Source: Thiothrix sp. UBA5583
Lineage (GTDB): Bacteria > Pseudomonadota > Gammaproteobacteria > Thiotrichales > Thiotrichaceae
Reading direction: 5' to 3'
NCBI GenBank assembly: GCA_002425225.1
Contig: DILV01000031.1
Span: 62,001 to 126,000 of the forward strand
DNA length: 64,000 bases
Within the stretch, counting starts at the first letter, position 1; every line of letters starts with the position of its first letter. The notes below the pieces were generated by a model, which saw only the letters and a list, made by a program, of their open reading frames with translations, was not told the DNA's origin and ran no database searches. A program made the translations under genes and the position numbers. This document shows positions 1 through 64,000 of the stretch, in pieces.

Positions 1-79
1 GGCCACGAACGGCAGAACGGGTGGCAATTTCTTCCTGCTTGGTTTGCAGGATTTTTTGCAAAATGTCAGAAGTACTCAT
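1..79 (-). CDS. trpC: Indole-3-glycerol phosphate synthase, N-terminal fragment (runs off the window)
   Basis: Only the first 26 codons are present. They read [18 protein letters not shown] and onward, the usual N-terminal helix of TrpC, which closes the indole ring in tryptophan synthesis. The ATG (79-77) overlaps the trpD stop by one base (TGATG), so the two are translationally coupled in a trpD-trpC operon. The catalytic barrel lies outside the window, so the call rests on the N-terminus and on the neighbour. Confidence 0.75.
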   Translation of the reverse strand, partial: MSTSDILQKILQTKQEEIATRSAVRG

Positions 80-1101
80 CAGGCTTTGAAACTGTTGGTC
101 AGGTCACTCAGTTGTTGCAGACGCTGGGCGGCTGCACCGGAATCAATGGCTTGCTGAGCCTTGGCAATGCCTTCGGCATGGCTGGCAGCAAGACCGGCGA
201 CGTAAATGGCAGCACCAGCGTTGAGACAAACAATATCACGAGCTGCACCTGTTTCCCCCGCCAATACCTGCCGAATCAGGGCAAGGCTTTCTTGTGCGGT
301 GGTAACGCGGATGCTGTCGAGACTGGTCGTTGACAGGCCGAAATCTTCGGGGCAGATGCTGTATTCGTGGATGGCATCGTCCTTGAGTTCGGCAACGAAT
401 GTGGGGCTGGCAATGCTGATTTCATCCAGCCCATCTGCGGCGTGTACCACCATGACATGCTGGCTGCCAAGGGTTTGCAGTACTTCAGCCATCGGGCGTA
501 CCCATTGCTGGCTGAAAACGCCCAGTACCTGATGCGGTGCACCTGCCGGGTTGGTCAGGGGGCCTAACAGGTTGAAAATGGTGCGTACTCCCAGCTCGCG
601 GCGTGGGCCAATCGCGTGTTTCATGGCGCTATGATGCAATTGGGCAAACAGGAAACCGACACCCACGTGGTCGATGCAGTGGGCTACCTGTTCGGGGCTA
701 ATGCCGAGGTGGATTCCCGCTGCTTCCAGTACATCAGCACTGCCGGATTTGCTGGAAACCGAACGGTTGCCGTGTTTGGCAACCCGTGCACCGGCAGCCG
801 CAGCGACAAATGCACTGGCTGTGGAAATATTGAACGTCCCGGAAGAATCGCCACCCGTTCCGCACGTATCCACCAGATGTTCAGGGCTGACACTGACCCG
901 GGTGGAAAGCTCGCGCATGACGCCAGCCGCAGCACTGATTTCGGTGACGGTTTCGCCCCGCATCCGCAACCCGACCAGAAAACCGCCGATCTGCGCCGGA
1001 GTTGCCTGTCCTGTCATCAGGGTGCGCATGGCCTGAGTCATTTCTTCTGCGGTTAATGGCTTGTTTTCAATGATTTTCTTTATGGCGTTCTGGAATTCCA
1101 T
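79..1101 (-). CDS. trpD: Anthranilate phosphoribosyltransferase
   Basis: This enzyme transfers phosphoribose from PRPP to anthranilate, the second committed step of tryptophan synthesis, and acts as a cytosolic homodimer. The 340-residue length is normal. The PRPP and anthranilate site motifs are visible: [14 protein letters not shown], then [19 protein letters not shown], then [16 protein letters not shown]. The frame stays open upstream to 1503, but the conserved protein begins at [14 protein letters not shown], so I chose the ATG at 1101. The 134 upstream codons have no family similarity and run across the DUF2892 gene on the other strand. trpC follows with a one-base overlap. Confidence 0.95.
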
Positions 1102-1216
1102 GCTTTTCGTCGCGGTGTTGTCTAAAGTTAGTGGGCAGATGCTACCATGAATCGGTAGCTGCCAGATAGTTTGTGCAACTGGTTGAACCCTTCCGTAAAC
1201 ACAATGAGGTGTAATC

Positions 1217-1405
1217 ATGGATATGCCAAAAAATGTTGGCCCGACTGACAAAAGCATTCGTATGGGCGCTGGAGCCGTATTGCTGCTGTTCGGCCTATTC
1301 AAGGGGGGCTGGCTGTTTGTTTTGCTGGGGATTGTCTTGCTAGCGACCGGATTTCTGGGGACTTGTCCGGCGTATACCCTGCTGGGTAAGAGTACCAACA
1401 AGTAA
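1217..1405 (+). CDS. DUF2892 / YgaP-type small transmembrane protein
   Basis: A 62-residue protein with an N-terminal [15 protein letters not shown] motif, two hydrophobic hairpin segments (about residues 16-32 and 33-48) and the closing [13 protein letters not shown] motif. This is the pattern of DUF2892, the membrane module also found at the end of the rhodanese YgaP. Here it stands alone without the rhodanese domain. A purine-rich ribosome site (ATGAGGTG) precedes the ATG. Its job in the inner membrane is unknown; a link to sulfur or thiol handling would be guesswork from the YgaP pairing. Confidence 0.8.
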
Positions 1406-1537
1406 AACGCAACCTTCGGCAACTTTTCAGCCGTTGCATTCTCACGCAAGTAAACTTTGCAGGTGGTTGGGTTGTCCAACCAGAGTGTGCTAATGTGCCT
1501 CACTCAGGCAAAAAGACAACAGCAAGGAGAATGAACC

Positions 1538-1984
1538 ATGATGAATCGCTGGATAAAAACGGCTGGATTGGTGGCGATGCTGGCCTTCACGGGTCAGGCA
1601 GTAGCCGATGAGGTCTGGAGCAGCAATGTAGGTCGGATCATATACGCAGACGAGATCGGCCCAACGGCTGTGTTCGCTTATGGCCCGAAGGAAGATCCGG
1701 GTGTGGTATACCTGCTGGGGCTAGCCAAGGTTTACCAGAACCGGGGTACGTATGATGGCTATTGGGCCAAGGACAAATCCAAGGTTGAGTGTGAAACGGA
1801 ACGCCCAGGCATTTATGGCAAGATGACCCGCTATTGGGGGCGTATCCAGGTCAAGTTCATTGATAAGAACTTCCCTTCACGCTGGGAAGCTATCTGGAGC
1901 TATTGTGACGGGGAAAAGCAAGAGATGAAAATTACTGCTACACCGGAAACTGCTGCTGCCCAGCAAGGTAATACCAGCAAATAA
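1538..1984 (+). CDS. Exported hypothetical protein
   Basis: A 148-residue protein with a clear signal peptide (positive MMNRWIKTAG, hydrophobic core, cleavage after VADE-like AVA). The mature part is small, rich in Tyr and Trp, and has two Cys residues (KVECETE and WSYCDGE) that could form a disulfide in the periplasm. The tail is Ala/Thr/Gln rich. A strong AAGGAG at 1524-1529 sits 8 bases before the ATG at 1538; the next codon is also ATG. I do not recognise a family. It is followed by a bidirectional hairpin shared with the convergent bamB block. Confidence 0.75.
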   Translation: MMNRWIKTAGLVAMLAFTGQAVADEVWSSNVGRIIYADEIGPTAVFAYGPKEDPGVVYLLGLAKVYQNRGTYDGYWAKDKSKVECETERPGIYGKMTRYWGRIQVKFIDKNFPSRWEAIWSYCDGEKQEMKITATPETAAAQQGNTSK

Positions 1985-1993
1985 TGCGAGCTT

Positions 1994-2019
1994 GGGTAAC
2001 TGACAGTGTTCAGTTACCC
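1994..2019. terminator. Convergent-gene hairpin terminator
   Basis: A perfect 10-bp stem (GGGTAACTGA with TCAGTTACCC) and a 6-base loop lie between the converging exported-protein gene and bamB. On the plus strand it is followed by a T-rich stretch (GGCTTTGTATTTG) rather than a pure T run. It probably ends transcription from both sides. Confidence 0.6.
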
Positions 2020-2032
2020 GGCTTTGTATTTG

Positions 2033-3178
2033 TTATTGGGCGCTAAAAGCTGACAGCAAGCCGCTGCGTCCCAGTGTGTAGACAACATTGCCATCAGCTA
2101 CGGGCGGGCTGGTGTAACCGGCAGTGTCACCACGTACTCGTGCAACGAAGTGACCATTGTCACTGTTTACCCAGTGGATGAATCCATCCTTGTCGCCCAC
2201 CACAACATACCCTCCAGCCAGCGTTGGCGCGGTTGGCAAGCGGCGTTGCAAATCGTCCATTTTCCACATGGGTTGGCCTGATTGCGGTGACAGTTTCCAC
2301 AAGTCACCTTCCGCACTGGTGGTGTAAAGGCCATTCGGGTCGGCGTCAACTCCAGTGAAGCTGGAATACGGTGCTGACCAGGCAGCACTACCTTTGCGCA
2401 TGTTGATACCCGCCAGTTTTCCGTTATAGCTGGCGACAAACAGCGCCTCACCAAGCACCTTGAGTTTGCCATCCACGTCAGTGATTTTGTCGAGGTCGCT
2501 GCGGCCTTGTGGCTCAGAGAGGGTTGCTTCCCACAGGGGCTTGCCACTTTGCATGTCAAACGCAGTCACTACACCGTTGTCAAACCCAGCAATGACCATG
2601 TTGCCAGCCAGCACCGGCACACCAGCGCCCCGCAAGGACAACACTGGGCTTTTGCGCATCTGCTGCCAGACAATTTCCCCTGTTTGAGCAGAGATGCCAT
2701 GCAGAGCGCCATCACTGGTACGGAATGCGACAACACCCTGGCTGGAAGGGGAAACCGCCAGCACTTCACTGCTGAGGCGCACGCTCCAGCGCAGTTTACC
2801 GCTTTGCCGATCCAGTGCCACGGCGCTGCCGCTGCCAGTGCCGAAATAAATGCTGTCCGCATCACCACTGACGCCGCCGGTAATGTCTTCATCGACTGGG
2901 CTGAGCCAGATGCGTCCACCGCTTTTGTTCCATGCGCTGGCGGAACGTCCGCTAGCAGTAAAGACGGCGGTCTCGTCCACATGTGGGTTGATACGCACGT
3001 AATCCTTGCCAGAGGTGCTACCTGTACTAGCTTGCCATAGCGTCCGCACATTGGCGGTCGGGGTGAATTCCTTTAAGGCTTTGGGTGGGTTGGTGTCCTT
3101 GGCAGGTAGTACCTGCTGGACAGTACTGCACCCGGCAAGCGACAAGGCAATGCAAACGGCGGCAAAGATTGGTTTCAT
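2033..3178 (-). CDS. bamB: Outer membrane protein assembly factor BamB (lipoprotein)
   Basis: BamB is the beta-propeller lipoprotein of the BAM complex, which inserts beta-barrel proteins in the outer membrane. The 381 residues begin with a lipoprotein signal (lipobox LAGC, Cys at residue 16). They continue as repeated PQQ-like blades, for example DGVYALDRQSGKLRW-type segments (ALDRQSGKLRWSV, AFDMQSGKPLWEA). The length matches the family. It is the last gene of the ndk-rlmN-pilW-rodZ-hisS-yfgM-bamB block, 8 bases after yfgM. The usual neighbour der is not found downstream in this window. Confidence 0.93.
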   Translation of the reverse strand: MKPIFAAVCIALSLAGCSTVQQVLPAKDTNPPKALKEFTPTANVRTLWQASTGSTSGKDYVRINPHVDETAVFTASGRSASAWNKSGGRIWLSPVDEDITGGVSGDADSIYFGTGSGSAVALDRQSGKLRWSVRLSSEVLAVSPSSQGVVAFRTSDGALHGISAQTGEIVWQQMRKSPVLSLRGAGVPVLAGNMVIAGFDNGVVTAFDMQSGKPLWEATLSEPQGRSDLDKITDVDGKLKVLGEALFVASYNGKLAGINMRKGSAAWSAPYSSFTGVDADPNGLYTTSAEGDLWKLSPQSGQPMWKMDDLQRRLPTAPTLAGGYVVVGDKDGFIHWVNSDNGHFVARVRGDTAGYTSPPVADGNVVYTLGRSGLLSAFSAQ

Positions 3179-3186
3179 ACGCGATG

Positions 3187-3810
3187 TTATCCCTCACCCA
3201 GGTTGTCACGTTTCATCTTGATAAATTCGGTGGAGCCACCAGTAGCAGCACGGATGGCTGAGTCATAAGCCGTCCGCGCTTCTGCGGGTTTGTTCTGGGC
3301 AGTGTAAATGTCGCCCTTCAACTCTTCAAGCAGTGACTGGTAAGCGGCAGGATAGGTTTTGGCTGTCAGTTGCAGGGCTTCATCAGCCTTGCCACTTGCC
3401 AGCAGGACACGTGCCAAACGGATGCTGGCCAAGTGTTGGTATTCATCCTGTTTGCTGTTATCGACTACCCAACGCAGGGCGCTGATGGCTTGTTCATATT
3501 GGCCTTTTTCTGCGAAATGCTGGGCGGCCTTGAGGCTGGCAGTGGCAGAATAAGGGGTGGAAGCGTAACCGGATTGCAGTGCCTGCACCTCAGTCATCAA
3601 TTGCTCAGGTGCTTTTTCCGCAGCAGCATTGACCTTGGCATACAGGGCAGAAGCTTCTGCGGCGGTTGTTGTCTGGTAATCCTTCCAGTATTCCCAGCCA
3701 AACAAACCGGCAATAGCCAATGCAACCCCGGCAACTACCGATGTACCGTTTTCTTTCCACCAGGCTTTGAGTTCTTCGACTTTTTCATCATCCGTTTTGT
3801 AATCACTCAT
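3187..3810 (-). CDS. yfgM: YfgM family TPR protein, ancillary SecYEG translocon subunit
   Basis: A 207-residue protein with a short acidic cytoplasmic N-terminus (MSDYKTDDEKVEELKAWWKENG), one transmembrane segment (GTSVVAGVALAIAGLFGWEYW) and a periplasmic TPR-like helical region. This is the YfgM layout; in E. coli YfgM binds the Sec translocon and hands clients to periplasmic chaperones. I chose the ATG at 3810 because it starts the conserved MSDY segment and has AGGGGC upstream; the frame extends 16 codons further without family support. It lies between hisS and bamB, as in most gammaproteobacteria. Confidence 0.9.
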   Translation of the reverse strand: MSDYKTDDEKVEELKAWWKENGTSVVAGVALAIAGLFGWEYWKDYQTTTAAEASALYAKVNAAAEKAPEQLMTEVQALQSGYASTPYSATASLKAAQHFAEKGQYEQAISALRWVVDNSKQDEYQHLASIRLARVLLASGKADEALQLTAKTYPAAYQSLLEELKGDIYTAQNKPAEARTAYDSAIRAATGGSTEFIKMKRDNLGEG

Positions 3811-3835
3811 CAGTTTGCCCCTATGATTCCTCTGT

Positions 3836-5140
3836 TCAGTGTTGTTTTGCGTTTTCAAGCAGTTGTGATAAATGCGCAGTCAGGCTGCTAAAAGGCAGGT
3901 TAATCTGCTCACCTTTCGTGCGCAAGGGTTTCAGGCCGATTTCACCACGTTCGATTTCGTTTTCACCCAGAATAAGGGCAAATGCAGCGCCAGATTTATC
4001 GGCTCGTTTCATTTGGGTCTTGAAGTTACCGCCACCACAGTTGCTGACCAGTCGCAGATCGGGAAGGTTATCCCGGAGTTGTTCGGCAAAGCCCAGACCC
4101 GCTTGTATCGCTTTGTCTCCCGCCATGATCATGAACAAATCAGGGGCGGTGGCAGGCGTTGGTATGTTTTGTGTCTCCAGCAGTAGGATCAGGCGTTCAA
4201 CTCCCATCGCAAAACCGCAGGCGGGGGTAGGGCGTCCACCAAGCTGTTCCACCAGACCATCATAGCGGCCTCCGGCGCAAACCGTTCCCTGCGAACCCAG
4301 TTCGTCCGTAACCCATTCAAAGACGGTGCGGGAATAGTAATCCAGGCCACGTACCAGACGTGGGTTGAGGCGATAAGGGATGCCCATGCCATCCAGCAGG
4401 CTTTGCAACTGGGAGAAATGTTCTGCTGATTCAGTATCCAGGTGTTCATGCAGGTTGGGGGCGGCAGCAACCAGCTCACGCATGGCAGGATTTTTGCTGT
4501 CCAGAATGCGTAACGGGTTGGTGTGCAGGCGGCGTTTGGAGTCTTCGTCCAGCAGTTCCTGCTGGTCACTGAAATAGTCCACCAGCAGTTGGCGGTATGC
4601 CTGACGTGCTTCCAGTGTGCCCAGTGAATTGATTTCCAGATGGATGTTGCGCAAGCCAAGTTGTTTCCACAGGCGGGCGCTGATGGCGATCAGTTCGGCA
4701 TCAATGTCCGGCCCGGCAAAGCCGAAAGTTTCCACCCCGATCTGAGTGAACTGACGGTAACGGCCTTTTTGTGGGCGCTCAGCCCGGAACATCGGGCCTG
4801 CATACCACAAGCGTTGTTGCTGGTTGAAAATCAGGCCAGCTTGAATGCCTGCACGTACACAGCCTGCGGTGCCTTCCGGGCGCAATGCCATGCTGAAGGG
4901 TTCACTACCTTCGCTATCCTTGCGGTTTTCAAGGATGTACATTTCTTTTTCAACGATGTCAGTAACTTCGCCAACTGCGCGTTTGAACAGGTCGGTTTGT
5001 TCGACCAGTGGCATACGGATCTCGTTATAACCGTAGTTGCCCAGCAGGGTACGGACAATCTTTTCAAAATGCTGCCAGAGGGGTGTGCTATCCGGCAGGA
5101 TGTCATGCATCCCCCGGATGGACTGGATGTTGTTAGCCAT
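3836..5140 (-). CDS. hisS: Histidine--tRNA ligase
   Basis: Class II aminoacyl-tRNA synthetase that charges tRNA-His. The 434 residues begin with the family signature [18 protein letters not shown]. Motif 2 ([21 protein letters not shown]) and the histidine-specific segments [15 protein letters not shown] and [15 protein letters not shown] are all present. The C-terminal anticodon-binding domain runs from about residue 330. It starts 2 bases after the rodZ stop. In many relatives ispG lies between rodZ and hisS; it is absent here. Confidence 0.97.
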
Positions 5141-5142
5141 GT

Positions 5143-6402
5143 TTACTCAACTTTGAAACGGGCAACGCTACCCTTGATGTGTGGGGTCTGATTATATTCC
5201 TGACCATTCAGGTAGATTTTGACGCCACGGGCGTTGCCAACCTTGAAATCCAGAGGGGTTTTGGCCTTGAACTCTTTGGTGCTGCCAGCAGAGTTGAGGG
5301 CTTCAAACAGGCTTTTTTTGCTGTCGTCCTTGACTTGCATCCATACTTCTTCAGTGAATTCCAGTTTGATGTTGACTTCACCTGCGATGGGGGCAGGAGT
5401 CGCCGCGCTGGCATCTGCGGTGGTACTGGTATCTGTGCCAGTTGCTGCCGGGGTGGCAGTCGCGTCTGTTGCCGTTGTGGCGGCAGCATCCGGTGTGGTT
5501 GCCGGTGTTGCAGTGGCAGTCTCTGTTACCGGTTTGGTGGCATCTGTCTGTACAGACAGGGTTGTACTTGTGTCTGTGACAGGTTTGTCAGCAGTTGTTG
5601 CTGCCGGGGTGGCAGTTATGTCTGTTGCTGTCGCAGGTTTGTCGGTATCGGCGGAATCAGCAGGTGTATTTGTGTTGTTGGCGGCAATGCTAGGTGCAGC
5701 AGTACCAGTATCCGCTGGTGTACTGGCACTGGCTGTGCTGCCGGTATCACTTGCCGGTTTACTGGCATCGGTAGCGGGTGCTGCCGATGCGTCAGTCGCT
5801 GGTTTGTCGGTTGCTGCTTGGGTTGTGCTGTCGGCTGGTTTGTCGGTGCTGGCAGACTTTTCCTCAGCATCTTTTTGGGCTGCAAACGTGTCCAGTGCTG
5901 GTGCAGGGCGTACCACTTGTGGTGGGGCGGTTTGTGCTGAGAAAGATGCCCAGGTATCAGTCGCCCATTGGCGTACCCCCGGAATCATGGAAAGCAGACC
6001 CAAACCAAGGATAGCGATTGACAAGCCGATAAATTTGACCGTGCCGGATGAAATGCTTGGCTGGGTTACTTTGCCAAGTGGACGGGCAGGGGCGAAGTGA
6101 TGGGCAATTTCATCAGGATTTGCACCGCGCAAGGCTTCATATGTGCGGATCAGATCTTTGGCATCCACATCAGCCAGTTTGGCATAGCCACGCAAGTAGC
6201 CCCGTACATAGGGAGGTTCCGGCAAATGGGCGAAATCCTCCCTTTCCAGCGCCCGCAGGAGATTGGCGGACAGATGCATTTCATCAGCGGCCTGCTCAAT
6301 ATCAAGACCGGCCTTTTCACGGCAGGCTTGCAGTCTGGCTGTCAGGTCGCCTGCTTGTATTGAAGAAGCCTGTTCTTCAACCGGGGTTGTGGTCTCCGTC
6401 AC
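5143..6402 (-). CDS. rodZ: RodZ, cytoskeletal cell-shape protein with a long Ala/Thr/Asp-rich periplasmic linker
   Basis: RodZ links MreB to the cell-wall elongation machinery. An N-terminal helix-turn-helix domain ([20 protein letters not shown] onward, with [18 protein letters not shown]) is followed by one transmembrane segment (about residues 123-142). Next comes a low-complexity linker of some 170 residues built from repeats such as [14 protein letters not shown]. The C-terminal DUF4115 domain follows ([25 protein letters not shown]). I chose the GTG at 6402 because GGAGG sits 4 bases before it; an in-frame TTG lies 6 codons upstream. The linker also creates long spurious frames on the plus strand. 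Confidence 0.9.
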
Positions 6403-6428
6403 ATTTCCTCCATTGTGCAATAGGGTGG

Positions 6429-7163
6429 TCAGTTAATCTGGGTTGCAGCCGTACTGTCAGGAAATTTTGTGCGCAAATCAAGCGCACAGGCTTCGGCTTT
6501 TTCCGTCTCACGCAATGCTGTTTCAATCTGGTAACACAGCAGCAGCGCATCGGCGTTTGTGGGTGCGGCCTCATTATAGCGGTAAAGGAAAGCCTGTGCT
6601 TTGGTGTTGTCCTGTTTTTCGTAGCTCAATCTTGCCATTTGGTAGAGGGTTTCAGAAAAACGGGGGTTAATTTGCAATGCCTTGCGGAAATAACTCTCAG
6701 CTTTGTCAGTATCTCCCTGTTTGCGCACACAAATGCCCGCATTAGTATAGGCAAATTCCGGTGTTGGGTAGAGAGGGTCGCTGATCGCGGCAAGGAATGA
6801 CTGTTCTGCACCGGTGTAATCACCTGTTCGGCACTGGAATGAGCCATAATTGTTCAATAGGGCTGCGTTCTTGCCATCCAGATTCAAGGCTCGACGGAAG
6901 TGTTCCCGTGCTTTGCCATCCTGCCCCAGTTTTTCCTGTAACAGGGCATAGTAATGATGGGTATCGGCAGAACTGGAATCCTGCGCCAGTGCCTTTTCCA
7001 GATTCATGCTAGCCAGATCAAGACGACCTTTTTGCAGATAACCTACCCCCAACTGGGTGTAATAACTGGCAGCCGTGTTGCTTTCTGAAGAAGGTGAGTT
7101 GGAACACCCCCCAAGACTGCTGGCAAACAGCAAGAGAGCAAAGCCATATTTTGTTGTTTTCAT
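6429..7163 (-). CDS. pilW: Type IV pilus biogenesis/stability lipoprotein PilW (PilF)
   Basis: A 244-residue TPR lipoprotein. The signal peptide ends in the lipobox LGGC (Cys at residue 20). Several TPR units follow, such as SYYTQLGVGYLQKGRLDLA, HHYYALLQEKLGQDGKARE and FAYTNAGICVRKQGDTDKAE. In type IV pilus systems this protein pilots the PilQ secretin to the outer membrane. The position between rlmN (3 bases downstream of the rlmN stop) and rodZ is the standard one, so the call is firm although other pilus genes are not in the window. Confidence 0.9.
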   Translation of the reverse strand: MKTTKYGFALLLFASSLGGCSNSPSSESNTAASYYTQLGVGYLQKGRLDLASMNLEKALAQDSSSADTHHYYALLQEKLGQDGKAREHFRRALNLDGKNAALLNNYGSFQCRTGDYTGAEQSFLAAISDPLYPTPEFAYTNAGICVRKQGDTDKAESYFRKALQINPRFSETLYQMARLSYEKQDNTKAQAFLYRYNEAAPTNADALLLCYQIETALRETEKAEACALDLRTKFPDSTAATQIN

Positions 7164-7165
7164 TT

Positions 7166-8275
7166 TTAATTTTCCCGTTCAATACGGGCGAAGTGAATCT
7201 CTCTGCGGCTCTTGTCGTTAACCTTGCCTGCCAGTTGCCCGCAAGCAGCATCAATATCATCGCCCCGTGTTTTTCTTGTGATCACAGTGTAACCCGCTTC
7301 CACGAGAATATCACGGAAACGGTGGATACGGTTATTGCTGGAACGTGCATAACGGGTGGCAGGGAACGGGTTGAAAGGAATCAGGTTCACTTTCGACGGA
7401 ATTCCCCGCAGCAGGTTTGCCAGTTGGCGGGCATGATCATCGCTGTCATTAACCCCCTCCAGCATGACGTATTCCCAAGTGACATGATTACGTTCGGTGG
7501 TCTTTTTGGCAAGAAACTGCCGACAGGTTGCCAGTAGTTCCTTGATGGGGTATTTGCGGTTCAATGGAACCAGTTGGTCACGCAATTCATCGTTGGGTGC
7601 GTGCAGGGATACTGCCAGCGACACATCAATGGTGTCTGCCAGACGATCAAGGGCAGGCAATACTCCTGAAGTGCTGACGGTGACACGGCGTTTGCTCAGG
7701 CCGTAGGCATTGTCATCCAGCATCAGACGCAAGGCATTGACTACATTGTCGAAGTTGAGCAAGGGTTCGCCCATGCCCATCATCACGATATTGCTGATGA
7801 CCCGTTGCCCTTTGGGATCAGCTTGCAGGGTACGTTTGGCTACCCACAATTGCCCGATAATTTCGGCGGTGGTCAGGTTACGGTTGAAACCTTGCCGGGC
7901 GGTGGAGCAAAACGTGCAATCCAGTGCGCAGCCGACTTGTGAGGACACACACAGGGTTCCCCGGTCATCTTCGGGGATGAAGACGGTTTCAATGGCATTG
8001 CCATCCGCCAGCCGCAATAGCCATTTGTGCGTGCCGTCAACCGATTGCTGGTCGATGATGATTTCCGGCGCACGGATGACGGTGTTTTCCGCCAAAAACG
8101 TGCGCAACGGTTTGCTGAGATTGGTCATCTGGTCAACACTGTCAACATTCATCTGGTGGAGCCATTTGATGACCTGGGTCGCACGGAAGGGTTTTTCACC
8201 GATGGAGGCGAAATATTCCTTCAGCGTTTCATGGCTGAAATCCAGCAGATTACGTTTGTTGATAGCGTCAGACAC
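7166..8275 (-). CDS. rlmN: Dual-specificity 23S rRNA/tRNA adenine-C2 methyltransferase
   Basis: Radical-SAM methylase that makes m2A2503 in 23S rRNA and m2A37 in some tRNAs. The 369 residues contain the CxxxCxxC iron-sulfur motif (C116, C120, C123 in [16 protein letters not shown]), the [12 protein letters not shown] motif and the C-terminal Cys region [13 protein letters not shown] used for the covalent RNA intermediate. The start [18 protein letters not shown] agrees with relatives. It is cotranscribed with ndk upstream (20-base gap) and pilW downstream. Confidence 0.96.
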
Positions 8276-8295
8276 AGATGACTGTTCTCAATGGC

Positions 8296-8727
8296 TTAGC
8301 GGGTGCGTGGGCACAGTTCGGTTTTGCTGAAGAAATAGGCGATTTCAATCGCAGCATTTTCCAAGCTGTCGGAGCCGTGTACAGCGTTTTCGTCGATGGA
8401 TTCAGCAAAGTCAGCACGGATAGTGCCCGGATCTGCATTTTTCGGGTTGGTTGCGCCCATCAGTTCACGGTTACGGGCAACCGCATTTTCACCTTCCAGA
8501 ACCTGCACAAACACAGGGCCGGAGGTCATGAACTCAACCAGATCGTTGAAGAAAGGGCGTTCCTTGTGGACAGCGTAGAAACCTTCGGCTTCCTTGCGGC
8601 TCAGGTGTTTCATTTTGGCAGCAACAATGCGCAGACCGCCTTTTTCAAAACGGCTGTAAATTTCGCCGATAACGTTTTTGGCAACAGCGTCTGGTTTGAT
8701 GATGGAAATGGTTTGTTCGATAGCCAC
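8296..8727 (-). CDS. ndk: Nucleoside diphosphate kinase
   Basis: Ndk balances nucleoside triphosphate pools by phosphate transfer through a histidine intermediate. The 143 residues include the N-terminal [18 protein letters not shown] and the active-site segment [17 protein letters not shown] with the phosphorylated His. Length and motifs are standard. It is the first gene of the minus-strand block that ends with bamB, so the block's promoter should lie in the 155-base region shared with the divergent glycosidase-like gene. Confidence 0.97.
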
Positions 8728-8882
8728 GGTCGTTTACTCCAAATTATGTAGCGTTGGTTCCAGATAAGGGCGCAATTGTAATGGCTGTGTACTACACTGG
8801 CAAACAGATTGAGGTATTGCCTAAACTATGGGCGATCTACAGCCTTTTGCGGGAAGCATCCGTCCAGGTGATAACAGAAAAC

Positions 8883-10538
8883 ATGAAGGATAAAGCGGTT
8901 ATGTGGAAAAAACTGTTTCAGGGTGTCGTCGTAGCCAGCATGGTGTGGTTTGTCTCCCAGCCTGCCATCGCACAATATAATGCCAATGCACCATTGGGAA
9001 CCAATACCAATGAAGCGACCGAAGGCGATGCTAGTGTGCCTTTCGTGGATTTGTTCCGTACAGCCTTGCCGTTTGAGGAAGCTCGTCCCTGGTTGACCAA
9101 AGGCAATATCAGTTATGACGCCGATGGTTGGCCGCGCGATTTGGGTGGTGGGCAGGCTGGTAGCCGGTTTCTGGTGAATATGCCTGCGGCTGCCATCCAG
9201 CCGGGTGTTTACACGGTGTTGTATGACGGGGAAGGCGAGATTCGTTACGGTAATGACGCAGCGCTGGTAGAGCATGGGCAGGGCTGGGATACCGTCAAGA
9301 TTGAAGCCGGAGCGGATGGTATGTTGAATGCTACCTTGTATATTGTGAAAACCAATCCCTCCAACTACGTGCGCAATATCCGGGTGTTACCGCCAGGTGG
9401 GATTTGTGCCAGCAACATTTTCAAGCGGGTGGCTGAAGCCAAGGAATGCTCATCCAATGATTACCGTTCGTTTGCCGAGTATTCCGGGCGTATTATCTTC
9501 AACCCCGATTACCTGAACTTCATGAAGGATTTCAAGGTCATCCGTTTTATGAATATGGCGGGTATCACCCAAAGTCAGGTACGTTCCTGGGGACAACGCA
9601 ATACCCCGAGTAAGGCCACTTGGGGTGGGCACGAAGGTACGCGCGGCGTACCAGTGGAAATCATGGTGGAATTGGCAAACCGGCTGGGGGCACATCCTTG
9701 GTTTGCAATGCCGCATGAGGCAGACGATGATTATGTCACCCAGTTTGCCAGCTACGTCAAACAGAACCTGAATTCCAACCTGAAACCGCACATCGAATAC
9801 AGCAATGAAACTTGGAACAACCTGTTCCTGCAGGGTAACTATGTACGTCAGGTGGGCTACAAGATGGGGCTAGATCCCAACATGAACCGGGCAGGCTATC
9901 GCTATTATTCAGAGCGTTCGGTGGAAATCTTCAAGATCTGGGAACAGGTATTTGGCGGCAACCAGCGCTTGGTGCGCATTCTGTCGGGCTGGACAATCAA
10001 CAAGGATGTGACCGAAACCGTGCTTGGTCACAAGGATGCCTACAAGTCAGCCGATGCGTTTGCGATTGGCCCGTATTTCTTTGGTGGGCATGAGGAAATC
10101 CGCTCGGTCAGGAATCTGGAAGATGTCTTCCGCCTGTTGACTGATGACCAGTACCGTTATTCCATCAATGCGGTGCTGGGTTACATCAAGATGCAGAAAG
10201 AACTGGCAGACAAATATAACGTTGACCTGATTGCCTACGAAGGCGGTCAGGGGCTGGTGGATTTCAAGACCCGCAGCGACAATGAACACCCTAATCCCTT
10301 GCTGTACCAGGCCAACCGCGATCCGCGCATGAAAGGCTTGTACCTGCAATTCCTGAATGGCTGGAAAAATGAAGGTGGCAAGCTGTTCATGCACTACAGC
10401 AGCCCACGCAGTTACCAGAAGTACGGAACCTGGGGAACCAAGGAATACATCACCCAGCCGACCGAGCAGGCACCCAAGTATCAGGCATTACTCGAATTCA
10501 TGCGTGCCAACCCGTGCTGGTGGGACGGTTGTCGTTAA
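8883..10538 (+). CDS. Exported glycoside-hydrolase-like protein (clan GH-A style)
   Basis: A 551-residue exported protein. A signal peptide (MWKKLFQGVVVASMVWFV, ending PAIAQ) is followed by a beta-rich module (about residues 40-180) and a barrel-like domain. That domain holds YSNETWN (Glu near 309) and YEGGQG (Glu near 453). In clan GH-A retaining glycosidases an NE on strand 4 and a Glu on strand 7 are acid/base and nucleophile, so those two Glu are my catalytic candidates; this is inference. Start choice is open between 8883 and 8901; AAGGA lies before the latter. Related sequences are, as I recall, annotated as cellulose-binding domain proteins. Its stop overlaps the convergent dsrS stop. 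Confidence 0.65.
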   Translation: MKDKAVMWKKLFQGVVVASMVWFVSQPAIAQYNANAPLGTNTNEATEGDASVPFVDLFRTALPFEEARPWLTKGNISYDADGWPRDLGGGQAGSRFLVNMPAAAIQPGVYTVLYDGEGEIRYGNDAALVEHGQGWDTVKIEAGADGMLNATLYIVKTNPSNYVRNIRVLPPGGICASNIFKRVAEAKECSSNDYRSFAEYSGRIIFNPDYLNFMKDFKVIRFMNMAGITQSQVRSWGQRNTPSKATWGGHEGTRGVPVEIMVELANRLGAHPWFAMPHEADDDYVTQFASYVKQNLNSNLKPHIEYSNETWNNLFLQGNYVRQVGYKMGLDPNMNRAGYRYYSERSVEIFKIWEQVFGGNQRLVRILSGWTINKDVTETVLGHKDAYKSADAFAIGPYFFGGHEEIRSVRNLEDVFRLLTDDQYRYSINAVLGYIKMQKELADKYNVDLIAYEGGQGLVDFKTRSDNEHPNPLLYQANRDPRMKGLYLQFLNGWKNEGGKLFMHYSSPRSYQKYGTWGTKEYITQPTEQAPKYQALLEFMRANPCWWDGCR

Positions 10539-11662
10539 GTAACCTGTTTGCCCAGCAGTGATCGGGTTTGTGTCAGTACTAACTCGGTCAGTGGCTTGAT
10601 GCGGTTGCGCATTACCGAACCCACCGAATCATTGCCACCAAAGTAGGGGATGAGAGAATCTTCCCCTGTTTGAGCCAGTATCAGCATGGCTTTGAACAAG
10701 GGTAAGGTGCTGTTGTCCAGCGCATCCACAACGGCTTTGGCTTCCGTGAGGCAATTCCCGCTACAATACTGCTCTGCCCGTTGTTGGGCAGTATCTGTTT
10801 CCCGCACGCCCCTGAATTCCGGGAATGGCAGGGCAAAATACCGGTTGATGGCAACGAACAGGGAAATGACCACATCCTGATCGACGGGTTTATCCAATGC
10901 CAGTTGCAGGGTTTTAAGCCAGTTTTGCCCATTGCTGTCGAGGATGCGGCACAGTGTCTGGGCAAAAGGATTGCCTGCTGCCAGCAGTTCCACCAGTTGC
11001 AGGTTGATAGCAGCATGTTGTGGATTCGGTTTTGCTGGCAAGGGGATCAGGGCAGGATCAGCGTGCATGAATCCGACATAGAAAGGGTTTTTGCGCTTGG
11101 CACGGTTCCACAGCTTTTCTCGTTCTTCCCGCACGATCAATTCACCTTGTAGGCACAAGCGCACGGTATCGACCACATCCAGTTGCATTTCCTCGAATGG
11201 CAGGAATTCCAGTAGGTAGGCTGCCAATTCCTTGCCTAGTGGCCCGGCAACAACATCAGGTTTTTCCAGTAGGCGGCGGGCGTTGTGGGCGCTGGGGTTT
11301 GCCCACCAGGCGCGGCGGCCTGTTTCATGTGAAATGTTGGGGGTATGCACCACCGCCACCACTGCTTCCGGCTCGCCCAACAACAGCATTTGTTCGAGGT
11401 TGTTGCGGGCGTGCCCCATGCGTGTCCAACGTTTCAGGAAAACAGGGTAGCCACCGGGGGAACCTGTCACTTTCATGGAAAGCAGTTCGCGTACCCAGCG
11501 CAGGTATTGTTCATCCCGCACGGTCGGGTTCAGGCGGACTTTGGCTTCGCCCTTTTCGGTCAGAGCGTGGACAGTCATGGTGGATTCGTTGATGCGTACT
11601 GCCTGCAACGGTTGGGCGAGCAGCACATTCAGACGCAGGTTGTCTTCGTTGGAAAGTTGCAC
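10535..11662 (-). CDS. dsrS: DsrS-like sulfur oxidation protein
   Basis: A 375-residue soluble protein beginning MQLSNEDNLRLNVLLAQPLQ and containing LTEKGEAKVRLNP, SMKVTGSPGGYPVFLKRWTR and KNPFYVGFMHADP. I recognise this as the DsrS family, the last and least understood product of the dsr cluster of purple and other sulfur-oxidising bacteria. No dsr partner lies nearby; the gene sits 3 bases after plsY and is probably cotranscribed with it. There is no signal peptide or membrane segment. Recognition is from memory of the family, so confidence is moderate; the alternative is an uncharacterised cytosolic protein. Confidence 0.6.
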   Translation of the reverse strand: MQLSNEDNLRLNVLLAQPLQAVRINESTMTVHALTEKGEAKVRLNPTVRDEQYLRWVRELLSMKVTGSPGGYPVFLKRWTRMGHARNNLEQMLLLGEPEAVVAVVHTPNISHETGRRAWWANPSAHNARRLLEKPDVVAGPLGKELAAYLLEFLPFEEMQLDVVDTVRLCLQGELIVREEREKLWNRAKRKNPFYVGFMHADPALIPLPAKPNPQHAAINLQLVELLAAGNPFAQTLCRILDSNGQNWLKTLQLALDKPVDQDVVISLFVAINRYFALPFPEFRGVRETDTAQQRAEQYCSGNCLTEAKAVVDALDNSTLPLFKAMLILAQTGEDSLIPYFGGNDSVGSVMRNRIKPLTELVLTQTRSLLGKQVT

Positions 11663-11665
11663 GGC

Positions 11666-12289
11666 TCAGTCCTCGTCGGTGATGCTTTCTGCACCTTCGC
11701 GTGACTGAATTTTGTCTTCCTTGCCGGATAGCAGGTTGCGGATGTTGGATTCGTGCCGCCAGAAAATCAGCACTGCCATGAACACCACACCAATAGTCAG
11801 CCAGCCATGCCCGTCACTCAACACCCAAAAGTAAACAGGAGACAAGGCTGTGGCAATCAGTGCGGCGAGTGAGGAAATCTTGAAACCTTTCGCCATGACC
11901 AGCCAGGTGGCAATGAACGCCAGACCTGCCCAGAAATGTACACCGAGGAAAACGCCAATGGCAGTAGCTACCCCTTTGCCGCCCTTGAAACCGTAGAACA
12001 CCGGGTACAAATGCCCCAGAAATGCGGCAATACCGATCAGGATCAGCCATGTATAATCCTCAATCCCGAAAACAAAGCGAGCCAGCAAGACAGGAACCAA
12101 GCCTTTGAGAGCGTCGCCCAGCAAGGTAATGGCAGCCGCTTTCTTGCCGCCGTGACGCAATACGTTGGTTGCACCGGGGTTATTGGAGCCGACTGTGCGC
12201 GGGTCAGGCAGCCCCATCAGTTTGCAGGTGATGATCGCAGTGGAAATGGAGCCGAGCAGATAGGCGAGTACAATCAACAGGTAGGCCAT
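11666..12289 (-). CDS. plsY: Acyl-phosphate:glycerol-3-phosphate acyltransferase
   Basis: Integral inner-membrane enzyme that moves an acyl group from acyl-phosphate (made by PlsX, also in this window) to glycerol-3-phosphate, the first step of phospholipid synthesis. The 207 residues show the three family motifs: GSISTA, SNNPGATNVLR and GHLYPVFYGFKGGKGVAT, then WRHESNIRNLLSGKE. Several transmembrane helices are evident. Its start is only 30 bases from that of the divergent bioH, so the two promoters must overlap or lie inside the genes. Confidence 0.95.
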   Translation of the reverse strand: MAYLLIVLAYLLGSISTAIITCKLMGLPDPRTVGSNNPGATNVLRHGGKKAAAITLLGDALKGLVPVLLARFVFGIEDYTWLILIGIAAFLGHLYPVFYGFKGGKGVATAIGVFLGVHFWAGLAFIATWLVMAKGFKISSLAALIATALSPVYFWVLSDGHGWLTIGVVFMAVLIFWRHESNIRNLLSGKEDKIQSREGAESITDED

Positions 12290-12319
12290 GGTGAATCCAT
12301 TATTGAGTCAGGTTGAAAC

Positions 12320-13078
12320 ATGAGTGCATTGTATACGAAGACTGAAGGGCAGGGCAGACCCGTAGTTCTGCTGCACGGCTGGGGCATGAACAGCCACGTC
12401 TGGCAACCCATCCTGCCGGAATTGGCAAAAATTGCCCGTGTTACCTGTATCGACCTGCCCGGTCATGGTCGCAGCCACAAGCTGCCACTGGGTTTGCTAG
12501 AAACCGCTATCGACCAGCTTGCTGACACTATTCCACAGGATGCGATTTTGCTGGGTTGGTCACTCGGCGGGCTGCTTGCACAAGGCTTGGCGCACGCTTT
12601 ACCCGACAGGGTTTCCGGTCTGATCCAGATTGCCAGCACGCCCAAATTCGTGGCGGATGCACACTGGCAACACGGCCTTGCCCCGGAAGTGCTGGTCAAT
12701 TTTGCCAGCAACCTGCAAACCGATTATCAGGGCACGGTCAAACGCTTTTTTGCCCTGCAATTTCTGGGGGTGAAAGTGGATAGCCGTGCCGTCAATGCCC
12801 TGCGTGAGCAGATCATGGCGCACCCTGCCAGCCAGCAGGCATTGGCAGATGGACTCAATATCCTTGCTACCGCCGATTTCAGCCGGATGCCGTTCAAACA
12901 GCCCGGTTTGTGGATACTGGGCAGGCTGGACAAGCTGATTCCTGCATCACTGGCTGACGCGCTGCCGGAAATGGGGTATAAGCACATCGCGCTGCTGAAC
13001 AGTGCCGCGCACGTACCGTTTGCGACCCACCCGGAGCTTTTCATGGAACACGTCAGGGCTTTTCTGGATGCCAGTTGA
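12320..13078 (+). CDS. bioH: Pimeloyl-[acyl-carrier protein] methyl ester esterase
   Basis: BioH removes the methyl group that disguises the pimeloyl chain in biotin synthesis. The 252-residue alpha/beta hydrolase has the oxyanion segment VVLLHGWGMNSHVW, the nucleophile elbow GWSLGGLLAQ and a late His (NSAAHVPFATHPE). Fourteen-residue spacing and overall length fit BioH rather than a general esterase, and bioC follows with an 11-base overlap, which settles the assignment. Confidence 0.92.
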   Translation: MSALYTKTEGQGRPVVLLHGWGMNSHVWQPILPELAKIARVTCIDLPGHGRSHKLPLGLLETAIDQLADTIPQDAILLGWSLGGLLAQGLAHALPDRVSGLIQIASTPKFVADAHWQHGLAPEVLVNFASNLQTDYQGTVKRFFALQFLGVKVDSRAVNALREQIMAHPASQQALADGLNILATADFSRMPFKQPGLWILGRLDKLIPASLADALPEMGYKHIALLNSAAHVPFATHPELFMEHVRAFLDAS

Positions 13079-13946
13079 AACCGCTAACCCCTACTTGCTG
13101 GACAAGCGCAAAACCCGACTCGGTTTTGAGCGGGCAGCCGATACTTATGATGCCAACGCGGTCTTGCAACGCGAAGTGGGCGAGCGCTTGTGCGAGCGGC
13201 TGGACTTTATCCGTATGCAGCCACAAACCGTGCTGGATTTGGGCTGTGGAACCGGCTTTGTGACGGAACACCTGTTGAAGCGTTACAAAAAAGCCCGTGT
13301 GATCGGGGTTGACCTTGCCTGCAACATGGTGCAGAAAACCCGCCGTCGGGGTGGCTGGTTCCGCAAGCCGCAAGGGGTGTGTGCCGATGTGATGCACCTA
13401 CCGTTTCAGCCGCAAATTGCCGACATGCTGGTTTCGAGTTTGATGCTGCAATGGTGCAACGACTTGCCAGCCGCATTCCGTGAGTGTGTGCAGGTGCTGA
13501 AACCGGATGGCTTGCTGATGTTTGCCACCTTCGGCCCGGATACCCTGCGGGAATTGCGGGCAAGCTGGGGGCAGGTGGATGGTTATACCCATGCCAGCCG
13601 TTTTGTGGACATGCACGATGTGGGTGATGCGTTGTTGCAAGCCGGTTTCCGCGACCCGGTAGTCGATATGGAAATGATTACCCTGACTTATGCGGATGTG
13701 CGGGATTTGCTGCACGACCTTAAGGGCATCGGTGCGAACAATGCCACCGCCGGGCGCAACCACGGCCTGACTGGCAAGGCGCGGTTACAAGGCTTCCTGC
13801 AAGCCTATGAGCAGTTCCGCCTGACGGATGGGCAATTTCCGGCAACTTATGAAGTGGTTTATGGTCATGCCTGGGCTCCCCACTTGTTGCCGGGAAAACT
13901 GCCGGAAAAATTCATCCCGATTGCAACTCATCGCAATTTGGTTTAG
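13068..13946 (+). CDS. bioC: Malonyl-[acyl-carrier protein] O-methyltransferase
   Basis: BioC methylates malonyl-ACP so that the fatty-acid machinery can build pimelate for biotin. The 292 residues begin PVETANPYLLDKRKTRLGFE and hold the SAM-binding motif VLDLGCGTGFVTEHLL, followed by VSSLMLQWCNDLP and MFATFGPDTLRELR, both typical of BioC. The frame is open 22 codons further upstream inside bioH, but family similarity starts at the ATG at 13068, which overlaps the bioH stop. Confidence 0.93.
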   Translation: MPVETANPYLLDKRKTRLGFERAADTYDANAVLQREVGERLCERLDFIRMQPQTVLDLGCGTGFVTEHLLKRYKKARVIGVDLACNMVQKTRRRGGWFRKPQGVCADVMHLPFQPQIADMLVSSLMLQWCNDLPAAFRECVQVLKPDGLLMFATFGPDTLRELRASWGQVDGYTHASRFVDMHDVGDALLQAGFRDPVVDMEMITLTYADVRDLLHDLKGIGANNATAGRNHGLTGKARLQGFLQAYEQFRLTDGQFPATYEVVYGHAWAPHLLPGKLPEKFIPIATHRNLV

Positions 13947-14002
13947 CCCTGTTTTTCATGTGGTAAACTCGCGCCAGTCCATTTGCAAACTGGCGTCTGA
14001 CA

Positions 14003-14452
14003 ATGAAAAAAACATATACGATCCAGACTGTTACCCATGCGGTAATTTCCCCGGAAAAAGGTTCCATCATCTGGCACTTGCTGGAACCGGATGGTCGCCA
14101 GCGCAAGGTCAATGGCATTACCGAGATCGACAAGGCAGGGTTGATTGATAGCGCCCGCTCTGTTTATGCCCGTGAAGCCCCTTTGGTGGAAGCCCTGTTG
14201 CCGCGCAACGAAGGTGAAACCTTCGAGATAGACTTTACCGAGTTCAACCGGGCGCAGGGGTATATCAACCGGGAAATTTATGCTGACATCCAGCGTTGTG
14301 AAAAACTTTCTTGCTTGATGAAGCGCGTTGGGCGGGTTTTGGCGGTCGTTGGGGTGGTGGTGGTTCTCTGGCTGGGGTGGACGTTCTACAATAGCGCCAA
14401 CCAGTTTGCCCAAAAACAACCTTTGCGACCATCTATTCATGAGCTACCTTGA
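14003..14452 (+). CDS. Hypothetical protein with one C-terminal membrane segment
   Basis: A 149-residue protein: a soluble N-terminal part (MKKTYTIQTVTHAVISPEKG) and one transmembrane segment near the end (VLAVVGVVVVLWLGWTFY, about residues 112-130) with a short tail. I know no family. A 7-bp hairpin (CGCCAGT 13972-13978 with ACTGGCG 13989-13995) sits 7 bases before the ATG, and no good ribosome site is visible, so translation may be weak or regulated. Its end overlaps the Nudix gene start by 14 bases, suggesting an operon with it and pepN. Confidence 0.7.
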   Translation: MKKTYTIQTVTHAVISPEKGSIIWHLLEPDGRQRKVNGITEIDKAGLIDSARSVYAREAPLVEALLPRNEGETFEIDFTEFNRAQGYINREIYADIQRCEKLSCLMKRVGRVLAVVGVVVVLWLGWTFYNSANQFAQKQPLRPSIHELP

Positions 14453-15305
14453 CCGTATCCGTACTTGCAACAATTTCGACCCAACCGTTTACCGTAGCTG
14501 GCACATCAATGGTGAAACCTTCGGGCGGATACAGTCCGATTTCGCCCGACATCTAGCTAACTGGTCTGACATTTTTCACGTTACCGATACGCATGTCATC
14601 CTGAATCCGAGTTTGCAAGGGTATGCAGAACGTACCGCTGCTGTTGCCCCGGTGTTCCGCCATCTGTATGAGACGGGCGTGATTGATACCTGGGTAGACG
14701 AGGCTTTTCCGGTAACACAGGGATTTGGCGAACAGGCTGCACTGGAAATTGAACGGGCGGCTGCCAACTTTCTGGGGATCAGAACCTTTGGTGTGCATCT
14801 CAACGGGCTGGTACGTAAAGCGGATGGCATCCATGTGTGGGTGGGAACCCGTTCCCTCGACAAACCGTTCTGGCCTGGACAACTCGATCAGATGGTGGCA
14901 GGTGGGCAGCCCGTTGGAATAGGTCTGCTGGAAAACGTCATCAAGGAAGCGCAGGAAGAAGCCAATGTTCCCGCACAACTAGCGCAGCAGGCACAGGCAG
15001 TTGGCTCTATCAGCTATCAGCAGGCAAGCTGGCGCGGGCTGGATAATTCCACCATTTATGTGTACGACTTGTGGTTGCCGGAAGACTTCGTACCGGAAAA
15101 TACCGATGGTGAAGTGATCAGGTTCGAGTTGATGCCTTTAGCAGAGATCGCCCGTCTGACCGAAATGACCACAGACTTCAAGGACAATTGTAATCTGGTC
15201 AATATTGATCTGTTATTGCGCATGGGATGGATTGACAGGCAACATCCTGAACATGCTGCTATCCTACAAGCGTTATACTCTGCTGGTAATCAAGAGATAC
15301 AATAA
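14439..15305 (+). CDS. DUF4743 / Nudix family hydrolase
   Basis: A 288-residue protein with an N-terminal DUF4743-like part (YLDRIRTCNNFDP, HVILNPSLQGYAERTAAVAP) and a Nudix domain. The Nudix helix is visible as GLLENVIKEAQEEANVP within MVAGGQPVGIG. Such proteins are related to the thiamine-pyrophosphokinase-linked Nudix enzymes that act on oxidised thiamine diphosphate, but the substrate cannot be read from sequence. I chose the ATG at 14439 because the conserved region starts there; the longer frame is out of register with the preceding gene. The stop overlaps the pepN ATG (TAATG). Confidence 0.85.
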   Translation: MSYLDRIRTCNNFDPTVYRSWHINGETFGRIQSDFARHLANWSDIFHVTDTHVILNPSLQGYAERTAAVAPVFRHLYETGVIDTWVDEAFPVTQGFGEQAALEIERAAANFLGIRTFGVHLNGLVRKADGIHVWVGTRSLDKPFWPGQLDQMVAGGQPVGIGLLENVIKEAQEEANVPAQLAQQAQAVGSISYQQASWRGLDNSTIYVYDLWLPEDFVPENTDGEVIRFELMPLAEIARLTEMTTDFKDNCNLVNIDLLLRMGWIDRQHPEHAAILQALYSAGNQEIQ

Positions 15306-17917
15306 TGAAACAAGGACAACCCAAAACGGTCTTGCTCAAAGACTACGTTTCCCCTGCCTATGCTGTTGACGCGCTTTCGCTGGTGTTTGAACTGGGCGAA
15401 GAATCCACCCGTGTCACCAGTGTTGCCAACTATCGCCGCAACCCGGATGTTCCTGCTGATACTCCGCTGGAATTGTATGGCGAGCAACTGGAATTGCTGG
15501 CAATCCGCCTCAATGGCTTGCCACTGCAAGCAGACGATTACACCCTGACAGATGAGGGTATGAGCATCCACAATGTTTCTGCCCTGTGTACCCTGGAAAT
15601 CGTGACGCAGATTTACCCGCAGAAAAATACGTCGCTGGAAGGCTTGTACCAGTCCAGTGGCAATTTCTGCACCCAGTGTGAGGCACAAGGCTTCCGCAAA
15701 ATCACCTATTACCCTGACCGCCCCGATGTGATGACGGTCTTCACCACCCAGATTCTGGCTGACAAGCAGAAATACCCGGTGCTGTTGTCCAACGGCAACC
15801 TGACGGGTAGTGGCGACCTGCCGGATGGGCGTCACTGGGCACGCTGGGAAGACCCGTTCCGCAAGCCTGCCTATCTGTTTGCATTGGTGGCGGGTAATTT
15901 GCAGCATGTGGAAGACCATTACACCACCGCTTCCGGGCGTGATGTAACCCTGCGCATCTACACCGAAGCACACAATATCGACAAGTGCGACCATGCCATG
16001 CAGTCGTTGCAACGGGCAATGCAATGGGATGAGCAACGCTTCGGGTTGGAGTACGACCTCGACATCTACATGGTGGTGGCGGTAGATGACTTCAACATGG
16101 GGGCGATGGAAAACAAGGGTTTGAATGTTTTCAACTCCAAACTGGTGTTTGCTAGCCCAGCAACGGCGACCGACCTGGATTACACTAGCATTGAGGCGGT
16201 GATCGGGCACGAATATTTCCATAACTGGACGGGCAACCGTGTCACTTGCCGTGACTGGTTCCAGTTGTCGCTCAAGGAAGGGCTGACGGTGTTCCGCGAC
16301 CAGGAATTTACGTCCGACCTGCATTCGCGTCCGGTCAAACGCATCAGTGATGTGCGTCTGTTGCGTACCAACCAGTTTGCCGAGGATGCCAGTCCGATGG
16401 CTCATCCGATCCGTCCGTCCTCTTATATGGAAATCAACAATTTCTACACGGTGACGGTGTACGAGAAAGGTGCGGAAGTGGTGCGCATGTACCAGACCCT
16501 GCTGGGGCGTGACGGTTTCCGCAAGGGTATGGATTTGTATTTCCAGCGGCATGATGGGCAGGCTGTCGCCACAGAGGATTTTCTGGCAGCGATGGCAGAT
16601 GCCAATGACACCGACCTCAGTCAATTCCAGCGCTGGTATGATCAGGCCGGAACCCCCAACGTTGCCGTGAGCATGGAGTTTGATGCCGACCAACAGCGTT
16701 GCACCCTGCATTTCTGTCAGAGTTGCCCACCAACCCCGGAATGCAGCGACAAGCAGCCATTCCTGATTCCGGTAGCCGTGGGCTTGCTGGACAGTGAGGG
16801 CAATGACTTGATCGGTACGCAAGTGTTACGCCTGACGCAAGCGGAGCAGTCGTTCAGTTTTGCTAATGTGCCCGAACAACCCGTACCCTCGTTATTGCGC
16901 GGTTTCTCTGCCCCGGTGAAACTGCAATACCCTTATACCGAGGCTGAGCTGGTGTTTTTGATGAAACACGACAGTGATGCTTTCAACCGTTGGGATGCAG
17001 GGCAACGGCTGGCGATGCGAACCATGCTCCGCTTGCTGGCAGCCTGGCAGCAAGGTGAAGCGTTTGGTCTGGAACATGATTTCATCAGTGCCTTCCAAGC
17101 CGTACTGACCGATGCTTCACTGGATCATGCCCTGCGTGCCGAAGCCCTGCAATTGCCGTCGGAAGCCGATATTGCCGAAGCAGCCCGCCCGAGTGACCCG
17201 GCAGCTATCCATCAGGTGCGCGAGTTTGTCCATGCAACCTTGGCAAAAGCCCTGCGGCTGGATCTGGAAAGCCTGTATACCGACTTGCAGGATCAGGCCA
17301 GTTACAGCCCTGATGCAGACAGCATTGGTCGGCGCAGCCTGAAAAACGTCTGTCTGGCTTATCTGGGGCGGATTGATGATGAAAGCATCCAGGCGAGTTG
17401 CTATCAGCAGTACAGTGAAGCAGGCAATATGACCGATGCACTGGCAGCACTGGCTGTCCTCAACCAACTTGATTGCCCGCAACGTGCTGAAGCCTTGCAG
17501 CATTTCCACGACCGTTGGCAGCACGACCCGCTGGTGATGGACAAATGGTTTGCCTTGCAGGCCGCTTCCTGCTTGCCGGAAACATTGGGGCAGGTACAAA
17601 GCCTGATGGCACACAAGCTGTTCGACCTGCGCAACCCCAACAAGGTACGCGCCCTGATCGGCAGTTTTGCCATGCGCAACCCGCTGCATTTCCACGCGGA
17701 AGATGGCAGTGGTTATGCTTTCCTCACCGATACTGTGTTGCAACTGGATGCGATGAACCCGCAGATTGCCTCACGCATGGTGCGACCGTTGATCAACTGG
17801 CAGCATTACGAGCCGGTACGTAGCGGGCTGATGAAAGCACAACTGGAGCGCATTCAGGCACATACAGGCTTGTCGGGTGATGTTTACGAGATTGTCAGCA
17901 AGAGTCTGGCGGTTTAA
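15305..17917 (+). CDS. pepN: Aminopeptidase N (M1 family)
   Basis: Cytosolic zinc aminopeptidase that trims N-terminal residues from peptides. The 870 residues show the exopeptidase motif GAMENKGLN, the zinc site HEYFH (H302, E303, H306) and the third zinc ligand Glu in LSLKEGLTVFRDQEF. The DUF3458-type middle and C-terminal helical domain are present, and the length equals that of E. coli PepN. It is translationally coupled to the Nudix gene by a one-base overlap. A 510-codon open frame on the opposite strand is a shadow. Confidence 0.96.
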   Translation: MKQGQPKTVLLKDYVSPAYAVDALSLVFELGEESTRVTSVANYRRNPDVPADTPLELYGEQLELLAIRLNGLPLQADDYTLTDEGMSIHNVSALCTLEIVTQIYPQKNTSLEGLYQSSGNFCTQCEAQGFRKITYYPDRPDVMTVFTTQILADKQKYPVLLSNGNLTGSGDLPDGRHWARWEDPFRKPAYLFALVAGNLQHVEDHYTTASGRDVTLRIYTEAHNIDKCDHAMQSLQRAMQWDEQRFGLEYDLDIYMVVAVDDFNMGAMENKGLNVFNSKLVFASPATATDLDYTSIEAVIGHEYFHNWTGNRVTCRDWFQLSLKEGLTVFRDQEFTSDLHSRPVKRISDVRLLRTNQFAEDASPMAHPIRPSSYMEINNFYTVTVYEKGAEVVRMYQTLLGRDGFRKGMDLYFQRHDGQAVATEDFLAAMADANDTDLSQFQRWYDQAGTPNVAVSMEFDADQQRCTLHFCQSCPPTPECSDKQPFLIPVAVGLLDSEGNDLIGTQVLRLTQAEQSFSFANVPEQPVPSLLRGFSAPVKLQYPYTEAELVFLMKHDSDAFNRWDAGQRLAMRTMLRLLAAWQQGEAFGLEHDFISAFQAVLTDASLDHALRAEALQLPSEADIAEAARPSDPAAIHQVREFVHATLAKALRLDLESLYTDLQDQASYSPDADSIGRRSLKNVCLAYLGRIDDESIQASCYQQYSEAGNMTDALAALAVLNQLDCPQRAEALQHFHDRWQHDPLVMDKWFALQAASCLPETLGQVQSLMAHKLFDLRNPNKVRALIGSFAMRNPLHFHAEDGSGYAFLTDTVLQLDAMNPQIASRMVRPLINWQHYEPVRSGLMKAQLERIQAHTGLSGDVYEIVSKSLAV

Positions 17918-17923
17918 GGCGGG

Positions 17924-17954
17924 CAGCCCCTTTGTCAGGCAGACAAAGGGGCTG
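17924..17954. terminator. Hairpin between convergent pepN and grxD
   Basis: A perfect 13-bp stem (CAGCCCCTTTGTC with GACAAAGGGGCTG) and a 5-base AGGCA loop begin 7 bases after the pepN stop. There is no T run on either strand. It lies exactly between two convergent genes, so a shared transcription end or mRNA-stabilising hairpin is likely. Confidence 0.6.
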
Positions 17955-17968
17955 TGCAGGTAAGGCAA

Positions 17969-18298
17969 TCAGGCAGCCGGGGCGTTACCGGTGGCTTCTT
18001 TGACCATTTTTTGCAATTCACCGTTCTGGTACATTTCCAGCGTAATGTCGCAGCCACCGATCAGTTCACCGTTGATGTAAATCTGTGGGAAAGTCGGCCA
18101 GTTAGCGTATTGTGGCAATTCCTGGAAGATTTCCGGGTCGCCCAAGACGTTGACATAGGCAAACTGTTCACCACACGCCATCAGTGCCTGCGCGGCACGA
18201 CTGGAGAAGCCGCACTGCGGCATTTGTGGTGTGCCTTTCATGAAAATGATGACAGGGTTGCCTTTGACGGCCTCGTCGATACGTTGCAATGCGCTCAT
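17969..18298 (-). CDS. grxD: Monothiol glutaredoxin (Grx4 family)
   Basis: A 109-residue monothiol glutaredoxin that carries or delivers iron-sulfur clusters. It has the CGFS active site (MPQCGFSSRAAQAL), the WPTFPQIYINGELIGGCDI glutathione-binding stretch and the usual start MSALQRIDEAVKGNPV. The ATG at 18298 has GAGG 9 bases upstream; an in-frame TTG five codons earlier is less likely. It stands alone, convergent with pepN. Confidence 0.95.
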   Translation of the reverse strand: MSALQRIDEAVKGNPVIIFMKGTPQMPQCGFSSRAAQALMACGEQFAYVNVLGDPEIFQELPQYANWPTFPQIYINGELIGGCDITLEMYQNGELQKMVKEATGNAPAA

Positions 18299-18388
18299 GC
18301 GTTTTTTCCTCAAATTCAGAAACCAGGATGATTACATTCTACCTGCCCTAGGAAATAAATAAACGCCAGATTCCTTGCGGGATAGGTT

Positions 18389-18676
18389 TTAACCGGTGCG
18401 ACGGTTGCCTTCGCGTTGTTTCATGGCATCAAATTCATGGCGGTCGATGAAACCATCCAGGTTTTTGTCCACATTGTCAAAAATGCGCCGCGGGTTCAGC
18501 CTGCCGGACACTGGGTTGCGAGTGGCATATTCCTGCCAGGAAATGCGCCCATCCCGGTTATTGTCGAGTTTGACAAAATCCGGGCTGGTGGGTAGCGGCA
18601 TGGTGTGTGCAGCACTACTAAACAACAGAATAATAAATAGCGGTGCAACGAACGGTTTGTTCAGTTGAGTGTTCAT
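18389..18676 (-). CDS. Small exported EF-hand protein
   Basis: A 95-residue protein with a signal peptide and two EF-hand loops: DNNRDGRISWQEY and DKNLDGFIDRHEF. Both have the expected acidic residues at loop positions 1, 3, 5 and 12 or close substitutes, so calcium binding in the periplasm or outside is likely. GGGGGC lies before the ATG at 18676; an in-frame TTG is two codons upstream. It is the first of several small exported products in this stretch. Partner proteins are unknown. Confidence 0.8.
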   Translation of the reverse strand: MNTQLNKPFVAPLFIILLFSSAAHTMPLPTSPDFVKLDNNRDGRISWQEYATRNPVSGRLNPRRIFDNVDKNLDGFIDRHEFDAMKQREGNRRTG

Positions 18677-18845
18677 GTTCAAGCCCCCTGATGAAACAGG
18701 TTGTTATTCATATGACTTATAACGCAGCCCAATGCCTGTTGTTGACAGGATATTGTGTTATTTGCGTTTTTTATTTATGCATAAACAGCATAAGTCTATT
18801 TACATGACGGGGGGATTAATGACCGTCTGTTTCCGCTCGCTAGCT

Positions 18846-19064
18846 TTATTTGCCTGTAGCAAGTTTGCTGTCTGGCACGGCTGTGCTGCCCGGTTTGGGT
18901 GGTACTGGCTGGGTGGGTTGTTCCGCTGTGACTGTTTTGCGGAGTTTCTTCAACTCGTCAGCCAGGGATTCAGAGTCAACCGCGAAAACAGGTTGGCTGC
19001 CAAACATGACCAGCAGCAGGCTGGTGTGGAAAAGGGCGGTACGTGGTTTCATTGGTCGTTCCAT
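18846..19064 (-). CDS. Small exported hypothetical protein
   Basis: A 72-residue product with a signal peptide (KPRTALFHTSLLLVMFG, cleavage after VFA) and a short mature part that starts helical (SESLADELKKLRKTVTAEQ) and ends Pro-rich (PTQPVPPKPGSTAVPD). It follows the 163-residue gene at 19087 by 22 bases on the same strand. No family is known to me. The signal peptide and spacing support a real gene, but the short length leaves doubt. The 169 bases downstream of it (18677-18845) hold no gene; they include a 12-bp palindrome TTTATGCATAAA at 18774. Confidence 0.55.
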   Translation of the reverse strand: MERPMKPRTALFHTSLLLVMFGSQPVFAVDSESLADELKKLRKTVTAEQPTQPVPPKPGSTAVPDSKLATGK

Positions 19065-19086
19065 TGATGAAGATTAATCAACAAGC

Positions 19087-19578
19087 TCACAGATAGAGCT
19101 TTTCCCTAAAAAAGCGTAGCAACAGGCTGCTGGCACAGATGGAATATTCACCGCTGCCCGGTTTGTCCGAACCCTCCCATTGCACCACCATCAAGCCGAA
19201 ATAATCAGCCAGCAGGGGGCGTATGTTGTTGCGTATCTGGTTGCCCCAGTACTGGTGCAGCGCCAGAATTTCCCGCTGTTCTTCCGGGGAGGTGTTTTCC
19301 CGGTTGGGGTTGCCCCCCAACAGGCGGACAAATTCGCCCTGCGACATGGCAGGCTTGCCGGTCAGCGCCCGGAACACCAATACCTGGGTAATGGTCAATC
19401 GTTCCGTGTTCAACAACCAGCGTTTGTTTTTGGCATAGGTGGCGGGGGATTTCCGCCGCTTTTCCAGCAATTCTGGCGAGTTATGTTCCAGAAACGGGAT
19501 GATTTCTGCCCATTGCGCCTGTCGCTGGAGGTCGGCTATCACCCTGCGTAGCATTTCACCGTCGCAGTCCGCTTGCAT
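19087..19578 (-). CDS. Hypothetical cytosolic protein
   Basis: A 163-residue protein without signal peptide or membrane segment. It is rich in charged residues and has a likely helical N-terminus (EMLRRVIADLQRQAQWAEII). The stretch LTITQVLVFRALTGKPAMSQGEFVRLLGG could be a winged-helix-like or other small fold; I cannot name a family. A GGAGAG site lies about 8 bases before the ATG. It is divergent from the DUF4360 genes and heads a two-gene unit with the 72-residue exported protein. Confidence 0.6.
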   Translation of the reverse strand: MQADCDGEMLRRVIADLQRQAQWAEIIPFLEHNSPELLEKRRKSPATYAKNKRWLLNTERLTITQVLVFRALTGKPAMSQGEFVRLLGGNPNRENTSPEEQREILALHQYWGNQIRNNIRPLLADYFGLMVVQWEGSDKPGSGEYSICASSLLLRFFREKLYL

Positions 19579-19624
19579 CTTGTTTGCTCTCCAATTACTC
19601 CCATAAATCGCTAACGCAGTAAAG

Positions 19625-19643
19625 CCTTGTCAGGATGACAAGG
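19625..19643. promoter_or_regulatory. Inverted repeat in the divergent region before the DUF4360 pair
   Basis: CCTTGTCA, three bases, TGACAAGG: a perfect 8-bp dyad in the 216-base divergent intergenic region. A second element at 19730-19746 repeats part of it (TGTCAGGA followed by ACAAGG), and CCTGA-N5-TCAGG overlaps this second copy. Dyad and repeat suggest a protein-binding site rather than a terminator, but no regulator is adjacent. Confidence 0.35.
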
Positions 19644-19794
19644 GTGGTTGATTTTTTAGCCGGTCAGGTTTTACAGGGGTGAAAACCTCGCGTCTGCCAT
19701 CCAGAGGGGCGGGGTATTAACCTGAGCATGTCAGGACAAACAAGGCTGTTTGCCCTCATCCCCCAAACCACATGCTTACGAAGGAGTGATAACG

Positions 19795-20400
19795 ATGAAA
19801 ACGTTCATGTTTGCCAAAATGCTGATGACTGGTGCTGTGCTGGCATTGAGTGTTTCCCATGCGACTGCGGCGGATACCATTTCACTGGGAGCACCCAGTT
19901 ATGGTGGTAATGGTTGCCCTGCCGGTAGTGCTGCTGCCACTGTCAGCCCGGATGGTTCATCCCTGAGCATCCTGTTTGACAGTTATAGTGTGGAAGCCGG
20001 TGGCAGAAACCCCAGCATTGCTCGCAAGAGCTGTAACCTTTCCATACCGGTACATGTGCCCAACGGTTTCAGCATTTCCCTGATCAGTGCGGATTACCGG
20101 GGCTTCGTGGATGTACCGCGTGCAGGCAGTGCGCAACTGGATGCAGAATATTTCTTTGCAGGACGTAGTGGCCCGGCTTTCCGCCACAACTTCCGGGGTG
20201 GGTTCAGCAACACCTACACCAGAACCCATAATCTGGCAGCTACAGCCAATATCTGGTCTGAGTGTGGCAAGGATGTCAACCTGCGGGCTAATACCGGCAT
20301 GATGGTGCGTGCCCCACGCGGTGAAGGTCTGGCAACGGTGGATTCTGCCGACTTCAATGCAGGTATTGTGTACCACATCCGCTACCGTGCTTGCCGCTAA
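19795..20400 (+). CDS. Exported DUF4360 protein, copy 1
   Basis: A 201-residue exported protein: a signal peptide ending in HATAAD, then a DUF4360 domain. Its first strand reads ISLGAPSYGGNGCPAGSAAA, followed by VSPDGSSLSILFDSYSVEAGG, RKSCNLSIPVHVPNGFSISL and SADYRGFVDVP. Conserved Cys residues (GCPAG, KSCNL, SECGKDV, YRACR) suggest disulfides. DUF4360 proteins are known from fungi and bacteria; their role is not known to me. The ATG at 19795 has AAGGAG 8 bases upstream. It is the first of a tandem pair (33-base gap) that are clear paralogs. Confidence 0.85.
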   Translation: MKTFMFAKMLMTGAVLALSVSHATAADTISLGAPSYGGNGCPAGSAAATVSPDGSSLSILFDSYSVEAGGRNPSIARKSCNLSIPVHVPNGFSISLISADYRGFVDVPRAGSAQLDAEYFFAGRSGPAFRHNFRGGFSNTYTRTHNLAATANIWSECGKDVNLRANTGMMVRAPRGEGLATVDSADFNAGIVYHIRYRACR

Positions 20401-20433
20401 TCAGGATATACCAACAAGGATCAGGGAGACCAA

Positions 20434-21201
20434 ATGATGAAACCAACAACCATATCCATTAGCCTGAACCCGGCAGGCAAGTTTACCGGTGCAAGTCTGC
20501 TGCTATTGGCGGCATTGGGTTTTGCCAATCAGGCCAATGCCGCCAGTGTAAGCCTGGGGCAGCCCAGTTATGGCGGTAGCGGCTGTCCTGCCGGTTCTGC
20601 TTCGGCTTCCGTCAGCCCGGATGGTAGCGCCCTCAGCGTGCTGTTCGACAGCTACACGGTGGAAGCCGGGGGTAGCAATCCACGGGTTGCCCGCAAAAGC
20701 TGCAACCTGTCGATTCCGGTGAAAGTGCCTAATGGCATGAGTGTTTCCCTGATCAGTGCGGATTATCGCGGTTTCACGGATCTGCCCGCTGGTGCTGATG
20801 CACGCCTGGATACCGAGTACTTTTTCGGTGGTTCGCGTGGCCCGGCGTTTTCCCATGCCTTCCGGGGCAGGCTCAGCAACACCTATACCCAGCGGCACGG
20901 CTTGCTGGCGGGGGCAGCGGTCTGGTCGGCCTGCGGGGCAGATGTCAACCTACGGGTGAATTCCGGCTTGACGGTCAGTTCAACAGGAACAGCCGCACTG
21001 GCAACGGTGGATTCGGCAGATTTCAGTGCCGGGATGGTTTACCACCTTCAGTACCGCAGTTGCGAGTCACGCCCGGTGCCACCACCAGCGAATAACACAC
21101 CACCTAGTTCCCATGCTCCGGCTTTCCCACCGGGACGGTTCGAGCGTGAACGCTTGCCCCGTATGCCAATGGAGTGGCGTCGCCCACGTCTTGAACGCTA
21201 A
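20434..21201 (+). CDS. Exported DUF4360 protein, copy 2, with Pro/Arg-rich tail
   Basis: A 255-residue paralog of the preceding gene. It shares VSPDGSALSVLFDSYTVEAGG, ARKSCNLSIPVKVPNGMSVS, LISADYRGFTDLP and SACGADVNLRVNSG. Its signal peptide is longer, and it carries an extra C-terminal tail of about 40 residues rich in Pro and Arg (RPVPPPANNTPPSS, then FERERLPRMPMEWRRPRLER). The tail is absent from copy 1 and could bind the envelope or DNA, or simply be a linker. The stop overlaps that of the convergent pseudokinase gene, so no terminator separates them. Confidence 0.85.
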   Translation: MMKPTTISISLNPAGKFTGASLLLLAALGFANQANAASVSLGQPSYGGSGCPAGSASASVSPDGSALSVLFDSYTVEAGGSNPRVARKSCNLSIPVKVPNGMSVSLISADYRGFTDLPAGADARLDTEYFFGGSRGPAFSHAFRGRLSNTYTQRHGLLAGAAVWSACGADVNLRVNSGLTVSSTGTAALATVDSADFSAGMVYHLQYRSCESRPVPPPANNTPPSSHAPAFPPGRFERERLPRMPMEWRRPRLER

Positions 21202-23684
21202 TCAGTTGGGGCATTGCGTGCAGGCGGCAGGTTTTCCTTGATGGCATCCAGTGGCACTTCCATTAGGCCGGGAACATCAGGGGTAAAACTGCCGCCTGTA
21301 TTTTTGCCTGTATCCGCAGGAATATCGAACACGGGTGGTGGCAGGTTAGGTTCGGTGGTTGCCGGTACGGGTGGAGCAGTGTCTTGCACAGGTGCTGGCA
21401 CAGGCTCAGCAGGTGGTGGTGGCACAACTGGAATGTCGATTTGCACTGGTGGCAGGTTGCCTGCATCGTTGGCAGGTACTGGTTGTGGTTCCGCGACCGG
21501 TACGTCAGGTGGCACGGTAACAACTTTGGGTGGAGCCGTGTCGGTCGGAGGTGTGATTGCCGGTTTTTCCGCAGGCTCGGGTGGAACTGGTTCGGGTTTA
21601 GGTTCCGGTCTGGGTTCTGGCTTTGTTTCTGGTTTCGGTGCAGGTTTACTGTCAGCCGCAGGTGCAGTTTCCGGTTTTGTCGGGCGGTTGCTGCTGGCAG
21701 CAGTATCCGGTTTGCTGTCGGTTTTGACAGCAGGTTCCTGACCTGATGGGAAAACACCCATTTGACCGGTATCGCGGTAACGTTTTTCCAGCGACAGTTG
21801 CTGTTCTACCAGATCGTCCAGCAGGTATTTGCCAATCAGTTGCTGACTGTTGTCCAGCAGGCTGCGGGCAGTTTCAGGATTATTCTTGCGCAGGGCACTC
21901 AGCGCCTGATCTTGCTGGGTGCGGGCGATGTCCTTGAGCAGCTTGATGGCTTCCGGGTGATTGGGTTGTTCTTGCAGCAAGGTACTAATATAGGCAACGG
22001 CACTTTCGCTGCGTCCGTCACCTTGCATCAGGTTGCCGTACTGCATGGCATTACGCGCACTATCCAGATAGGTTTGGACTTTTTGTGTGTCACGGTTGCC
22101 CTGTTCGAGCTGGCTTTCCAGCCTTACTTGCCGTTGCAGGCTATCGGTCAGGGCAAGTTCGCTAATCAGCTTGTCAGCATTCAGCAACAGTTTGCGGGCA
22201 TCTTCGGTCTTGCCAGCGGCAAGCAGGATGCTGGCTTCACTGTGCTGGTCATCTACCATACGGGCTGCCAGCTTTTTGGCGGCAGCATTTGCAGGGTCGA
22301 GTGCCAGTATTTTGCGTAACGGTTCAAGGGCGGATGGCTGACCGGGGGCTGGGTTGGTCAGCTTGCCTTGTTGCAAGGCCGTTTCTGCTTCCTGTAACAG
22401 TTTGTTGACTTCCTGGCGGCGAGCTTCGCTATTGGCGACTTCAGCAGCGACAGCTTCGCTGGCTGCTTTGGCGGCGGCATCGGCTGCCAGTTTGTCGGCT
22501 TCTGCTTTGGCAGTAAGCGTGGTTGCTACCCGTGAGCGGGCTTCGTTTTCAGCCGCAAGGCGGGCTGCTTCAGCGTTGACACTGGTTTGATCCAGCGGTG
22601 TGTGGGCAGCGGTTTCACCTATCAGGGATGGGGTGGTCGTCGTGCCACCGGGGGGCAAGGTCGCAGGTGGCAGACCAAGGTTGATGGGCTGGGCTGCTTT
22701 GGGTGGCTCAGCCGTCTGCATGAAACCGCTCAGGACATGGTAGCTGGCGTAAGCCACCACACTGGCAACCGTCAGAGCCGCAGCAGGCAGTAACAGGCGG
22801 GAACGTCTTTTCGGTTGCAAGGCTGATAGCAAGGCGGTCGGTGTCGGCTGGCGGACGCTGCGTTTCAGGTTCATGCCTTGTTGCAGGGGAACCCAAGTTG
22901 CCGGTTTCAGTTTACTGATTACTGACGGTGCAGCGTTGCGCACGGCGGCTTCCAGTGTGGTTTGCCTGCCAAAAGGGGCGTGCCCTTGCAGCAGGTTATA
23001 GGCGATACAGGCCAGTGAGAATGTGTCATCTGCCGAGGTTGGCTGATCGCCAAGTGCGACTTCCGGGCTGATAAAACCGGAGTGAAAGGTCTGGTGGTTG
23101 CCAGTGTGGGCAATAATGCCATTGCTGGCAAGGCGCAGAGCCGTAACAGCCGGTGCATTCAGCAGGCGGCAGCCATCTTCGCCAAACAGGATTGCACCGG
23201 GTTCAAGAAATCCGAATACCCCTTCCGGGCGGTGGTTGCCAACGGTGGCAGACAGCTCCTCAAGAATGCCCATCGCTTGTGCCAGCGGCATCCCCCGGTC
23301 ATCCAGTTCATGCATCCGTTCCGCCAGCAACATGCCCCGGATATTGCTAATGACCAGCCAGCGGGTTCCGTCCGCTTCCCGCCCGTTGTCGGTGATATAC
23401 GGTTGGGATGATACCTCTTTCTGATACGTGGGCAAGACCTGACGCAACGCCTGTTCAAACACGGAATTTTGTGTCAGTGCGGGCAAAACGGTGAAAACCA
23501 GTACGTTACCAGCTTCACAACCGGCAGGTTCCCGTTGCTGGTCACACGCCCACCACAATTTGCCGAGGGCTGTTTCTGCCATGCAACGGCGTAAGCCGTA
23601 GCGTCCGTTACCGATGGAGGAAAGGGTGGATGGGGCTTGTTCCATGTTCATGCTGTTGTCTTCGGAAGGGTGTGCAAAAGGCAT
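21198..23684 (-). CDS. Membrane-anchored pseudokinase with helical repeats and Pro-rich tail
   Basis: An 828-residue protein. Residues 25-290 read as a protein-kinase fold that has lost its active site. The catalytic-loop HRD is FGF (157-159, in GVFGFLEPGAILF), the loop Asn is Ala164, and DFG is NAP (176-178). The later landmarks FISPEVALG and DDTFSLACIAYNLLQGHAPFG survive. One transmembrane helix follows (about 297-320). Then come Ala/Glu-rich coiled-coil segments (370-460), TPR-like helices (450-640) and a tail of Pro-Lys-Glu repeats. The upstream neighbour on the strand is a putative papain-fold hydrolase. A scaffold or sensor role in the envelope is inferred. The start could also be the ATG at residue 12. 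Confidence 0.6.
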   Translation of the reverse strand: MPFAHPSEDNSMNMEQAPSTLSSIGNGRYGLRRCMAETALGKLWWACDQQREPAGCEAGNVLVFTVLPALTQNSVFEQALRQVLPTYQKEVSSQPYITDNGREADGTRWLVISNIRGMLLAERMHELDDRGMPLAQAMGILEELSATVGNHRPEGVFGFLEPGAILFGEDGCRLLNAPAVTALRLASNGIIAHTGNHQTFHSGFISPEVALGDQPTSADDTFSLACIAYNLLQGHAPFGRQTTLEAAVRNAAPSVISKLKPATWVPLQQGMNLKRSVRQPTPTALLSALQPKRRSRLLLPAAALTVASVVAYASYHVLSGFMQTAEPPKAAQPINLGLPPATLPPGGTTTTPSLIGETAAHTPLDQTSVNAEAARLAAENEARSRVATTLTAKAEADKLAADAAAKAASEAVAAEVANSEARRQEVNKLLQEAETALQQGKLTNPAPGQPSALEPLRKILALDPANAAAKKLAARMVDDQHSEASILLAAGKTEDARKLLLNADKLISELALTDSLQRQVRLESQLEQGNRDTQKVQTYLDSARNAMQYGNLMQGDGRSESAVAYISTLLQEQPNHPEAIKLLKDIARTQQDQALSALRKNNPETARSLLDNSQQLIGKYLLDDLVEQQLSLEKRYRDTGQMGVFPSGQEPAVKTDSKPDTAASSNRPTKPETAPAADSKPAPKPETKPEPRPEPKPEPVPPEPAEKPAITPPTDTAPPKVVTVPPDVPVAEPQPVPANDAGNLPPVQIDIPVVPPPPAEPVPAPVQDTAPPVPATTEPNLPPPVFDIPADTGKNTGGSFTPDVPGLMEVPLDAIKENLPPARNAPTD

Positions 23685-23703
23685 ACGCGCAAAGTTCCCG
23701 CAC

Positions 23704-23729
23704 TCAGGCCGCTGGTCAAAACGGCCTGA
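23704..23729. promoter_or_regulatory. Hairpin between the papain-fold-like gene and the pseudokinase gene
   Basis: TCAGGCCG pairs perfectly with CGGCCTGA (8 bp, 10-base loop) in the 101-base gap. Read on the minus strand it lies 20 bases before the pseudokinase start. It could be a partial terminator, an RNA-stability element or an operator. Confidence 0.4.
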
Positions 23730-23785
23730 TTATAGAGGATTTGTGGGATTAGCGCAGGCTAATGTGGATGGGCTGTTTGTTTCTA

Positions 23786-25279
23786 TCAGCGTTTGCGCAA
23801 TACATCTTCATGGAACAGTTGCCCGACTGCTTCCAGCCCAATCAGTTCGTCAGCATCGCCCCGGATGCTCGTCACCATGTGTGGTGGCACGAATGCGCCA
23901 TCGCCTTGTGCCTTGGGGGCAACGATCTGGTGGGCAGCCTGCAATTCCGGCTCAATAGTGGCGCGGAATTCTTGATAGGAACTGTAGTTGCGACGAACTT
24001 TTGCCACCAGTGTGTCAAACAGCATGACCAATTGGGGTGGTGGTGGGTTGGTGCGGCTGAAGCCCAGAGAGTGGAAAATGCCCGGTTTGAGCCACAGCAA
24101 CAGTTCTGCCTGTGCATTGGATACTTCCCAGGTTTCACGCCCGTCACGTGGAATAGCAGTCTTGATGAAATGGTCAATCATGTCAGCAGTATCCCATGGG
24201 TGGAACACCAGCCCGCCACCTGACAGTGGCCTGCCGGGCAGACGGTCTTTCAGGGGGGCAAGCCAAGCCGGGGCAGGTTCCAGTTCCACCAGCCGGTTTT
24301 GCTCGGTGTTCTGCATATAGCCATCAGTGCCGTTGCCGTAATAGTCCAGATGCTGCCCGTTTTTCCAGAAGGTCGCACCTTCATTCAGCATGGCTTGTAC
24401 CTTGAGCCATTTGCCAGCACCGAACAGGGCATCGACCGTGGCCTGATTGAGCGGGGCATTCAGACCGAGGTTGAGGGCAAGGTGCATCCCGGATTCGGAA
24501 CAATACACCTGTTCGGCTTGTCCGTGCAGGGTAGCCAGTGCGGTGCGGCTGCCCAGTACAGCATCCAGCACGTTGCTGCCGAATTCCATCACCTTGGCAT
24601 AGGTGTTGGTCATCAGGTTGTCGTTGCCGTTGTAGTCAGGCGGGAACTTGGTGACTTTCTGGAGCAACATTGCCCAGGTGCGGCAGTTGTTGATATAGGC
24701 TCGCTGTTCTGCCGGAGTAATGCCACCGATGAATTTCACCCGCCACAACAGGGAGGGGTAATCCTTGGGGTTGACGTGCCCTGCCGAATGCTGGTTGGCG
24801 TAACTGCGTGGGCTATCGGTGGCGACCATGCCATCCGCTACCCCGACATAGTTGCGGATGTGGGTAATACTGAACTTGAGCATTTCCAGCCCTTTTTCCT
24901 GATCATGGAAAACGGACTGTACTATCTGGCGGTTGCCGGGGTTATGGTGGGAGGAGCCGATATACCATTCACCCGGCTGGATGAAACGCAACAGATCGCG
25001 TTGCTTGGTTTTCCACACGTTTTGATAGGCAATCAGGCGCAAGTCCTGGTCGTTGTGGATGTGAGTGGGCACTTCCTCCCATTTACCGCCGATCTCAATC
25101 AGTTTGGTGACAAGTGAACGGTTGTTTTTGAGGGTGGCATCTTTCCACAAGGCTTGTGCCGCTGCCGGATTGATGTCGTAGGCAGAAGCAGGCAGCGGGC
25201 GGTCATAGCGCTGTTGCGGGTTTTGCTGAAAATGGGCATTGGCTTGTGCCAGAGTCAGGTCTGCAAGTCGTAAGGCCAT
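23786..25279 (-). CDS. Putative permuted papain-fold (NlpC/P60, YiiX-like) thiol hydrolase
   Basis: A 497-residue protein without signal peptide. I read a circularly permuted NlpC/P60 pattern. His140 sits in SITHIRNYVGVADGMVATDS (the usual H-V-G-I strand). LLWRVKFIGGITPAEQRAY comes next, then Cys260 in QVYCSESGMHLALNLGLN, which looks like the YCSEL motif of YiiX-type enzymes. The N-terminal 100 residues and C-terminal 200 residues are not recognised. Members of this fold cleave peptide, amide or acyl bonds. The call is inference from a short motif order; an unrelated fold is possible. It is divergent from the transglutaminase-like gene, with 178 bases between them for both promoters. Confidence 0.45.
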   Translation of the reverse strand: MALRLADLTLAQANAHFQQNPQQRYDRPLPASAYDINPAAAQALWKDATLKNNRSLVTKLIEIGGKWEEVPTHIHNDQDLRLIAYQNVWKTKQRDLLRFIQPGEWYIGSSHHNPGNRQIVQSVFHDQEKGLEMLKFSITHIRNYVGVADGMVATDSPRSYANQHSAGHVNPKDYPSLLWRVKFIGGITPAEQRAYINNCRTWAMLLQKVTKFPPDYNGNDNLMTNTYAKVMEFGSNVLDAVLGSRTALATLHGQAEQVYCSESGMHLALNLGLNAPLNQATVDALFGAGKWLKVQAMLNEGATFWKNGQHLDYYGNGTDGYMQNTEQNRLVELEPAPAWLAPLKDRLPGRPLSGGGLVFHPWDTADMIDHFIKTAIPRDGRETWEVSNAQAELLLWLKPGIFHSLGFSRTNPPPPQLVMLFDTLVAKVRRNYSSYQEFRATIEPELQAAHQIVAPKAQGDGAFVPPHMVTSIRGDADELIGLEAVGQLFHEDVLRKR

Positions 25280-25457
25280 GAGGTACTCCCCTTTATCATT
25301 GTTGCCATGCTATTGCTATAGACGTTTTCACCATGTTCTGCCAGCGGAAATGACGGCAGAATGTAAATTTATAGTCTAGATTAATCACTGTATGGCTGTT
25401 AGATAATTTTCACAATAGTAGCTTTTATCATCAAGCAATGTTAAGGGGTTAAGTACC

Positions 25458-27050
25458 ATGAATACGTTCAATACCCGCAAAATCAATGCCCATCTGGCGG
25501 CATTCCGCGCCGATCCGGTCAAATCCATGCAGGCCATTCCTCGCAAGTTTGACAGCAGTGGACAAGAAATCATCGCTTCAGGCCCTTTCGGGGTAGAAGA
25601 TGTCAAGGAAACCACCTATAGCCAGGGGCGCGACCAGTTGCGGCAGTCCACCATCAGTAGTGACACTACCCGTGCGGCTTATGCTGCCAATGACAATCCG
25701 CGCAATCTGGTTGATACCTTCAAGCATGAAACCCTGCCAGCCATCGAAACGGCGGGTTTGAAAACGGCACGCCTGAGCGAACAACCCTGGAGTGGTGATT
25801 ACTGGGCAACTGCTCAGGGCAGTCTTGGCAACCGCTACGCCGGATGTATGCCGTATGGCTGGAAGGAAGGTTTTGACTATATCCGTAACCATTCATCCAA
25901 AGTCATCCTCAACAGTGGCAGCGAAGTGTGGGTCAATGAACTGTCACCTGCCGAAAAATACGATGCCTTGGTCGGGGATGCTTCTGAAACCCTGACACGC
26001 ATGTCTTGGCTGAAAGGCAAAGCCTATTTTGAAAAACATGGCGAAGTTCCCGGCTGGTTTGGTATTTGCCACGGCTGGGCGGCGGCTGCCTACATGTTGC
26101 CGCGTGCCAAAAAGAGCGTGAAAGTGGTAACACCCGGCAATATCACTCTGACTTTCTTCCCCTGTGAAATCAAGGCACTGGCATCCTTGTTGTGGGCGGA
26201 ATCAAAACCGGTCACACGTTTTATCGGCGGGCGTTGCAATACGGAAAAACCGGCATTTGATCCGGCAACCGGGCGGGTAATTACCCTGTTCAATCCCTAC
26301 ATCGCCGCAGACATGCCGCCTGATATGCCACCCGATCCATCCGCCCCACCACCCGGCACGGAGGAGGTATCACTGTCCACCGAAAGCTGGAACGAGGAAA
26401 CCGGCGAACCCAATGGCAGAACTGGCGGGCGTCCCACCGAAGCTGGTTGTTTTGACACCAACCCCGGTTCCTGGCATCTGGCGATGGTCAATCAGCTTGG
26501 TGTTGCTAAGCGCAGCATGATCATGGATGCGAGTTTCGACTATCAGGTTTGGAATCAGCCGTTGTTGGGTTATACCTACACCTATTTCAACCCGCAAACT
26601 CTGAAGCAGACTGATGTGCTGAAAGATGCCACGGTCAGCCGCGCAGCGTTCAGCAGCGACATTTTCAAAAAATACCGTAGCTCTGCGGCAGCTTCGTTTG
26701 TAGGCATCATCATGAAAACTACCTACATGGGTGAAAACGGCAACGCGCAGGAGCATGAAGATACCCCGGAAAATGATGCCGTGATTGATGTTTACTACTA
26801 TTACGACCTTGAGCTGGATGCCAGTGGCAAAATCATCGGCGGTGAATGGTATACCAACGCCCATCCCGATTTCCTGTGGACACCGCCCAAGGGTGGGCGA
26901 GCCGTCAGCCGTTACGAAAACCTGTTGAGCGGCGAGTGGAAATCAGGTCAGGCCATGCCGGAAAGCTGGCGAGCTGCTGCGAAAAAAGCCTCGGCAGACC
27001 TGACTCCGTTGGCGGCGGTGGTCGAACATCTGCTCAAATTGGCACAGTAA
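25458..27050 (+). CDS. Transglutaminase-elicitor-like (TGase_elicitor) enzyme
   Basis: A 530-residue protein whose core matches the GP42-type transglutaminase elicitor family: GWFGICHGWAAAAYMLP with Cys204, then SWHLAMVNQLG with His340, then MDASFDYQVWNQP with Asp357. That Cys-His-Asp order is the papain-like transglutaminase triad. A Pro/Glu-rich insert lies at about 283-330. No signal peptide is present, unlike the secreted oomycete elicitor. The N-terminal 110 residues could be a propeptide or binding region. It is 30 bases upstream of the CHAT gene and surely cotranscribed. Possible action: crosslinking or deamidating a cell protein, or modifying a secreted target; not provable from sequence. 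Confidence 0.7.
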   Translation: MNTFNTRKINAHLAAFRADPVKSMQAIPRKFDSSGQEIIASGPFGVEDVKETTYSQGRDQLRQSTISSDTTRAAYAANDNPRNLVDTFKHETLPAIETAGLKTARLSEQPWSGDYWATAQGSLGNRYAGCMPYGWKEGFDYIRNHSSKVILNSGSEVWVNELSPAEKYDALVGDASETLTRMSWLKGKAYFEKHGEVPGWFGICHGWAAAAYMLPRAKKSVKVVTPGNITLTFFPCEIKALASLLWAESKPVTRFIGGRCNTEKPAFDPATGRVITLFNPYIAADMPPDMPPDPSAPPPGTEEVSLSTESWNEETGEPNGRTGGRPTEAGCFDTNPGSWHLAMVNQLGVAKRSMIMDASFDYQVWNQPLLGYTYTYFNPQTLKQTDVLKDATVSRAAFSSDIFKKYRSSAAASFVGIIMKTTYMGENGNAQEHEDTPENDAVIDVYYYYDLELDASGKIIGGEWYTNAHPDFLWTPPKGGRAVSRYENLLSGEWKSGQAMPESWRAAAKKASADLTPLAAVVEHLLKLAQ

Positions 27051-27080
27051 TCACCCAAGGCATCAACAACAGGGCACAAC

Positions 27081-30000
27081 ATGGAACCGATCAAGGTCAG
27101 TGGTAAGGTAACAGGCAAAAACATTGCGCAAAAAACCGGTGAAGGGTTGGAAGACATCCTGTCAGTCACCTGCCGTCAGGAAATCCAGGTCGAGGAAGCA
27201 CTACGCAGTAGCAGCAATGCAGTAGAACTCAAGGATACCGATGCCGATACGCTGGTAGAACTGGAGTTTGACGGTGGTTACAAGCGCTGGGTCAGAGCAG
27301 GGGATCTGGCTGCGCAGGCGAGCCAGGATCGCAAGCGTTCCAGCAGTACAGGCATCCTGCTTGGCCCTGGCAGTTTTGACACCAGTCGTAACCGGGGAGC
27401 GGTCGGGCTGGTACTGAAATTCCTGCGGGTGCTCGACATTGACCCGGTGGGGGATTTGAGTGATGCGATTGCCAGCCAGTTGGTGGAACAGCTCGAAACT
27501 CGTCGTATCGGTAAGCCCGGTCTGTTCCGTTGTGCCGACACCAGCAGTCTGAACTTGCAGGAAATCACCAGCAGCCACGAGCTTGATGCCAGCAAGCCCA
27601 TCCTGTTGTTCCTGCATGGCACGTTTTCCAGCACCGATGGCAGTTTCGGCGAATTGTGGGAATCGCGGCAAGGCTACAACGCTTCCGCCTACCTGCAACG
27701 CCTGTTTGCCCCGTATGGCAACCAGGTTTACGCACTGGAACACCATACCCTGACCGCCAGCCCGATCCAGAACGCCTTGCAGGTGGTACGGCTGTTGCTA
27801 CCCAAAACCCGCTTGCATCTGGTCAGCCATTCACGTGGCGGGCTGGTGGGGGAGTTGTTGTGTCAGGGCAAGCTGTTGCGTCGTACCCGTGAGTCCGCTG
27901 GCAAGTTTGTGGAATCGGATGACCTGTTTACCAGCGAAGAACTCAAGGCCTTCAGCACCCCTGAGCGGCAGGCAGACCATGCCGCCTTGCAGGAACTGGA
28001 AACCCTGCTGAAAGAGCGGCAAATCCGGGTGGAACGCTTTGCCCGTGTGGCCTGCCCTGGGCGCGGTACGGTACTGGCATCAGCCCGACTGGAAGACAAC
28101 CTGTCGGTCATGTTCAACATCCTCAATTTCATTCCTGCCCCGCGTTTTCAGGCGCTGGCAGAATTCGTGCGCATGGTATTGATGGCAGTGGCGAAAAAAC
28201 GCACCAACCCGCAGGAATTGCCGGGGCTGGAAGCGATGATTCCGAATTCGCCACTGGTTTATTTGCTGAACCGCCCCAACGTGCAACTGGATTCCGGCCT
28301 TGCGGTCATTGCAGGCAACGTCAAGGCGGCTTCGTTGTTGGGACATTTCAGGGAATGGGTATCCGAACGCTTTTTCGGCGAGGATAACGACTATGTGGTG
28401 AATACCGCCGGGATGTACGGTGGGGCGCAACGGGTGCAAGGGATGCGCTTTTACCTCGACCAGCGTGATGACAGCAGCCACTTCGGGTATTTCCGTGATG
28501 CGCAGGTGCTGGAACGCCTGATCAATGCACTGCAACGCCCTGATAACGATTTGCGTCTGCTGCCACTCAGGGAGGAAACGGACGGTAATCGTAGCCGTTC
28601 AGCCAGCACCGCCAACCGTGAGAAAAAAAGTACAGTGTATTTCCTGCCCGGTTTCATGGGTTCCACCCTGGCTGCCGGGGGCAATCCGGTATGGCTGGAC
28701 ATGGGGGCGCTGTCGTGGGGAGATTTTACCTACCTCAACATGGAGCAGACCGGTATCAAGCCGGATGGGGTGCTGGCAGCTTTCCGCCCCTTGCTGGATT
28801 TGCTGGAGGAAAATCACGAAGTCGTGGCATTCGCCTGGGACTGGCGGCGTTCAGTACTGGATGCCGGTCGCCGTTTCGGTGAAGCCCTGGAACGGGTGCT
28901 GGATGATGCCAGAGCCGACAACCGCCAGCCGGTGCTGAGGATACTGGCGCACGCTGCCGGTGGCATGGTTGTGCAGGGCATGATGGTGGAAATGCCGGGG
29001 GTCTGGCAACGCTTGCAACACGAGGCCGATTTCCGCTGTGTGCTGCTGGCGACCCCGCTGCAAGGTACGTATACCGCCGTGCAATTGCTGCTGGGTGAAC
29101 ACCGCCTGATCCGCCTGCTGGACATGGTGGACGGGCAATTGCCTGCCAGTGACCTGCTGGCAGCTCAGTTTGCTTCTTACCCTGGCTTGCTGGAACAACT
29201 GCCGCTGGCCTTTCTGGAAGAAAACCGCTGGTTTGCGCCACTGGGTGAACGTTTCGCCAACTGGCCTGCCCGTAACCTGCTGCCTGCTGCCTTGCGGGTG
29301 CGCAAGCAACTGGCAGATGTGCCCCTGGATGCGGATCGCTTCCAGTACGTGCATGGGCGTGCCCGCCTGACACCGGATGCACTGGAAGCTGACGGGCAGG
29401 GCTGGCGGTTGCGTGCCAGTGGTGAAGGTGATGGGGTAGTGTTGTGGGATAGCTGCAAAACCACCTTGCCGCAATGGTACATGCCGGTTGAACACGGGCG
29501 CATGATCAGTCACAAGGATTACCTGTCGGCACTGGTCAACCTGCTGGATGATGGTACGACCCGTAAGCTGGATCAGGTTCCGCCCCAGATCGGCAACACC
29601 GGTTCACAGTGGCTGCCGAAGATCAGTGCTGAACTGTTCCCGGATGAAAATGAACTGTTGGCAGCCGCGCTTGGCTACCATACCCGCCAGACTTTGGAAG
29701 AAGTACGCCCGCAGGTGGAAATCCGCGTACTACACGGCAATCTGGAATACGTGGCTTATCCGGTGGTGGTGGGGCATTACGAGGGTGATTCGATCCTTAG
29801 TGCTGAAGCGGTGCTGGACAAGCGCCTCAACGGGCGCATGAGTGAATTGTTACGTCTGGGGTTGTATCCGGGCGCATTGGGTACATCAGAAATTTTCCTC
29901 AATGCCCCCGGTCGCAAACCCGGCGGAGCTATTGTGGTGGGGTTGGGGGAAGTCGGCAAGCTGACGACCGGCGACCTGACAGCCACTTTCATGCGGGCGA

Positions 30001-32426
30001 TGATGAATTACACGCTGGAAGTTCGCGCCACGCTGGAAAAGCTGCATGAAAACCAGCAAGACGATAGCGATTTCATTCCGGTGCATGTTGCCAGCTTGCT
30101 GGTCGGCACAGTGGGTGGTGGCAGTATCGGGCTGGCAGATTCGATCGCAGCCATTTTCCGTGCCATTACCCGTACCAATGCCGCCTTGGGCAAAACCGAA
30201 GGGGGTGTGCGCCTGCGTTTGAGCGTAGTGGAGTTTATCGAGCTGTTTGAAGACCGGGCAGTGGAAGCGGCACGGCTGGTGCAGGACATGGTGTTGCATC
30301 CTGAATTCCGCAACGATTTCACCGTCAAAAACCTGATGAAAACCTTGCCGGGCAAGCGTCGGCGGGTCATGTATCAGGAACCGGCAGGGTGGTGGCGGCG
30401 TTTGCAGGTGGAGGCGGGTGACGATGGTTTGAAATATACCGCGCTGACTGATCGGGCGCGGGCAGAAATGGTGTTGCAGGCTACCCAGCGCAAACTGGTT
30501 GACCAGTTCATTGAGCGAGCTGTTTCATCCAGTCATGATGACCCGGATGTCGGCAAAATCCTGTTTGAGCTGCTGTTGCCACCTGCGATGAAAGAACAAG
30601 CGCCGAATGCAGAAAATCTGGTGCTGGTGCTGGATGCGGCAGCATCCGCTTACCCGTGGGAATTGCTCTACAACCGGCTGGATCTGGAATCGCAACCGCT
30701 GGCAGTGCGTGCCGGGCTGTTGCGTCAGTTGGCGGTGGGGCAATTTCGGGGGCAGGTGATCAATCCGATTGACCGCTCTGCACTGGTGATTGGCGACCCG
30801 CCGACCGATGGGCGTTTCGTACCTTTGCCTGCGGCACGGCAGGAGGCAGAAGCCGTTGCCAATTTGCTGGAAGAGGGCGGTTTCAGTCAGGTAGTGCGCG
30901 AGATTGCTTCCAGCCCGCAAGCCATCCTCAAGGCATTGCACACTGCCGATTACCGGCTGCTACATCTGGCAGGACATGGGGTTTATCAGTACAAACCCGA
31001 TGAAAACAGCGACTTGCTGGTCAGTGGCATGGTTTTGGGGGATGGCATTTTCCTGACGCCAGTGGAAATCGGGCAGATGCGCAAAGTGCCGGAATTTGCC
31101 TTCATCAATTGCTGCCATCTGGCGAAAATGGACAAGGAGACCGCAGGCGACCGCAGCAGGTTGGCTGCAAGTCTGGCGCAGGAACTGATCCGCATGGGGG
31201 TAAGGGCGGTAATTGCCGCAGGCTGGGCCATCAATGACGATGCTGCCAAGGTGTTTTCCGAAACCTGTTACAGCGCCTTGCTCAAGGGGCACACCTTTGG
31301 CAGGGCGGTGCTGATGGCGCGGCGTGAAACCTGGAGCCAATACCCCAACAGCAATACTTGGGGGGCTTACCAGTGTTATGGCGACCCTGATTACAAGCTA
31401 CTGAGCCGTAAACCCAACGAAACGGATGCCGACAAGCTGGCAGATGCCTGGCGTTTCGTTGCAGAAGTGGAAGTGGTGGCTGAGCTGCAAAACCTGATCA
31501 GCATGGCCGATACCGCACAAGCCAATGATTTCCCGTGGTTGCAGGAACGCTTGCAGCAGTTGCACCGTGCGATTCCCTCTGAATGGCTTAACCATGCAGA
31601 CATCCTGTACGCACTTGGGCGGGCTTACGGCAAGCTGGAAATGTTCGGCAAGGCGCTGGATGCCTACCGGGCTGCAATTGAGTCACCGGAATCCAATTAC
31701 CCGGTACTGTTGCTGGAAGACCGGGTAAGCCTGCAAACGGCCTGGGCACTCGCATGGAAACTGGGCAAGACCAGCGAGATACCGGATAGCCAGTTTGCGC
31801 AATCCCCGCAAGAGTTCATGGATGACAGCCTGAAAACCCTCAAGCTGCTGGACGGGTTGGGTAATAGCCAGAACCGGCTGGAAGGCGAAGGCAAATTCTG
31901 GAAGCGGCAGACGATGATGCAAAGCGGGGAGGAGCGTGTGCGAGCCTTGCATATGATGGAGATTGCCTATCGGCGGGCGCATGAATTTGCCCTGGAAGAA
32001 ACCGGCACACTGTCTGCCTATGCCCTGGTCAACTGGTTGACCAGTCGCATGATCCGCTACCTGCGTGGGCATCTCAAACAGCTTGACCGGCAGGAACTCA
32101 AAGGTTGGCTGGATCAGGTTACGCAAATTGCCGAGCAGTCTGACCGCACGATGCCCAGTTTTCTGACAGGGATTGCGCGGGCAGAATGTGCCTTGCTGCA
32201 TTACCTGCTAGGGGCGCGGTTGGCAGAAACCGAACAAGTCCAGCGGGTTGTACGTTTGTATGAAGAGTCGGTAGGGCGGGGGGCTGCACCCCGCCAGTTG
32301 CGTTACATGTCGGAGCATGTCAGTTTTCTACGCATGATGCTGGAGGAGCAAGTGCAGGCAGAGGCTTCCCCCCTGAAGCCGGTAGTGGTAGCTTTGGCAG
32401 ACGTGGAGGGGCAACTAAGTACCTGA
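27081..32426 (+). CDS. Giant protein: active-looking alpha/beta hydrolase, dead alpha/beta hydrolase, CHAT protease domain, helical tail
   Basis: A 1781-residue cytosolic protein. Residues 172-440 form an alpha/beta hydrolase (LLFLHGTFSS; nucleophile Ser251 in LVSHSRGGLVGE). Residues 515-825 form a second one of LCAT type (VYFLPGFMGSTLA) whose nucleophile elbow reads AHAAGG, so the Ser is Ala625. Residues 880-1090 include IVVGLGEVGKLTTGDLTATF, which recalls the N-terminal domain of M17 aminopeptidases. Residues 1165-1440 are a CHAT (caspase-like) domain with His1299 in LLHLAGHGVYQ and Cys1345 in AFINCCHLAKM. The last 330 residues are TPR-like helices. CHAT-TPR proteins act as triggered proteases in known defence systems. 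It follows the transglutaminase-like gene. Domain calls are by eye. Confidence 0.8.
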   Translation: MEPIKVSGKVTGKNIAQKTGEGLEDILSVTCRQEIQVEEALRSSSNAVELKDTDADTLVELEFDGGYKRWVRAGDLAAQASQDRKRSSSTGILLGPGSFDTSRNRGAVGLVLKFLRVLDIDPVGDLSDAIASQLVEQLETRRIGKPGLFRCADTSSLNLQEITSSHELDASKPILLFLHGTFSSTDGSFGELWESRQGYNASAYLQRLFAPYGNQVYALEHHTLTASPIQNALQVVRLLLPKTRLHLVSHSRGGLVGELLCQGKLLRRTRESAGKFVESDDLFTSEELKAFSTPERQADHAALQELETLLKERQIRVERFARVACPGRGTVLASARLEDNLSVMFNILNFIPAPRFQALAEFVRMVLMAVAKKRTNPQELPGLEAMIPNSPLVYLLNRPNVQLDSGLAVIAGNVKAASLLGHFREWVSERFFGEDNDYVVNTAGMYGGAQRVQGMRFYLDQRDDSSHFGYFRDAQVLERLINALQRPDNDLRLLPLREETDGNRSRSASTANREKKSTVYFLPGFMGSTLAAGGNPVWLDMGALSWGDFTYLNMEQTGIKPDGVLAAFRPLLDLLEENHEVVAFAWDWRRSVLDAGRRFGEALERVLDDARADNRQPVLRILAHAAGGMVVQGMMVEMPGVWQRLQHEADFRCVLLATPLQGTYTAVQLLLGEHRLIRLLDMVDGQLPASDLLAAQFASYPGLLEQLPLAFLEENRWFAPLGERFANWPARNLLPAALRVRKQLADVPLDADRFQYVHGRARLTPDALEADGQGWRLRASGEGDGVVLWDSCKTTLPQWYMPVEHGRMISHKDYLSALVNLLDDGTTRKLDQVPPQIGNTGSQWLPKISAELFPDENELLAAALGYHTRQTLEEVRPQVEIRVLHGNLEYVAYPVVVGHYEGDSILSAEAVLDKRLNGRMSELLRLGLYPGALGTSEIFLNAPGRKPGGAIVVGLGEVGKLTTGDLTATFMRAMMNYTLEVRATLEKLHENQQDDSDFIPVHVASLLVGTVGGGSIGLADSIAAIFRAITRTNAALGKTEGGVRLRLSVVEFIELFEDRAVEAARLVQDMVLHPEFRNDFTVKNLMKTLPGKRRRVMYQEPAGWWRRLQVEAGDDGLKYTALTDRARAEMVLQATQRKLVDQFIERAVSSSHDDPDVGKILFELLLPPAMKEQAPNAENLVLVLDAAASAYPWELLYNRLDLESQPLAVRAGLLRQLAVGQFRGQVINPIDRSALVIGDPPTDGRFVPLPAARQEAEAVANLLEEGGFSQVVREIASSPQAILKALHTADYRLLHLAGHGVYQYKPDENSDLLVSGMVLGDGIFLTPVEIGQMRKVPEFAFINCCHLAKMDKETAGDRSRLAASLAQELIRMGVRAVIAAGWAINDDAAKVFSETCYSALLKGHTFGRAVLMARRETWSQYPNSNTWGAYQCYGDPDYKLLSRKPNETDADKLADAWRFVAEVEVVAELQNLISMADTAQANDFPWLQERLQQLHRAIPSEWLNHADILYALGRAYGKLEMFGKALDAYRAAIESPESNYPVLLLEDRVSLQTAWALAWKLGKTSEIPDSQFAQSPQEFMDDSLKTLKLLDGLGNSQNRLEGEGKFWKRQTMMQSGEERVRALHMMEIAYRRAHEFALEETGTLSAYALVNWLTSRMIRYLRGHLKQLDRQELKGWLDQVTQIAEQSDRTMPSFLTGIARAECALLHYLLGARLAETEQVQRVVRLYEESVGRGAAPRQLRYMSEHVSFLRMMLEEQVQAEASPLKPVVVALADVEGQLST

Positions 32427-32470
32427 CATAACACACAGTTAGCATTTCATAAGAAAGAGAGGAGAGGCGT

Positions 32471-32926
32471 ATGAGAAAGCCGTTGCCCAAGGTCATGTGG
32501 TGGCTTGGTTATGGTGGTTTGATACCATTTTTTGTATTGACAGTCATCTTGTTGCTGGGAATATCCCTGCCGGGGCTGGAGAGTGCCCGTTTGGGCTGGT
32601 GGTTGGCAACTTATGCGGCAGTAGTGCTGAGTTTCATCGGCGCAGTGCATTGGGGTGTGGCTTTGGGAATGCAGGACAGGCTGGCAGAAAACGAGCTTGC
32701 CAAGCTGTTGCTGTTCAGTGTGTTGCCTACTGTCGTGGCGTGGTTTTCCCTGCTACTGCCCATCCATTACACCCTGTATGTGTTGGCAGCCCTGATTGTA
32801 TTGGCTTATATTGCTGACTCGATCTTGCTGTTTAGCAAGCTGACAGGCGATTACGGGCGGATGCGCCTACACCTGACCATCATTGTTACCCTGTTGCTGG
32901 TTGCTGCGGGTGTGGCTGTTTCTTGA
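32471..32926 (+). CDS. DUF3429 family inner-membrane protein
   Basis: A 151-residue protein with five hydrophobic segments and the family motifs YGGLIPF near the start, YAAVVLSFIGAVHWGVAL in the middle and YIADSILLF later. DUF3429 proteins occur in many proteobacteria and mitochondria-bearing eukaryotes (TMEM69-like); their role is not established. It begins 44 bases after the CHAT gene with a GAGAGGAG site upstream, so it may be read from the same transcript, but nothing ties its function to that protein. Confidence 0.85.
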   Translation: MRKPLPKVMWWLGYGGLIPFFVLTVILLLGISLPGLESARLGWWLATYAAVVLSFIGAVHWGVALGMQDRLAENELAKLLLFSVLPTVVAWFSLLLPIHYTLYVLAALIVLAYIADSILLFSKLTGDYGRMRLHLTIIVTLLLVAAGVAVS

Positions 32927-32961
32927 TAAACATAGCGTAAGCGTTAGCAGAAGGAGGCATC

Positions 32962-33411
32962 ATGCTGGACTGGAATCAGGTTATTCGGCTTGCCAACAAC
33001 GGCAATCTGGAGCCGGATCAGCACGTGCAGAAAACAGAAGCGGAATGGCAGCAACAACTGACGGCAGAGCAGTATCGTGTCACCCGTCAGCAAGGGACTG
33101 AGCGCCCGTTCAGTTCGCCGATGTGCCATCTGTTTGAGCCGGGTCTGTATGCTTGTATTTGTTGTGACAACCTGCTGTTTGATGCCAGTCAGAAGTTTGA
33201 TTCAGGCACGGGTTGGCCTTCGTTCACCCAGCCGGTCAAGGCTAATGCCATTGCTTACCACGCCGACCGTTCGCATGGCATGTACCGGGTTGAAACCACC
33301 TGCAATAGCTGTGGCGCACATCTGGGGCATGTGTTCCCGGATGGCCCAGCCCCCAGTGGTTTGCGTTACTGCATGAATGCGCTGGCGCTGCAAAAGGTCA
33401 AGGCAGATTAG
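32962..33411 (+). CDS. msrB: Peptide-methionine (R)-S-oxide reductase
   Basis: MsrB repairs oxidised methionine (R isomer) in proteins. The 149 residues show two zinc CxxC pairs (YACICCDNLLF and TCNSCGAHLGHVF), the substrate motif SGTGWPSFTQP and the catalytic Cys in GLRYCMNAL. Length and motifs match the free-standing cytosolic form. AAGGAGG precedes the ATG. Gap to the DUF3429 gene is 35 bases. Confidence 0.95.
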   Translation: MLDWNQVIRLANNGNLEPDQHVQKTEAEWQQQLTAEQYRVTRQQGTERPFSSPMCHLFEPGLYACICCDNLLFDASQKFDSGTGWPSFTQPVKANAIAYHADRSHGMYRVETTCNSCGAHLGHVFPDGPAPSGLRYCMNALALQKVKAD

Positions 33412-33470
33412 TTTTACAGGAATTTCGCCATCAGTCTGCTAACAAACTCTGCTTTTCGGGGTCGAACTGG

Positions 33471-33523
33471 ACAACTGACCAATGGTCATCTAAGCTTCGT
33501 CCAAACAACTGACTGGCAGTCAT
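33471..33523. promoter_or_regulatory. Tandem dyad operators (TGAC-N5-GTCA) before the RND efflux operon
   Basis: Two 19-base repeats start with ACAACTGAC and end with GTCAT; their five central bases differ. Each contains a perfect 13-base dyad: TGACC-AAT-GGTCA at 33476-33488 and TGACT-GGC-AGTCA at 33510-33522. Starts are 34 bases apart, and the second ends 7 bases before the ATG. Conserved arms with changed centres are typical of repressor sites. No regulator gene is adjacent. Confidence 0.55.
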
Positions 33524-33529
33524 TAACGC

Positions 33530-34621
33530 ATGAAAACTCTGTCCGCTTCTGTTTCCCAATGGTTGGTTGCCCTGCTGTTAACCACCGCTAGCAGCCCATT
33601 ATGGGCAGCCGATGAACCCGCCTCTGCCGCCCCTAAAGCCGCGCTTGCTGTGACTGTCACCACCCCCAGCGTCGAAGACTGGTCTACCGGCATTACTGCC
33701 AACGGCTCGTTGGTCGCGTGGCAAGAAGCGGTGATCGCTGCTGAAATCGGTGGTTTGCGCATCACTGCCCTACACGCCGAACTCGGCGCACAGGTCAAGC
33801 GTGGGCAAGAGTTGGCAACACTGGCAAAAGAGAGTGTCGAAGCCGACCTCGCCCGTGCCAAAGCTGGGGTAGCGCAAGCCGAAGCCAGTCTTGCCGAAGC
33901 GAAAATGAACGCCGATCGTGCCCGCCGCCTCAAATCCAGCGGTGCGTTGCCTGCCCAGCAGATTGACCAATACCTCGCAGGAGAAGCCACCGCTGCCGCC
34001 AATCTCGCTGCGCAAAAAGCAGTGTTACAGGGCGAACAAATCCGCTTACGCCACACCAGCATTGTGGCGGTGGACGATGGCGTGATTGCCGCTCGACCAG
34101 CTACCCTCGGCTCGGTGGTTCAACCGGGTACAGAACTGTTTCGCCTCGTGCGCCAAAACCGTATCGAGTGGAAAGCCGACATCCCCGGTCGTGATGCCGA
34201 CAACCTCAAATCGGGGCAAAAAGCCCGCCTAACTTTACCGACTGGTAAGCAGGTGGAAGGTGAAATCCGCTTGGTTTCCCCCGTTATTGACCCCAACACC
34301 CGCAACATCACCGTCTACGTCAGCCTGCCCACCGACAGTCCAGCACGGGCGGGAATGTTTGCCCAGGGCGAAATTTTCACGGGAGCATCCAAAGCCCTGA
34401 TCGTGCCGCAAAGCGCGGTGGTGCTGCGTGATGGCAACAGCTACGTGTTTGAAGTCGGCGCAGATAACCGCGTCAGCCAGCGCATGATCGAAGTCGGGCG
34501 ACGAGTGCAGGACAAGGTGGAAATCCGCAGCGGCATTTCCGATCAGACCCGCATTGTTGCCAGCGGTGGCGCATTTCTGAACGATGCCGATACGGTGAAC
34601 GTGGTTGAGGCTCAACCATGA
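33530..34621 (+). CDS. RND efflux periplasmic adaptor (membrane fusion protein)
   Basis: A 363-residue exported adaptor that couples an inner-membrane RND pump to an outer-membrane channel. Signal peptide (cleavage after LWA), lipoyl half-motifs (ITANGSLVAWQEAVIAAEIG and RVAVDDGVIAARPATLGSVV-like), a helical hairpin (residues about 95-160, Ala-rich) and beta-barrel part (GQKARLTLPTGKQVEGEIRL) are in the usual order. The stop overlaps the pump gene (ATGA). No outer-membrane channel gene follows. No clear ribosome site is seen; the second dyad lies in its place. Substrate unknown. Confidence 0.92.
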   Translation: MKTLSASVSQWLVALLLTTASSPLWAADEPASAAPKAALAVTVTTPSVEDWSTGITANGSLVAWQEAVIAAEIGGLRITALHAELGAQVKRGQELATLAKESVEADLARAKAGVAQAEASLAEAKMNADRARRLKSSGALPAQQIDQYLAGEATAAANLAAQKAVLQGEQIRLRHTSIVAVDDGVIAARPATLGSVVQPGTELFRLVRQNRIEWKADIPGRDADNLKSGQKARLTLPTGKQVEGEIRLVSPVIDPNTRNITVYVSLPTDSPARAGMFAQGEIFTGASKALIVPQSAVVLRDGNSYVFEVGADNRVSQRMIEVGRRVQDKVEIRSGISDQTRIVASGGAFLNDADTVNVVEAQP

Positions 34622-37600
34622 ACGTCTCCGCCTGGTCGATCCGTAATCCTGTTCCCTCCATCCTGCTGTTTATTCTGCTGACGTTTATCGGTATCAGCGG
34701 TTTTCGCAGCTTGGGCATTCAGCTTTTTCCTGATATTGAGCTACCGATTGTCACGGTCAGTTTTGGGTTGGAAGGTGCATCTCCCACTCAGCTCGAAACC
34801 GAAGTTGCTCGCAAGATTGAAGATGCAGTAGCCGCGTTACCCGGTATCAAGCACATCTACGCCAACCTCAGCGACGGCGGCGGTGCGGTCAGCGTGGAAT
34901 TCACCATCGACAAGGATACCGAGGTTGCGCAAAACGAAGTGCGTAACGCGGTGGATAGCATCCGCGCTGATTTGCCCCCTGCCATGACCGACCCGGTGGT
35001 TTCCAAACTCAATACTGCCGGAATGCCGATCATCACGTTTACCGTCACTTCTGACCGCTTGGATGAAAAGGAACTGTCGTGGTTCGTCGACAACGAGATT
35101 TCCAAAGCATTGTTGGCGACTAAAGGTGTAGGGCGCATCTCACGGCTGGGTGGTGTTTACCGCGAAGTGCAGGTTGACCTCGATCCGGTGTTAATGGCGG
35201 GATTGAATGTGACTGCCAGCGATGTTTCCGCCCGCGTCAAACAGGTACAGCAGAATGCATCCGGCGGGCGTGGTGATGTTGGCGGCGGTATCCAGTCCAT
35301 TCGCACCCTCGCGGCAGTGCAAACAGCAGCAGAAATTGCCGCGCTGGATATTCCTTTACCCGATGGCAGGCAGGTACGTCTGGATCAGATTGCCAAGGTA
35401 CGCGATGGTGTGGCGGAACGCTCCACCATCGCGCTACTTGATGGCAAGCCAGTGATTGGTTTCCAGATTACCCGTACCAAAGGTTCGAGTGAAGTGGCGG
35501 TAGCAGCTACCACCCGCGCCACCATCGAACGCCTGCAACAGGAATACCCGCACGTCAAGATTGAGGAAGCCGTTGACATCGTGGCGGCAATTCAGGAGAA
35601 CTATGACGGCTCGATGATTCTGTTGTACGAAGGCGCATTTCTGGCAATTCTGGTGGTGTTGTGGTTTTTGCGGGACTGGCGGGCAACACTGGTGTCGGCG
35701 ACTGCGCTGCCGTTGGCGATTATTCCCACCTTTGCGGTAATGCACTATTTCGGTTTTTCGTTGAACATCCTGACCTTGCTGGCAATGGCATTGGTGGTCG
35801 GGGTACTGGTCGATGACGCGATTGTGGAAGTGGAAAACATTGAACGCCACTTGCGCATGGGCAAAACGCCCTACCAAGCGGCGATGGAGGCGGCGGATGA
35901 AATCGGGCTGGCGGTGATTGCCACGACGTTTACGCTGATAGCGGTGTTTTTGCCGACTGCTTTCATGGGCGGAATTGTGGGGCGTTTCTTTGAGCCGTTT
36001 GGAATTACAGCGGCGGTGGCGGTGTTTTTCTCGTTGGTGGTGGCGCGGCTGCTGACGCCGATGATGGCGGCGTATATTATGAAACCGCCCACAGCCCCTC
36101 ATCCTAACCTTTCCCTGCAAGAGGAAAAGGGACAAGAGGATAGTGCGATCATGCGTCGTTATTTGCGTGCGGCACGTTGGTGTTTGCAGCATCGGCTGCT
36201 GACGATGGTGGCAACGGTTGCGCTGTTCATTGCTTCGCTGGGGATTGTACCGCTGCTACCGACCGGGTTTATTCCGCCCGATGACGGTACGCAGACGGCT
36301 GTTAAGCTGGAGCTTGCACCTGGTAGTACGCTGGAGGAAACTCACCGCAGCGCGGAACAAGCGCGGCAACTCCTACAAGACATTCCTGAAATCACCCGTG
36401 TGTTCACCACCGTTGGCTATTTCAGCGGCGATGGTGGGCCGTTTGCGATGGGCGCAAGTGTGGATGTGCGCAAAGCTACCCTGAGTATTGTTATCAAACA
36501 CCGCGACGATCGTAGCCGCAGCCAAGGTGCAGTAGAAACCGAAATCCGCGAACGCTTGCAAAGTCTGCCCGGTGCGCGGGTGACGGTTGGTTTGGGTGGG
36601 GAAAAGATGCAAATCGTCCTTGCTAGCCAGGACAGTGCTGCGCTGCAAACCGCTGCCAGTGCGGTGATCCGCGATTTGCGCACATTGCCGGGGCTGGGCA
36701 ACATCAGTTCCAGCGCCAGCTTGCAACGCCCGGAAATTCAGATCGTGCCGGATTTTGCCCGCGCTGCCGATGCGGGTGTTACCGCGCAATCACTGAGCAG
36801 CACCATCCAGATGGCAACGAGTGGTGACTTTGCCGCGCAATTACCCAAGCTCAACCTGCCACAACGTCAGTTGCCGATTCGGGTGCGACTGGATAAAAGT
36901 TTCCGCACCGATTTGGCGCAACTCCAGCAACTGAATATCCCCGGCAAACAGGGCATGGTCAATCTTGCCAGCGTGGCAGATGTACACATGGGCAGCGGCC
37001 CGGCACAGATTGACCGTTTCGACCGTCGTCAAAACGTGACGCTGGATGTGGAGCTGAACGGGCGTAGTTTGGGCGATGTGATGGTGGAAGCGGATAAGTT
37101 GCCGAGTTTGCAGAACCTGCCTGCCGGGGTCAGCCGCCAGAATATCGGTGATGCGGAAACAATGGGTGAATTGTTCGGTGGTTTCGGTACGGCAATGCTT
37201 ATTGGGATAATGTGTATTTACATCGTGTTGGTGCTGTTGTTCCACGACTTTGTGCAGCCTGTGACCATTTTAGTGGCGTTGCCGTTGTCGGTGGGGGGGG
37301 CGTTGCTGGCATTGCTGGTGACAGGCAACAGTTTTTCTATGCCGTCGGTGATTGGCTTGCTGATGCTGATGGGGATTGTGACCAAGAACTCGATCCTGCT
37401 GGTGGATTACGCCATGTTGGGGCTGCACGAACATGGGTTGGGGCGGTTTGAAGCGCTGGTGGATGCCTGCCACAAGCGGGCGCGACCGATTGTGATGACC
37501 TCGATTGCAATGGGTGCGGGGATGTTGCCGACCGCCTTGGGGCTGGGGGCTGACCCCAGTTTCCGTGCGCCAATGGCGATTGTACTGATAGGCGGGCTGA

Positions 37601-37707
37601 TTGCTTCGACGTTTTTGAGTCTGTTGGTCGTTCCGGTGATGTTTACCTTGGTGGATGATGGGGTGAGCGGGATGCGGCGGGTGGTGGGAAAGCTGCGTCA
37701 CACCTGA
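34618..37707 (+). CDS. RND family efflux permease
   Basis: A 1029-residue pump of the AcrB/MexF type. Twelve transmembrane segments, two large periplasmic loops and the proton-relay region (LAMALVVGVLVDDAIVEVENIERH, with the Asp pair in TM4) are seen. The second half repeats the fold (LLMLMGIVTKNSILLVDYAM). Between TM6 and TM7 the cytoplasmic loop contains an unusual peptide, PHPNLSLQEEKGQED, encoded by a palindromic repeat (36094-36139). Drug or metal specificity cannot be read off; the sequence groups with hydrophobe/amphiphile exporters rather than CusA because the Met triad of CusA is not evident. Confidence 0.93.
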   Translation: MNVSAWSIRNPVPSILLFILLTFIGISGFRSLGIQLFPDIELPIVTVSFGLEGASPTQLETEVARKIEDAVAALPGIKHIYANLSDGGGAVSVEFTIDKDTEVAQNEVRNAVDSIRADLPPAMTDPVVSKLNTAGMPIITFTVTSDRLDEKELSWFVDNEISKALLATKGVGRISRLGGVYREVQVDLDPVLMAGLNVTASDVSARVKQVQQNASGGRGDVGGGIQSIRTLAAVQTAAEIAALDIPLPDGRQVRLDQIAKVRDGVAERSTIALLDGKPVIGFQITRTKGSSEVAVAATTRATIERLQQEYPHVKIEEAVDIVAAIQENYDGSMILLYEGAFLAILVVLWFLRDWRATLVSATALPLAIIPTFAVMHYFGFSLNILTLLAMALVVGVLVDDAIVEVENIERHLRMGKTPYQAAMEAADEIGLAVIATTFTLIAVFLPTAFMGGIVGRFFEPFGITAAVAVFFSLVVARLLTPMMAAYIMKPPTAPHPNLSLQEEKGQEDSAIMRRYLRAARWCLQHRLLTMVATVALFIASLGIVPLLPTGFIPPDDGTQTAVKLELAPGSTLEETHRSAEQARQLLQDIPEITRVFTTVGYFSGDGGPFAMGASVDVRKATLSIVIKHRDDRSRSQGAVETEIRERLQSLPGARVTVGLGGEKMQIVLASQDSAALQTAASAVIRDLRTLPGLGNISSSASLQRPEIQIVPDFARAADAGVTAQSLSSTIQMATSGDFAAQLPKLNLPQRQLPIRVRLDKSFRTDLAQLQQLNIPGKQGMVNLASVADVHMGSGPAQIDRFDRRQNVTLDVELNGRSLGDVMVEADKLPSLQNLPAGVSRQNIGDAETMGELFGGFGTAMLIGIMCIYIVLVLLFHDFVQPVTILVALPLSVGGALLALLVTGNSFSMPSVIGLLMLMGIVTKNSILLVDYAMLGLHEHGLGRFEALVDACHKRARPIVMTSIAMGAGMLPTALGLGADPSFRAPMAIVLIGGLIASTFLSLLVVPVMFTLVDDGVSGMRRVVGKLRHT
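36094..36139 (+). repeat. Palindromic repeat element inserted in frame in the RND permease gene
   Basis: GCCCCTCATCCTAACC followed by an imperfect stem (CCTTTCC, 7-base spacer with GCAAG, then GGAAAAGG) and GACAAGAGG. This is the form of the widespread CCCTCACCCTAACCCTCTCCC-type intergenic palindrome. Here it adds about 15 residues to the central cytoplasmic loop without breaking the frame. Confidence 0.6.
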
Positions 37708-37724
37708 AGCTGATCAGATTCTCC

Positions 37725-37752
37725 CTTGAAATATTCCGATTGTTCCCCACAT
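37725..37752 (+). promoter_or_regulatory. Sigma32-type heat-shock promoter of htpG
   Basis: CTTGAAA at 37725-37731, a 13-base spacer, then CCCCACAT at 37745-37752. This is an almost exact match to the RpoH consensus (CTTGAAA, 13-15 bases, CCCCATNT). It lies 40 bases before the htpG ATG, in the right orientation, so htpG is expected to be heat induced. Confidence 0.8.
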
Positions 37753-37792
37753 TCCGACCATCAAACGAACAAGATGTGAGGACTAACGACCC

Positions 37793-39670
37793 ATGACTGT
37801 AAACAAGGAAAACCTGCAATTCCAGACAGAAGTGAACCAGCTTCTGCACCTGATGATCCACTCGCTGTATTCCAACAAGGAAATCTTCCTGCGCGAACTG
37901 ATTTCCAACGGTTCCGACGCCTGCGACAAGCTGCGTTTTGAAGCCATCGGCAATGACAGCTTGTATGAAAACGACGGCGACCTGCGCGTCGAGGTGGAAT
38001 TCGATGCCCAGGCAGGCACGATCACTGTGCGTGACAACGGTATCGGCATGAGCCGGGATGAAGTCGTTGCCAACATCGGCACGATTGCCAAATCCGGCAC
38101 CAAGGAATTCCTCAGCAAACTGACCGGCGACCAGCAGAAGGATTCGCACCTGATCGGTCAGTTCGGGGTCGGTTTCTACTCCTCTTTCATCGTTGCCGAC
38201 AAAGTGACGCTGACCACCCGCCGCGCAGGCAGCACCGAAGGCGTGCGCTGGGAATCCGACGCGCAATCCGGCTACTCACTGGAGCAGGTGGAAAAAGCCA
38301 CTCGTGGCACTGAAATCGTCCTGCACCTGAAGGAAGACGAAAAGCTGCTGGCTGATGGCTGGCGTTTGCGCAACATTATCCGTCAGTATTCCGACCACAT
38401 CCCGCTGCCGGTCAATATGCGCAAAACCGAAGCCGGTGAAATCAAGGATGAATGGGAAACCGTCAACAAGGCCAATGCGCTGTGGACACGCTCCAAGTCT
38501 GACGTGAAGGACGAGGAATACCAGGAATTCTACAAGCACGTGTCCCACGACTGGGAAGACGCGCTGGCGTGGAGCCACAACCGCGTCGAAGGCAAATACG
38601 AATACACATCCTTGTTGTACCTGCCTTCCAAAGCGCCGTTTGACCTGTTCGACCGCGACAACACCCACGGCCTGAAGCTGTATGTGCAGCGCGTCTTCAT
38701 CATGGAAGACAAGGAGTTCAAGCTGATGCCGCGCTACCTGCGTTTCGTGCGTGGGGTGCTGGATTCTGCCGACCTGCCGCTGAACGTGTCGCGCGAAATC
38801 CTGCAAGGCAACAAGATCATCGAGAACATGAAAAGCGGTTCGGTGAAAAAAGTCCTCGGCTTGCTGGAAAACATGGCGGCGAATGAGCCGGAAAAGTACC
38901 AGAGTTTCTGGAAAGAATTCGGCAAGGTGCTGAAAGAAGGCCCCGGCGAAGACTTCGGCAACCGCGAAGAAATCGCCAAACTGCTGCGCTTTGCCTCCAC
39001 GCTGGACGACAACGCCGAGCAAAAGGTTTCCCTGACCGACTACATTAGCCGCATGAAGGAAGGCCAGGACAAAATCTACTACATCACCGCCGACACCCAC
39101 ACCGCCGCGAAAAACAGCCCGCATCTGGAGGTGTTCCGCAAGAAAGGCATCGAAGTGCTGTTGCTCTCCGACCGTGTGGACGAATGGCTGGTGCAACACC
39201 TGATGGAATTCGACGGCAAATCGCTGCAATCGGTTGCCAAGGGTGCGCTGGACTTGTCCAAACTCGAAACCGAAGAAGACAAAAAGGAACAGGAAAAGGT
39301 CGAAGCCGAAGCCAAGAACATGGTCGAGCAGATCAAGAAGGCACTGGATGGCAAAGTGGAAGACGTGAAGGTTTCCCACCGCCTGACCAGTTCGCCCTCC
39401 TGTATCGTGCTGGGCGATCACGACATGGCGCTGTACATGCAGCAACTGCTCAAGCAGGCCGGTCACGAAATGCCAAGCACCAAACCGACGCTGGAAATCA
39501 ACCCGACTCATCCGCTGCTCAAGCGCATGGAAGCGGAAACCGACGACGACCGCTTTGCCGAATGGGCGAGTGTGCTGCTGGATCAGGCTATTCTAGCGGA
39601 AGGCGGGCAACTGGAAGACCCGGCTGGATTTGTGCATCGCTTGAATGGCTTGATGCTGGCGATGGTGTAA
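37793..39670 (+). CDS. htpG: Chaperone protein HtpG (Hsp90)
   Basis: Cytosolic Hsp90, an ATP-driven dimeric chaperone. The 625 residues carry the GHKL ATPase motifs [27 protein letters not shown] and [15 protein letters not shown], the middle domain ([39 protein letters not shown]) and the C-terminal dimer domain ending LNGLMLAMV. The length is normal. The ATG has TGTGAGGA upstream. Transcription probably starts at the sigma32-type site 40 bases upstream. Codon choice is more C-rich than in neighbours, as expected for an abundant protein. Confidence 0.97.
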
Positions 39671-39706
39671 ACAACACTATTGGTCAGTAAATAGCGATAC
39701 GCGGAT

Positions 39707-39733
39707 ACGGAAAGCCGTGACTCTGCTTTCCGT
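39707..39733 (+). terminator. Hairpin after htpG
   Basis: ACGGAAAGC pairs with GCTTTCCGT (9 bp, 9-base loop), starting 37 bases after the htpG stop. No T run follows, so termination strength is uncertain. Confidence 0.45.
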
Positions 39734-39776
39734 GTTCGTTCCCTGCAATGAGTCGGTTAAACTTTAATCATGGATA

Positions 39777-39820
39777 TTGAAGTCACCACCAATTGTTAAT
39801 ATATTAGGAAAATCTAATAT
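39777..39820 (+). promoter_or_regulatory. Promoter with overlapping AT-rich operator before the DUF302 pair
   Basis: TTGAAG (39777-39782), 17 bases, TATATT (39800-39805) form a plausible sigma70 promoter. A perfect dyad ATATTAG-N6-CTAATAT (39801-39807 and 39814-39820) covers the -10 and the expected start near 39812. A protein bound there would block transcription. Confidence 0.5.
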
Positions 39821-39841
39821 TAATGAAGGGTGGCTACTGCC

Positions 39842-40315
39842 ATGAAAATGTTGAAAAATTTTATAATACTAGGCATCACTTGGTGGTGTCTGAGCATCAC
39901 TGCACATGCAACGACGTCCAGCGACCTGAAGTTGACGTTGGTACAGGAGTCGCCGCATGGCTTCGAGGAAACGCTGGATGCTTTACGCAAAGCGATCCTG
40001 GCGAATAATTTCCGGGTATTCCCGGATCGTTATTTGGAAGAAGGTCTGACCGACGAGTTGTCGGTTAACCCCAAACAGGTGAGTGTACGTTTCTGCAATT
40101 TCAGTGATTTGCATCAAGCCTTGCAGATTGAGCCACAGGCAGGTGTGCTGTTGCCATGTACAATCACGGTGGTTGAGGATGAAACAGGCAAGGTGACACT
40201 GGTGACAGGCAACGTGAAAGCGATGCTGACCTTGTTTGATAATCCGCGTTTGACCGCTGCGTTTCAGGATTTGGAGGATAAATACCAGGCGATTATTGAC
40301 GAGGTGACGTTATGA
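39842..40315 (+). CDS. Exported DUF302-type protein, copy 1
   Basis: A 157-residue exported protein: signal segment MKMLKNFIILGITWWCLS ending AHAT, then a DUF302-like domain (ESPHGFEETLDALRKAILANNFRVF; VRFCNFSDLHQALQIEPQAGVLLPCTITV). The second Cys (LLPCTI) is a conserved position in this family. DUF302 proteins occur beside sulfur and metal-stress genes, but the molecular role is open. I chose the ATG at 39842; a GTG lies four codons upstream. The end overlaps the next gene (ATGA), so the two are coupled. Confidence 0.8.
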   Translation: MKMLKNFIILGITWWCLSITAHATTSSDLKLTLVQESPHGFEETLDALRKAILANNFRVFPDRYLEEGLTDELSVNPKQVSVRFCNFSDLHQALQIEPQAGVLLPCTITVVEDETGKVTLVTGNVKAMLTLFDNPRLTAAFQDLEDKYQAIIDEVTL

Positions 40316-40824
40316 AACGGTTAACTCGCTGGTTAGGTGTTGGCCTGGGCGTTGGACTGAGTATCTGGTTAGGTGTCATGGCACTGGCTACCAGCCCGGC
40401 ATCGGCGCAGGAAAAGTTGTTGAGTGTTCGTACCTCGCAGGATTTTGAGCTAGCCTTGGAACAGGTGCAGGACGTGCTTAGACAACACGGTTTCAGTGTC
40501 GCCCATATCCAGAAGTGTGACAGCGGTTTGCAAGGCATGGGCTACAAAACGGATGATTACAAGATCGTGTTTTTCGGGCGTGTGGAAGAAGTTCGCGCCT
40601 TGAGCAGGCAATATCCTGATCTTGTGCCGCTGTTTCCTTTCAAACTGGCCATTTATACGCAAGGTGATGCTACGGTACTGTCTGTGCTGAATCCCGAATC
40701 GGTCGCACCGTTACTGGATGCCGACCCGGCATTGCAGCAGCAGTTACAGGCATGGGGCAAGGATTTCCGTGCGGTACTCGCCGACATGCAAACCCTGAAG
40801 GTGGCACAGGCCACGCTTCAGTGA
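40312..40824 (+). CDS. Exported DUF302-like protein, copy 2
   Basis: A 170-residue companion of the preceding gene. It has a hydrophobic leader (GVGLGVGLSIWLGVMALA, cleavage after ASAQ) and a divergent DUF302-like domain (SVRTSQDFELALEQVQDVLRQ, HGFSVAHIQKCDSGLQGMGY, PFKLAIYTQGDATVLSVLNP). It shares layout with copy 1 but little direct identity. The two probably act together in the periplasm. The convergent dbpA gene ends 16 bases downstream. Confidence 0.75.
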   Translation: MKRLTRWLGVGLGVGLSIWLGVMALATSPASAQEKLLSVRTSQDFELALEQVQDVLRQHGFSVAHIQKCDSGLQGMGYKTDDYKIVFFGRVEEVRALSRQYPDLVPLFPFKLAIYTQGDATVLSVLNPESVAPLLDADPALQQQLQAWGKDFRAVLADMQTLKVAQATLQ

Positions 40825-40840
40825 GTGGGTTGCCTCACCA

Positions 40841-42217
40841 CTACAATAATTTCACTTTGAACTTGCGCCCCTTGATTGTGCCGTTAGCCAAGCGGGTAAC
40901 AGCCTGTTTGGCAACGCTGCGTTCGATGGCAACGTAGGCAGCGTAATCCAGCACGTCGATCTTGCCGACAGCCTTGCCATCAATCCCGCCATCCCCGGTC
41001 AGTGCGCCGAGGATGTCACCGGGGCGGACTTTTTCCTTGCGTCCGGCGGCGATGCACAGCGTCATGTTGGGCGGTTGGCGCGGCGTGAGGGTCGAGCCTG
41101 CAATGGCGGAAATTACCTCAAAATCCAGTTCGGTTTGTTGCGCAATGCCGATGTCGGTCAGTTTGTGGCGTTCGGCATCGGTGAGCAGGTTGAGTGCCAG
41201 ACCTTCCTTGCCTGCACGCCCGGTACGCCCGACGCGGTGGATGTAAATGTCGGGGTCATGCGGCAATTCGTAATTGATCACACAGGGCAGGTCTTCAATG
41301 TCCAGCCCGCGTGCCGCAACGTCGGTAGCAATCAGGAAATTGAAACTGTGGTGCTTGAACTGGACAAATACTTCATCGCGGTCACGTTGTTCCATTTCGC
41401 CGTGCAGGGCTTTGACACTGAAACCGCGTTGCTGCAAGTGTTCAGTGATTTCGCGTACACCCACTTTCATGTTGCAGAAAATGACTGCTGAGCGTGGTTT
41501 GAAATGCGCCAGCAAGGTTTCAAGGGCAGGCAGGCGTTCATGCTTTTGGCAGAGGAATGAGTGTTGCGTGATGGCATTGGCCTGGTGCAAGGTTTCTGCT
41601 TTGACTTGTACCGGGTTGCGCTGGAATTGCTTGCTGAGGGCTTTAATGTCATCCGGGTAGGTGGCTGAAAACAGCAGGGTTTGCCGATAAGCCGGGGTCA
41701 AACGGATGATCTTGCTGATGTCTTCCATGAAACCCATTTCGAGCATCCGGTCGGCTTCATCCAGCACCAGTGTGTGAATTTTACTTAAATCCAGGGTGCG
41801 TTTGCCGATGTGGTCGTTGATGCGTCCCGGTGTACCGACGATAACGTGTGCACCGTGTTCCAGTGACGCGGCTTGCGGGGAAAGTGGTTGACCACCCGTC
41901 AGGGTGACGACTTTGATATTGGGTTGGTAGCGTGCCAAGCGACGGATTTCGTTGGCAACCTGGGTGCTGAGTTCGCGGGTTGGGCAGAGTACCAGGGCTT
42001 GGGCGGCGAAGTTTTGCGGGTCGAGCTTTGCCAGCAAGGTAATGGCGAATACAGCCGTTTTGCCGCTGCCGGTTTTGGCTTGTGCAATCAGGTCAGCACC
42101 TTGCAGGGCGTGTGGCAAGGCAGATGATTGGATCGCGGTCATTTTCTGATAGCCGAGATTATCCAGATTGCTGAGTTGGGCTTCGGGCAGGTTCAGGGTG
42201 GCAAATAGGGTCGACAT
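40841..42217 (-). CDS. dbpA: ATP-dependent RNA helicase DbpA
   Basis: DEAD-box helicase that acts on 23S rRNA during large-subunit assembly. The 458 residues contain [39 protein letters not shown] and HRVGRTGRAGKEG in order. A C-terminal RNA-recognition domain of the DbpA type follows (RPGDILGALTGDGGIDGKAVGKI, ending KGRKFKVKLL) and separates it from RhlE and SrmB. The ATG at 42217 begins the conserved N-terminus; 41 extra upstream codons have no support. It is divergent from murJ with 158 bases between. Confidence 0.95.
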   Translation of the reverse strand: MSTLFATLNLPEAQLSNLDNLGYQKMTAIQSSALPHALQGADLIAQAKTGSGKTAVFAITLLAKLDPQNFAAQALVLCPTRELSTQVANEIRRLARYQPNIKVVTLTGGQPLSPQAASLEHGAHVIVGTPGRINDHIGKRTLDLSKIHTLVLDEADRMLEMGFMEDISKIIRLTPAYRQTLLFSATYPDDIKALSKQFQRNPVQVKAETLHQANAITQHSFLCQKHERLPALETLLAHFKPRSAVIFCNMKVGVREITEHLQQRGFSVKALHGEMEQRDRDEVFVQFKHHSFNFLIATDVAARGLDIEDLPCVINYELPHDPDIYIHRVGRTGRAGKEGLALNLLTDAERHKLTDIGIAQQTELDFEVISAIAGSTLTPRQPPNMTLCIAAGRKEKVRPGDILGALTGDGGIDGKAVGKIDVLDYAAYVAIERSVAKQAVTRLANGTIKGRKFKVKLL

Positions 42218-42375
42218 GGGGCAGCTCTTGGTAAACAGGGTGGTGCATGATAGCGGATTTTGCTGTATTCGGGGGCTAATGTAAGGTTTCATCAGGATTC
42301 CACATTTCCTGCATGACCTTTGCACGCGATTGATGCACAATTTGCGCCTTCACTGGATGGATACCACATAACAAA

Positions 42376-43932
42376 ATGAGCCGCCTTTTGCGTTCCGGCG
42401 CCGTCATCAGCGCCATGACCATGATTTCCCGTGTGTTGGGGTTGTTGCGCGACATGATTGTTGCCCGCTATTTCCCGGTGGATGGGGCAACCGACGCCTT
42501 TTATGTTGCGTTCCGCATTCCCAACCTGTTACGTCGCTTGTTTGCTGAGGGAGCGTTTTCGCTGGCGTTTGTGCCGGTGTTGTCGGAATACAAGGAAAAG
42601 CAGGATCGTGAAACCCTCAAGGATCTGATTGACCATGTGGCGGGCTATCTGGCATTGATTCTACTGGTGGTGACAGTCATTGGGGTGGTGGCAGCGCCTG
42701 TGGTGATGTGGGTGTTTGCGCCCGGTTTTGACAGCAAGCCGAGTGCTCGCCCTGATTTGGCGGTGGATATGCTGCGGATCACGTTCCCCTATATCCTGTT
42801 CATTTCCTTGACGGCGTTTGTCAGTGGCATCCTCAATACTTTCCACAAGTTTGCGATTCCGGCATTGACCCCAGCCTTGCTGAATGTGGTGATGATTGCC
42901 GCAGCCATCTGGGGAGCACCTTATTTCGACGAGCCGGTACTGGCACTGGCTTGGGGGGTGTTTTTTGCCGGGTTGGCGCAATTGCTGTTCCAGTTGCCGA
43001 CCTTGAGTCGTCTGGGTTTGCTGCCGCGTTTTCGCATCCGCCGGGCACATGAAGGCGTTAGTCGCATCATGAAGCTGATGGTTCCGACCCTGTTTGGTTC
43101 GTCCGTGGCGCAACTGAATTTGTTGATCAATACCATGCTGGCATCGTTTCTGGCGGTGGGCAGCATTTCCTGGCTGTATTATTCCGACCGCTTTGTGGAA
43201 TTGCCGCTGGCGATTGTCGGGGTGGCATTGGCGACCGTGATCCTGCCCAAGCTGTCGAGCGACCATGCCAAAGCGGATGCCACCCAGTTCCGGCATACGA
43301 TGGACTGGGCGCTGCGGTTGGGCTTGCTGATTTCTGTCCCGGCAACGTTGGGCTTGATGCTGCTTGCCAAGCCGATTCTGGCGACGGTGATGATGCATGG
43401 CGCGTATGGTTGGCAGGATGTGCAAATGTCCGCTCTGAGCCTCACCACTTATGCGTTTGGTTTGAGCGGTTTCATTCTGGTGAAAGTGCTGGCTCCCGGT
43501 TTTTACTCGCGGCAAGACACCAGAACCCCGGTAAAAATCGGTATTGTCTCGATTTTTGCCAATATGGCGCTGAATGTGGTGATTGTACTGCCTTGGCATT
43601 TTTCCGGCACGGCGGGGGCGCACGCGGGTCTGGCACTGGCTACCGCACTGGCGAGTTACGTGAATGCCGGAATGCTGTTTTACAGCCTGCACCGGCAGCA
43701 GATTTTTGACCCGGAGAAGGGCTGGGCAGCTTTCCTGCTGAAAATCCTGCTGGCGTGCGTGGCAATGGGGGCGGCTTTGTGGCTGGTTTCACCGGCTGAT
43801 GTCTGGTGGCAACAGGCACTGGTGTGGCATAAGGTCTGGTGGCTTCTCGGGCTGATCCTGCTGGCGTTGATAAGTTATTTTGCTACGTTGCGTCTGTTGG
43901 GAATGCCGTTCAGACAGATGTTGGGCCGGTAA
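42376..43932 (+). CDS. murJ: Lipid II flippase MurJ
   Basis: Integral membrane protein that moves lipid II across the inner membrane for peptidoglycan synthesis. The 518 residues begin SRLLRSGAVISAMTMISRVLGLLRDMIVA, which is the MurJ signature. They include FYVAFRIPNLLRRLFAEGAFSLAFVP and about 14 transmembrane segments. Length is normal. It stands as a single plus-strand gene between dbpA and a DUF945 gene. Confidence 0.96.
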   Translation: MSRLLRSGAVISAMTMISRVLGLLRDMIVARYFPVDGATDAFYVAFRIPNLLRRLFAEGAFSLAFVPVLSEYKEKQDRETLKDLIDHVAGYLALILLVVTVIGVVAAPVVMWVFAPGFDSKPSARPDLAVDMLRITFPYILFISLTAFVSGILNTFHKFAIPALTPALLNVVMIAAAIWGAPYFDEPVLALAWGVFFAGLAQLLFQLPTLSRLGLLPRFRIRRAHEGVSRIMKLMVPTLFGSSVAQLNLLINTMLASFLAVGSISWLYYSDRFVELPLAIVGVALATVILPKLSSDHAKADATQFRHTMDWALRLGLLISVPATLGLMLLAKPILATVMMHGAYGWQDVQMSALSLTTYAFGLSGFILVKVLAPGFYSRQDTRTPVKIGIVSIFANMALNVVIVLPWHFSGTAGAHAGLALATALASYVNAGMLFYSLHRQQIFDPEKGWAAFLLKILLACVAMGAALWLVSPADVWWQQALVWHKVWWLLGLILLALISYFATLRLLGMPFRQMLGR

Positions 43933-44021
43933 TACCGGTTTGTTTGCTAGACTTGTGGGCAGCGGCAGCGACATGCTGCGCACCATAACGGAATAAATAC
44001 CGAATACTCAGGAGTTCTTTC

Positions 44022-45653
44022 ATGAAAAAATTAATCACGGTTTTGTCTGTCCCGGTTGTGTTGGGGGTAGTCTGGGCTGGCACAAGCTGGTATGTAGGGC
44101 AGCAAACCGAGTCGACACTCCGCCAGTTCATTGAGCAGCAAAATGAACAGACGTCTTCCCAAGGCGTTACCCAGGAAGTGGTCAGCTATGAAAAAGGCAC
44201 GTTTGGGGCAAAAGCTGTTACCAAACTCAAATTCACCACGCCGCCGCTGAGTGAAATGTTCAAGGACATCCAGTTCGTCAATGAAATTGACAATGGCCCG
44301 GTGTTTTTGGCGGGTGCGCCCCAATTCGGCATGTCGCGCATCAACAGCCGTCTGGATATGGATGCACTGGATGAAACCGTGCGCAAGGAACTGGAAGCTG
44401 CTTTTTCCGGCAAACCACCGTTTGAGAGCCATGCTGTACTGGGTTTTGGGGGCGGCAGTACCTATGACGTAGTAGTCAACCCGATGAAACTTGACAAGGA
44501 CGGCACCACCATCGTGATGGAAGGCGCAACCCTCACAGGTGATTCCGCTGCCGATATGACCGGCAAGTTCAACATGCAGGTCAGCAAGGTGGAAATCAAG
44601 GAAGCCAGCAGCGGTTTTACCATGCCATCCATGCAGGTTGATGGCAACATTACCGGCATGGCAGCCGGTCAGGCGCTGGGTTCCTTCGACATCAAAGCGC
44701 CACAAGTGAGTATCCAGGCAGAAGGCGTGACCGAGCCGTTCGTGTTTGACATGAATGTGCAGACCAACAGCGACATCAAGAATGACGAAGCAGAAGGTAC
44801 GGTCAAATTCGGCATGGCAAATATCAAGGGTGCGCAGGATGTCCTCAGCAAGCTGGATTACAGCCTGACATTCCAGGGGCTAGCGGTGGACGGTCTGAAG
44901 GAAGTCAACCGCATCCAGACTGAAATGACCAACATGCAAAGCCAGATCGACTGGAATGCTGAAGCGATGGAAACCCCGGAAGGTCAGCAAAAAATGCAGG
45001 AGCTGATGACCAACACCAGTCAGAAAGCCGAGGAAATGATTGAAGTCATTTTCACCAAGGTATTGAAAACTGACAAAAGCCGGATGCAACACGCCCTCAT
45101 GGCGGAATCCCCCAAAGGTAAGCTGAATGCCAGTATCGACCTGACTTACACCGGGAAGGAACCGCCCAAACTGATGGAGATGGTATCCTATGGCCCCAAC
45201 GACTGGGCAAAGATGATGAAAGGCAAAATCCTGCTGGATGCTGACAAAGCCATTCTGCCAGAAGGCACAGACATGATGGTTGCGCCTTTGGCTGAGCAGG
45301 GTTTGCTCAAGCAGGAAGGCGAAAAAATCACTGCCCAGCTTGAGCTGGCAGGTGAAAACGCCATCCTCAACGGCAAGCAGATGCCATTTGCCGACCTGCT
45401 CCAGTTGCTTGCACCCAACATGGGTGGTGGCATGACGGAAGAGGGGGGTGACATGTCGGGTTCCGCCAACGACATGGGTATTCCTGAAGACCTGATGCAG
45501 CGTATCCAGGATGAAGGTTTGACCCCTGAAATCATGCAGATGCTGGAAGAAAGCGACGACGTGCCACCTGAAACGCTGGAAATGTTCAAGCAACTCCAGC
45601 AAATGCAGCAAGGTATGGACGAAGGCGCTGAGCCAGCAGAGAAAAAGAAGTAA
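44022..45653 (+). CDS. DUF945 (YdgA-like) envelope protein
   Basis: A 543-residue protein with an uncleaved N-terminal anchor (KKLITVLSVPVVLGVVWAGTSWY) and a long beta-rich region. The family segment VGQQTESTLRQFIEQQNEQ and later SRINSRLDMDALDETVRKE are present, as in E. coli YdgA (DUF945). The last 120 residues are rich in Met, Glu and Gln (EDLMQRIQDEGLTPEIMQML). The function of this family is unknown; placement in the periplasm follows from the anchor. A ribosome site AGGAG lies upstream, and a hairpin follows the stop. Confidence 0.85.
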   Translation: MKKLITVLSVPVVLGVVWAGTSWYVGQQTESTLRQFIEQQNEQTSSQGVTQEVVSYEKGTFGAKAVTKLKFTTPPLSEMFKDIQFVNEIDNGPVFLAGAPQFGMSRINSRLDMDALDETVRKELEAAFSGKPPFESHAVLGFGGGSTYDVVVNPMKLDKDGTTIVMEGATLTGDSAADMTGKFNMQVSKVEIKEASSGFTMPSMQVDGNITGMAAGQALGSFDIKAPQVSIQAEGVTEPFVFDMNVQTNSDIKNDEAEGTVKFGMANIKGAQDVLSKLDYSLTFQGLAVDGLKEVNRIQTEMTNMQSQIDWNAEAMETPEGQQKMQELMTNTSQKAEEMIEVIFTKVLKTDKSRMQHALMAESPKGKLNASIDLTYTGKEPPKLMEMVSYGPNDWAKMMKGKILLDADKAILPEGTDMMVAPLAEQGLLKQEGEKITAQLELAGENAILNGKQMPFADLLQLLAPNMGGGMTEEGGDMSGSANDMGIPEDLMQRIQDEGLTPEIMQMLEESDDVPPETLEMFKQLQQMQQGMDEGAEPAEKKK

Positions 45654-45661
45654 AATCCACC

Positions 45662-45687
45662 AGCCCCCCGGTTTCCCCGAGGGGGCT
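45662..45687 (+). terminator. Rho-independent-like terminator after the DUF945 gene
   Basis: AGCCCCC pairs with GGGGGCT around a 12-base loop; a short T-rich stretch (CTTGCATTTTTC) follows a few bases later. It starts 9 bases after the stop codon. Confidence 0.6.
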
Positions 45688-45757
45688 TCCCTTGCATTTT
45701 TCGTCCTAGCCCTTATTGTTAATGGCTATTAAAACTCGTCGCTAAGGACATTTGGCA

Positions 45758-46627
45758 ATGGCTGATTCCCCCTACATCTTTGATGCTACTCCACAGAATT
45801 TTCAGCAACTGGTGCTGGAAAACTCTCATCAAGTACCCGTGCTGGTCGATTTCTGGGCTGACTGGTGTCAACCATGCAAAACCCTGATGCCGATGCTGGC
45901 GAAACTCGCCGACGAATACCGGGGTGGTTTCATTCTGGTCAAGGTCAATACCGACCAGCATCAGCAACTGGCTGCCCAGTTCGGGGTGCGTAACCTGCCA
46001 ACTGTCAAGGTGATTAAAGGTGGCAGGATTGTGGACGAATTCATGGGTGTACAACCGGAAAGCGAAATCCGCAAAATCATCAACCGTCACCGGGTACGCC
46101 CAACCGAACCATACCGCCAGCAAGCCTTGCAGATGTACGAGACGGGTAATTTGGAAGGGGCAGTGCAACTGATGGAACAGGTTGTGCAGCATGAGCCTGA
46201 TTTCTACGAAGCAGTGGTGGAACTGGCAGGGATGCTGATTCAGCAAAACCGGGCGCAAGAAGCCGAATTCATGCTGCAAACGGTACCACCGGATGCGATT
46301 GATAACGAAATTCTCAGTCAGCTACTGGCAGAAGCGAAAAAAGCCAGGTTACAGGAGCAGGTCAGTGGGGTGGATACCTCTGCGTTGGAACAGCGGTTGG
46401 CAGCCAATCCCGACGATCTGGATGCGATGTTGGAACTGGCAAAAATCCGCATTGCCACCGACGACATTGAAGCTGGGTTGGAACTGTATTTCACCGTCCA
46501 CAAAAAGAACAGCAACTATCAGGATGGTGCAGGCAAGCAAGGCTTGTTCAGCACTTTTGAACTGATCGGGGCGAAGAACCCGCTGGTGAAAAAATACCGC
46601 AACAAATTGTTCTCGCTCATTTATTAA
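45758..46627 (+). CDS. cnoX: Thioredoxin-fold co-chaperone CnoX (YbbN)
   Basis: A 289-residue protein with an N-terminal thioredoxin domain (VDFWADWCQPCKTLMPML) and C-terminal TPR-like repeats (QQALQMYETGNLEGAVQLMEQ, LEQRLAANPDDLDAMLELAK). This is the CnoX/YbbN layout; E. coli CnoX protects clients and hands them to GroEL. The active site WCQPC keeps both Cys residues, unlike the SxxC of E. coli, so some redox activity is possible. AAGGA lies 10 bases before the ATG at 45758; an in-frame TTG is two codons upstream. Confidence 0.9.
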   Translation: MADSPYIFDATPQNFQQLVLENSHQVPVLVDFWADWCQPCKTLMPMLAKLADEYRGGFILVKVNTDQHQQLAAQFGVRNLPTVKVIKGGRIVDEFMGVQPESEIRKIINRHRVRPTEPYRQQALQMYETGNLEGAVQLMEQVVQHEPDFYEAVVELAGMLIQQNRAQEAEFMLQTVPPDAIDNEILSQLLAEAKKARLQEQVSGVDTSALEQRLAANPDDLDAMLELAKIRIATDDIEAGLELYFTVHKKNSNYQDGAGKQGLFSTFELIGAKNPLVKKYRNKLFSLIY

Positions 46628-46650
46628 ACGCTAACATAAGCGTTTGCCCG

Positions 46651-46683
46651 CCCGGAAGCCCTGTTTCCGGGCAAATCAGGGCT
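46651..46683 (+). promoter_or_regulatory. Mutually exclusive hairpins between cnoX and hemB
   Basis: CCCGGAA (46651-46657) pairs with TTCCGGG (46665-46671). AGCCCTG (46657-46663) pairs with CAGGGCT (46677-46683). The two stems share bases, so only one can form. A third short dyad, AAACGC-N7-GCGTTT, comes just before. They may be a terminator for cnoX or a conformational switch in a hemB leader. Confidence 0.35.
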
Positions 46684-46743
46684 CCAGCCACTCTGAATCA
46701 TGCAGCAGACTTTTGCAAAGGTAGGCATTACGCGGCAAAATAA

Positions 46744-48598
<1,855 letters not shown>

Positions 48599-48682
48599 TA
48601 TCAATATTTACCTTGTGGAAATGGATTAGACTGGGAGCATAAGGTTCTGGTGTCTAACCGATAAACTGCAAGGAGTCGCAGT

Positions 48683-49345
48683 ATGAAAAAGCTGATTGTT
48701 TCCACCCTGTGTGCTGTTCTGTCCTTTTCCGCATCGCATACACTGGCTGAAGGCAAGCCCATTGATCCGCTAGCGGGAAAAGCCCTGTACGAAACCTATT
48801 GTTTCATGTGTCATGACCGTGGTCTGGGCAATGCCCCACGTCCGGCGGAAAAGGCGGATTGGAACAAATTGTTGCCCTTGGGCGAAGATACTCTGTTCAA
48901 GGCAGTGATTGATGGCCCCAGCCACATGTACCCCAAAGGCATCAGCCCGGTCTGGTCTGAGTGGGAACTGCGCAGCATGATCCGTTACATGATGAGTACT
49001 GTGGCGGATGCGGAAAGCCAAAAGCAGGTCAACACCGCCAGTGCCGCAGACAAGGAGCATCACTTGCAACTGTTGCATGGGCGCAAGCTGTATGAGCAGA
49101 CTTGTTTCAAGTGCCACGATTACGGCGATCTGGGTGCGCCCCAGTTGGGTAGTCTGGAAACATGGGCAGGTCGCAAGGACAAGGGTCTGGATGCACTGGC
49201 AAGAAGCGTGATTGATGGTAAAGGTCACATGTATGCACACGGTGGCAGCAACAGCCTTTCCATTAACGAATTCAAGTCGATGATTACCTACATGCTGAGC
49301 AGTCTGGAAGAAGGCTGGGTTTCACCACAAAGAAACTGCAAGTAA
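48683..49345 (+). CDS. Periplasmic dihaem c-type cytochrome
   Basis: A 220-residue exported protein: a signal peptide (KKLIVSTLCAVLSFSAS, cleavage after TLA) and two tandem class I cytochrome c domains. Each has a haem site (CFMCH and CFKCH) and a likely Met ligand in GPSHMYPKG and KGHMYAHGG. The two halves repeat one layout (KALYETYCFMCH and RKLYEQTCFKCH), a sign of internal duplication. It likely shuttles electrons in the periplasm to a terminal oxidase or from sulfur oxidation; the partner cannot be read. AAGGAG precedes the ATG. Confidence 0.88.
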   Translation: MKKLIVSTLCAVLSFSASHTLAEGKPIDPLAGKALYETYCFMCHDRGLGNAPRPAEKADWNKLLPLGEDTLFKAVIDGPSHMYPKGISPVWSEWELRSMIRYMMSTVADAESQKQVNTASAADKEHHLQLLHGRKLYEQTCFKCHDYGDLGAPQLGSLETWAGRKDKGLDALARSVIDGKGHMYAHGGSNSLSINEFKSMITYMLSSLEEGWVSPQRNCK

Positions 49346-49464
49346 GCGGCAAGGTTGTTGTGTGGGCGCAGAATGACCAATGGTGCTTGTATTATGGGGC
49401 GGGTGGGCTAAACTTGTGCTGTCATTAACCCGGATAATCACAAACATAGTAACAGGAATCCACC

Positions 49465-49779
49465 ATGCCCCAAATCATCATCAAATACAAACTGAAGGAA
49501 GGCGTTACCCGCGAGCAGTATGAGAGCTGGACGCGCACTACCGACTACCCGACCATGCGTGGTTTGACACGGGTGGCGCGTTTCGTCAATTACCGTACCG
49601 TGCGCAACCTGTTAAGTGAGGCTGCCCCCACGGTTGATTACGTCGAGTTTTTCGACATCGCCGACATGGATGGCTTCCTGACAGAAGACATGGGTAGTAG
49701 CGTCGTGCAAGCGGTCATGGGCGAATTCATGCAGTTTGTTGACGCCCCCGAGTTCCTGATTGCCGAGGAAGTGGTGTAA
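49465..49779 (+). CDS. RedY/HapK-like small protein
   Basis: A 104-residue protein of ferredoxin-like fold type. It starts PQIIIKYKLKEGVTREQYESW and has RGLTRVARFVNYRTVRNLL and YVEFFDIADMDGFLTEDM. These match, as I recall, proteins named REDY-like HapK after a prodigiosin-cluster gene; most members lie outside pigment clusters and their role is unknown. The gene is alone here, between the cytochrome and the convergent maf gene (3 bases apart), with no biosynthetic genes nearby. Confidence 0.65.
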   Translation: MPQIIIKYKLKEGVTREQYESWTRTTDYPTMRGLTRVARFVNYRTVRNLLSEAAPTVDYVEFFDIADMDGFLTEDMGSSVVQAVMGEFMQFVDAPEFLIAEEVV

Positions 49780-49782
49780 ACC

Positions 49783-50367
49783 TCACCCCAGCAAATCGAC
49801 CCCCGCCTGTTGCAACATCTGGCTCAGGCGGATCAGTGGCAGACCCATCAGCGCGGTTGGGTCGTCCCCGTACATGCGTTGGAATAGCGTAATCCCCAGG
49901 CTTTCCGAGCGGAAGCTGCCCGCACAGTTGTATGGTTGATCTTTGCGCAAGTAACGATCAATTTCTGTATCCGTCAACTCACGGAAATCCACCGAGAATG
50001 GCACAACATCCAGTTGGTAGCTGTCGTCACGGCTGTCATAAAGGCATAACCCGGTTAGAAAATCGACGGTCTGCCCGGATGAGTTCTGTAGTTGCCTGAC
50101 GGCATTTTCGTGATTGCCTGGTTTGCCGATGACTTGCGCGTGCAAGACCGCACACTGGTCAGAGCCAATGATCAGTGCGTCCAGGTGTTGTTCTGCCACC
50201 TTCCGGGCTTTTGCCAGTGACAGGCGAAGCACCATGTCGCGGGCACTTTCACCGCTAAGGCGGGTTTCATCAATGTCAGGGGCAGCAGTAACAAACGGCG
50301 TTTGCAAACGCTGCATCAGTTCGCGCCGGTAGGGCGAGGTCGAGCCAAGGATCAGTTGCCGGGTCAT
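49783..50367 (-). CDS. Maf-like nucleoside-triphosphate pyrophosphatase (YceF type)
   Basis: A 194-residue Maf protein. The N-terminal LILGSTSPYRRELMQRL, the acidic substrate loop AAPDIDETRL, the catalytic Asp in LIIGSDQCAV and IGKPGNHENA are all visible. YceF-type enzymes hydrolyse m7GTP and related modified nucleotides. In many relatives the gene sits next to yceD-rpmF, as here, where it is divergent from them. The ATG at 50367 starts the conserved part; 21 more upstream codons would cover the yceD promoter. Confidence 0.9.
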   Translation of the reverse strand: MTRQLILGSTSPYRRELMQRLQTPFVTAAPDIDETRLSGESARDMVLRLSLAKARKVAEQHLDALIIGSDQCAVLHAQVIGKPGNHENAVRQLQNSSGQTVDFLTGLCLYDSRDDSYQLDVVPFSVDFRELTDTEIDRYLRKDQPYNCAGSFRSESLGITLFQRMYGDDPTALMGLPLIRLSQMLQQAGVDLLG

Positions 50368-50457
50368 GATGTCACGCTGTGATGGCTTATCTGGTAGGAA
50401 AGGGCGGAATGATACGCAAGATATGCGCATTCCCCAAGTAAAAAAGCCAGAAATTTC

Positions 50458-50487
50458 TTTACACTGCCTAGTCTGGATTCATATAAT
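50458..50487 (+). promoter_or_regulatory. Sigma70 promoter of yceD-rpmF
   Basis: TTTACA (50458-50463), 18 bases, and a perfect TATAAT (50482-50487). The expected start lies near 50493-50497, at or within four bases of the yceD ATG (50497), so the message would have almost no leader. Confidence 0.65.
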
Positions 50488-50496
50488 CCCGCGCTT

Positions 50497-51042
50497 ATGT
50501 TGAACAGGTTGCCCGTAGACGTTAATCCCTTCCGACTGGTCGAGCAGAAAAAATGCCTGACTGGTTTGATGTCGCCCCAGCAAATGCCACGTCTGGCTGA
50601 AATGGTGCTGGCTGAAACCGGGGATTTCGCAGTGGAACTGGATTTTACCCGCAGTGTGTCCGGCTTGCCCATTATCAGGGGATATGTGCGCGGGACAGCA
50701 GTGCTGGAATGCCAGCGTTGTATGCAGGCGGTGGAAATTCAGGTGGATTGCACGGTGCAAGTTGCCCTGACAACGTTTGAGTCGGATGAACGTCCTGAAC
50801 AGGAAGGCTTTGAAGCCTGGCTGGTAGAAGACGACCGGCTGTTCTTGCAGGATTTCGTCGAAGATGAAATTCTTCTTGCCCTGCCCCTGGTGGCGCGGCA
50901 TGAGCAGTGTGAACCACTCAAGGCACTGATTGAAGCCTTGCCAGAGGATTTGCCTGCCACTGAAAGTGAGCACACGGATGACGCACCGCAAGGTCGTAAA
51001 AATCCGTTTGCGGTTTTGAAAGATTGGAAAAAAACGGAGTAA
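50497..51042 (+). CDS. yceD: YceD (DUF177), large-subunit rRNA accumulation protein
   Basis: A 181-residue protein with the DUF177 core: VLECQRCMQAVEIQVDC, then VEDEILLALPLVARHEQC, and the typical C-terminal NPFAVLKDWKK. In E. coli and plants relatives are needed for 23S rRNA accumulation. The N-terminus (LNRLPVDVNPFRLVEQKK) aligns with E. coli YceD from its first residues, which supports the ATG at 50497 even though the promoter sits so close that no ribosome site can be part of the message. rpmF follows after 6 bases, the standard order. Confidence 0.92.
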   Translation: MLNRLPVDVNPFRLVEQKKCLTGLMSPQQMPRLAEMVLAETGDFAVELDFTRSVSGLPIIRGYVRGTAVLECQRCMQAVEIQVDCTVQVALTTFESDERPEQEGFEAWLVEDDRLFLQDFVEDEILLALPLVARHEQCEPLKALIEALPEDLPATESEHTDDAPQGRKNPFAVLKDWKKTE

Positions 51043-51048
51043 CTAACG

Positions 51049-51246
51049 ATGGCAGTCGGTCAAGCCCGAATGACACGTTCTAAGCGTGGTATGCGTCGTT
51101 CCCACGATGCGCTGAAAAACCCAACCATTTCGGTTGATCCGGTATCCGGTGAAAATCACCTGCGTCACCACATGACCGCAGACGGTTTCTATCGCGGTCG
51201 CCAGATCATCAAAAATGCAGTGGATGTCGCCGATCAGGATGACTAA
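51049..51246 (+). CDS. rpmF: 50S ribosomal protein L32
   Basis: A 65-residue ribosomal protein. It has the bL32 signature [19 protein letters not shown], the middle [23 protein letters not shown] and a basic run RGRQI. The usual N-terminal MAVQQNRKT is MAVGQARMT here. The zinc-binding Cys of some L32 proteins are absent, as in other gammaproteobacteria. GGAGTAACTAACG precedes the ATG. A strong terminator lies 39 bases after the stop. Confidence 0.95.
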
Positions 51247-51285
51247 GTTGCTAATTTTTAGCACTTCTGCAAACAGATGATATAG

Positions 51286-51314
51286 AATCGCGGGCTTGAC
51301 CCGCGATTTTTTTT
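51286..51314 (+). terminator. Rho-independent terminator between rpmF and plsX
   Basis: AATCGCGGG pairs with CCCGCGATT (9 bp, 5-base CTTGA loop) and is followed directly by a run of eight T (51307-51314). This is a textbook intrinsic terminator. It sits 15 bases before the plsX ATG, so it may act as an attenuator on plsX-fabH or end the rpmF message. Confidence 0.85.
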
Positions 51315-51329
51315 CAGGAGAGGGGAAGC

Positions 51330-52361
51330 ATGACTGAGCGGTATCGCATTGCGCTGGATGCGATGGGGGGAGATCATGGATTGTCAGTCGTGGTGCCAGC
51401 CGCACTGCAAGCCCTGCAACAATATAATGACATTGAGCTGATTCTGGTAGGTGATGAAGCACAAATCGTGGCTACCCTGTCTCAGCACAAGTCCGCACCA
51501 GGCAACCGGTTACACATCAGGCACGCCTCCCAGGTGGTGGCAATGGATGAGTCACCTGCTCTTGCCATGAAAAACAAAAAAGACTCGTCGATGCGGGTGG
51601 CGATTAATCTGGTAAAAACTGGTGAAGCTGGAGCCGCCGTGAGTGCCGGAAATACCGGGGCACTGATGGCAACGGCGCGTTTTGTGCTGAAAACCTTGCC
51701 CGGTATTGACCGTCCGGCGATTTGCGGTATTCTGCCGACTACGCGCGGGCATGTCCACATGCTGGACTTGGGGGCGAATGTCGATTCCGAAGCCGAACAC
51801 CTCTACCAGTTTGCATTGATGGGTTCAGAACTGACTAAGGCGATGGATGATAATAATTCCAGTCCGAAGGTCGGTTTGCTTAATATCGGGCAGGAAGCCA
51901 TCAAGGGCAACGAACAAGTCAAAGCTGCCAGTGCCTTGCTGCAAAACAGCCCGTTAAACTACATCGGTTATGTGGAAGGCGACGATATTTACCACGGTGA
52001 TGTTGATGTGGTGGTCTGCGATGGTTTTGTTGGCAACGTCGCACTCAAAACCAGTGAAGGTTTGGCGAAGATGGTATCGGCACAGTTGAAAACCGAATAC
52101 TCCGCCAACATTTTTACGAAAATTGCGGCATTGATTTCCATGCCGGTATTGAAAGCATTTCGCCGCAAATTCGACCCAAGACGTTATAATGGCGCCAGTT
52201 TGCTAGGCTTGCAGGGTATTGTGGTGAAAAGCCACGGTGGAGCGGACAGTTTGGCGTATGCTAACGCCATTGGTATTGCCCGCACCGAAATTATCCAGCA
52301 AGTGCCGCAACGTATTCACAAACAACTCGAACATTTGCTTGCACAGAGGCAGAACGCATGA
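51330..52361 (+). CDS. plsX: Phosphate acyltransferase PlsX
   Basis: PlsX turns acyl-ACP into acyl-phosphate, the substrate of PlsY (encoded at 11666-12289). The 343 residues start [14 protein letters not shown] and contain [23 protein letters not shown] and [17 protein letters not shown]. It is a peripheral membrane enzyme. TCAGGAGAGGGG precedes the ATG and overlaps the 3' end of the terminator's T run region. The stop overlaps the fabH start by 4 bases (ATGA). Confidence 0.96.
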
Positions 52362-53326
52362 TCTATTCGCGCATTACCGGAACTGGTGGTTATTTGCCGG
52401 AAAAAGTGTTAACCAACAAAGACTTGGAAAAATTTGTTGACACAACTGATGAATGGATTGTGGAACGCACTGGCATTCGTCAGCGTCATGTGGCAGAAAC
52501 ACAGTCCGCGTGCGACCTGGCAGAAATTGCGGCGCGTCGTGCCCTTGAAATGGCAGGTAAAGCGCCTGAAGACGTTGACCTGATTGTGCTGGGTACATCC
52601 ACCCCTGATTTGGTGTTTCCTAGCACCGCGTCGTTGTTGCAGGGTCGGCTGGGCATTAAAAATGGCGGTGCGGCATTTGATGTGCAAGCGGCTTGTTCCG
52701 GTTTCGTGTTTGCGCTCAGTGTTGCCGACAAGTTTGTCAAAAGCGGTGTCAGCAAATGTGCGTTGGTAGTTGGCGCAGAAACCATGACCCGCTTGATGGA
52801 CTGGAATGACCGTGGCACTTGTGTGCTGTTCGGTGACGGTGCTGGCGCGGTGCTGCTGGAGGCGAGTGAGGAGGCAGGTATCCTGTCGACGCATTTGCAT
52901 ACTGACGGTGCTTACGAGCATTTGTTGAATGTGGCAGGTGGCATTTCACGCAATAGTGAAGCCTTGCTGGAAGGGCGTGCGTTTCTGCAAATGAAAGGCA
53001 ATGAAGTTTTCCGCATGGCAGTGAATACCTTGGGGCGCATCGTGGATGAGACGCTGGATGCCAACCAGATGAGCAAATCTGATGTTGACTGGCTAGTGCC
53101 GCATCAAGCAAATATCCGCATTATTCAGGCAACCGCGAAAAAGCTGGATATGCCGATGGAACGGGTAGTTGTGACGGTGGCTGATCAGGGCAATACCTCG
53201 GCAGCATCCATTCCGTTGGCATTGGATACTGCTGTACGTGACGGGCGCATCCAGCGTGGTGAAGTGTTATTGCTGGAAGCCTTCGGTGGCGGTTTCACCT
53301 GGGGTTCTGCATTAGTGAAGTTCTGA
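52358..53326 (+). CDS. fabH: 3-oxoacyl-[acyl-carrier-protein] synthase III
   Basis: FabH starts fatty-acid synthesis by condensing acetyl-CoA with malonyl-ACP. The 322 residues show the active-site Cys in [12 protein letters not shown], His in [13 protein letters not shown] and Asn in [11 protein letters not shown]. The N-terminal [15 protein letters not shown] is typical. It is coupled to plsX upstream. In E. coli fabD follows fabH; here a CYTH protein follows with a one-base stop-start overlap, so the cluster is rearranged. Confidence 0.96.
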
Positions 53327-53814
53327 TGGCTACCGAAATTGAGCGCAAATTCCTGTTGGTGTCGGATGCATGGCGGCAGTTGGTCGTGCGTGCTGAAACC
53401 TTCCGCCAGGGTTATTTGAGCAACAATCCCCGCGCATCGGTGCGGGTACGGATTGCCAACGACACGGCAACGCTGAATATCAAGGGCATGACCATTGGTT
53501 TGCAACGCCCTGAATACGAATACACGATTCCGCTGGCTGAAGCGGCGGAATTGCTCGATCAGTTGTGCGAACGCCCGCTGATTGAGAAAACCCGCCATTT
53601 TGTCGAGTTTGGCGGAAACCTGTGGGAAATAGACGAATTCCACGGTGACAATGCGGGCCTAGTGGTCGCAGAGGTCGAACTCGATTCCCCGGATCAGGTA
53701 ATCATGATGCCCGCATGGGCAGGCAAAGACGTTTCCCATGTGGAGCGTTATTACAATGTCCGTCTTACTCAATACCCCTATAATCGCTGGACGGCAGAGG
53801 AACGGGGTTACTAA
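53326..53814 (+). CDS. CYTH domain protein (putative triphosphatase)
   Basis: A 162-residue CYTH protein. The signature EIERKFLL (ExExK) opens the tunnel-fold domain; later charged strands carry [24 protein letters not shown] and [10 protein letters not shown]. Small bacterial CYTH proteins of this type hydrolyse inorganic triphosphate. Its start overlaps the fabH stop (TGATG), so it is coupled to the fatty-acid genes. The exact substrate is inferred from the family. The next gene, rhlE, starts 13 bases downstream. Confidence 0.88.
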
Positions 53815-53827
53815 AGGTTTTTATACA

Positions 53828-55141
53828 ATGTCATTTTCTGAACTCGGCTTGGCCGAGCCGTTACTGCGTGCCATTGCCGAGCAGGGCTATGCCACGCCTA
53901 CCCCTATCCAGCAGCAAGGCATTCCGGCGGTGCTGTCTGGTCGTGACCTGATGGCGGCAGCGCAAACCGGTACAGGCAAAACTGCTGGTTTCACCTTGCC
54001 GTTGCTGCACCGTTTGATGGAGGGCAAACGCCCGGTATCCAACCATATTCGCGCCCTGGTACTGACACCAACCCGTGAACTGGCTGCGCAAGTAGGCGAA
54101 AGCGTGCGTGATTACGGCAAACATTTGTCGCTGACTTCTGCCATCGTGTTCGGTGGTGTCAGCATCAATCCGCAAATGATGGCGCTGCGCAAAGGGGTTG
54201 ATGTGCTGGTGGCAACACCGGGGCGTTTGCTGGACTTGTACAACCAGAATGCGGTGAAGTTTTCCCAGGTGGAAATTCTGGTGCTGGATGAAGCTGACCG
54301 GATGTTGGACATGGGCTTTATCCGCGACATCCGCAAGATTCTGGAGTTGCTGCCGAAACGCCGCCAGAATCTGCTGTTTTCCGCAACATTCTCTGACGAC
54401 ATTACCGCCTTGGCGAAGGGCTTGTTGCATAACCCGCAGCAAATTTCGGTTAGCCCGCGCAATGCTGCTGCCAATACCGTTACGCAATCGGTTTACCTGA
54501 TTGACAAGGCGCGGAAAACGGCTTTGCTGAGCCATCTGGTGCGGGAAAACCAGTGGGAACAGGTGCTGGTGTTTACCCGTACCAAGCACGGAGCCAACCG
54601 TTTGGCAGAAAAGCTGGAACGTGACGGCATTACGGCTGCCGCGATTCACGGCAACAAGAGCCAGGGGGCGCGTACCAAGGCTTTGGCGGATTTCAAGCAG
54701 AACAATATCCGCGTGCTGGTTGCCACCGACATCGCGGCACGTGGCATTGATATTGACCAGTTGCCGCACGTCATCAATTTCGAGTTGCCGAATGTGGCGG
54801 AAGATTACGTGCATCGTATCGGACGTACCGGGCGGGCAGGGGCAACCGGTGAAGCGATTTCGCTGGTGGAGCCTGAAGAGTACAAATTCCTGCAAGGTAT
54901 TGAAAAGCTGATCAAACAGAAACTGCCACGTGAGACTTTGCCGGTCATCAGTGTAGCGCCAGAACGCCCACGTAGTGAAACCCCGGCAGTAGTGCAGCAG
55001 CCAGCAGGTGCGGACAAACCCAAGGCGCAACATCGCCCGAAGAAACGCCCCAGCCGTGCGCAAAAGAATGAAGCACGGGTAGCGGCAGGGTTGCCGCCGG
55101 TCAAGCGCAAGCCAAAACCGAACAAGCCAAAAGCGGCGTAA
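53828..55141 (+). CDS. rhlE: DEAD-box RNA helicase RhlE
   Basis: A 437-residue helicase. The core motifs are [56 protein letters not shown] and [10 protein letters not shown]. The N-terminal [19 protein letters not shown] and the basic, Pro/Lys-rich tail ([20 protein letters not shown]) are typical of RhlE and unlike DbpA, the other helicase of this window. It likely remodels rRNA or mRNA structures. Thirty upstream codons in frame lie inside the CYTH gene and are not counted. Confidence 0.92.
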
Positions 55142-55156
55142 ACCGCGCGTACCGGG

Positions 55157-55185
55157 AGCAAGGCAAGTTTAGCGCTTGCCTTGCT
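55157..55185. terminator. Hairpin between convergent rhlE and DUF1015 genes
   Basis: AGCAAGGCAAG pairs perfectly with CTTGCCTTGCT (11 bp, 7-base loop). It lies between two convergent genes and has no T run; likely a shared transcription end. Confidence 0.55.
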
Positions 55186-55197
55186 ACAAGTGTGGGA

Positions 55198-56436
55198 TCA
55201 ATCCAGCAGGTAAGAAACTACGCCATCCGCCAGTTTGGGTTCAAACCAGGTGGATTTGGGCGGCATCACGTCATTGTTATCGGCAACTGCCATCAAATCA
55301 GCCATGCTGGTAGGGTACAGGGAAAAAGCCACTGCCATTTCACCGCTGTTGACCCGTTTTTCCAGCCCTTCCAACCCACGAATACCCCCCACGAAATCAA
55401 TGCGTTCGTCACGGCGCGGGTCGCTAATGCCAAGCACTGGCTCAATCAGGTAACGCGCCAGACGGCTGACATCCAGACGGGCTACTGGGTCATCGTTAGG
55501 CATCAGTTCCGGGTGCAGGGTCAGTTTGAACCACTGTTGATCCATGTACATGCCGAAAGTGCCGGGTTCGGTCGGCTTGACAGGTGTTGCCGAAGGTTGC
55601 AGGTCGAAATGTTGCTCAACAGCCGCCAGAAATTGTGCATTGTCCATGTCATGCAGATCCCGGACTACCCGGTTGTAGTCAAAGATTTTCATCTGGTGGT
55701 GCGGGAAAATCACTGACAGGAAATAATCCCACGGCGCACTTGCTGCGTTGCCGTGCTGCTCATGGCGCATTTTGGCGATGCGGGAAGCCGCTGCCGAGCG
55801 GTGATGCCCATCCGCAATGTAAATGGCGTGCATGGCATTGAAGGCTTCCGTCAGTTGCGCAATATCTTCTGCGCCATCAATCAGCCACAAGGTATGCTGG
55901 ATACCGTCATCAGCGGTTGCATCCAGCACTGGCTGCCGTTGGGTGGCGGCTGCCAGAATCCGGTCAACCACGGGCGCATCCGGGTAAGCCAGCAGTACCG
56001 GGCCAGTTTGCGCATTCACGGCATCAATCTGGCGTACCCGGTCGTCTTCCTTCACCGGGCGGGTGAACTCATGTTTGCGGATACGGTTGGTGTCGTAATC
56101 GGCGACGGAAGCGCCCGCGACCAGCCCGGTTTGCTCGTGACCGTTCATGATCAGGCGGTAAGCGTAGTAACAAGGCTGCTCATCGCGGATCAGCAACCCT
56201 GCCTCAATGGTGCGGGCAAGGTTTTCGGCTGCCTTGGCGTAGACTGCCGGGCTGTAAGGGTCGGTATCTTCCGGCAGGTCGATTTCCGGCTTGGAAATGT
56301 GCAGAAAACTCCACGGTTTGCCGTCGGCACGCTCGCGGGCTTCGGTAGAATTCAGTACATCATACGGTGGTGCGATCACTTCAGCGGCGCGACCGGGGGC
56401 AGGGCGCAAGCCCCTGAATGGTGAAATCAGATTCAT
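55198..56436 (-). CDS. DUF1015 family protein
   Basis: A 412-residue cytosolic protein that starts PFRGLRPAPGRAAEVIAPPYDV, the DUF1015 opening. It contains HEFTRPVKEDDRV and the central IADGHHRSAAASRI. The GHHR motif resembles the ParB/Srx nucleotide-binding box, so a nucleotide-dependent activity is possible, but no role is established that I know of. In some bacteria it lies near serine-biosynthesis genes; not here. It is separated from the upstream hydrolase-thioredoxin gene by 52 bases on the same strand. Confidence 0.88.
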   Translation of the reverse strand: MNLISPFRGLRPAPGRAAEVIAPPYDVLNSTEARERADGKPWSFLHISKPEIDLPEDTDPYSPAVYAKAAENLARTIEAGLLIRDEQPCYYAYRLIMNGHEQTGLVAGASVADYDTNRIRKHEFTRPVKEDDRVRQIDAVNAQTGPVLLAYPDAPVVDRILAAATQRQPVLDATADDGIQHTLWLIDGAEDIAQLTEAFNAMHAIYIADGHHRSAAASRIAKMRHEQHGNAASAPWDYFLSVIFPHHQMKIFDYNRVVRDLHDMDNAQFLAAVEQHFDLQPSATPVKPTEPGTFGMYMDQQWFKLTLHPELMPNDDPVARLDVSRLARYLIEPVLGISDPRRDERIDFVGGIRGLEGLEKRVNSGEMAVAFSLYPTSMADLMAVADNNDVMPPKSTWFEPKLADGVVSYLLD

Positions 56437-56488
56437 GTTGGCAACCTTTTATGCATCAGATCGAGGTGCGGGCATTATAGCGACCGCC

Positions 56489-57796
56489 TTACTTCGTCTC
56501 CAGCTTCATGGTGGTTTTGAGGGTATCCACTACTGCCGGTTCATCCCATTCCAGCCCACCGAAATAAGCAAGCCGGATATAGCCTTCCCGGTCAAGCACA
56601 AAGGTGGTGGGGAACGCCCGCAGATCCCACGGCTTGACTGTGTTGCCTGCCGGGTCGAGCATCACCGGGTAGTCCGCCGGGTAGTTTTCCAGAAAGGCAA
56701 TAACATCTTCTTCAGGCTGACCGACATCCACGCTGAGTACTACAAACTCATCCTTGGCAAACTTTGCTTGCAAGCGCCCTAGCGAGGGGATTTCCTTGAT
56801 GCAGGGCGGGCACCAGGTTGACCAGAAATTGAGGAGCACGACTTTGCCCCGATAGTCTTGCAAGTCGTGGGTTTTGCCGTCGATGTCGGTGAGCTTCAGG
56901 GCTGGAGCCTGCTTGTCACCGGGGAAGGGCTGCAAACCTTCCTTCATGTCGCTGACAGTCAGACCTTTACTGTCGTCGGTAGCGGTTGATGCCGCAGCGG
57001 TTGGCTGTGTTGCTGCCGGGGCTTCCAGTTTGACGCTTGTCAGCATCTCAACCGCCTGTTTTGCCAGTGTGGGGAATTGCTTTGCCTGTTTGATTTCGGC
57101 TTCCTCACGATCTTCGCGGGTCAGGTAGCCATCACTGGCGTCTTTGACCAGTTTGCTGTAAACGATGCTGCCACCGCTGAGCAGTTTGTCGCTCAGTTCG
57201 GTGAGGTAGAAACGCTTGCCGGAATTTTCCGGCTGGATGATGAACAGTGCCGCACGGGTTTGTTCCACCACCGGCAACCAGCTTTCCGGCTGCCCCGGCT
57301 CAGGGGTGTTAGCAGATAGATTGGGGTGAAGCAGGATCATGCCGCCGAAACGGGTTTCATCCGGGTGAGTTTTCTGCCATTGCTGCAAAGCCAGCAGCGC
57401 AAGGGCGGCACTGCGCTCGCTGCTGAGTACATACAGCTTGCCTTGCGGGTCATCCGGCAGGCTGGACTGGATCAGGTCGGCAATCGCCTGGGGGGGGACA
57501 CCGCTCATGGCGGTACGCCCCGGCGTGAGGAAATAGGCGCTGTGCAGGTCGGGCATCCACACCTCTAGCCCTTGTGTTGCCATGCTGCGGGCGAGGGGGT
57601 AGGTTTCGGTGGTTTCCAGCCCGTATTCTGACGGCAGCCACAGGATACGCTGGGGATTGTTGCCGAAACGGGCGATGGGAATTTCCGTACCGCTGGCGAG
57701 TTTCAGGTTGGTATTGCTGTCAGGGGTCGCACTGGCGTACAGCGGACAAACAAGAGTGATCAGCAAAAAGAACAGTAATTTGCGCAATGATTTCAT
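56489..57796 (-). CDS. Fusion of DUF3530-like alpha/beta hydrolase and TlpA-type thioredoxin
   Basis: A 435-residue exported protein. A signal peptide (KSLRKLLFFLLITLVCPL) leads into a DUF3530-like hydrolase-fold region (about residues 30-240; RILWLPSEYGLE, LEVWMPDLHSAYF, LYVLSSERSAALALLAL). An Ala/Thr linker follows (about 255-280), then a TlpA/ResA-type thioredoxin domain with WCPPC (STWCPPCIKEIPSL). The elbow reads SSERSA, so the hydrolase nucleophile is doubtful. The redox domain probably reduces or oxidises periplasmic disulfides, as in cytochrome c maturation. The upstream 192 bases are shared with the divergent TIR gene. Confidence 0.8.
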   Translation of the reverse strand: MKSLRKLLFFLLITLVCPLYASATPDSNTNLKLASGTEIPIARFGNNPQRILWLPSEYGLETTETYPLARSMATQGLEVWMPDLHSAYFLTPGRTAMSGVPPQAIADLIQSSLPDDPQGKLYVLSSERSAALALLALQQWQKTHPDETRFGGMILLHPNLSANTPEPGQPESWLPVVEQTRAALFIIQPENSGKRFYLTELSDKLLSGGSIVYSKLVKDASDGYLTREDREEAEIKQAKQFPTLAKQAVEMLTSVKLEAPAATQPTAAASTATDDSKGLTVSDMKEGLQPFPGDKQAPALKLTDIDGKTHDLQDYRGKVVLLNFWSTWCPPCIKEIPSLGRLQAKFAKDEFVVLSVDVGQPEEDVIAFLENYPADYPVMLDPAGNTVKPWDLRAFPTTFVLDREGYIRLAYFGGLEWDEPAVVDTLKTTMKLETK

Positions 57797-59224
57797 CCCG
57801 GCTCCATTTGGATTTTTTTATAGGGCGCTATTGTGGTGTGTTCGCGGGATTTCGGCAACCTGTCGCGATGAATGTTGTGGTTTGCAGGGCTGCACCCGGT
57901 ATAAAGCGCCTGTATGGTGGGTTTCGCTGATACCTGAATTCTGCTATTAATTCGTCAGGAATTTTGCACAAGGGTGTCGCCGGGAATCATGTCGCAACCA
58001 CCACGAGTTTTTATCAGCTACCCACGCGATGGCGCGAATGGCCAGGCATTGGCGCGAGAGCTGTACCAGCGTCTGGCAGCAGAAAATATTGCTGCGTTTC
58101 TGGATGAGGAAAATATCCTGTTCGGCGACCGCTGGATTCAGATGTTATCTGAGGGCGTGAAATCCTGCCGGGTCATGTTGTCGGTGGTGTCGCCTGCTGC
58201 CCATGACCGCCCGTGGGTGGAAAAGGAATATATCGCTGCGAGTGAGCAGAAAGCCCTGATTATCCCGGTATTGGCGGATGAAGGTAGTTTGCCAATCCAG
58301 ATCAAGGATTTGCAGGCGGCAAAACTCTATGGCGACTGCAAGGAAAGCCAGTGGCAACGCCTGCTTGCCCGTATCCGCCAGCAGTTGCCCGACAGTACCA
58401 GCACCCTGCGCAAGGTTGAAACTGCCTATTTGGAAAACCTGCTGCGTGACAACGAAGAACGCGCCCTGCGTTTTGCGGGCAAAGTCTACGCGCCGTTGGC
58501 AGGGCAATTCCGCAAGGAACACAAGCGGGTAGCGGTTGCTTGCATGTCGCCACGTTTACGCCACCGCAAGCGTACCGAATATGCGGAACCGCTGGAAGTT
58601 GTGAGTGAGTGTGTGGAACACGATGATGTCATCGCTGCTTTTGCTGAGCATAAACGGCTGGTAGTTCTGGGTGAACCGGGTGCGGGCAAAACCTTTTCCT
58701 TGTGGCGCATAGCTGCTGATTCTGCGCAAAAGGCACTGGAACAGTCGGGGCAACTCTTGCCAGTAGTGATCCCGCTCAACCGTTGGGATAACCCCAGCCT
58801 CACCTTGCATGATTTCGTGCTGGAACAGTTGGATGGTTTGGCAAGCCACTTTGCCGATTTGTACCACAGTAAACGCTTGCTGCCGCTCTTCGATGCCCTG
58901 AACGAAATCCCCTTTGACCAGCGTGAGGAAAAACTGCCGCAAGTCCGCGCGTGGCTGGAGCGTTACCCGACTGCATCCGTGTTGCTGACCTGCCGTTTGC
59001 GGGATTATCGCGGGCCGCTGGATCAGGAACTCGACCGCCTGACGATTGAGCCGCTTGACCCGCCGCGTATCCACGATTTCCTGCACAACTATTTTGCCGA
59101 AGACGAAGCTGCGCACGGGATGGCAGAAAGCCTGTTCTGGCAATTGGCAGGCGGGGAAGCAATGCGTGCAACGTGGGAAGACTGGAAAAAACGTGGGCAT
59201 GAGAACCACTGAGAAGAATTCTGG

Positions 59225-59249
59225 ACGCTGGCAGAAATCCCGCCAGCGT
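59225..59249 (+). other. Hairpin 12 bases after the in-frame TGA
   Basis: ACGCTGGC pairs perfectly with GCCAGCGT (8 bp, 9-base loop AGAAATCCC), starting 12 bases after the TGA at 59210. Position recalls read-through or SECIS elements, but the loop lacks the GU hallmark of the bacterial SECIS. Chance within coding sequence is possible. Confidence 0.35.
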
Positions 59250-60661
59250 GGAAAACAGGCGACAACAAATATTGGTGGGGAGATGAGAACAGGCAAAAAC
59301 ACCTGAACGACTCCCGTAGTTTAATGAAACTGGCAGCCAACCCTTATCTGCTGACCCAGATGGTGGTGATTTACAGCGAACAGCAACAATTGCCAGAGAG
59401 CCGCATTGCGTTGTTCTCCGAGTTTGTCGAAGACCTGATTTATCGGGAAAAACAAGCCAAACCGGAAAACCATTACCCCAAAGCGCATGAGGAACAGCTC
59501 AAAGCGGAACTCAAACAACTGGCATGGCAACTGCAAAGCCGTACCAAGTCTGCTCAGGAAGTGCGCACGGTGTTATCCCGTTCTGAGGCAGTTGCCACCA
59601 TGCCATTGCCCCGGTTGGAGTTCGCCGCTGCTGCCAGCTTGTTGGAGTTGACCCGTGACAGCGTGCGTTTTTCACACCAGTTGCTACAAGAATTTTTTAC
59701 TGCGCAAAGTTTTGAAGAACGGCGGGCAAATGGTTTACAAGCCCGAACCCTCTGGCCTGCTGAACAATGGTGGGTTGCCAACGGTTGGGAGGAAGCAGCC
59801 AAACTTGCGGCTGAATACGAAGCCGACCCCAAACCCTTTTTGCAATGGCTGGCGGCTGGCAACCCTAAATTGGCAGCGGAAATTGCCCGTGAACAAGGGG
59901 TGCTGGATGACATTTTGTTTGCCGAATTTCGCACCCAATGGCAAGACGCCATCACTAGTATTGTGGACTATCCCAACCCTCACGAGCGCCATGCCCTCAG
60001 TACTGTGCTGGCATGGCTAGACTGGGATAATCGCCCACATATCGGTCTGGATGCCAAGGGCTTGCCTGACATCGACTGGGTAGAAATCCCTGCGGGTGAG
60101 TTCACCTATCAGTATGGCGAACGTTTGTCTCTGCCAAGCTACAAAATGAGCCGCTATCCAGTCACCAATGCCCAGTTTTATGCTTTTGTGATAGCTGAAG
60201 ATGGTTACGGCAATGATTGTTGGTGGCAAGACCTGCAAAAGCCGGAAATACCCCATAAGCCATATTGGAAAGAAAATAACCGTCCTGTGGAGCAAGTGAA
60301 TTGGTACGAGGCAATGGCTTTCTGCCGCTGGTTGTCTAAAAAGCTGGACTTGGATATTCGTCTGCCTACCGAAGAGCAATGGGAAAAAGCCGCACGAGGA
60401 ACGGATGGTCGGGTATATCCGTGGGCTAAATACTACAAAATAGGTTATGTTAATATCGACGAAACAGCTCGTTATGGTGGTCCAAAAGTTGGTGGGCTTT
60501 TTCTGGAAGAAACTTCTGCCGTTGGTATTTACCCTCAAGGTCAATCGCCCTACGGTCTGATGGATATGTCCGGGAACGTTTGGGAATGGTGTCTCAATAA
60601 GTATGATGAACCCCAGATAACTACTGCCGATGTTTCAGGCGGTGGTCGTGTGGCTCGGGGA

Positions 60662-60764
60662 GGTTCATGGTACGTCAATGCTGAGTATTGCTGCGCCTCT
60701 TTTCGCAGCCCCGGTCATCCGCGCTATCGCAACAACGATCAAGGTTTTCGGCTTGTGTGTTGTT
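60662..60764 (+). other. Candidate variable region of a diversity-generating retroelement target
   Basis: The end of the FGE domain after RVARGGSW reads YVNAEYCCASFRSPGHPRYR and NNDQGFRLVC. The residues that vary in this fold are almost all NNY codons (TAC, GTC, AAT, TAT, TGC, TGC, TTT, AGC, CCC, GGT, CAT, TAT, AAC, AAC, GAT). This is what adenine-specific mutagenesis of AAY template codons gives. No reverse transcriptase or template copy is seen in the window. Confidence 0.4.
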
Positions 60765-60805
60765 TGCGCTCCCATTCTTCTCACTGATCACTGAGCTACT
60801 GGGCA

Positions 60806-61111
60806 CTATCCCCGCACGTACCCACAGTTCCAGCAACTGGCAAATTGCCCTTCCAGTTGTTCATGGCACTGTGGGCATTCCCACGGTGGGGCATTAGCCT
60901 GCGTTTCCAGCGTCAGGCGGATAACCGCAAGAGCGCAGGCTTCGTCTTTGTGATGTACCCAGATTTCCGGCCAGGTTTCGTTGATGGGCAATTCGCCCGT
61001 ACCGCCGCTGAGAAAGTAGTTTTTCAGCACGCAGTGAATTCCGGCGTTTTCCAGAACATCCCTGATAAAGCCTGCCATCATCGGTGTGGCGGAAGTGTAG
61101 ACTCGTTTCAT
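60806..61111 (-). CDS. DUF2007 protein with C-terminal zinc ribbon
   Basis: A 101-residue protein. The N-terminal part (KRVYTSATPMMAGFIRDVLENAGIHCVLKN) is the DUF2007 (putative signal-transducing, PII-like fold) domain. A C-terminal zinc ribbon follows (WECPQCHEQLEGQFASCWNCGYVRG, two CxxC pairs). Such small proteins are common and uncharacterised. The ATG at 61111 starts the conserved part; ATGs at 61114 and 61123 are alternatives. It is convergent with the TIR-NACHT-FGE gene. Confidence 0.82.
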   Translation of the reverse strand: MKRVYTSATPMMAGFIRDVLENAGIHCVLKNYFLSGGTGELPINETWPEIWVHHKDEACALAVIRLTLETQANAPPWECPQCHEQLEGQFASCWNCGYVRG

Positions 61112-61242
61112 CATGCTGATCATTCTAGCGATTTTATGGGCAACTACCGTAAACCCGGACTAGCAGTGGGTTTAAACGTGTTTGTGTATCCACAGTTTTC
61201 CGTCAGGGCTTTTTTCGTTTAATATGCGCTGATTAACCCGAC

Positions 61243-61701
61243 ATGAAGAACAAATCCATGCTGAAAAGAAGTTTCCTGCTCTTGTCTGCCGCCTTGCTGC
61301 TACCAGCGTGCAGCAGTGTTCCCGGCGTTATTGAGCAACCCACCATTTCCATCCAGAACATCGGCTTGCGTGACATCTCCCTGACACAAGGTACGGCGGT
61401 CATCACGCTCAATGTCAATAACCCCAATGCTTTTCCTTTGCCGATCAAGGGGATTGAGTACGGCTTGCGTCTGAATGGTCATCCGGTTGCCAGCGGTGAT
61501 CAGGTGCAGGAGCAAAGTATTGGCGCACGTCAGGAAGTGCCGGTCAACATTCCGGTCAGGCTGGATTTTGTGGAACTGGCACGGCTGGCGCCGGTGGCAT
61601 GGCGTGAACGCCGTTTGCAGTATGACCTGACAGGTGCAGTCAAACTGCCGTTGATTAAAGTGCCATTCCAACGTCAGGGCGGGGTAGGGGTGCAGCAATG
61701 A
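61243..61701 (+). CDS. LEA2/WHy-domain lipoprotein
   Basis: A 152-residue lipoprotein (lipobox LLPAC, Cys about residue 23) with a WHy/LEA type 2 beta-sandwich domain: [43 protein letters not shown], given here only as its landmarks [19 protein letters not shown] and YGLRLNG. The domain is linked to desiccation and stress proteins in plants and is found in many gammaproteobacterial lipoproteins of unknown role. Start may be the ATG at 61258. A 7-bp hairpin (61150-61174) lies upstream. The stop overlaps dcd by 4 bases (ATGA). Confidence 0.85.
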
Positions 61702-62264
61702 GCATAAAATCCGACCACTGGATTCGGCGCATGGCAGCACAACAGGGCATGATCGAGCCATTCGAGCCGGGGCAGGTACGGGCTGTCAATGGTGAGAAAA
61801 TCGTTTCCTACGGCACATCCAGCTATGGCTATGACGTGCGTTGTGCCAATGAATTCAAGATTTTCACCAATATCAACAGCACCATCGTTGACCCCAAAGC
61901 CTTCGATGAAAAGAGTTTTGTCGATTTTACCGGGGATGTTTGCATTATCCCGCCCAATTCGTTTGCATTGGCGCGAACCGTGGAATACTTCCGCATTCCG
62001 CGCAGCGTGCTGACCGTGTGTCTGGGTAAATCGACCTATGCCCGTTGCGGCATTATTGTGAATGTGACCCCGCTGGAGCCAGAGTGGGAAGGGCATGTCA
62101 CGCTGGAATTTTCCAATACCACTCCGTTGCCTGCTAAAATTTACGCCAACGAAGGTGTGGCGCAAATGCTGTTTTTTGAGTCAGACGAAATTTGCGATAC
62201 CTCCTACAGGGATCGGGGTGGCAAGTATCAGGGGCAAATGGGCGTAACGCTGCCCAAGACCTGA
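61698..62264 (+). CDS. dcd: dCTP deaminase
   Basis: Dcd deaminates dCTP to dUTP, feeding dTMP synthesis. The 188 residues begin [23 protein letters not shown] and contain [66 protein letters not shown] (landmarks EPEWEG and ANEGVAQ) and the C-terminal [13 protein letters not shown]. All family motifs are complete, and the length is normal. It is coupled to the LEA2 lipoprotein gene by a 4-base overlap. Confidence 0.96.
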
Positions 62265-62432
62265 AATGGCCTGATTACCTGCGCAGCCGATAGCCTGAAT
62301 ATGCTGGATATTCCATGCCATCTGTTGCATGATCGTGGCCTGCTGTTAGCCGGATTGGTGCGCAAACGTTACTAAACTGGCACTGCGTGAAATTGCGGCT
62401 GCATGAGCAGTCAATGGATAACAGGTTTTCAA

Positions 62433-64000
62433 TGAAATCATATAATAAACAGTTAAGTTCAGTGTTTTCCAGTTTGTCACTGGCATGTTCCCTGTTCCTG
62501 CTGGCGACACCCGCCAATCTGAATGCGGAGGAAACGCCCCGCATCAACTTGCAGGATGTCGAAATCCGCACACTGATCGACATTGTGGCGCAACATACCG
62601 GCAGGAACTTCATCGTTGATCCCCAGGTTCGCGGCAAGGTGACGTTTGTTTCCGGGCGCGGGCTGGACAAGGATGATCTGTACGAAGCCTTTTTGTCGGT
62701 GTTGCAGGTACACGGTTTCGATGCGGTCGAATCCGGCAACCTGACCAAGGTTGTGCCGACCGGCAAAGCGCGTTCACAAGTTGCCCCACTGGTACAGGAT
62801 GCCAGCGAAAGCGATGTGGATGAAACCGTCACTGAAGTGGTGAAACTGGACTACATCCCGGTAGCAACCGCCATGCAAACCCTGATTCCCCTGAGTGGGC
62901 AAGGTGAAACCCGTATCCAGCCCAACCAGTCGAGCAACTCGGTGGTCATTACCGGGCGGGCGCAAAACGTACAACGTTTGCGGGCAGTGGTTGAAAGTAT
63001 CGACAACCCCAACAACGACGATTTTGAACTGGTAGCACTGGAGTTTGCGGTGGCTTCCCAGGTAGCAGCTACCCTGCAAGGCTTGATGGCAACCGGGGCG
63101 GGTGGTGCAGATGGTGCGCCATTGCCAGCCGGTGGTCGGGTTTCGGCGGATGAGCGTACCAACAGCGTGCTGATTTCCGGGGATAAGCAAACCCGTGAAC
63201 GTATGAAAAAAGCCATTGCCCGTCTGGATGTGCAGCGTGCCACCGAAGGCGATACCCGGGTGATTCCGTTGCGTTATGCCAAGGCGGAAGATGTGGTGGC
63301 TGTGCTGAATGGTGTTTCGCCTGCGCTGCAAAAGCAGTCCGGTGCAGTGCCAGCCGCCGGGGGCGGAGCAGGTGGCGCTGCGGCAGCACCTTCCGTTTCC
63401 TCAGCCAGTTCGGGCGGGGTGACGGTACTGGCGGATAAATCCAGCAATTCCATCATCATCAGTGGCCCGCCCACCTTGCAGAAAAACATGATGAAGGTGA
63501 TTGCCCAGCTTGACCGGCGGCGGGCGCAAGTGCTGGTTGAGGCCATCATTGCCGAGGTTTCCACCGATCTGACCAACAAGCTGAGTGCATCCTTGCTGTC
63601 CAATGGCGCACGGGATGGCAACGGCCCGGTGGGAATCAGCAACTTTGGCGGTTTGTCGACGGTTGCCGGGTTGTATGGTTCCGTCAAGGCGGGGTCGGCT
63701 GCCAGCTTGCCGACCGGCTTGTTGTTGGGTGGCGGCAATGACAGTTTTGGCCTGATTGCCGAAGCCCTCAAAGGCGATGCGGCAACCAACATCCTGTCTA
63801 CGCCTACACTGGTGACAGTTGACAATGAAGAGGCTGAAATCACCGTCGGCCAGGAAGTGCCGTTTATTACCGGCAAGAGCACCAATAGCTCCAGTGATAC
63901 CACCAACCCCTTCACCACCATTGAGCGCAAGGATGTTGGTCTGAAATTCAAGATCACCCCGCAAATCAACCGGGGTGAAACCGTCAACCTGAAAATTGAT
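62433..64000 (+). CDS. gspD: Type II secretion system secretin GspD, N-terminal part (runs off the window)
   Basis: The first 522 codons of an outer-membrane secretin. A signal peptide (VFSSLSLACSLFLLATPA) precedes the N0 domain (PRINLQDVEIRTLIDIVAQH, NFIVDPQVRGKVTF) and N1-N3 repeats (VVKLDYIPVATAMQTLIPL, VIPLRYAKAEDVVAVLNGV with a Gly/Ala-rich loop). The start of the secretin domain follows (VLVEAIIAEVSTDLTNKL, NILSTPTLVTVDNEEAEI, GQEVPFITG). This is GspD rather than PilQ because there are no AMIN domains and the N0-N3 order is that of T2SS. The ATG at 62433 has AGG 7 bases upstream; an in-frame ATG lies at 62415. Confidence 0.93.

Follow-up and report, generated by a model that had tools for sequence, protein, structure and literature searches.

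Two recurrent gene pairs at a four-gene Thiothrix locus: a transglutaminase with a CHAT giant, and a putative pseudokinase with a family-restricted protein

Within the analyzed window (the whole stretch of 64,000 nucleotides from a Thiothrix genome), the four-gene stretch consists of two mostly separate pairs, both of which recur: a GP42-type transglutaminase (T) with a giant CHAT protein (C), and a protein of conserved His and Cys (P) with a putative pseudokinase (K). We tentatively interpret C as an immune-type CHAT protease working with T, and P-K as a separate unit that is sometimes joined to them; we give this reading, the mechanism of which we infer, a probability of roughly 40%.

Layout and surroundings of the locus

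Four open reading frames in the order K-P-T-C were confirmed at the coordinates given in a first-pass annotation, which had described them as two divergent pairs sharing a 178-base gap.

19087..19578, minus strand: 163-aa neighbour of K, no Pfam family; relatives near K in G057, G058 and G038
20434..21201, plus strand: DUF4360 protein; relatives recur near K
21198..23684, minus strand: K, 828-aa putative pseudokinase with one membrane segment, downstream of P
22731..22796, minus strand: membrane segment of K, residues 297-318 (hydropathy)
23786..25279, minus strand: P, 497-aa family-restricted protein with conserved His140 and Cys260
25280..25457, no strand: 178-bp spacer separating the divergently oriented P and T
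25458..27050, plus strand: T, 530-aa GP42-type transglutaminase (TGase_elicitor, PF16683, 8.1e-31), Cys204/His340/Asp357
27081..32426, plus strand: C, 1781-aa giant with DUF7379, LCAT-like, M17_N, CHAT and TPR parts
27603..27875, plus strand: C residues 175-265, first part of the DUF7379 hydrolase, with Ser251 (SHSRGG) at the nucleophile position
28806..29093, plus strand: C residues 576-671, second hydrolase (LCAT-like), with Ala625 in place of the serine
29766..29987, plus strand: C residues 896-969, Peptidase_M17_N without an aminopeptidase domain
30549..31385, plus strand: C residues 1157-1435, CHAT protease, His1299/Cys1345
31596..31682, plus strand: C residues 1506-1534, TPR (Pfam, below cut-off)

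T lies upstream of C on the same strand, with a gap of 30 bp, and the two look like a two-gene operon. The 178-bp region between P and T contains one promoter-like site, on the minus strand, and promoter and terminator scans gave no clear excess over shuffled sequences (six promoter-like sites in 21-32.7 kb vs a shuffle mean of 4.8). Where scanned, the surrounding window genes were mostly housekeeping-like (HSP90, MurJ, SelR, M1 peptidase, HisRS-like), two of nine having no family, and the locus sits outside any defence island, which counts against an immune reading. Such surroundings, together with the DUF4360-type proteins neighbouring K, favour instead a cell-physiology module with no defence role, in which T and C would process structural proteins (e.g. 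of the sheath, filament or envelope), an explanation that we regard as not very likely. It also draws support from the occurrence of C and K throughout Thiothrix, in 16/16 genomes each (the C frames being broken in G050 and G056). In the case of C, such ubiquity is unusual for a defence system.

Catalytic features of the CHAT giant and the transglutaminase

Pfam analysis of C revealed a CHAT domain (PF12770; 2.2e-32, 113.1 bits vs a cut-off of 24), DUF7379 (1.3e-30), M17_N (7.3e-6, 26.4 bits vs a cut-off of 23.4), an LCAT match (0.0011) and a TPR below the cut-off, while TPR-S was found in the tail of four relatives. M17_N is a member of the Macro clan, according to an excerpt of PMC6500376. 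The CHAT pair His1299/Cys1345, proposed in the first-pass annotation, was present in 31/31 rows of a motif table of giants, made up of 27 rows from 24 of the 33 giant-bearing family genomes plus four plasmid rows; broken, partial or unused sequences (G013, G016, G032, G037, G039, G044, G047, G050 and G056) and the second giant copy of G060 were left out. In the same table, the DUF7379 nucleophile Ser was lost in three rows (G062, G048 and G038) and the serine of the LCAT-like hydrolase in five. With its protease dyad kept in every row and its hydrolases defective in several, the giant clearly invites biochemical work.

T scored well above the PF16683 cut-off (107.5 bits vs 25), and its triad Cys204/His340/Asp357, picked out beforehand as that of a candidate thiol enzyme, was invariant in all 13 aligned rows and aligned with the corresponding positions of PDB 3tw5 (E 3.6e-34). 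The solved 3tw5 chain carries Ser where T has its catalytic Cys, presumably as a deliberate mutant. Compared with this Phytophthora GP42 elicitor (PF16683, 3tw5), T shares family and triad positions but is bacterial and has a protease gene next door. In addition, some 50 residues are inserted between its Cys-bearing and His-bearing halves, a feature of the clade of window-type T and of the sister group of that clade. The insert was rejected as a mark of giant-adjacent copies, because non-adjacent T2 copies carry it and adjacent g5 copies lack it. A further difference from the elicitor is that T has no obvious signal peptide at its start, and neither has P (sequence reading and hydropathy); since a sheath role would need export, this argues against the processing of structural proteins. 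The same explanation gains from the distribution of transglutaminase-elicitor proteins, which occur in 36/63 genomes of the family vs 3/369 genomes of the class, all three from this family.

Several known systems resemble parts of the locus. The caspase-superfamily domain of VMAP MoxR-vWA ternary conflict systems invariably has an alpha/beta-hydrolase gene as its neighbour, which speaks for the immune-type reading, and these systems occur preponderantly in multicellular prokaryotes, with transglutaminase-like peptidases as rare alternatives (excerpt of Kaur et al. 2020, PMC7159879). As far as that excerpt describes them, they share with C the combination of caspase-superfamily protease and alpha/beta hydrolase, whereas C unites the two, together with M17_N, in a single protein, and T belongs to the GP42 family and is a separate gene; no MoxR, vWA or VMAP was found in the four genes (Pfam) or in the nearby window genes scanned. 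Likewise, type III-E TPR-CHAT (Craspase), in the partial accounts consulted, matches C in CHAT plus TPR and in the protease dyad, but C also contains hydrolases and M17_N, the neighbouring gene encodes a transglutaminase, and no CRISPR-like direct repeats (at least 22 bases, spaced within 120 bases) were present in 10-45 kb of the window. In SAVED-CHAT, as in C, the CHAT protease comes with a domain that may sense a ligand, and the PADLOC model of SAVED-CHAT matched C weakly (2.5e-5); unlike SAVED-CHAT, C contains M17_N (macro clan) and gave no Pfam match to SAVED. PADLOC returned only low-scoring CHAT and kinase matches for the window locus, a point against the immune-type reading. Among the titles and abstract beginnings that literature searches retrieved, none dealt with a CHAT-hydrolase-M17_N giant or a CHAT-transglutaminase pair.

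The putative pseudokinase and its partner

The sequence of K is kinase-like, with a Pfam match of 1.3e-4 (below the curated cut-off) and a PDB match to PknA (1e-5). In contrast to Ser/Thr kinases of the PknA/StkP type, the aspartates of the HRD and DFG positions were replaced in 22/22 rows from 16 genomes (six genomes represented twice, weaker kinase matches excluded), and of all rows only that of G038 has Lys at the ATP-lysine position, which was placed by eye. The hydrophobic segment 297-318 was conserved across the K rows, and the long, Pro-rich tail is weakly TPR-like. Judged by its sequence, K is a membrane-anchored pseudokinase, as had been proposed. The gene next to K in G048 encodes an AAA ATPase that matches bpMoxR below threshold, and this ATPase has relatives in G062 and G058.

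P had been described as a permuted papain-fold hydrolase with a Cys260/His140 pair. The residues themselves were found as described, with His140 kept in 11/11 rows and Cys260 in 10/11, the Cys being absent from P of G038. The fold assignment (C92/YiiX), by contrast, gained no support: P matched no Pfam family, nothing usable in PHROGs and no PDB entry; profile-profile comparison with 29 C92 proteins (hhalign) gave no match, with a P profile of Neff only 1.7; no score stood clearly above shuffles (p 0.07-0.75); and two AlphaFold2 models reached a mean pLDDT of only 35.6 and 35.0. The order of motifs resembles YiiX, as judged by eye. We describe P, at the level of its sequence, as a family-restricted protein. 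No relative of P was found in viral contigs or plasmid records.

Recurrence of the pairs and possible function

Both pairs were then followed through 63 genomes of the family. P and K lay within 265 bp of each other in 10 of 14 genomes with a complete P (the split or short-contig P of G020 and G041 was left out of this gap table and kept for co-occurrence, and a 30-residue remnant in G052 was excluded from all counts). T was located beside a giant in 8/29 genomes holding both, on the same strand in 8/8; in the other 21, T and giant were not shown to be adjacent, many being on different contigs. The T neighbours of giants come in two clades with opposite gene orders, and the gaps in three fetched g5 loci were 46, 45 and 5 bp. 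In a tree of 31 T rows (the motif filter missed G039, G042 and Vibrio, and the tree also excludes a number of other paralogues, the incomplete copy of G020 and the rows of G027, G034, G043 and G046, whose loci were not fetched), giant-adjacent rows fell into two separate clades, with supported branches forcing two changes, a number as low as which was reached in 0/500 shuffles. Giant and transglutaminase also co-occurred (both, first only, second only, neither: 29/4/7/23, p 1.9e-7), including outside Thiothrix (13/4/7/23, p 6.4e-4), both p values ignoring kinship. Within Thiothrix, T was beside C in only 4/16 genomes, with 13 kb between them in G051, and no copy of the common T paralogue was observed next to C in the genus. 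The window-type T was rejected as a genus-wide partner of C, because it is present in just 5/16 genomes.

These counts bear on two further explanations. Chance joining of four unrelated genes by rearrangement agrees with the finding of all four adjacent in a single genome of the 63 (G000), but P-K and T-C each recur at different sites, in more than one genus and with the same strand relation, which already weakens this improbable explanation for each pair, though not for the joining of the pairs. Conversely, the four genes could be a genuine system, whole in an ancestor and since scattered, in which K is a membrane sensor, P and T are enzymes and C is the trigger. This would be in line with (i) the K-P-T-C set of G000, also present in G057, where a 5.7-kb stretch separates P from K, and the P-T-C arrangement of G058, (ii) the K-P-C order and orientation, without T, found once in another genus (G038) at 34-42% identity, and (iii) a giant in 14/16 genomes with P (p 0.0013). 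The association of P with the giant was nevertheless not significant outside Thiothrix (4/2/13/28, p 0.17); within the genus, where 10/16 genomes have a full-length P, P and window-type T were uncorrelated (4/6/1/5, p 0.59); of 11 genomes compared, only four had P within 2 kb of C; a search of the 2 kb on either side of C turned up neither T nor P in 12/16 Thiothrix genomes; and P of G038 lacks the Cys. We consider such a system unlikely, and by its own refuting condition, rare adjacency of the four genes, the first-pass proposal of one mostly falls, even if the T-giant pair and K-P-C of G038 speak for parts of it. As that proposal also suggested, the transglutaminase-like protein may be what the CHAT protease acts on.

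Outside the family, 5 of 11 giant loci read had TIR, SIR2, STAND or caspase neighbours, a raw count without a background rate, and six had none, two of them judged by eye. TIR was found near the giant in G192 (Rhizobium), SIR2 and nSTAND1 in Ensifer, caspase, TIR and DUF4062-NB-ARC in G338, and a caspase-like gene 1.4 kb from the giant in G656; within the family, a TIR-like WD40 gene lies inside the G057 locus. Such neighbours speak for the immune-type reading, and the six loci that showed none speak against it. Giants are also carried by plasmids of Paracoccus, Ensifer and Azotobacter: 28 plasmid records matched C, and five neighbourhoods were covered, four of them among the seven records with at least 80% cover. 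Both the plasmid location and the TIR, SIR2 and STAND neighbours argue against a purely physiological module. Phage records gave no match for C or T and viral contigs no relative of T, while one Vibrio plasmid record matched T.

If C is an immune-type protease working with T, its regulatory parts, i.e. the M17_N/macro-clan domain and the TPR tail, would sense a signal, and sensing would free the CHAT protease, which would cut T or another target. Crosslinking or deamidation by T, or else the cleavage as such, might then halt the growth of the infected or stressed filament cell or kill it, and P-K, lying beside C in few lineages, may feed C a membrane signal. A narrower version, a caspase-type cascade in which the macro-clan-gated giant proteolytically switches on the GP42-type transglutaminase and crosslinking stops infected filament cells, appears quite improbable to us. 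In this version, the enzyme partner of the giant would be interchangeable, because a peptidoglycan amidase gene (G168) adjoins the giant instead or, in Rhizobium, a GH108 lysozyme-like gene adjoins a shorter CHAT relative.

Enzymes of the transglutaminase-elicitor type have been described in oomycetes that infect plants. A literature search by that name returned, at the level of titles, only oomycete-centred work, and bacterial members therefore seem to lack an assigned role. Their repeated occurrence next to a CHAT protease gene allows a testable role to be put forward for them. If our reading is true, a caspase-like pathway in bacteria would have protein crosslinking among its outputs, and in filamentous bacteria a dying cell could spare its neighbours.

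The four-gene locus and its products

The window (G000:C27:62001-126000, from a 3.55-Mb genome) carries four open reading frames whose extents, strands and 178-bp divergent gap agree with the first-pass annotation:

21198-23684, minus strand: K, 828-aa pseudokinase
23786-25279, minus strand: P, 497-aa family-restricted protein
25458-27050, plus strand: T, 530-aa transglutaminase
27081-32426, plus strand: C, 1781-aa giant protein

K, predicted to be a pseudokinase with a membrane anchor, proved kinase-like, with the HRD and DFG positions replaced in all 22 aligned rows and a conserved membrane segment; among these rows, only that of G038, a genome of another genus, has Lys at the ATP-lysine position (assigned by eye). 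P matched no known family, and the permuted papain fold proposed for it was shown by none of the methods tried. The residues named as its candidate catalytic pair, His140 and Cys260, are kept in 11/11 and 10/11 rows, Cys260 being absent from the G038 copy. P was present in two of the 369 class genomes, both Thiotrichaceae, and its relatives occur in five genome records (four Thiothrix and one gammaproteobacterial MAG). Homologues from other genera (L049, L122, L123; 642-655 aa) have an additional N-terminal stretch of about 150 residues, and that of L122, the only one of them scanned, matched no Pfam family.

T was identified as a GP42-type transglutaminase by matches to PF16683 (E 8.1e-31) and to PDB 3tw5 (E 3.6e-34), whose chain has Ser at the catalytic Cys position, and the proposed residues Cys204, His340 and Asp357 are invariant (13/13 rows). 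Its domain family matched three of the 369 genomes of the class sample, all from Thiotrichaceae. On a Vibrio owensii plasmid (L142:8929-10764), TGase_elicitor is fused to a ricin-type lectin domain in one protein.

Among nine nearby or flanking window genes scanned, seven were ordinary (HSP90, SelR, DUF3429, M1 peptidase, methyltransferase, a histidyl-tRNA-synthetase-like protein and MurJ) and two had no family, and no defence-island signs were found. At window:19087-21201 lie a 163-aa orphan, relatives of which recur near K in G057, G058 and G038, and a DUF4360 protein, relatives of which recur near K in G057, G058, G048 and G062, the last two being genomes without P. The K gene adjoins related AAA ATPase genes in G048, G062 and G058 (L104, L116, L124); the only one scanned (L104) gave a sub-threshold bpMoxR match.

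Gene order in the Thiotrichaceae

The proposal that the four genes form one system was examined in 63 genomes of the family, 16 of them Thiothrix. C (with frames broken in G050 and G056) and K occur in 16/16 Thiothrix genomes, full-length P in 10 and the window-type T, distinct from a common paralogue, in five. All four genes are adjacent in the window's genome alone; G057 has them together, but 5.7 kb separates P from K, an interval holding a gene for a 1577-aa TIR-like WD40 protein (L094:150-4883). Two parts of the arrangement nevertheless recur: a T-C pair, and, in G038, K-P-C in the window's order with T absent.

In 10 of the 14 genomes with a complete P, at most 265 bp separates it from K, and P is always upstream on the strand that the two share; the exceptions are G051 (1.3 kb), G057, G058 (separate contigs) and G030 (K absent). 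T adjoins a giant, as we call C and its relatives, in 8 of the 29 genomes holding both, upstream of it in G000, G057, G058 and G062 and downstream in G029-G032, and these T copies fall into two clades in a tree of 31 T rows. Since the pair in G058 and G062 adjoins leuS and an LptE-like gene (by eye from proteins), a setting different from that in G000 and G057, it occupies two sites within the genus. With kinship ignored, giant and T co-occur at p 1.9e-7 (outside the genus, 6.4e-4), and P and giant at p 0.0013 overall, the latter not being significant outside the genus (p 0.17). In G038, the common transglutaminase paralogue is convergent to a 576-aa M17_N-CHAT protein (L106:5642-9040, contig C1) that has lost its catalytic Cys and is possibly a dead CHAT regulator.

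The giant protease within and outside the family

In C, CHAT and DUF7379 score far above the cut-off and M17_N just above it, whereas LCAT and TPR matches fall below; TPR-S was found in the tail of four scanned relatives. PMC6500376 places M17_N in Pfam's Macro clan, and the domain may have a ligand-sensing role. The protease dyad claimed for C, His1299/Cys1345, is present in all 31 giants compared (27 from 24 family genomes, four from plasmids). The first hydrolase serine is missing in three (G062, G048, G038), and the second position is Ala in C and Gly or Cys in the G031, G040, G042 and G054b giants. Because the dyad persists in every row while these serines are lost in some, the protease is probably the activity that stays constant, and decay of the hydrolases is apparently compatible with retention of the protein.

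Of 398 phylum genomes, at least 4 have open frames of 1,500 aa or longer with DUF7379; at E 1e-9, 6 of 339 class genomes do (window's genome included in both), and this cut-off misses the G038 giant, whose hydrolase is degraded. Seven plasmid records hold a relative covering at least 80% of C. Eleven informative neighbourhoods outside the family were read, a twelfth (G224) being truncated at the end of its contig.

Neighbours of giants and a shorter CHAT protein outside the Thiotrichaceae
Ensifer: upstream genes of Peripla_BP_4, nSTAND1 and SIR2 type
Rhizobium (a shorter CHAT protein that lacks the hydrolases): TIR-nSTAND1-WD40 protein to one side; GH108 adjoining, then an annotated TIR protein further away
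G192: TIR
G338: caspase and TIR-TPR together on one flank, DUF4062-NB-ARC on the opposite one
G656: caspase-like gene at 1.4 kb
G168: Amidase_2 and kinase
Azotobacter: restriction-modification and Fic genes (annotation)
Paracoccus (two): upstream gene for a large protein, which in one of the two carries a solute-binding domain
G427, G071: no clear neighbour (by eye)

By raw count, TIR, SIR2, STAND or caspase neighbours occur in 5/11. Peptidoglycan-hydrolase-type genes, Amidase_2 and GH108, directly adjoin such CHAT proteins in two other lineages (L184:11415-14841; L141:11803-12420). A second locus combining alpha/beta-hydrolase and CHAT lies elsewhere in the window's genome (L112:4974-8823, G000:C41), where a DUF7379 protein gene is adjacent to one whose CHAT product matches TCAD7 below threshold.

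A protease and its proposed partners

PMC7159879, on ternary conflict systems, describes a pairing of caspase and alpha/beta-hydrolase of which the giant looks like a fused version; PMC10907252 names CHAT among effector domains of putative conflict systems of multicellular bacteria. That the protease is kept while the hydrolases have partly decayed and the neighbouring enzymes change suggests that the giant acts through partner proteins, and in the Thiotrichaceae T would be such a partner. P and K are best treated as a separate unit because they stay paired where T is missing and at a distance from C; given the order common to G038 and G000, they may be linked to C more loosely. The first-pass finding is sound as an observation. 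A four-gene system is mostly not borne out, and what merits pursuit is the smaller, recurrent protease-transglutaminase pair.
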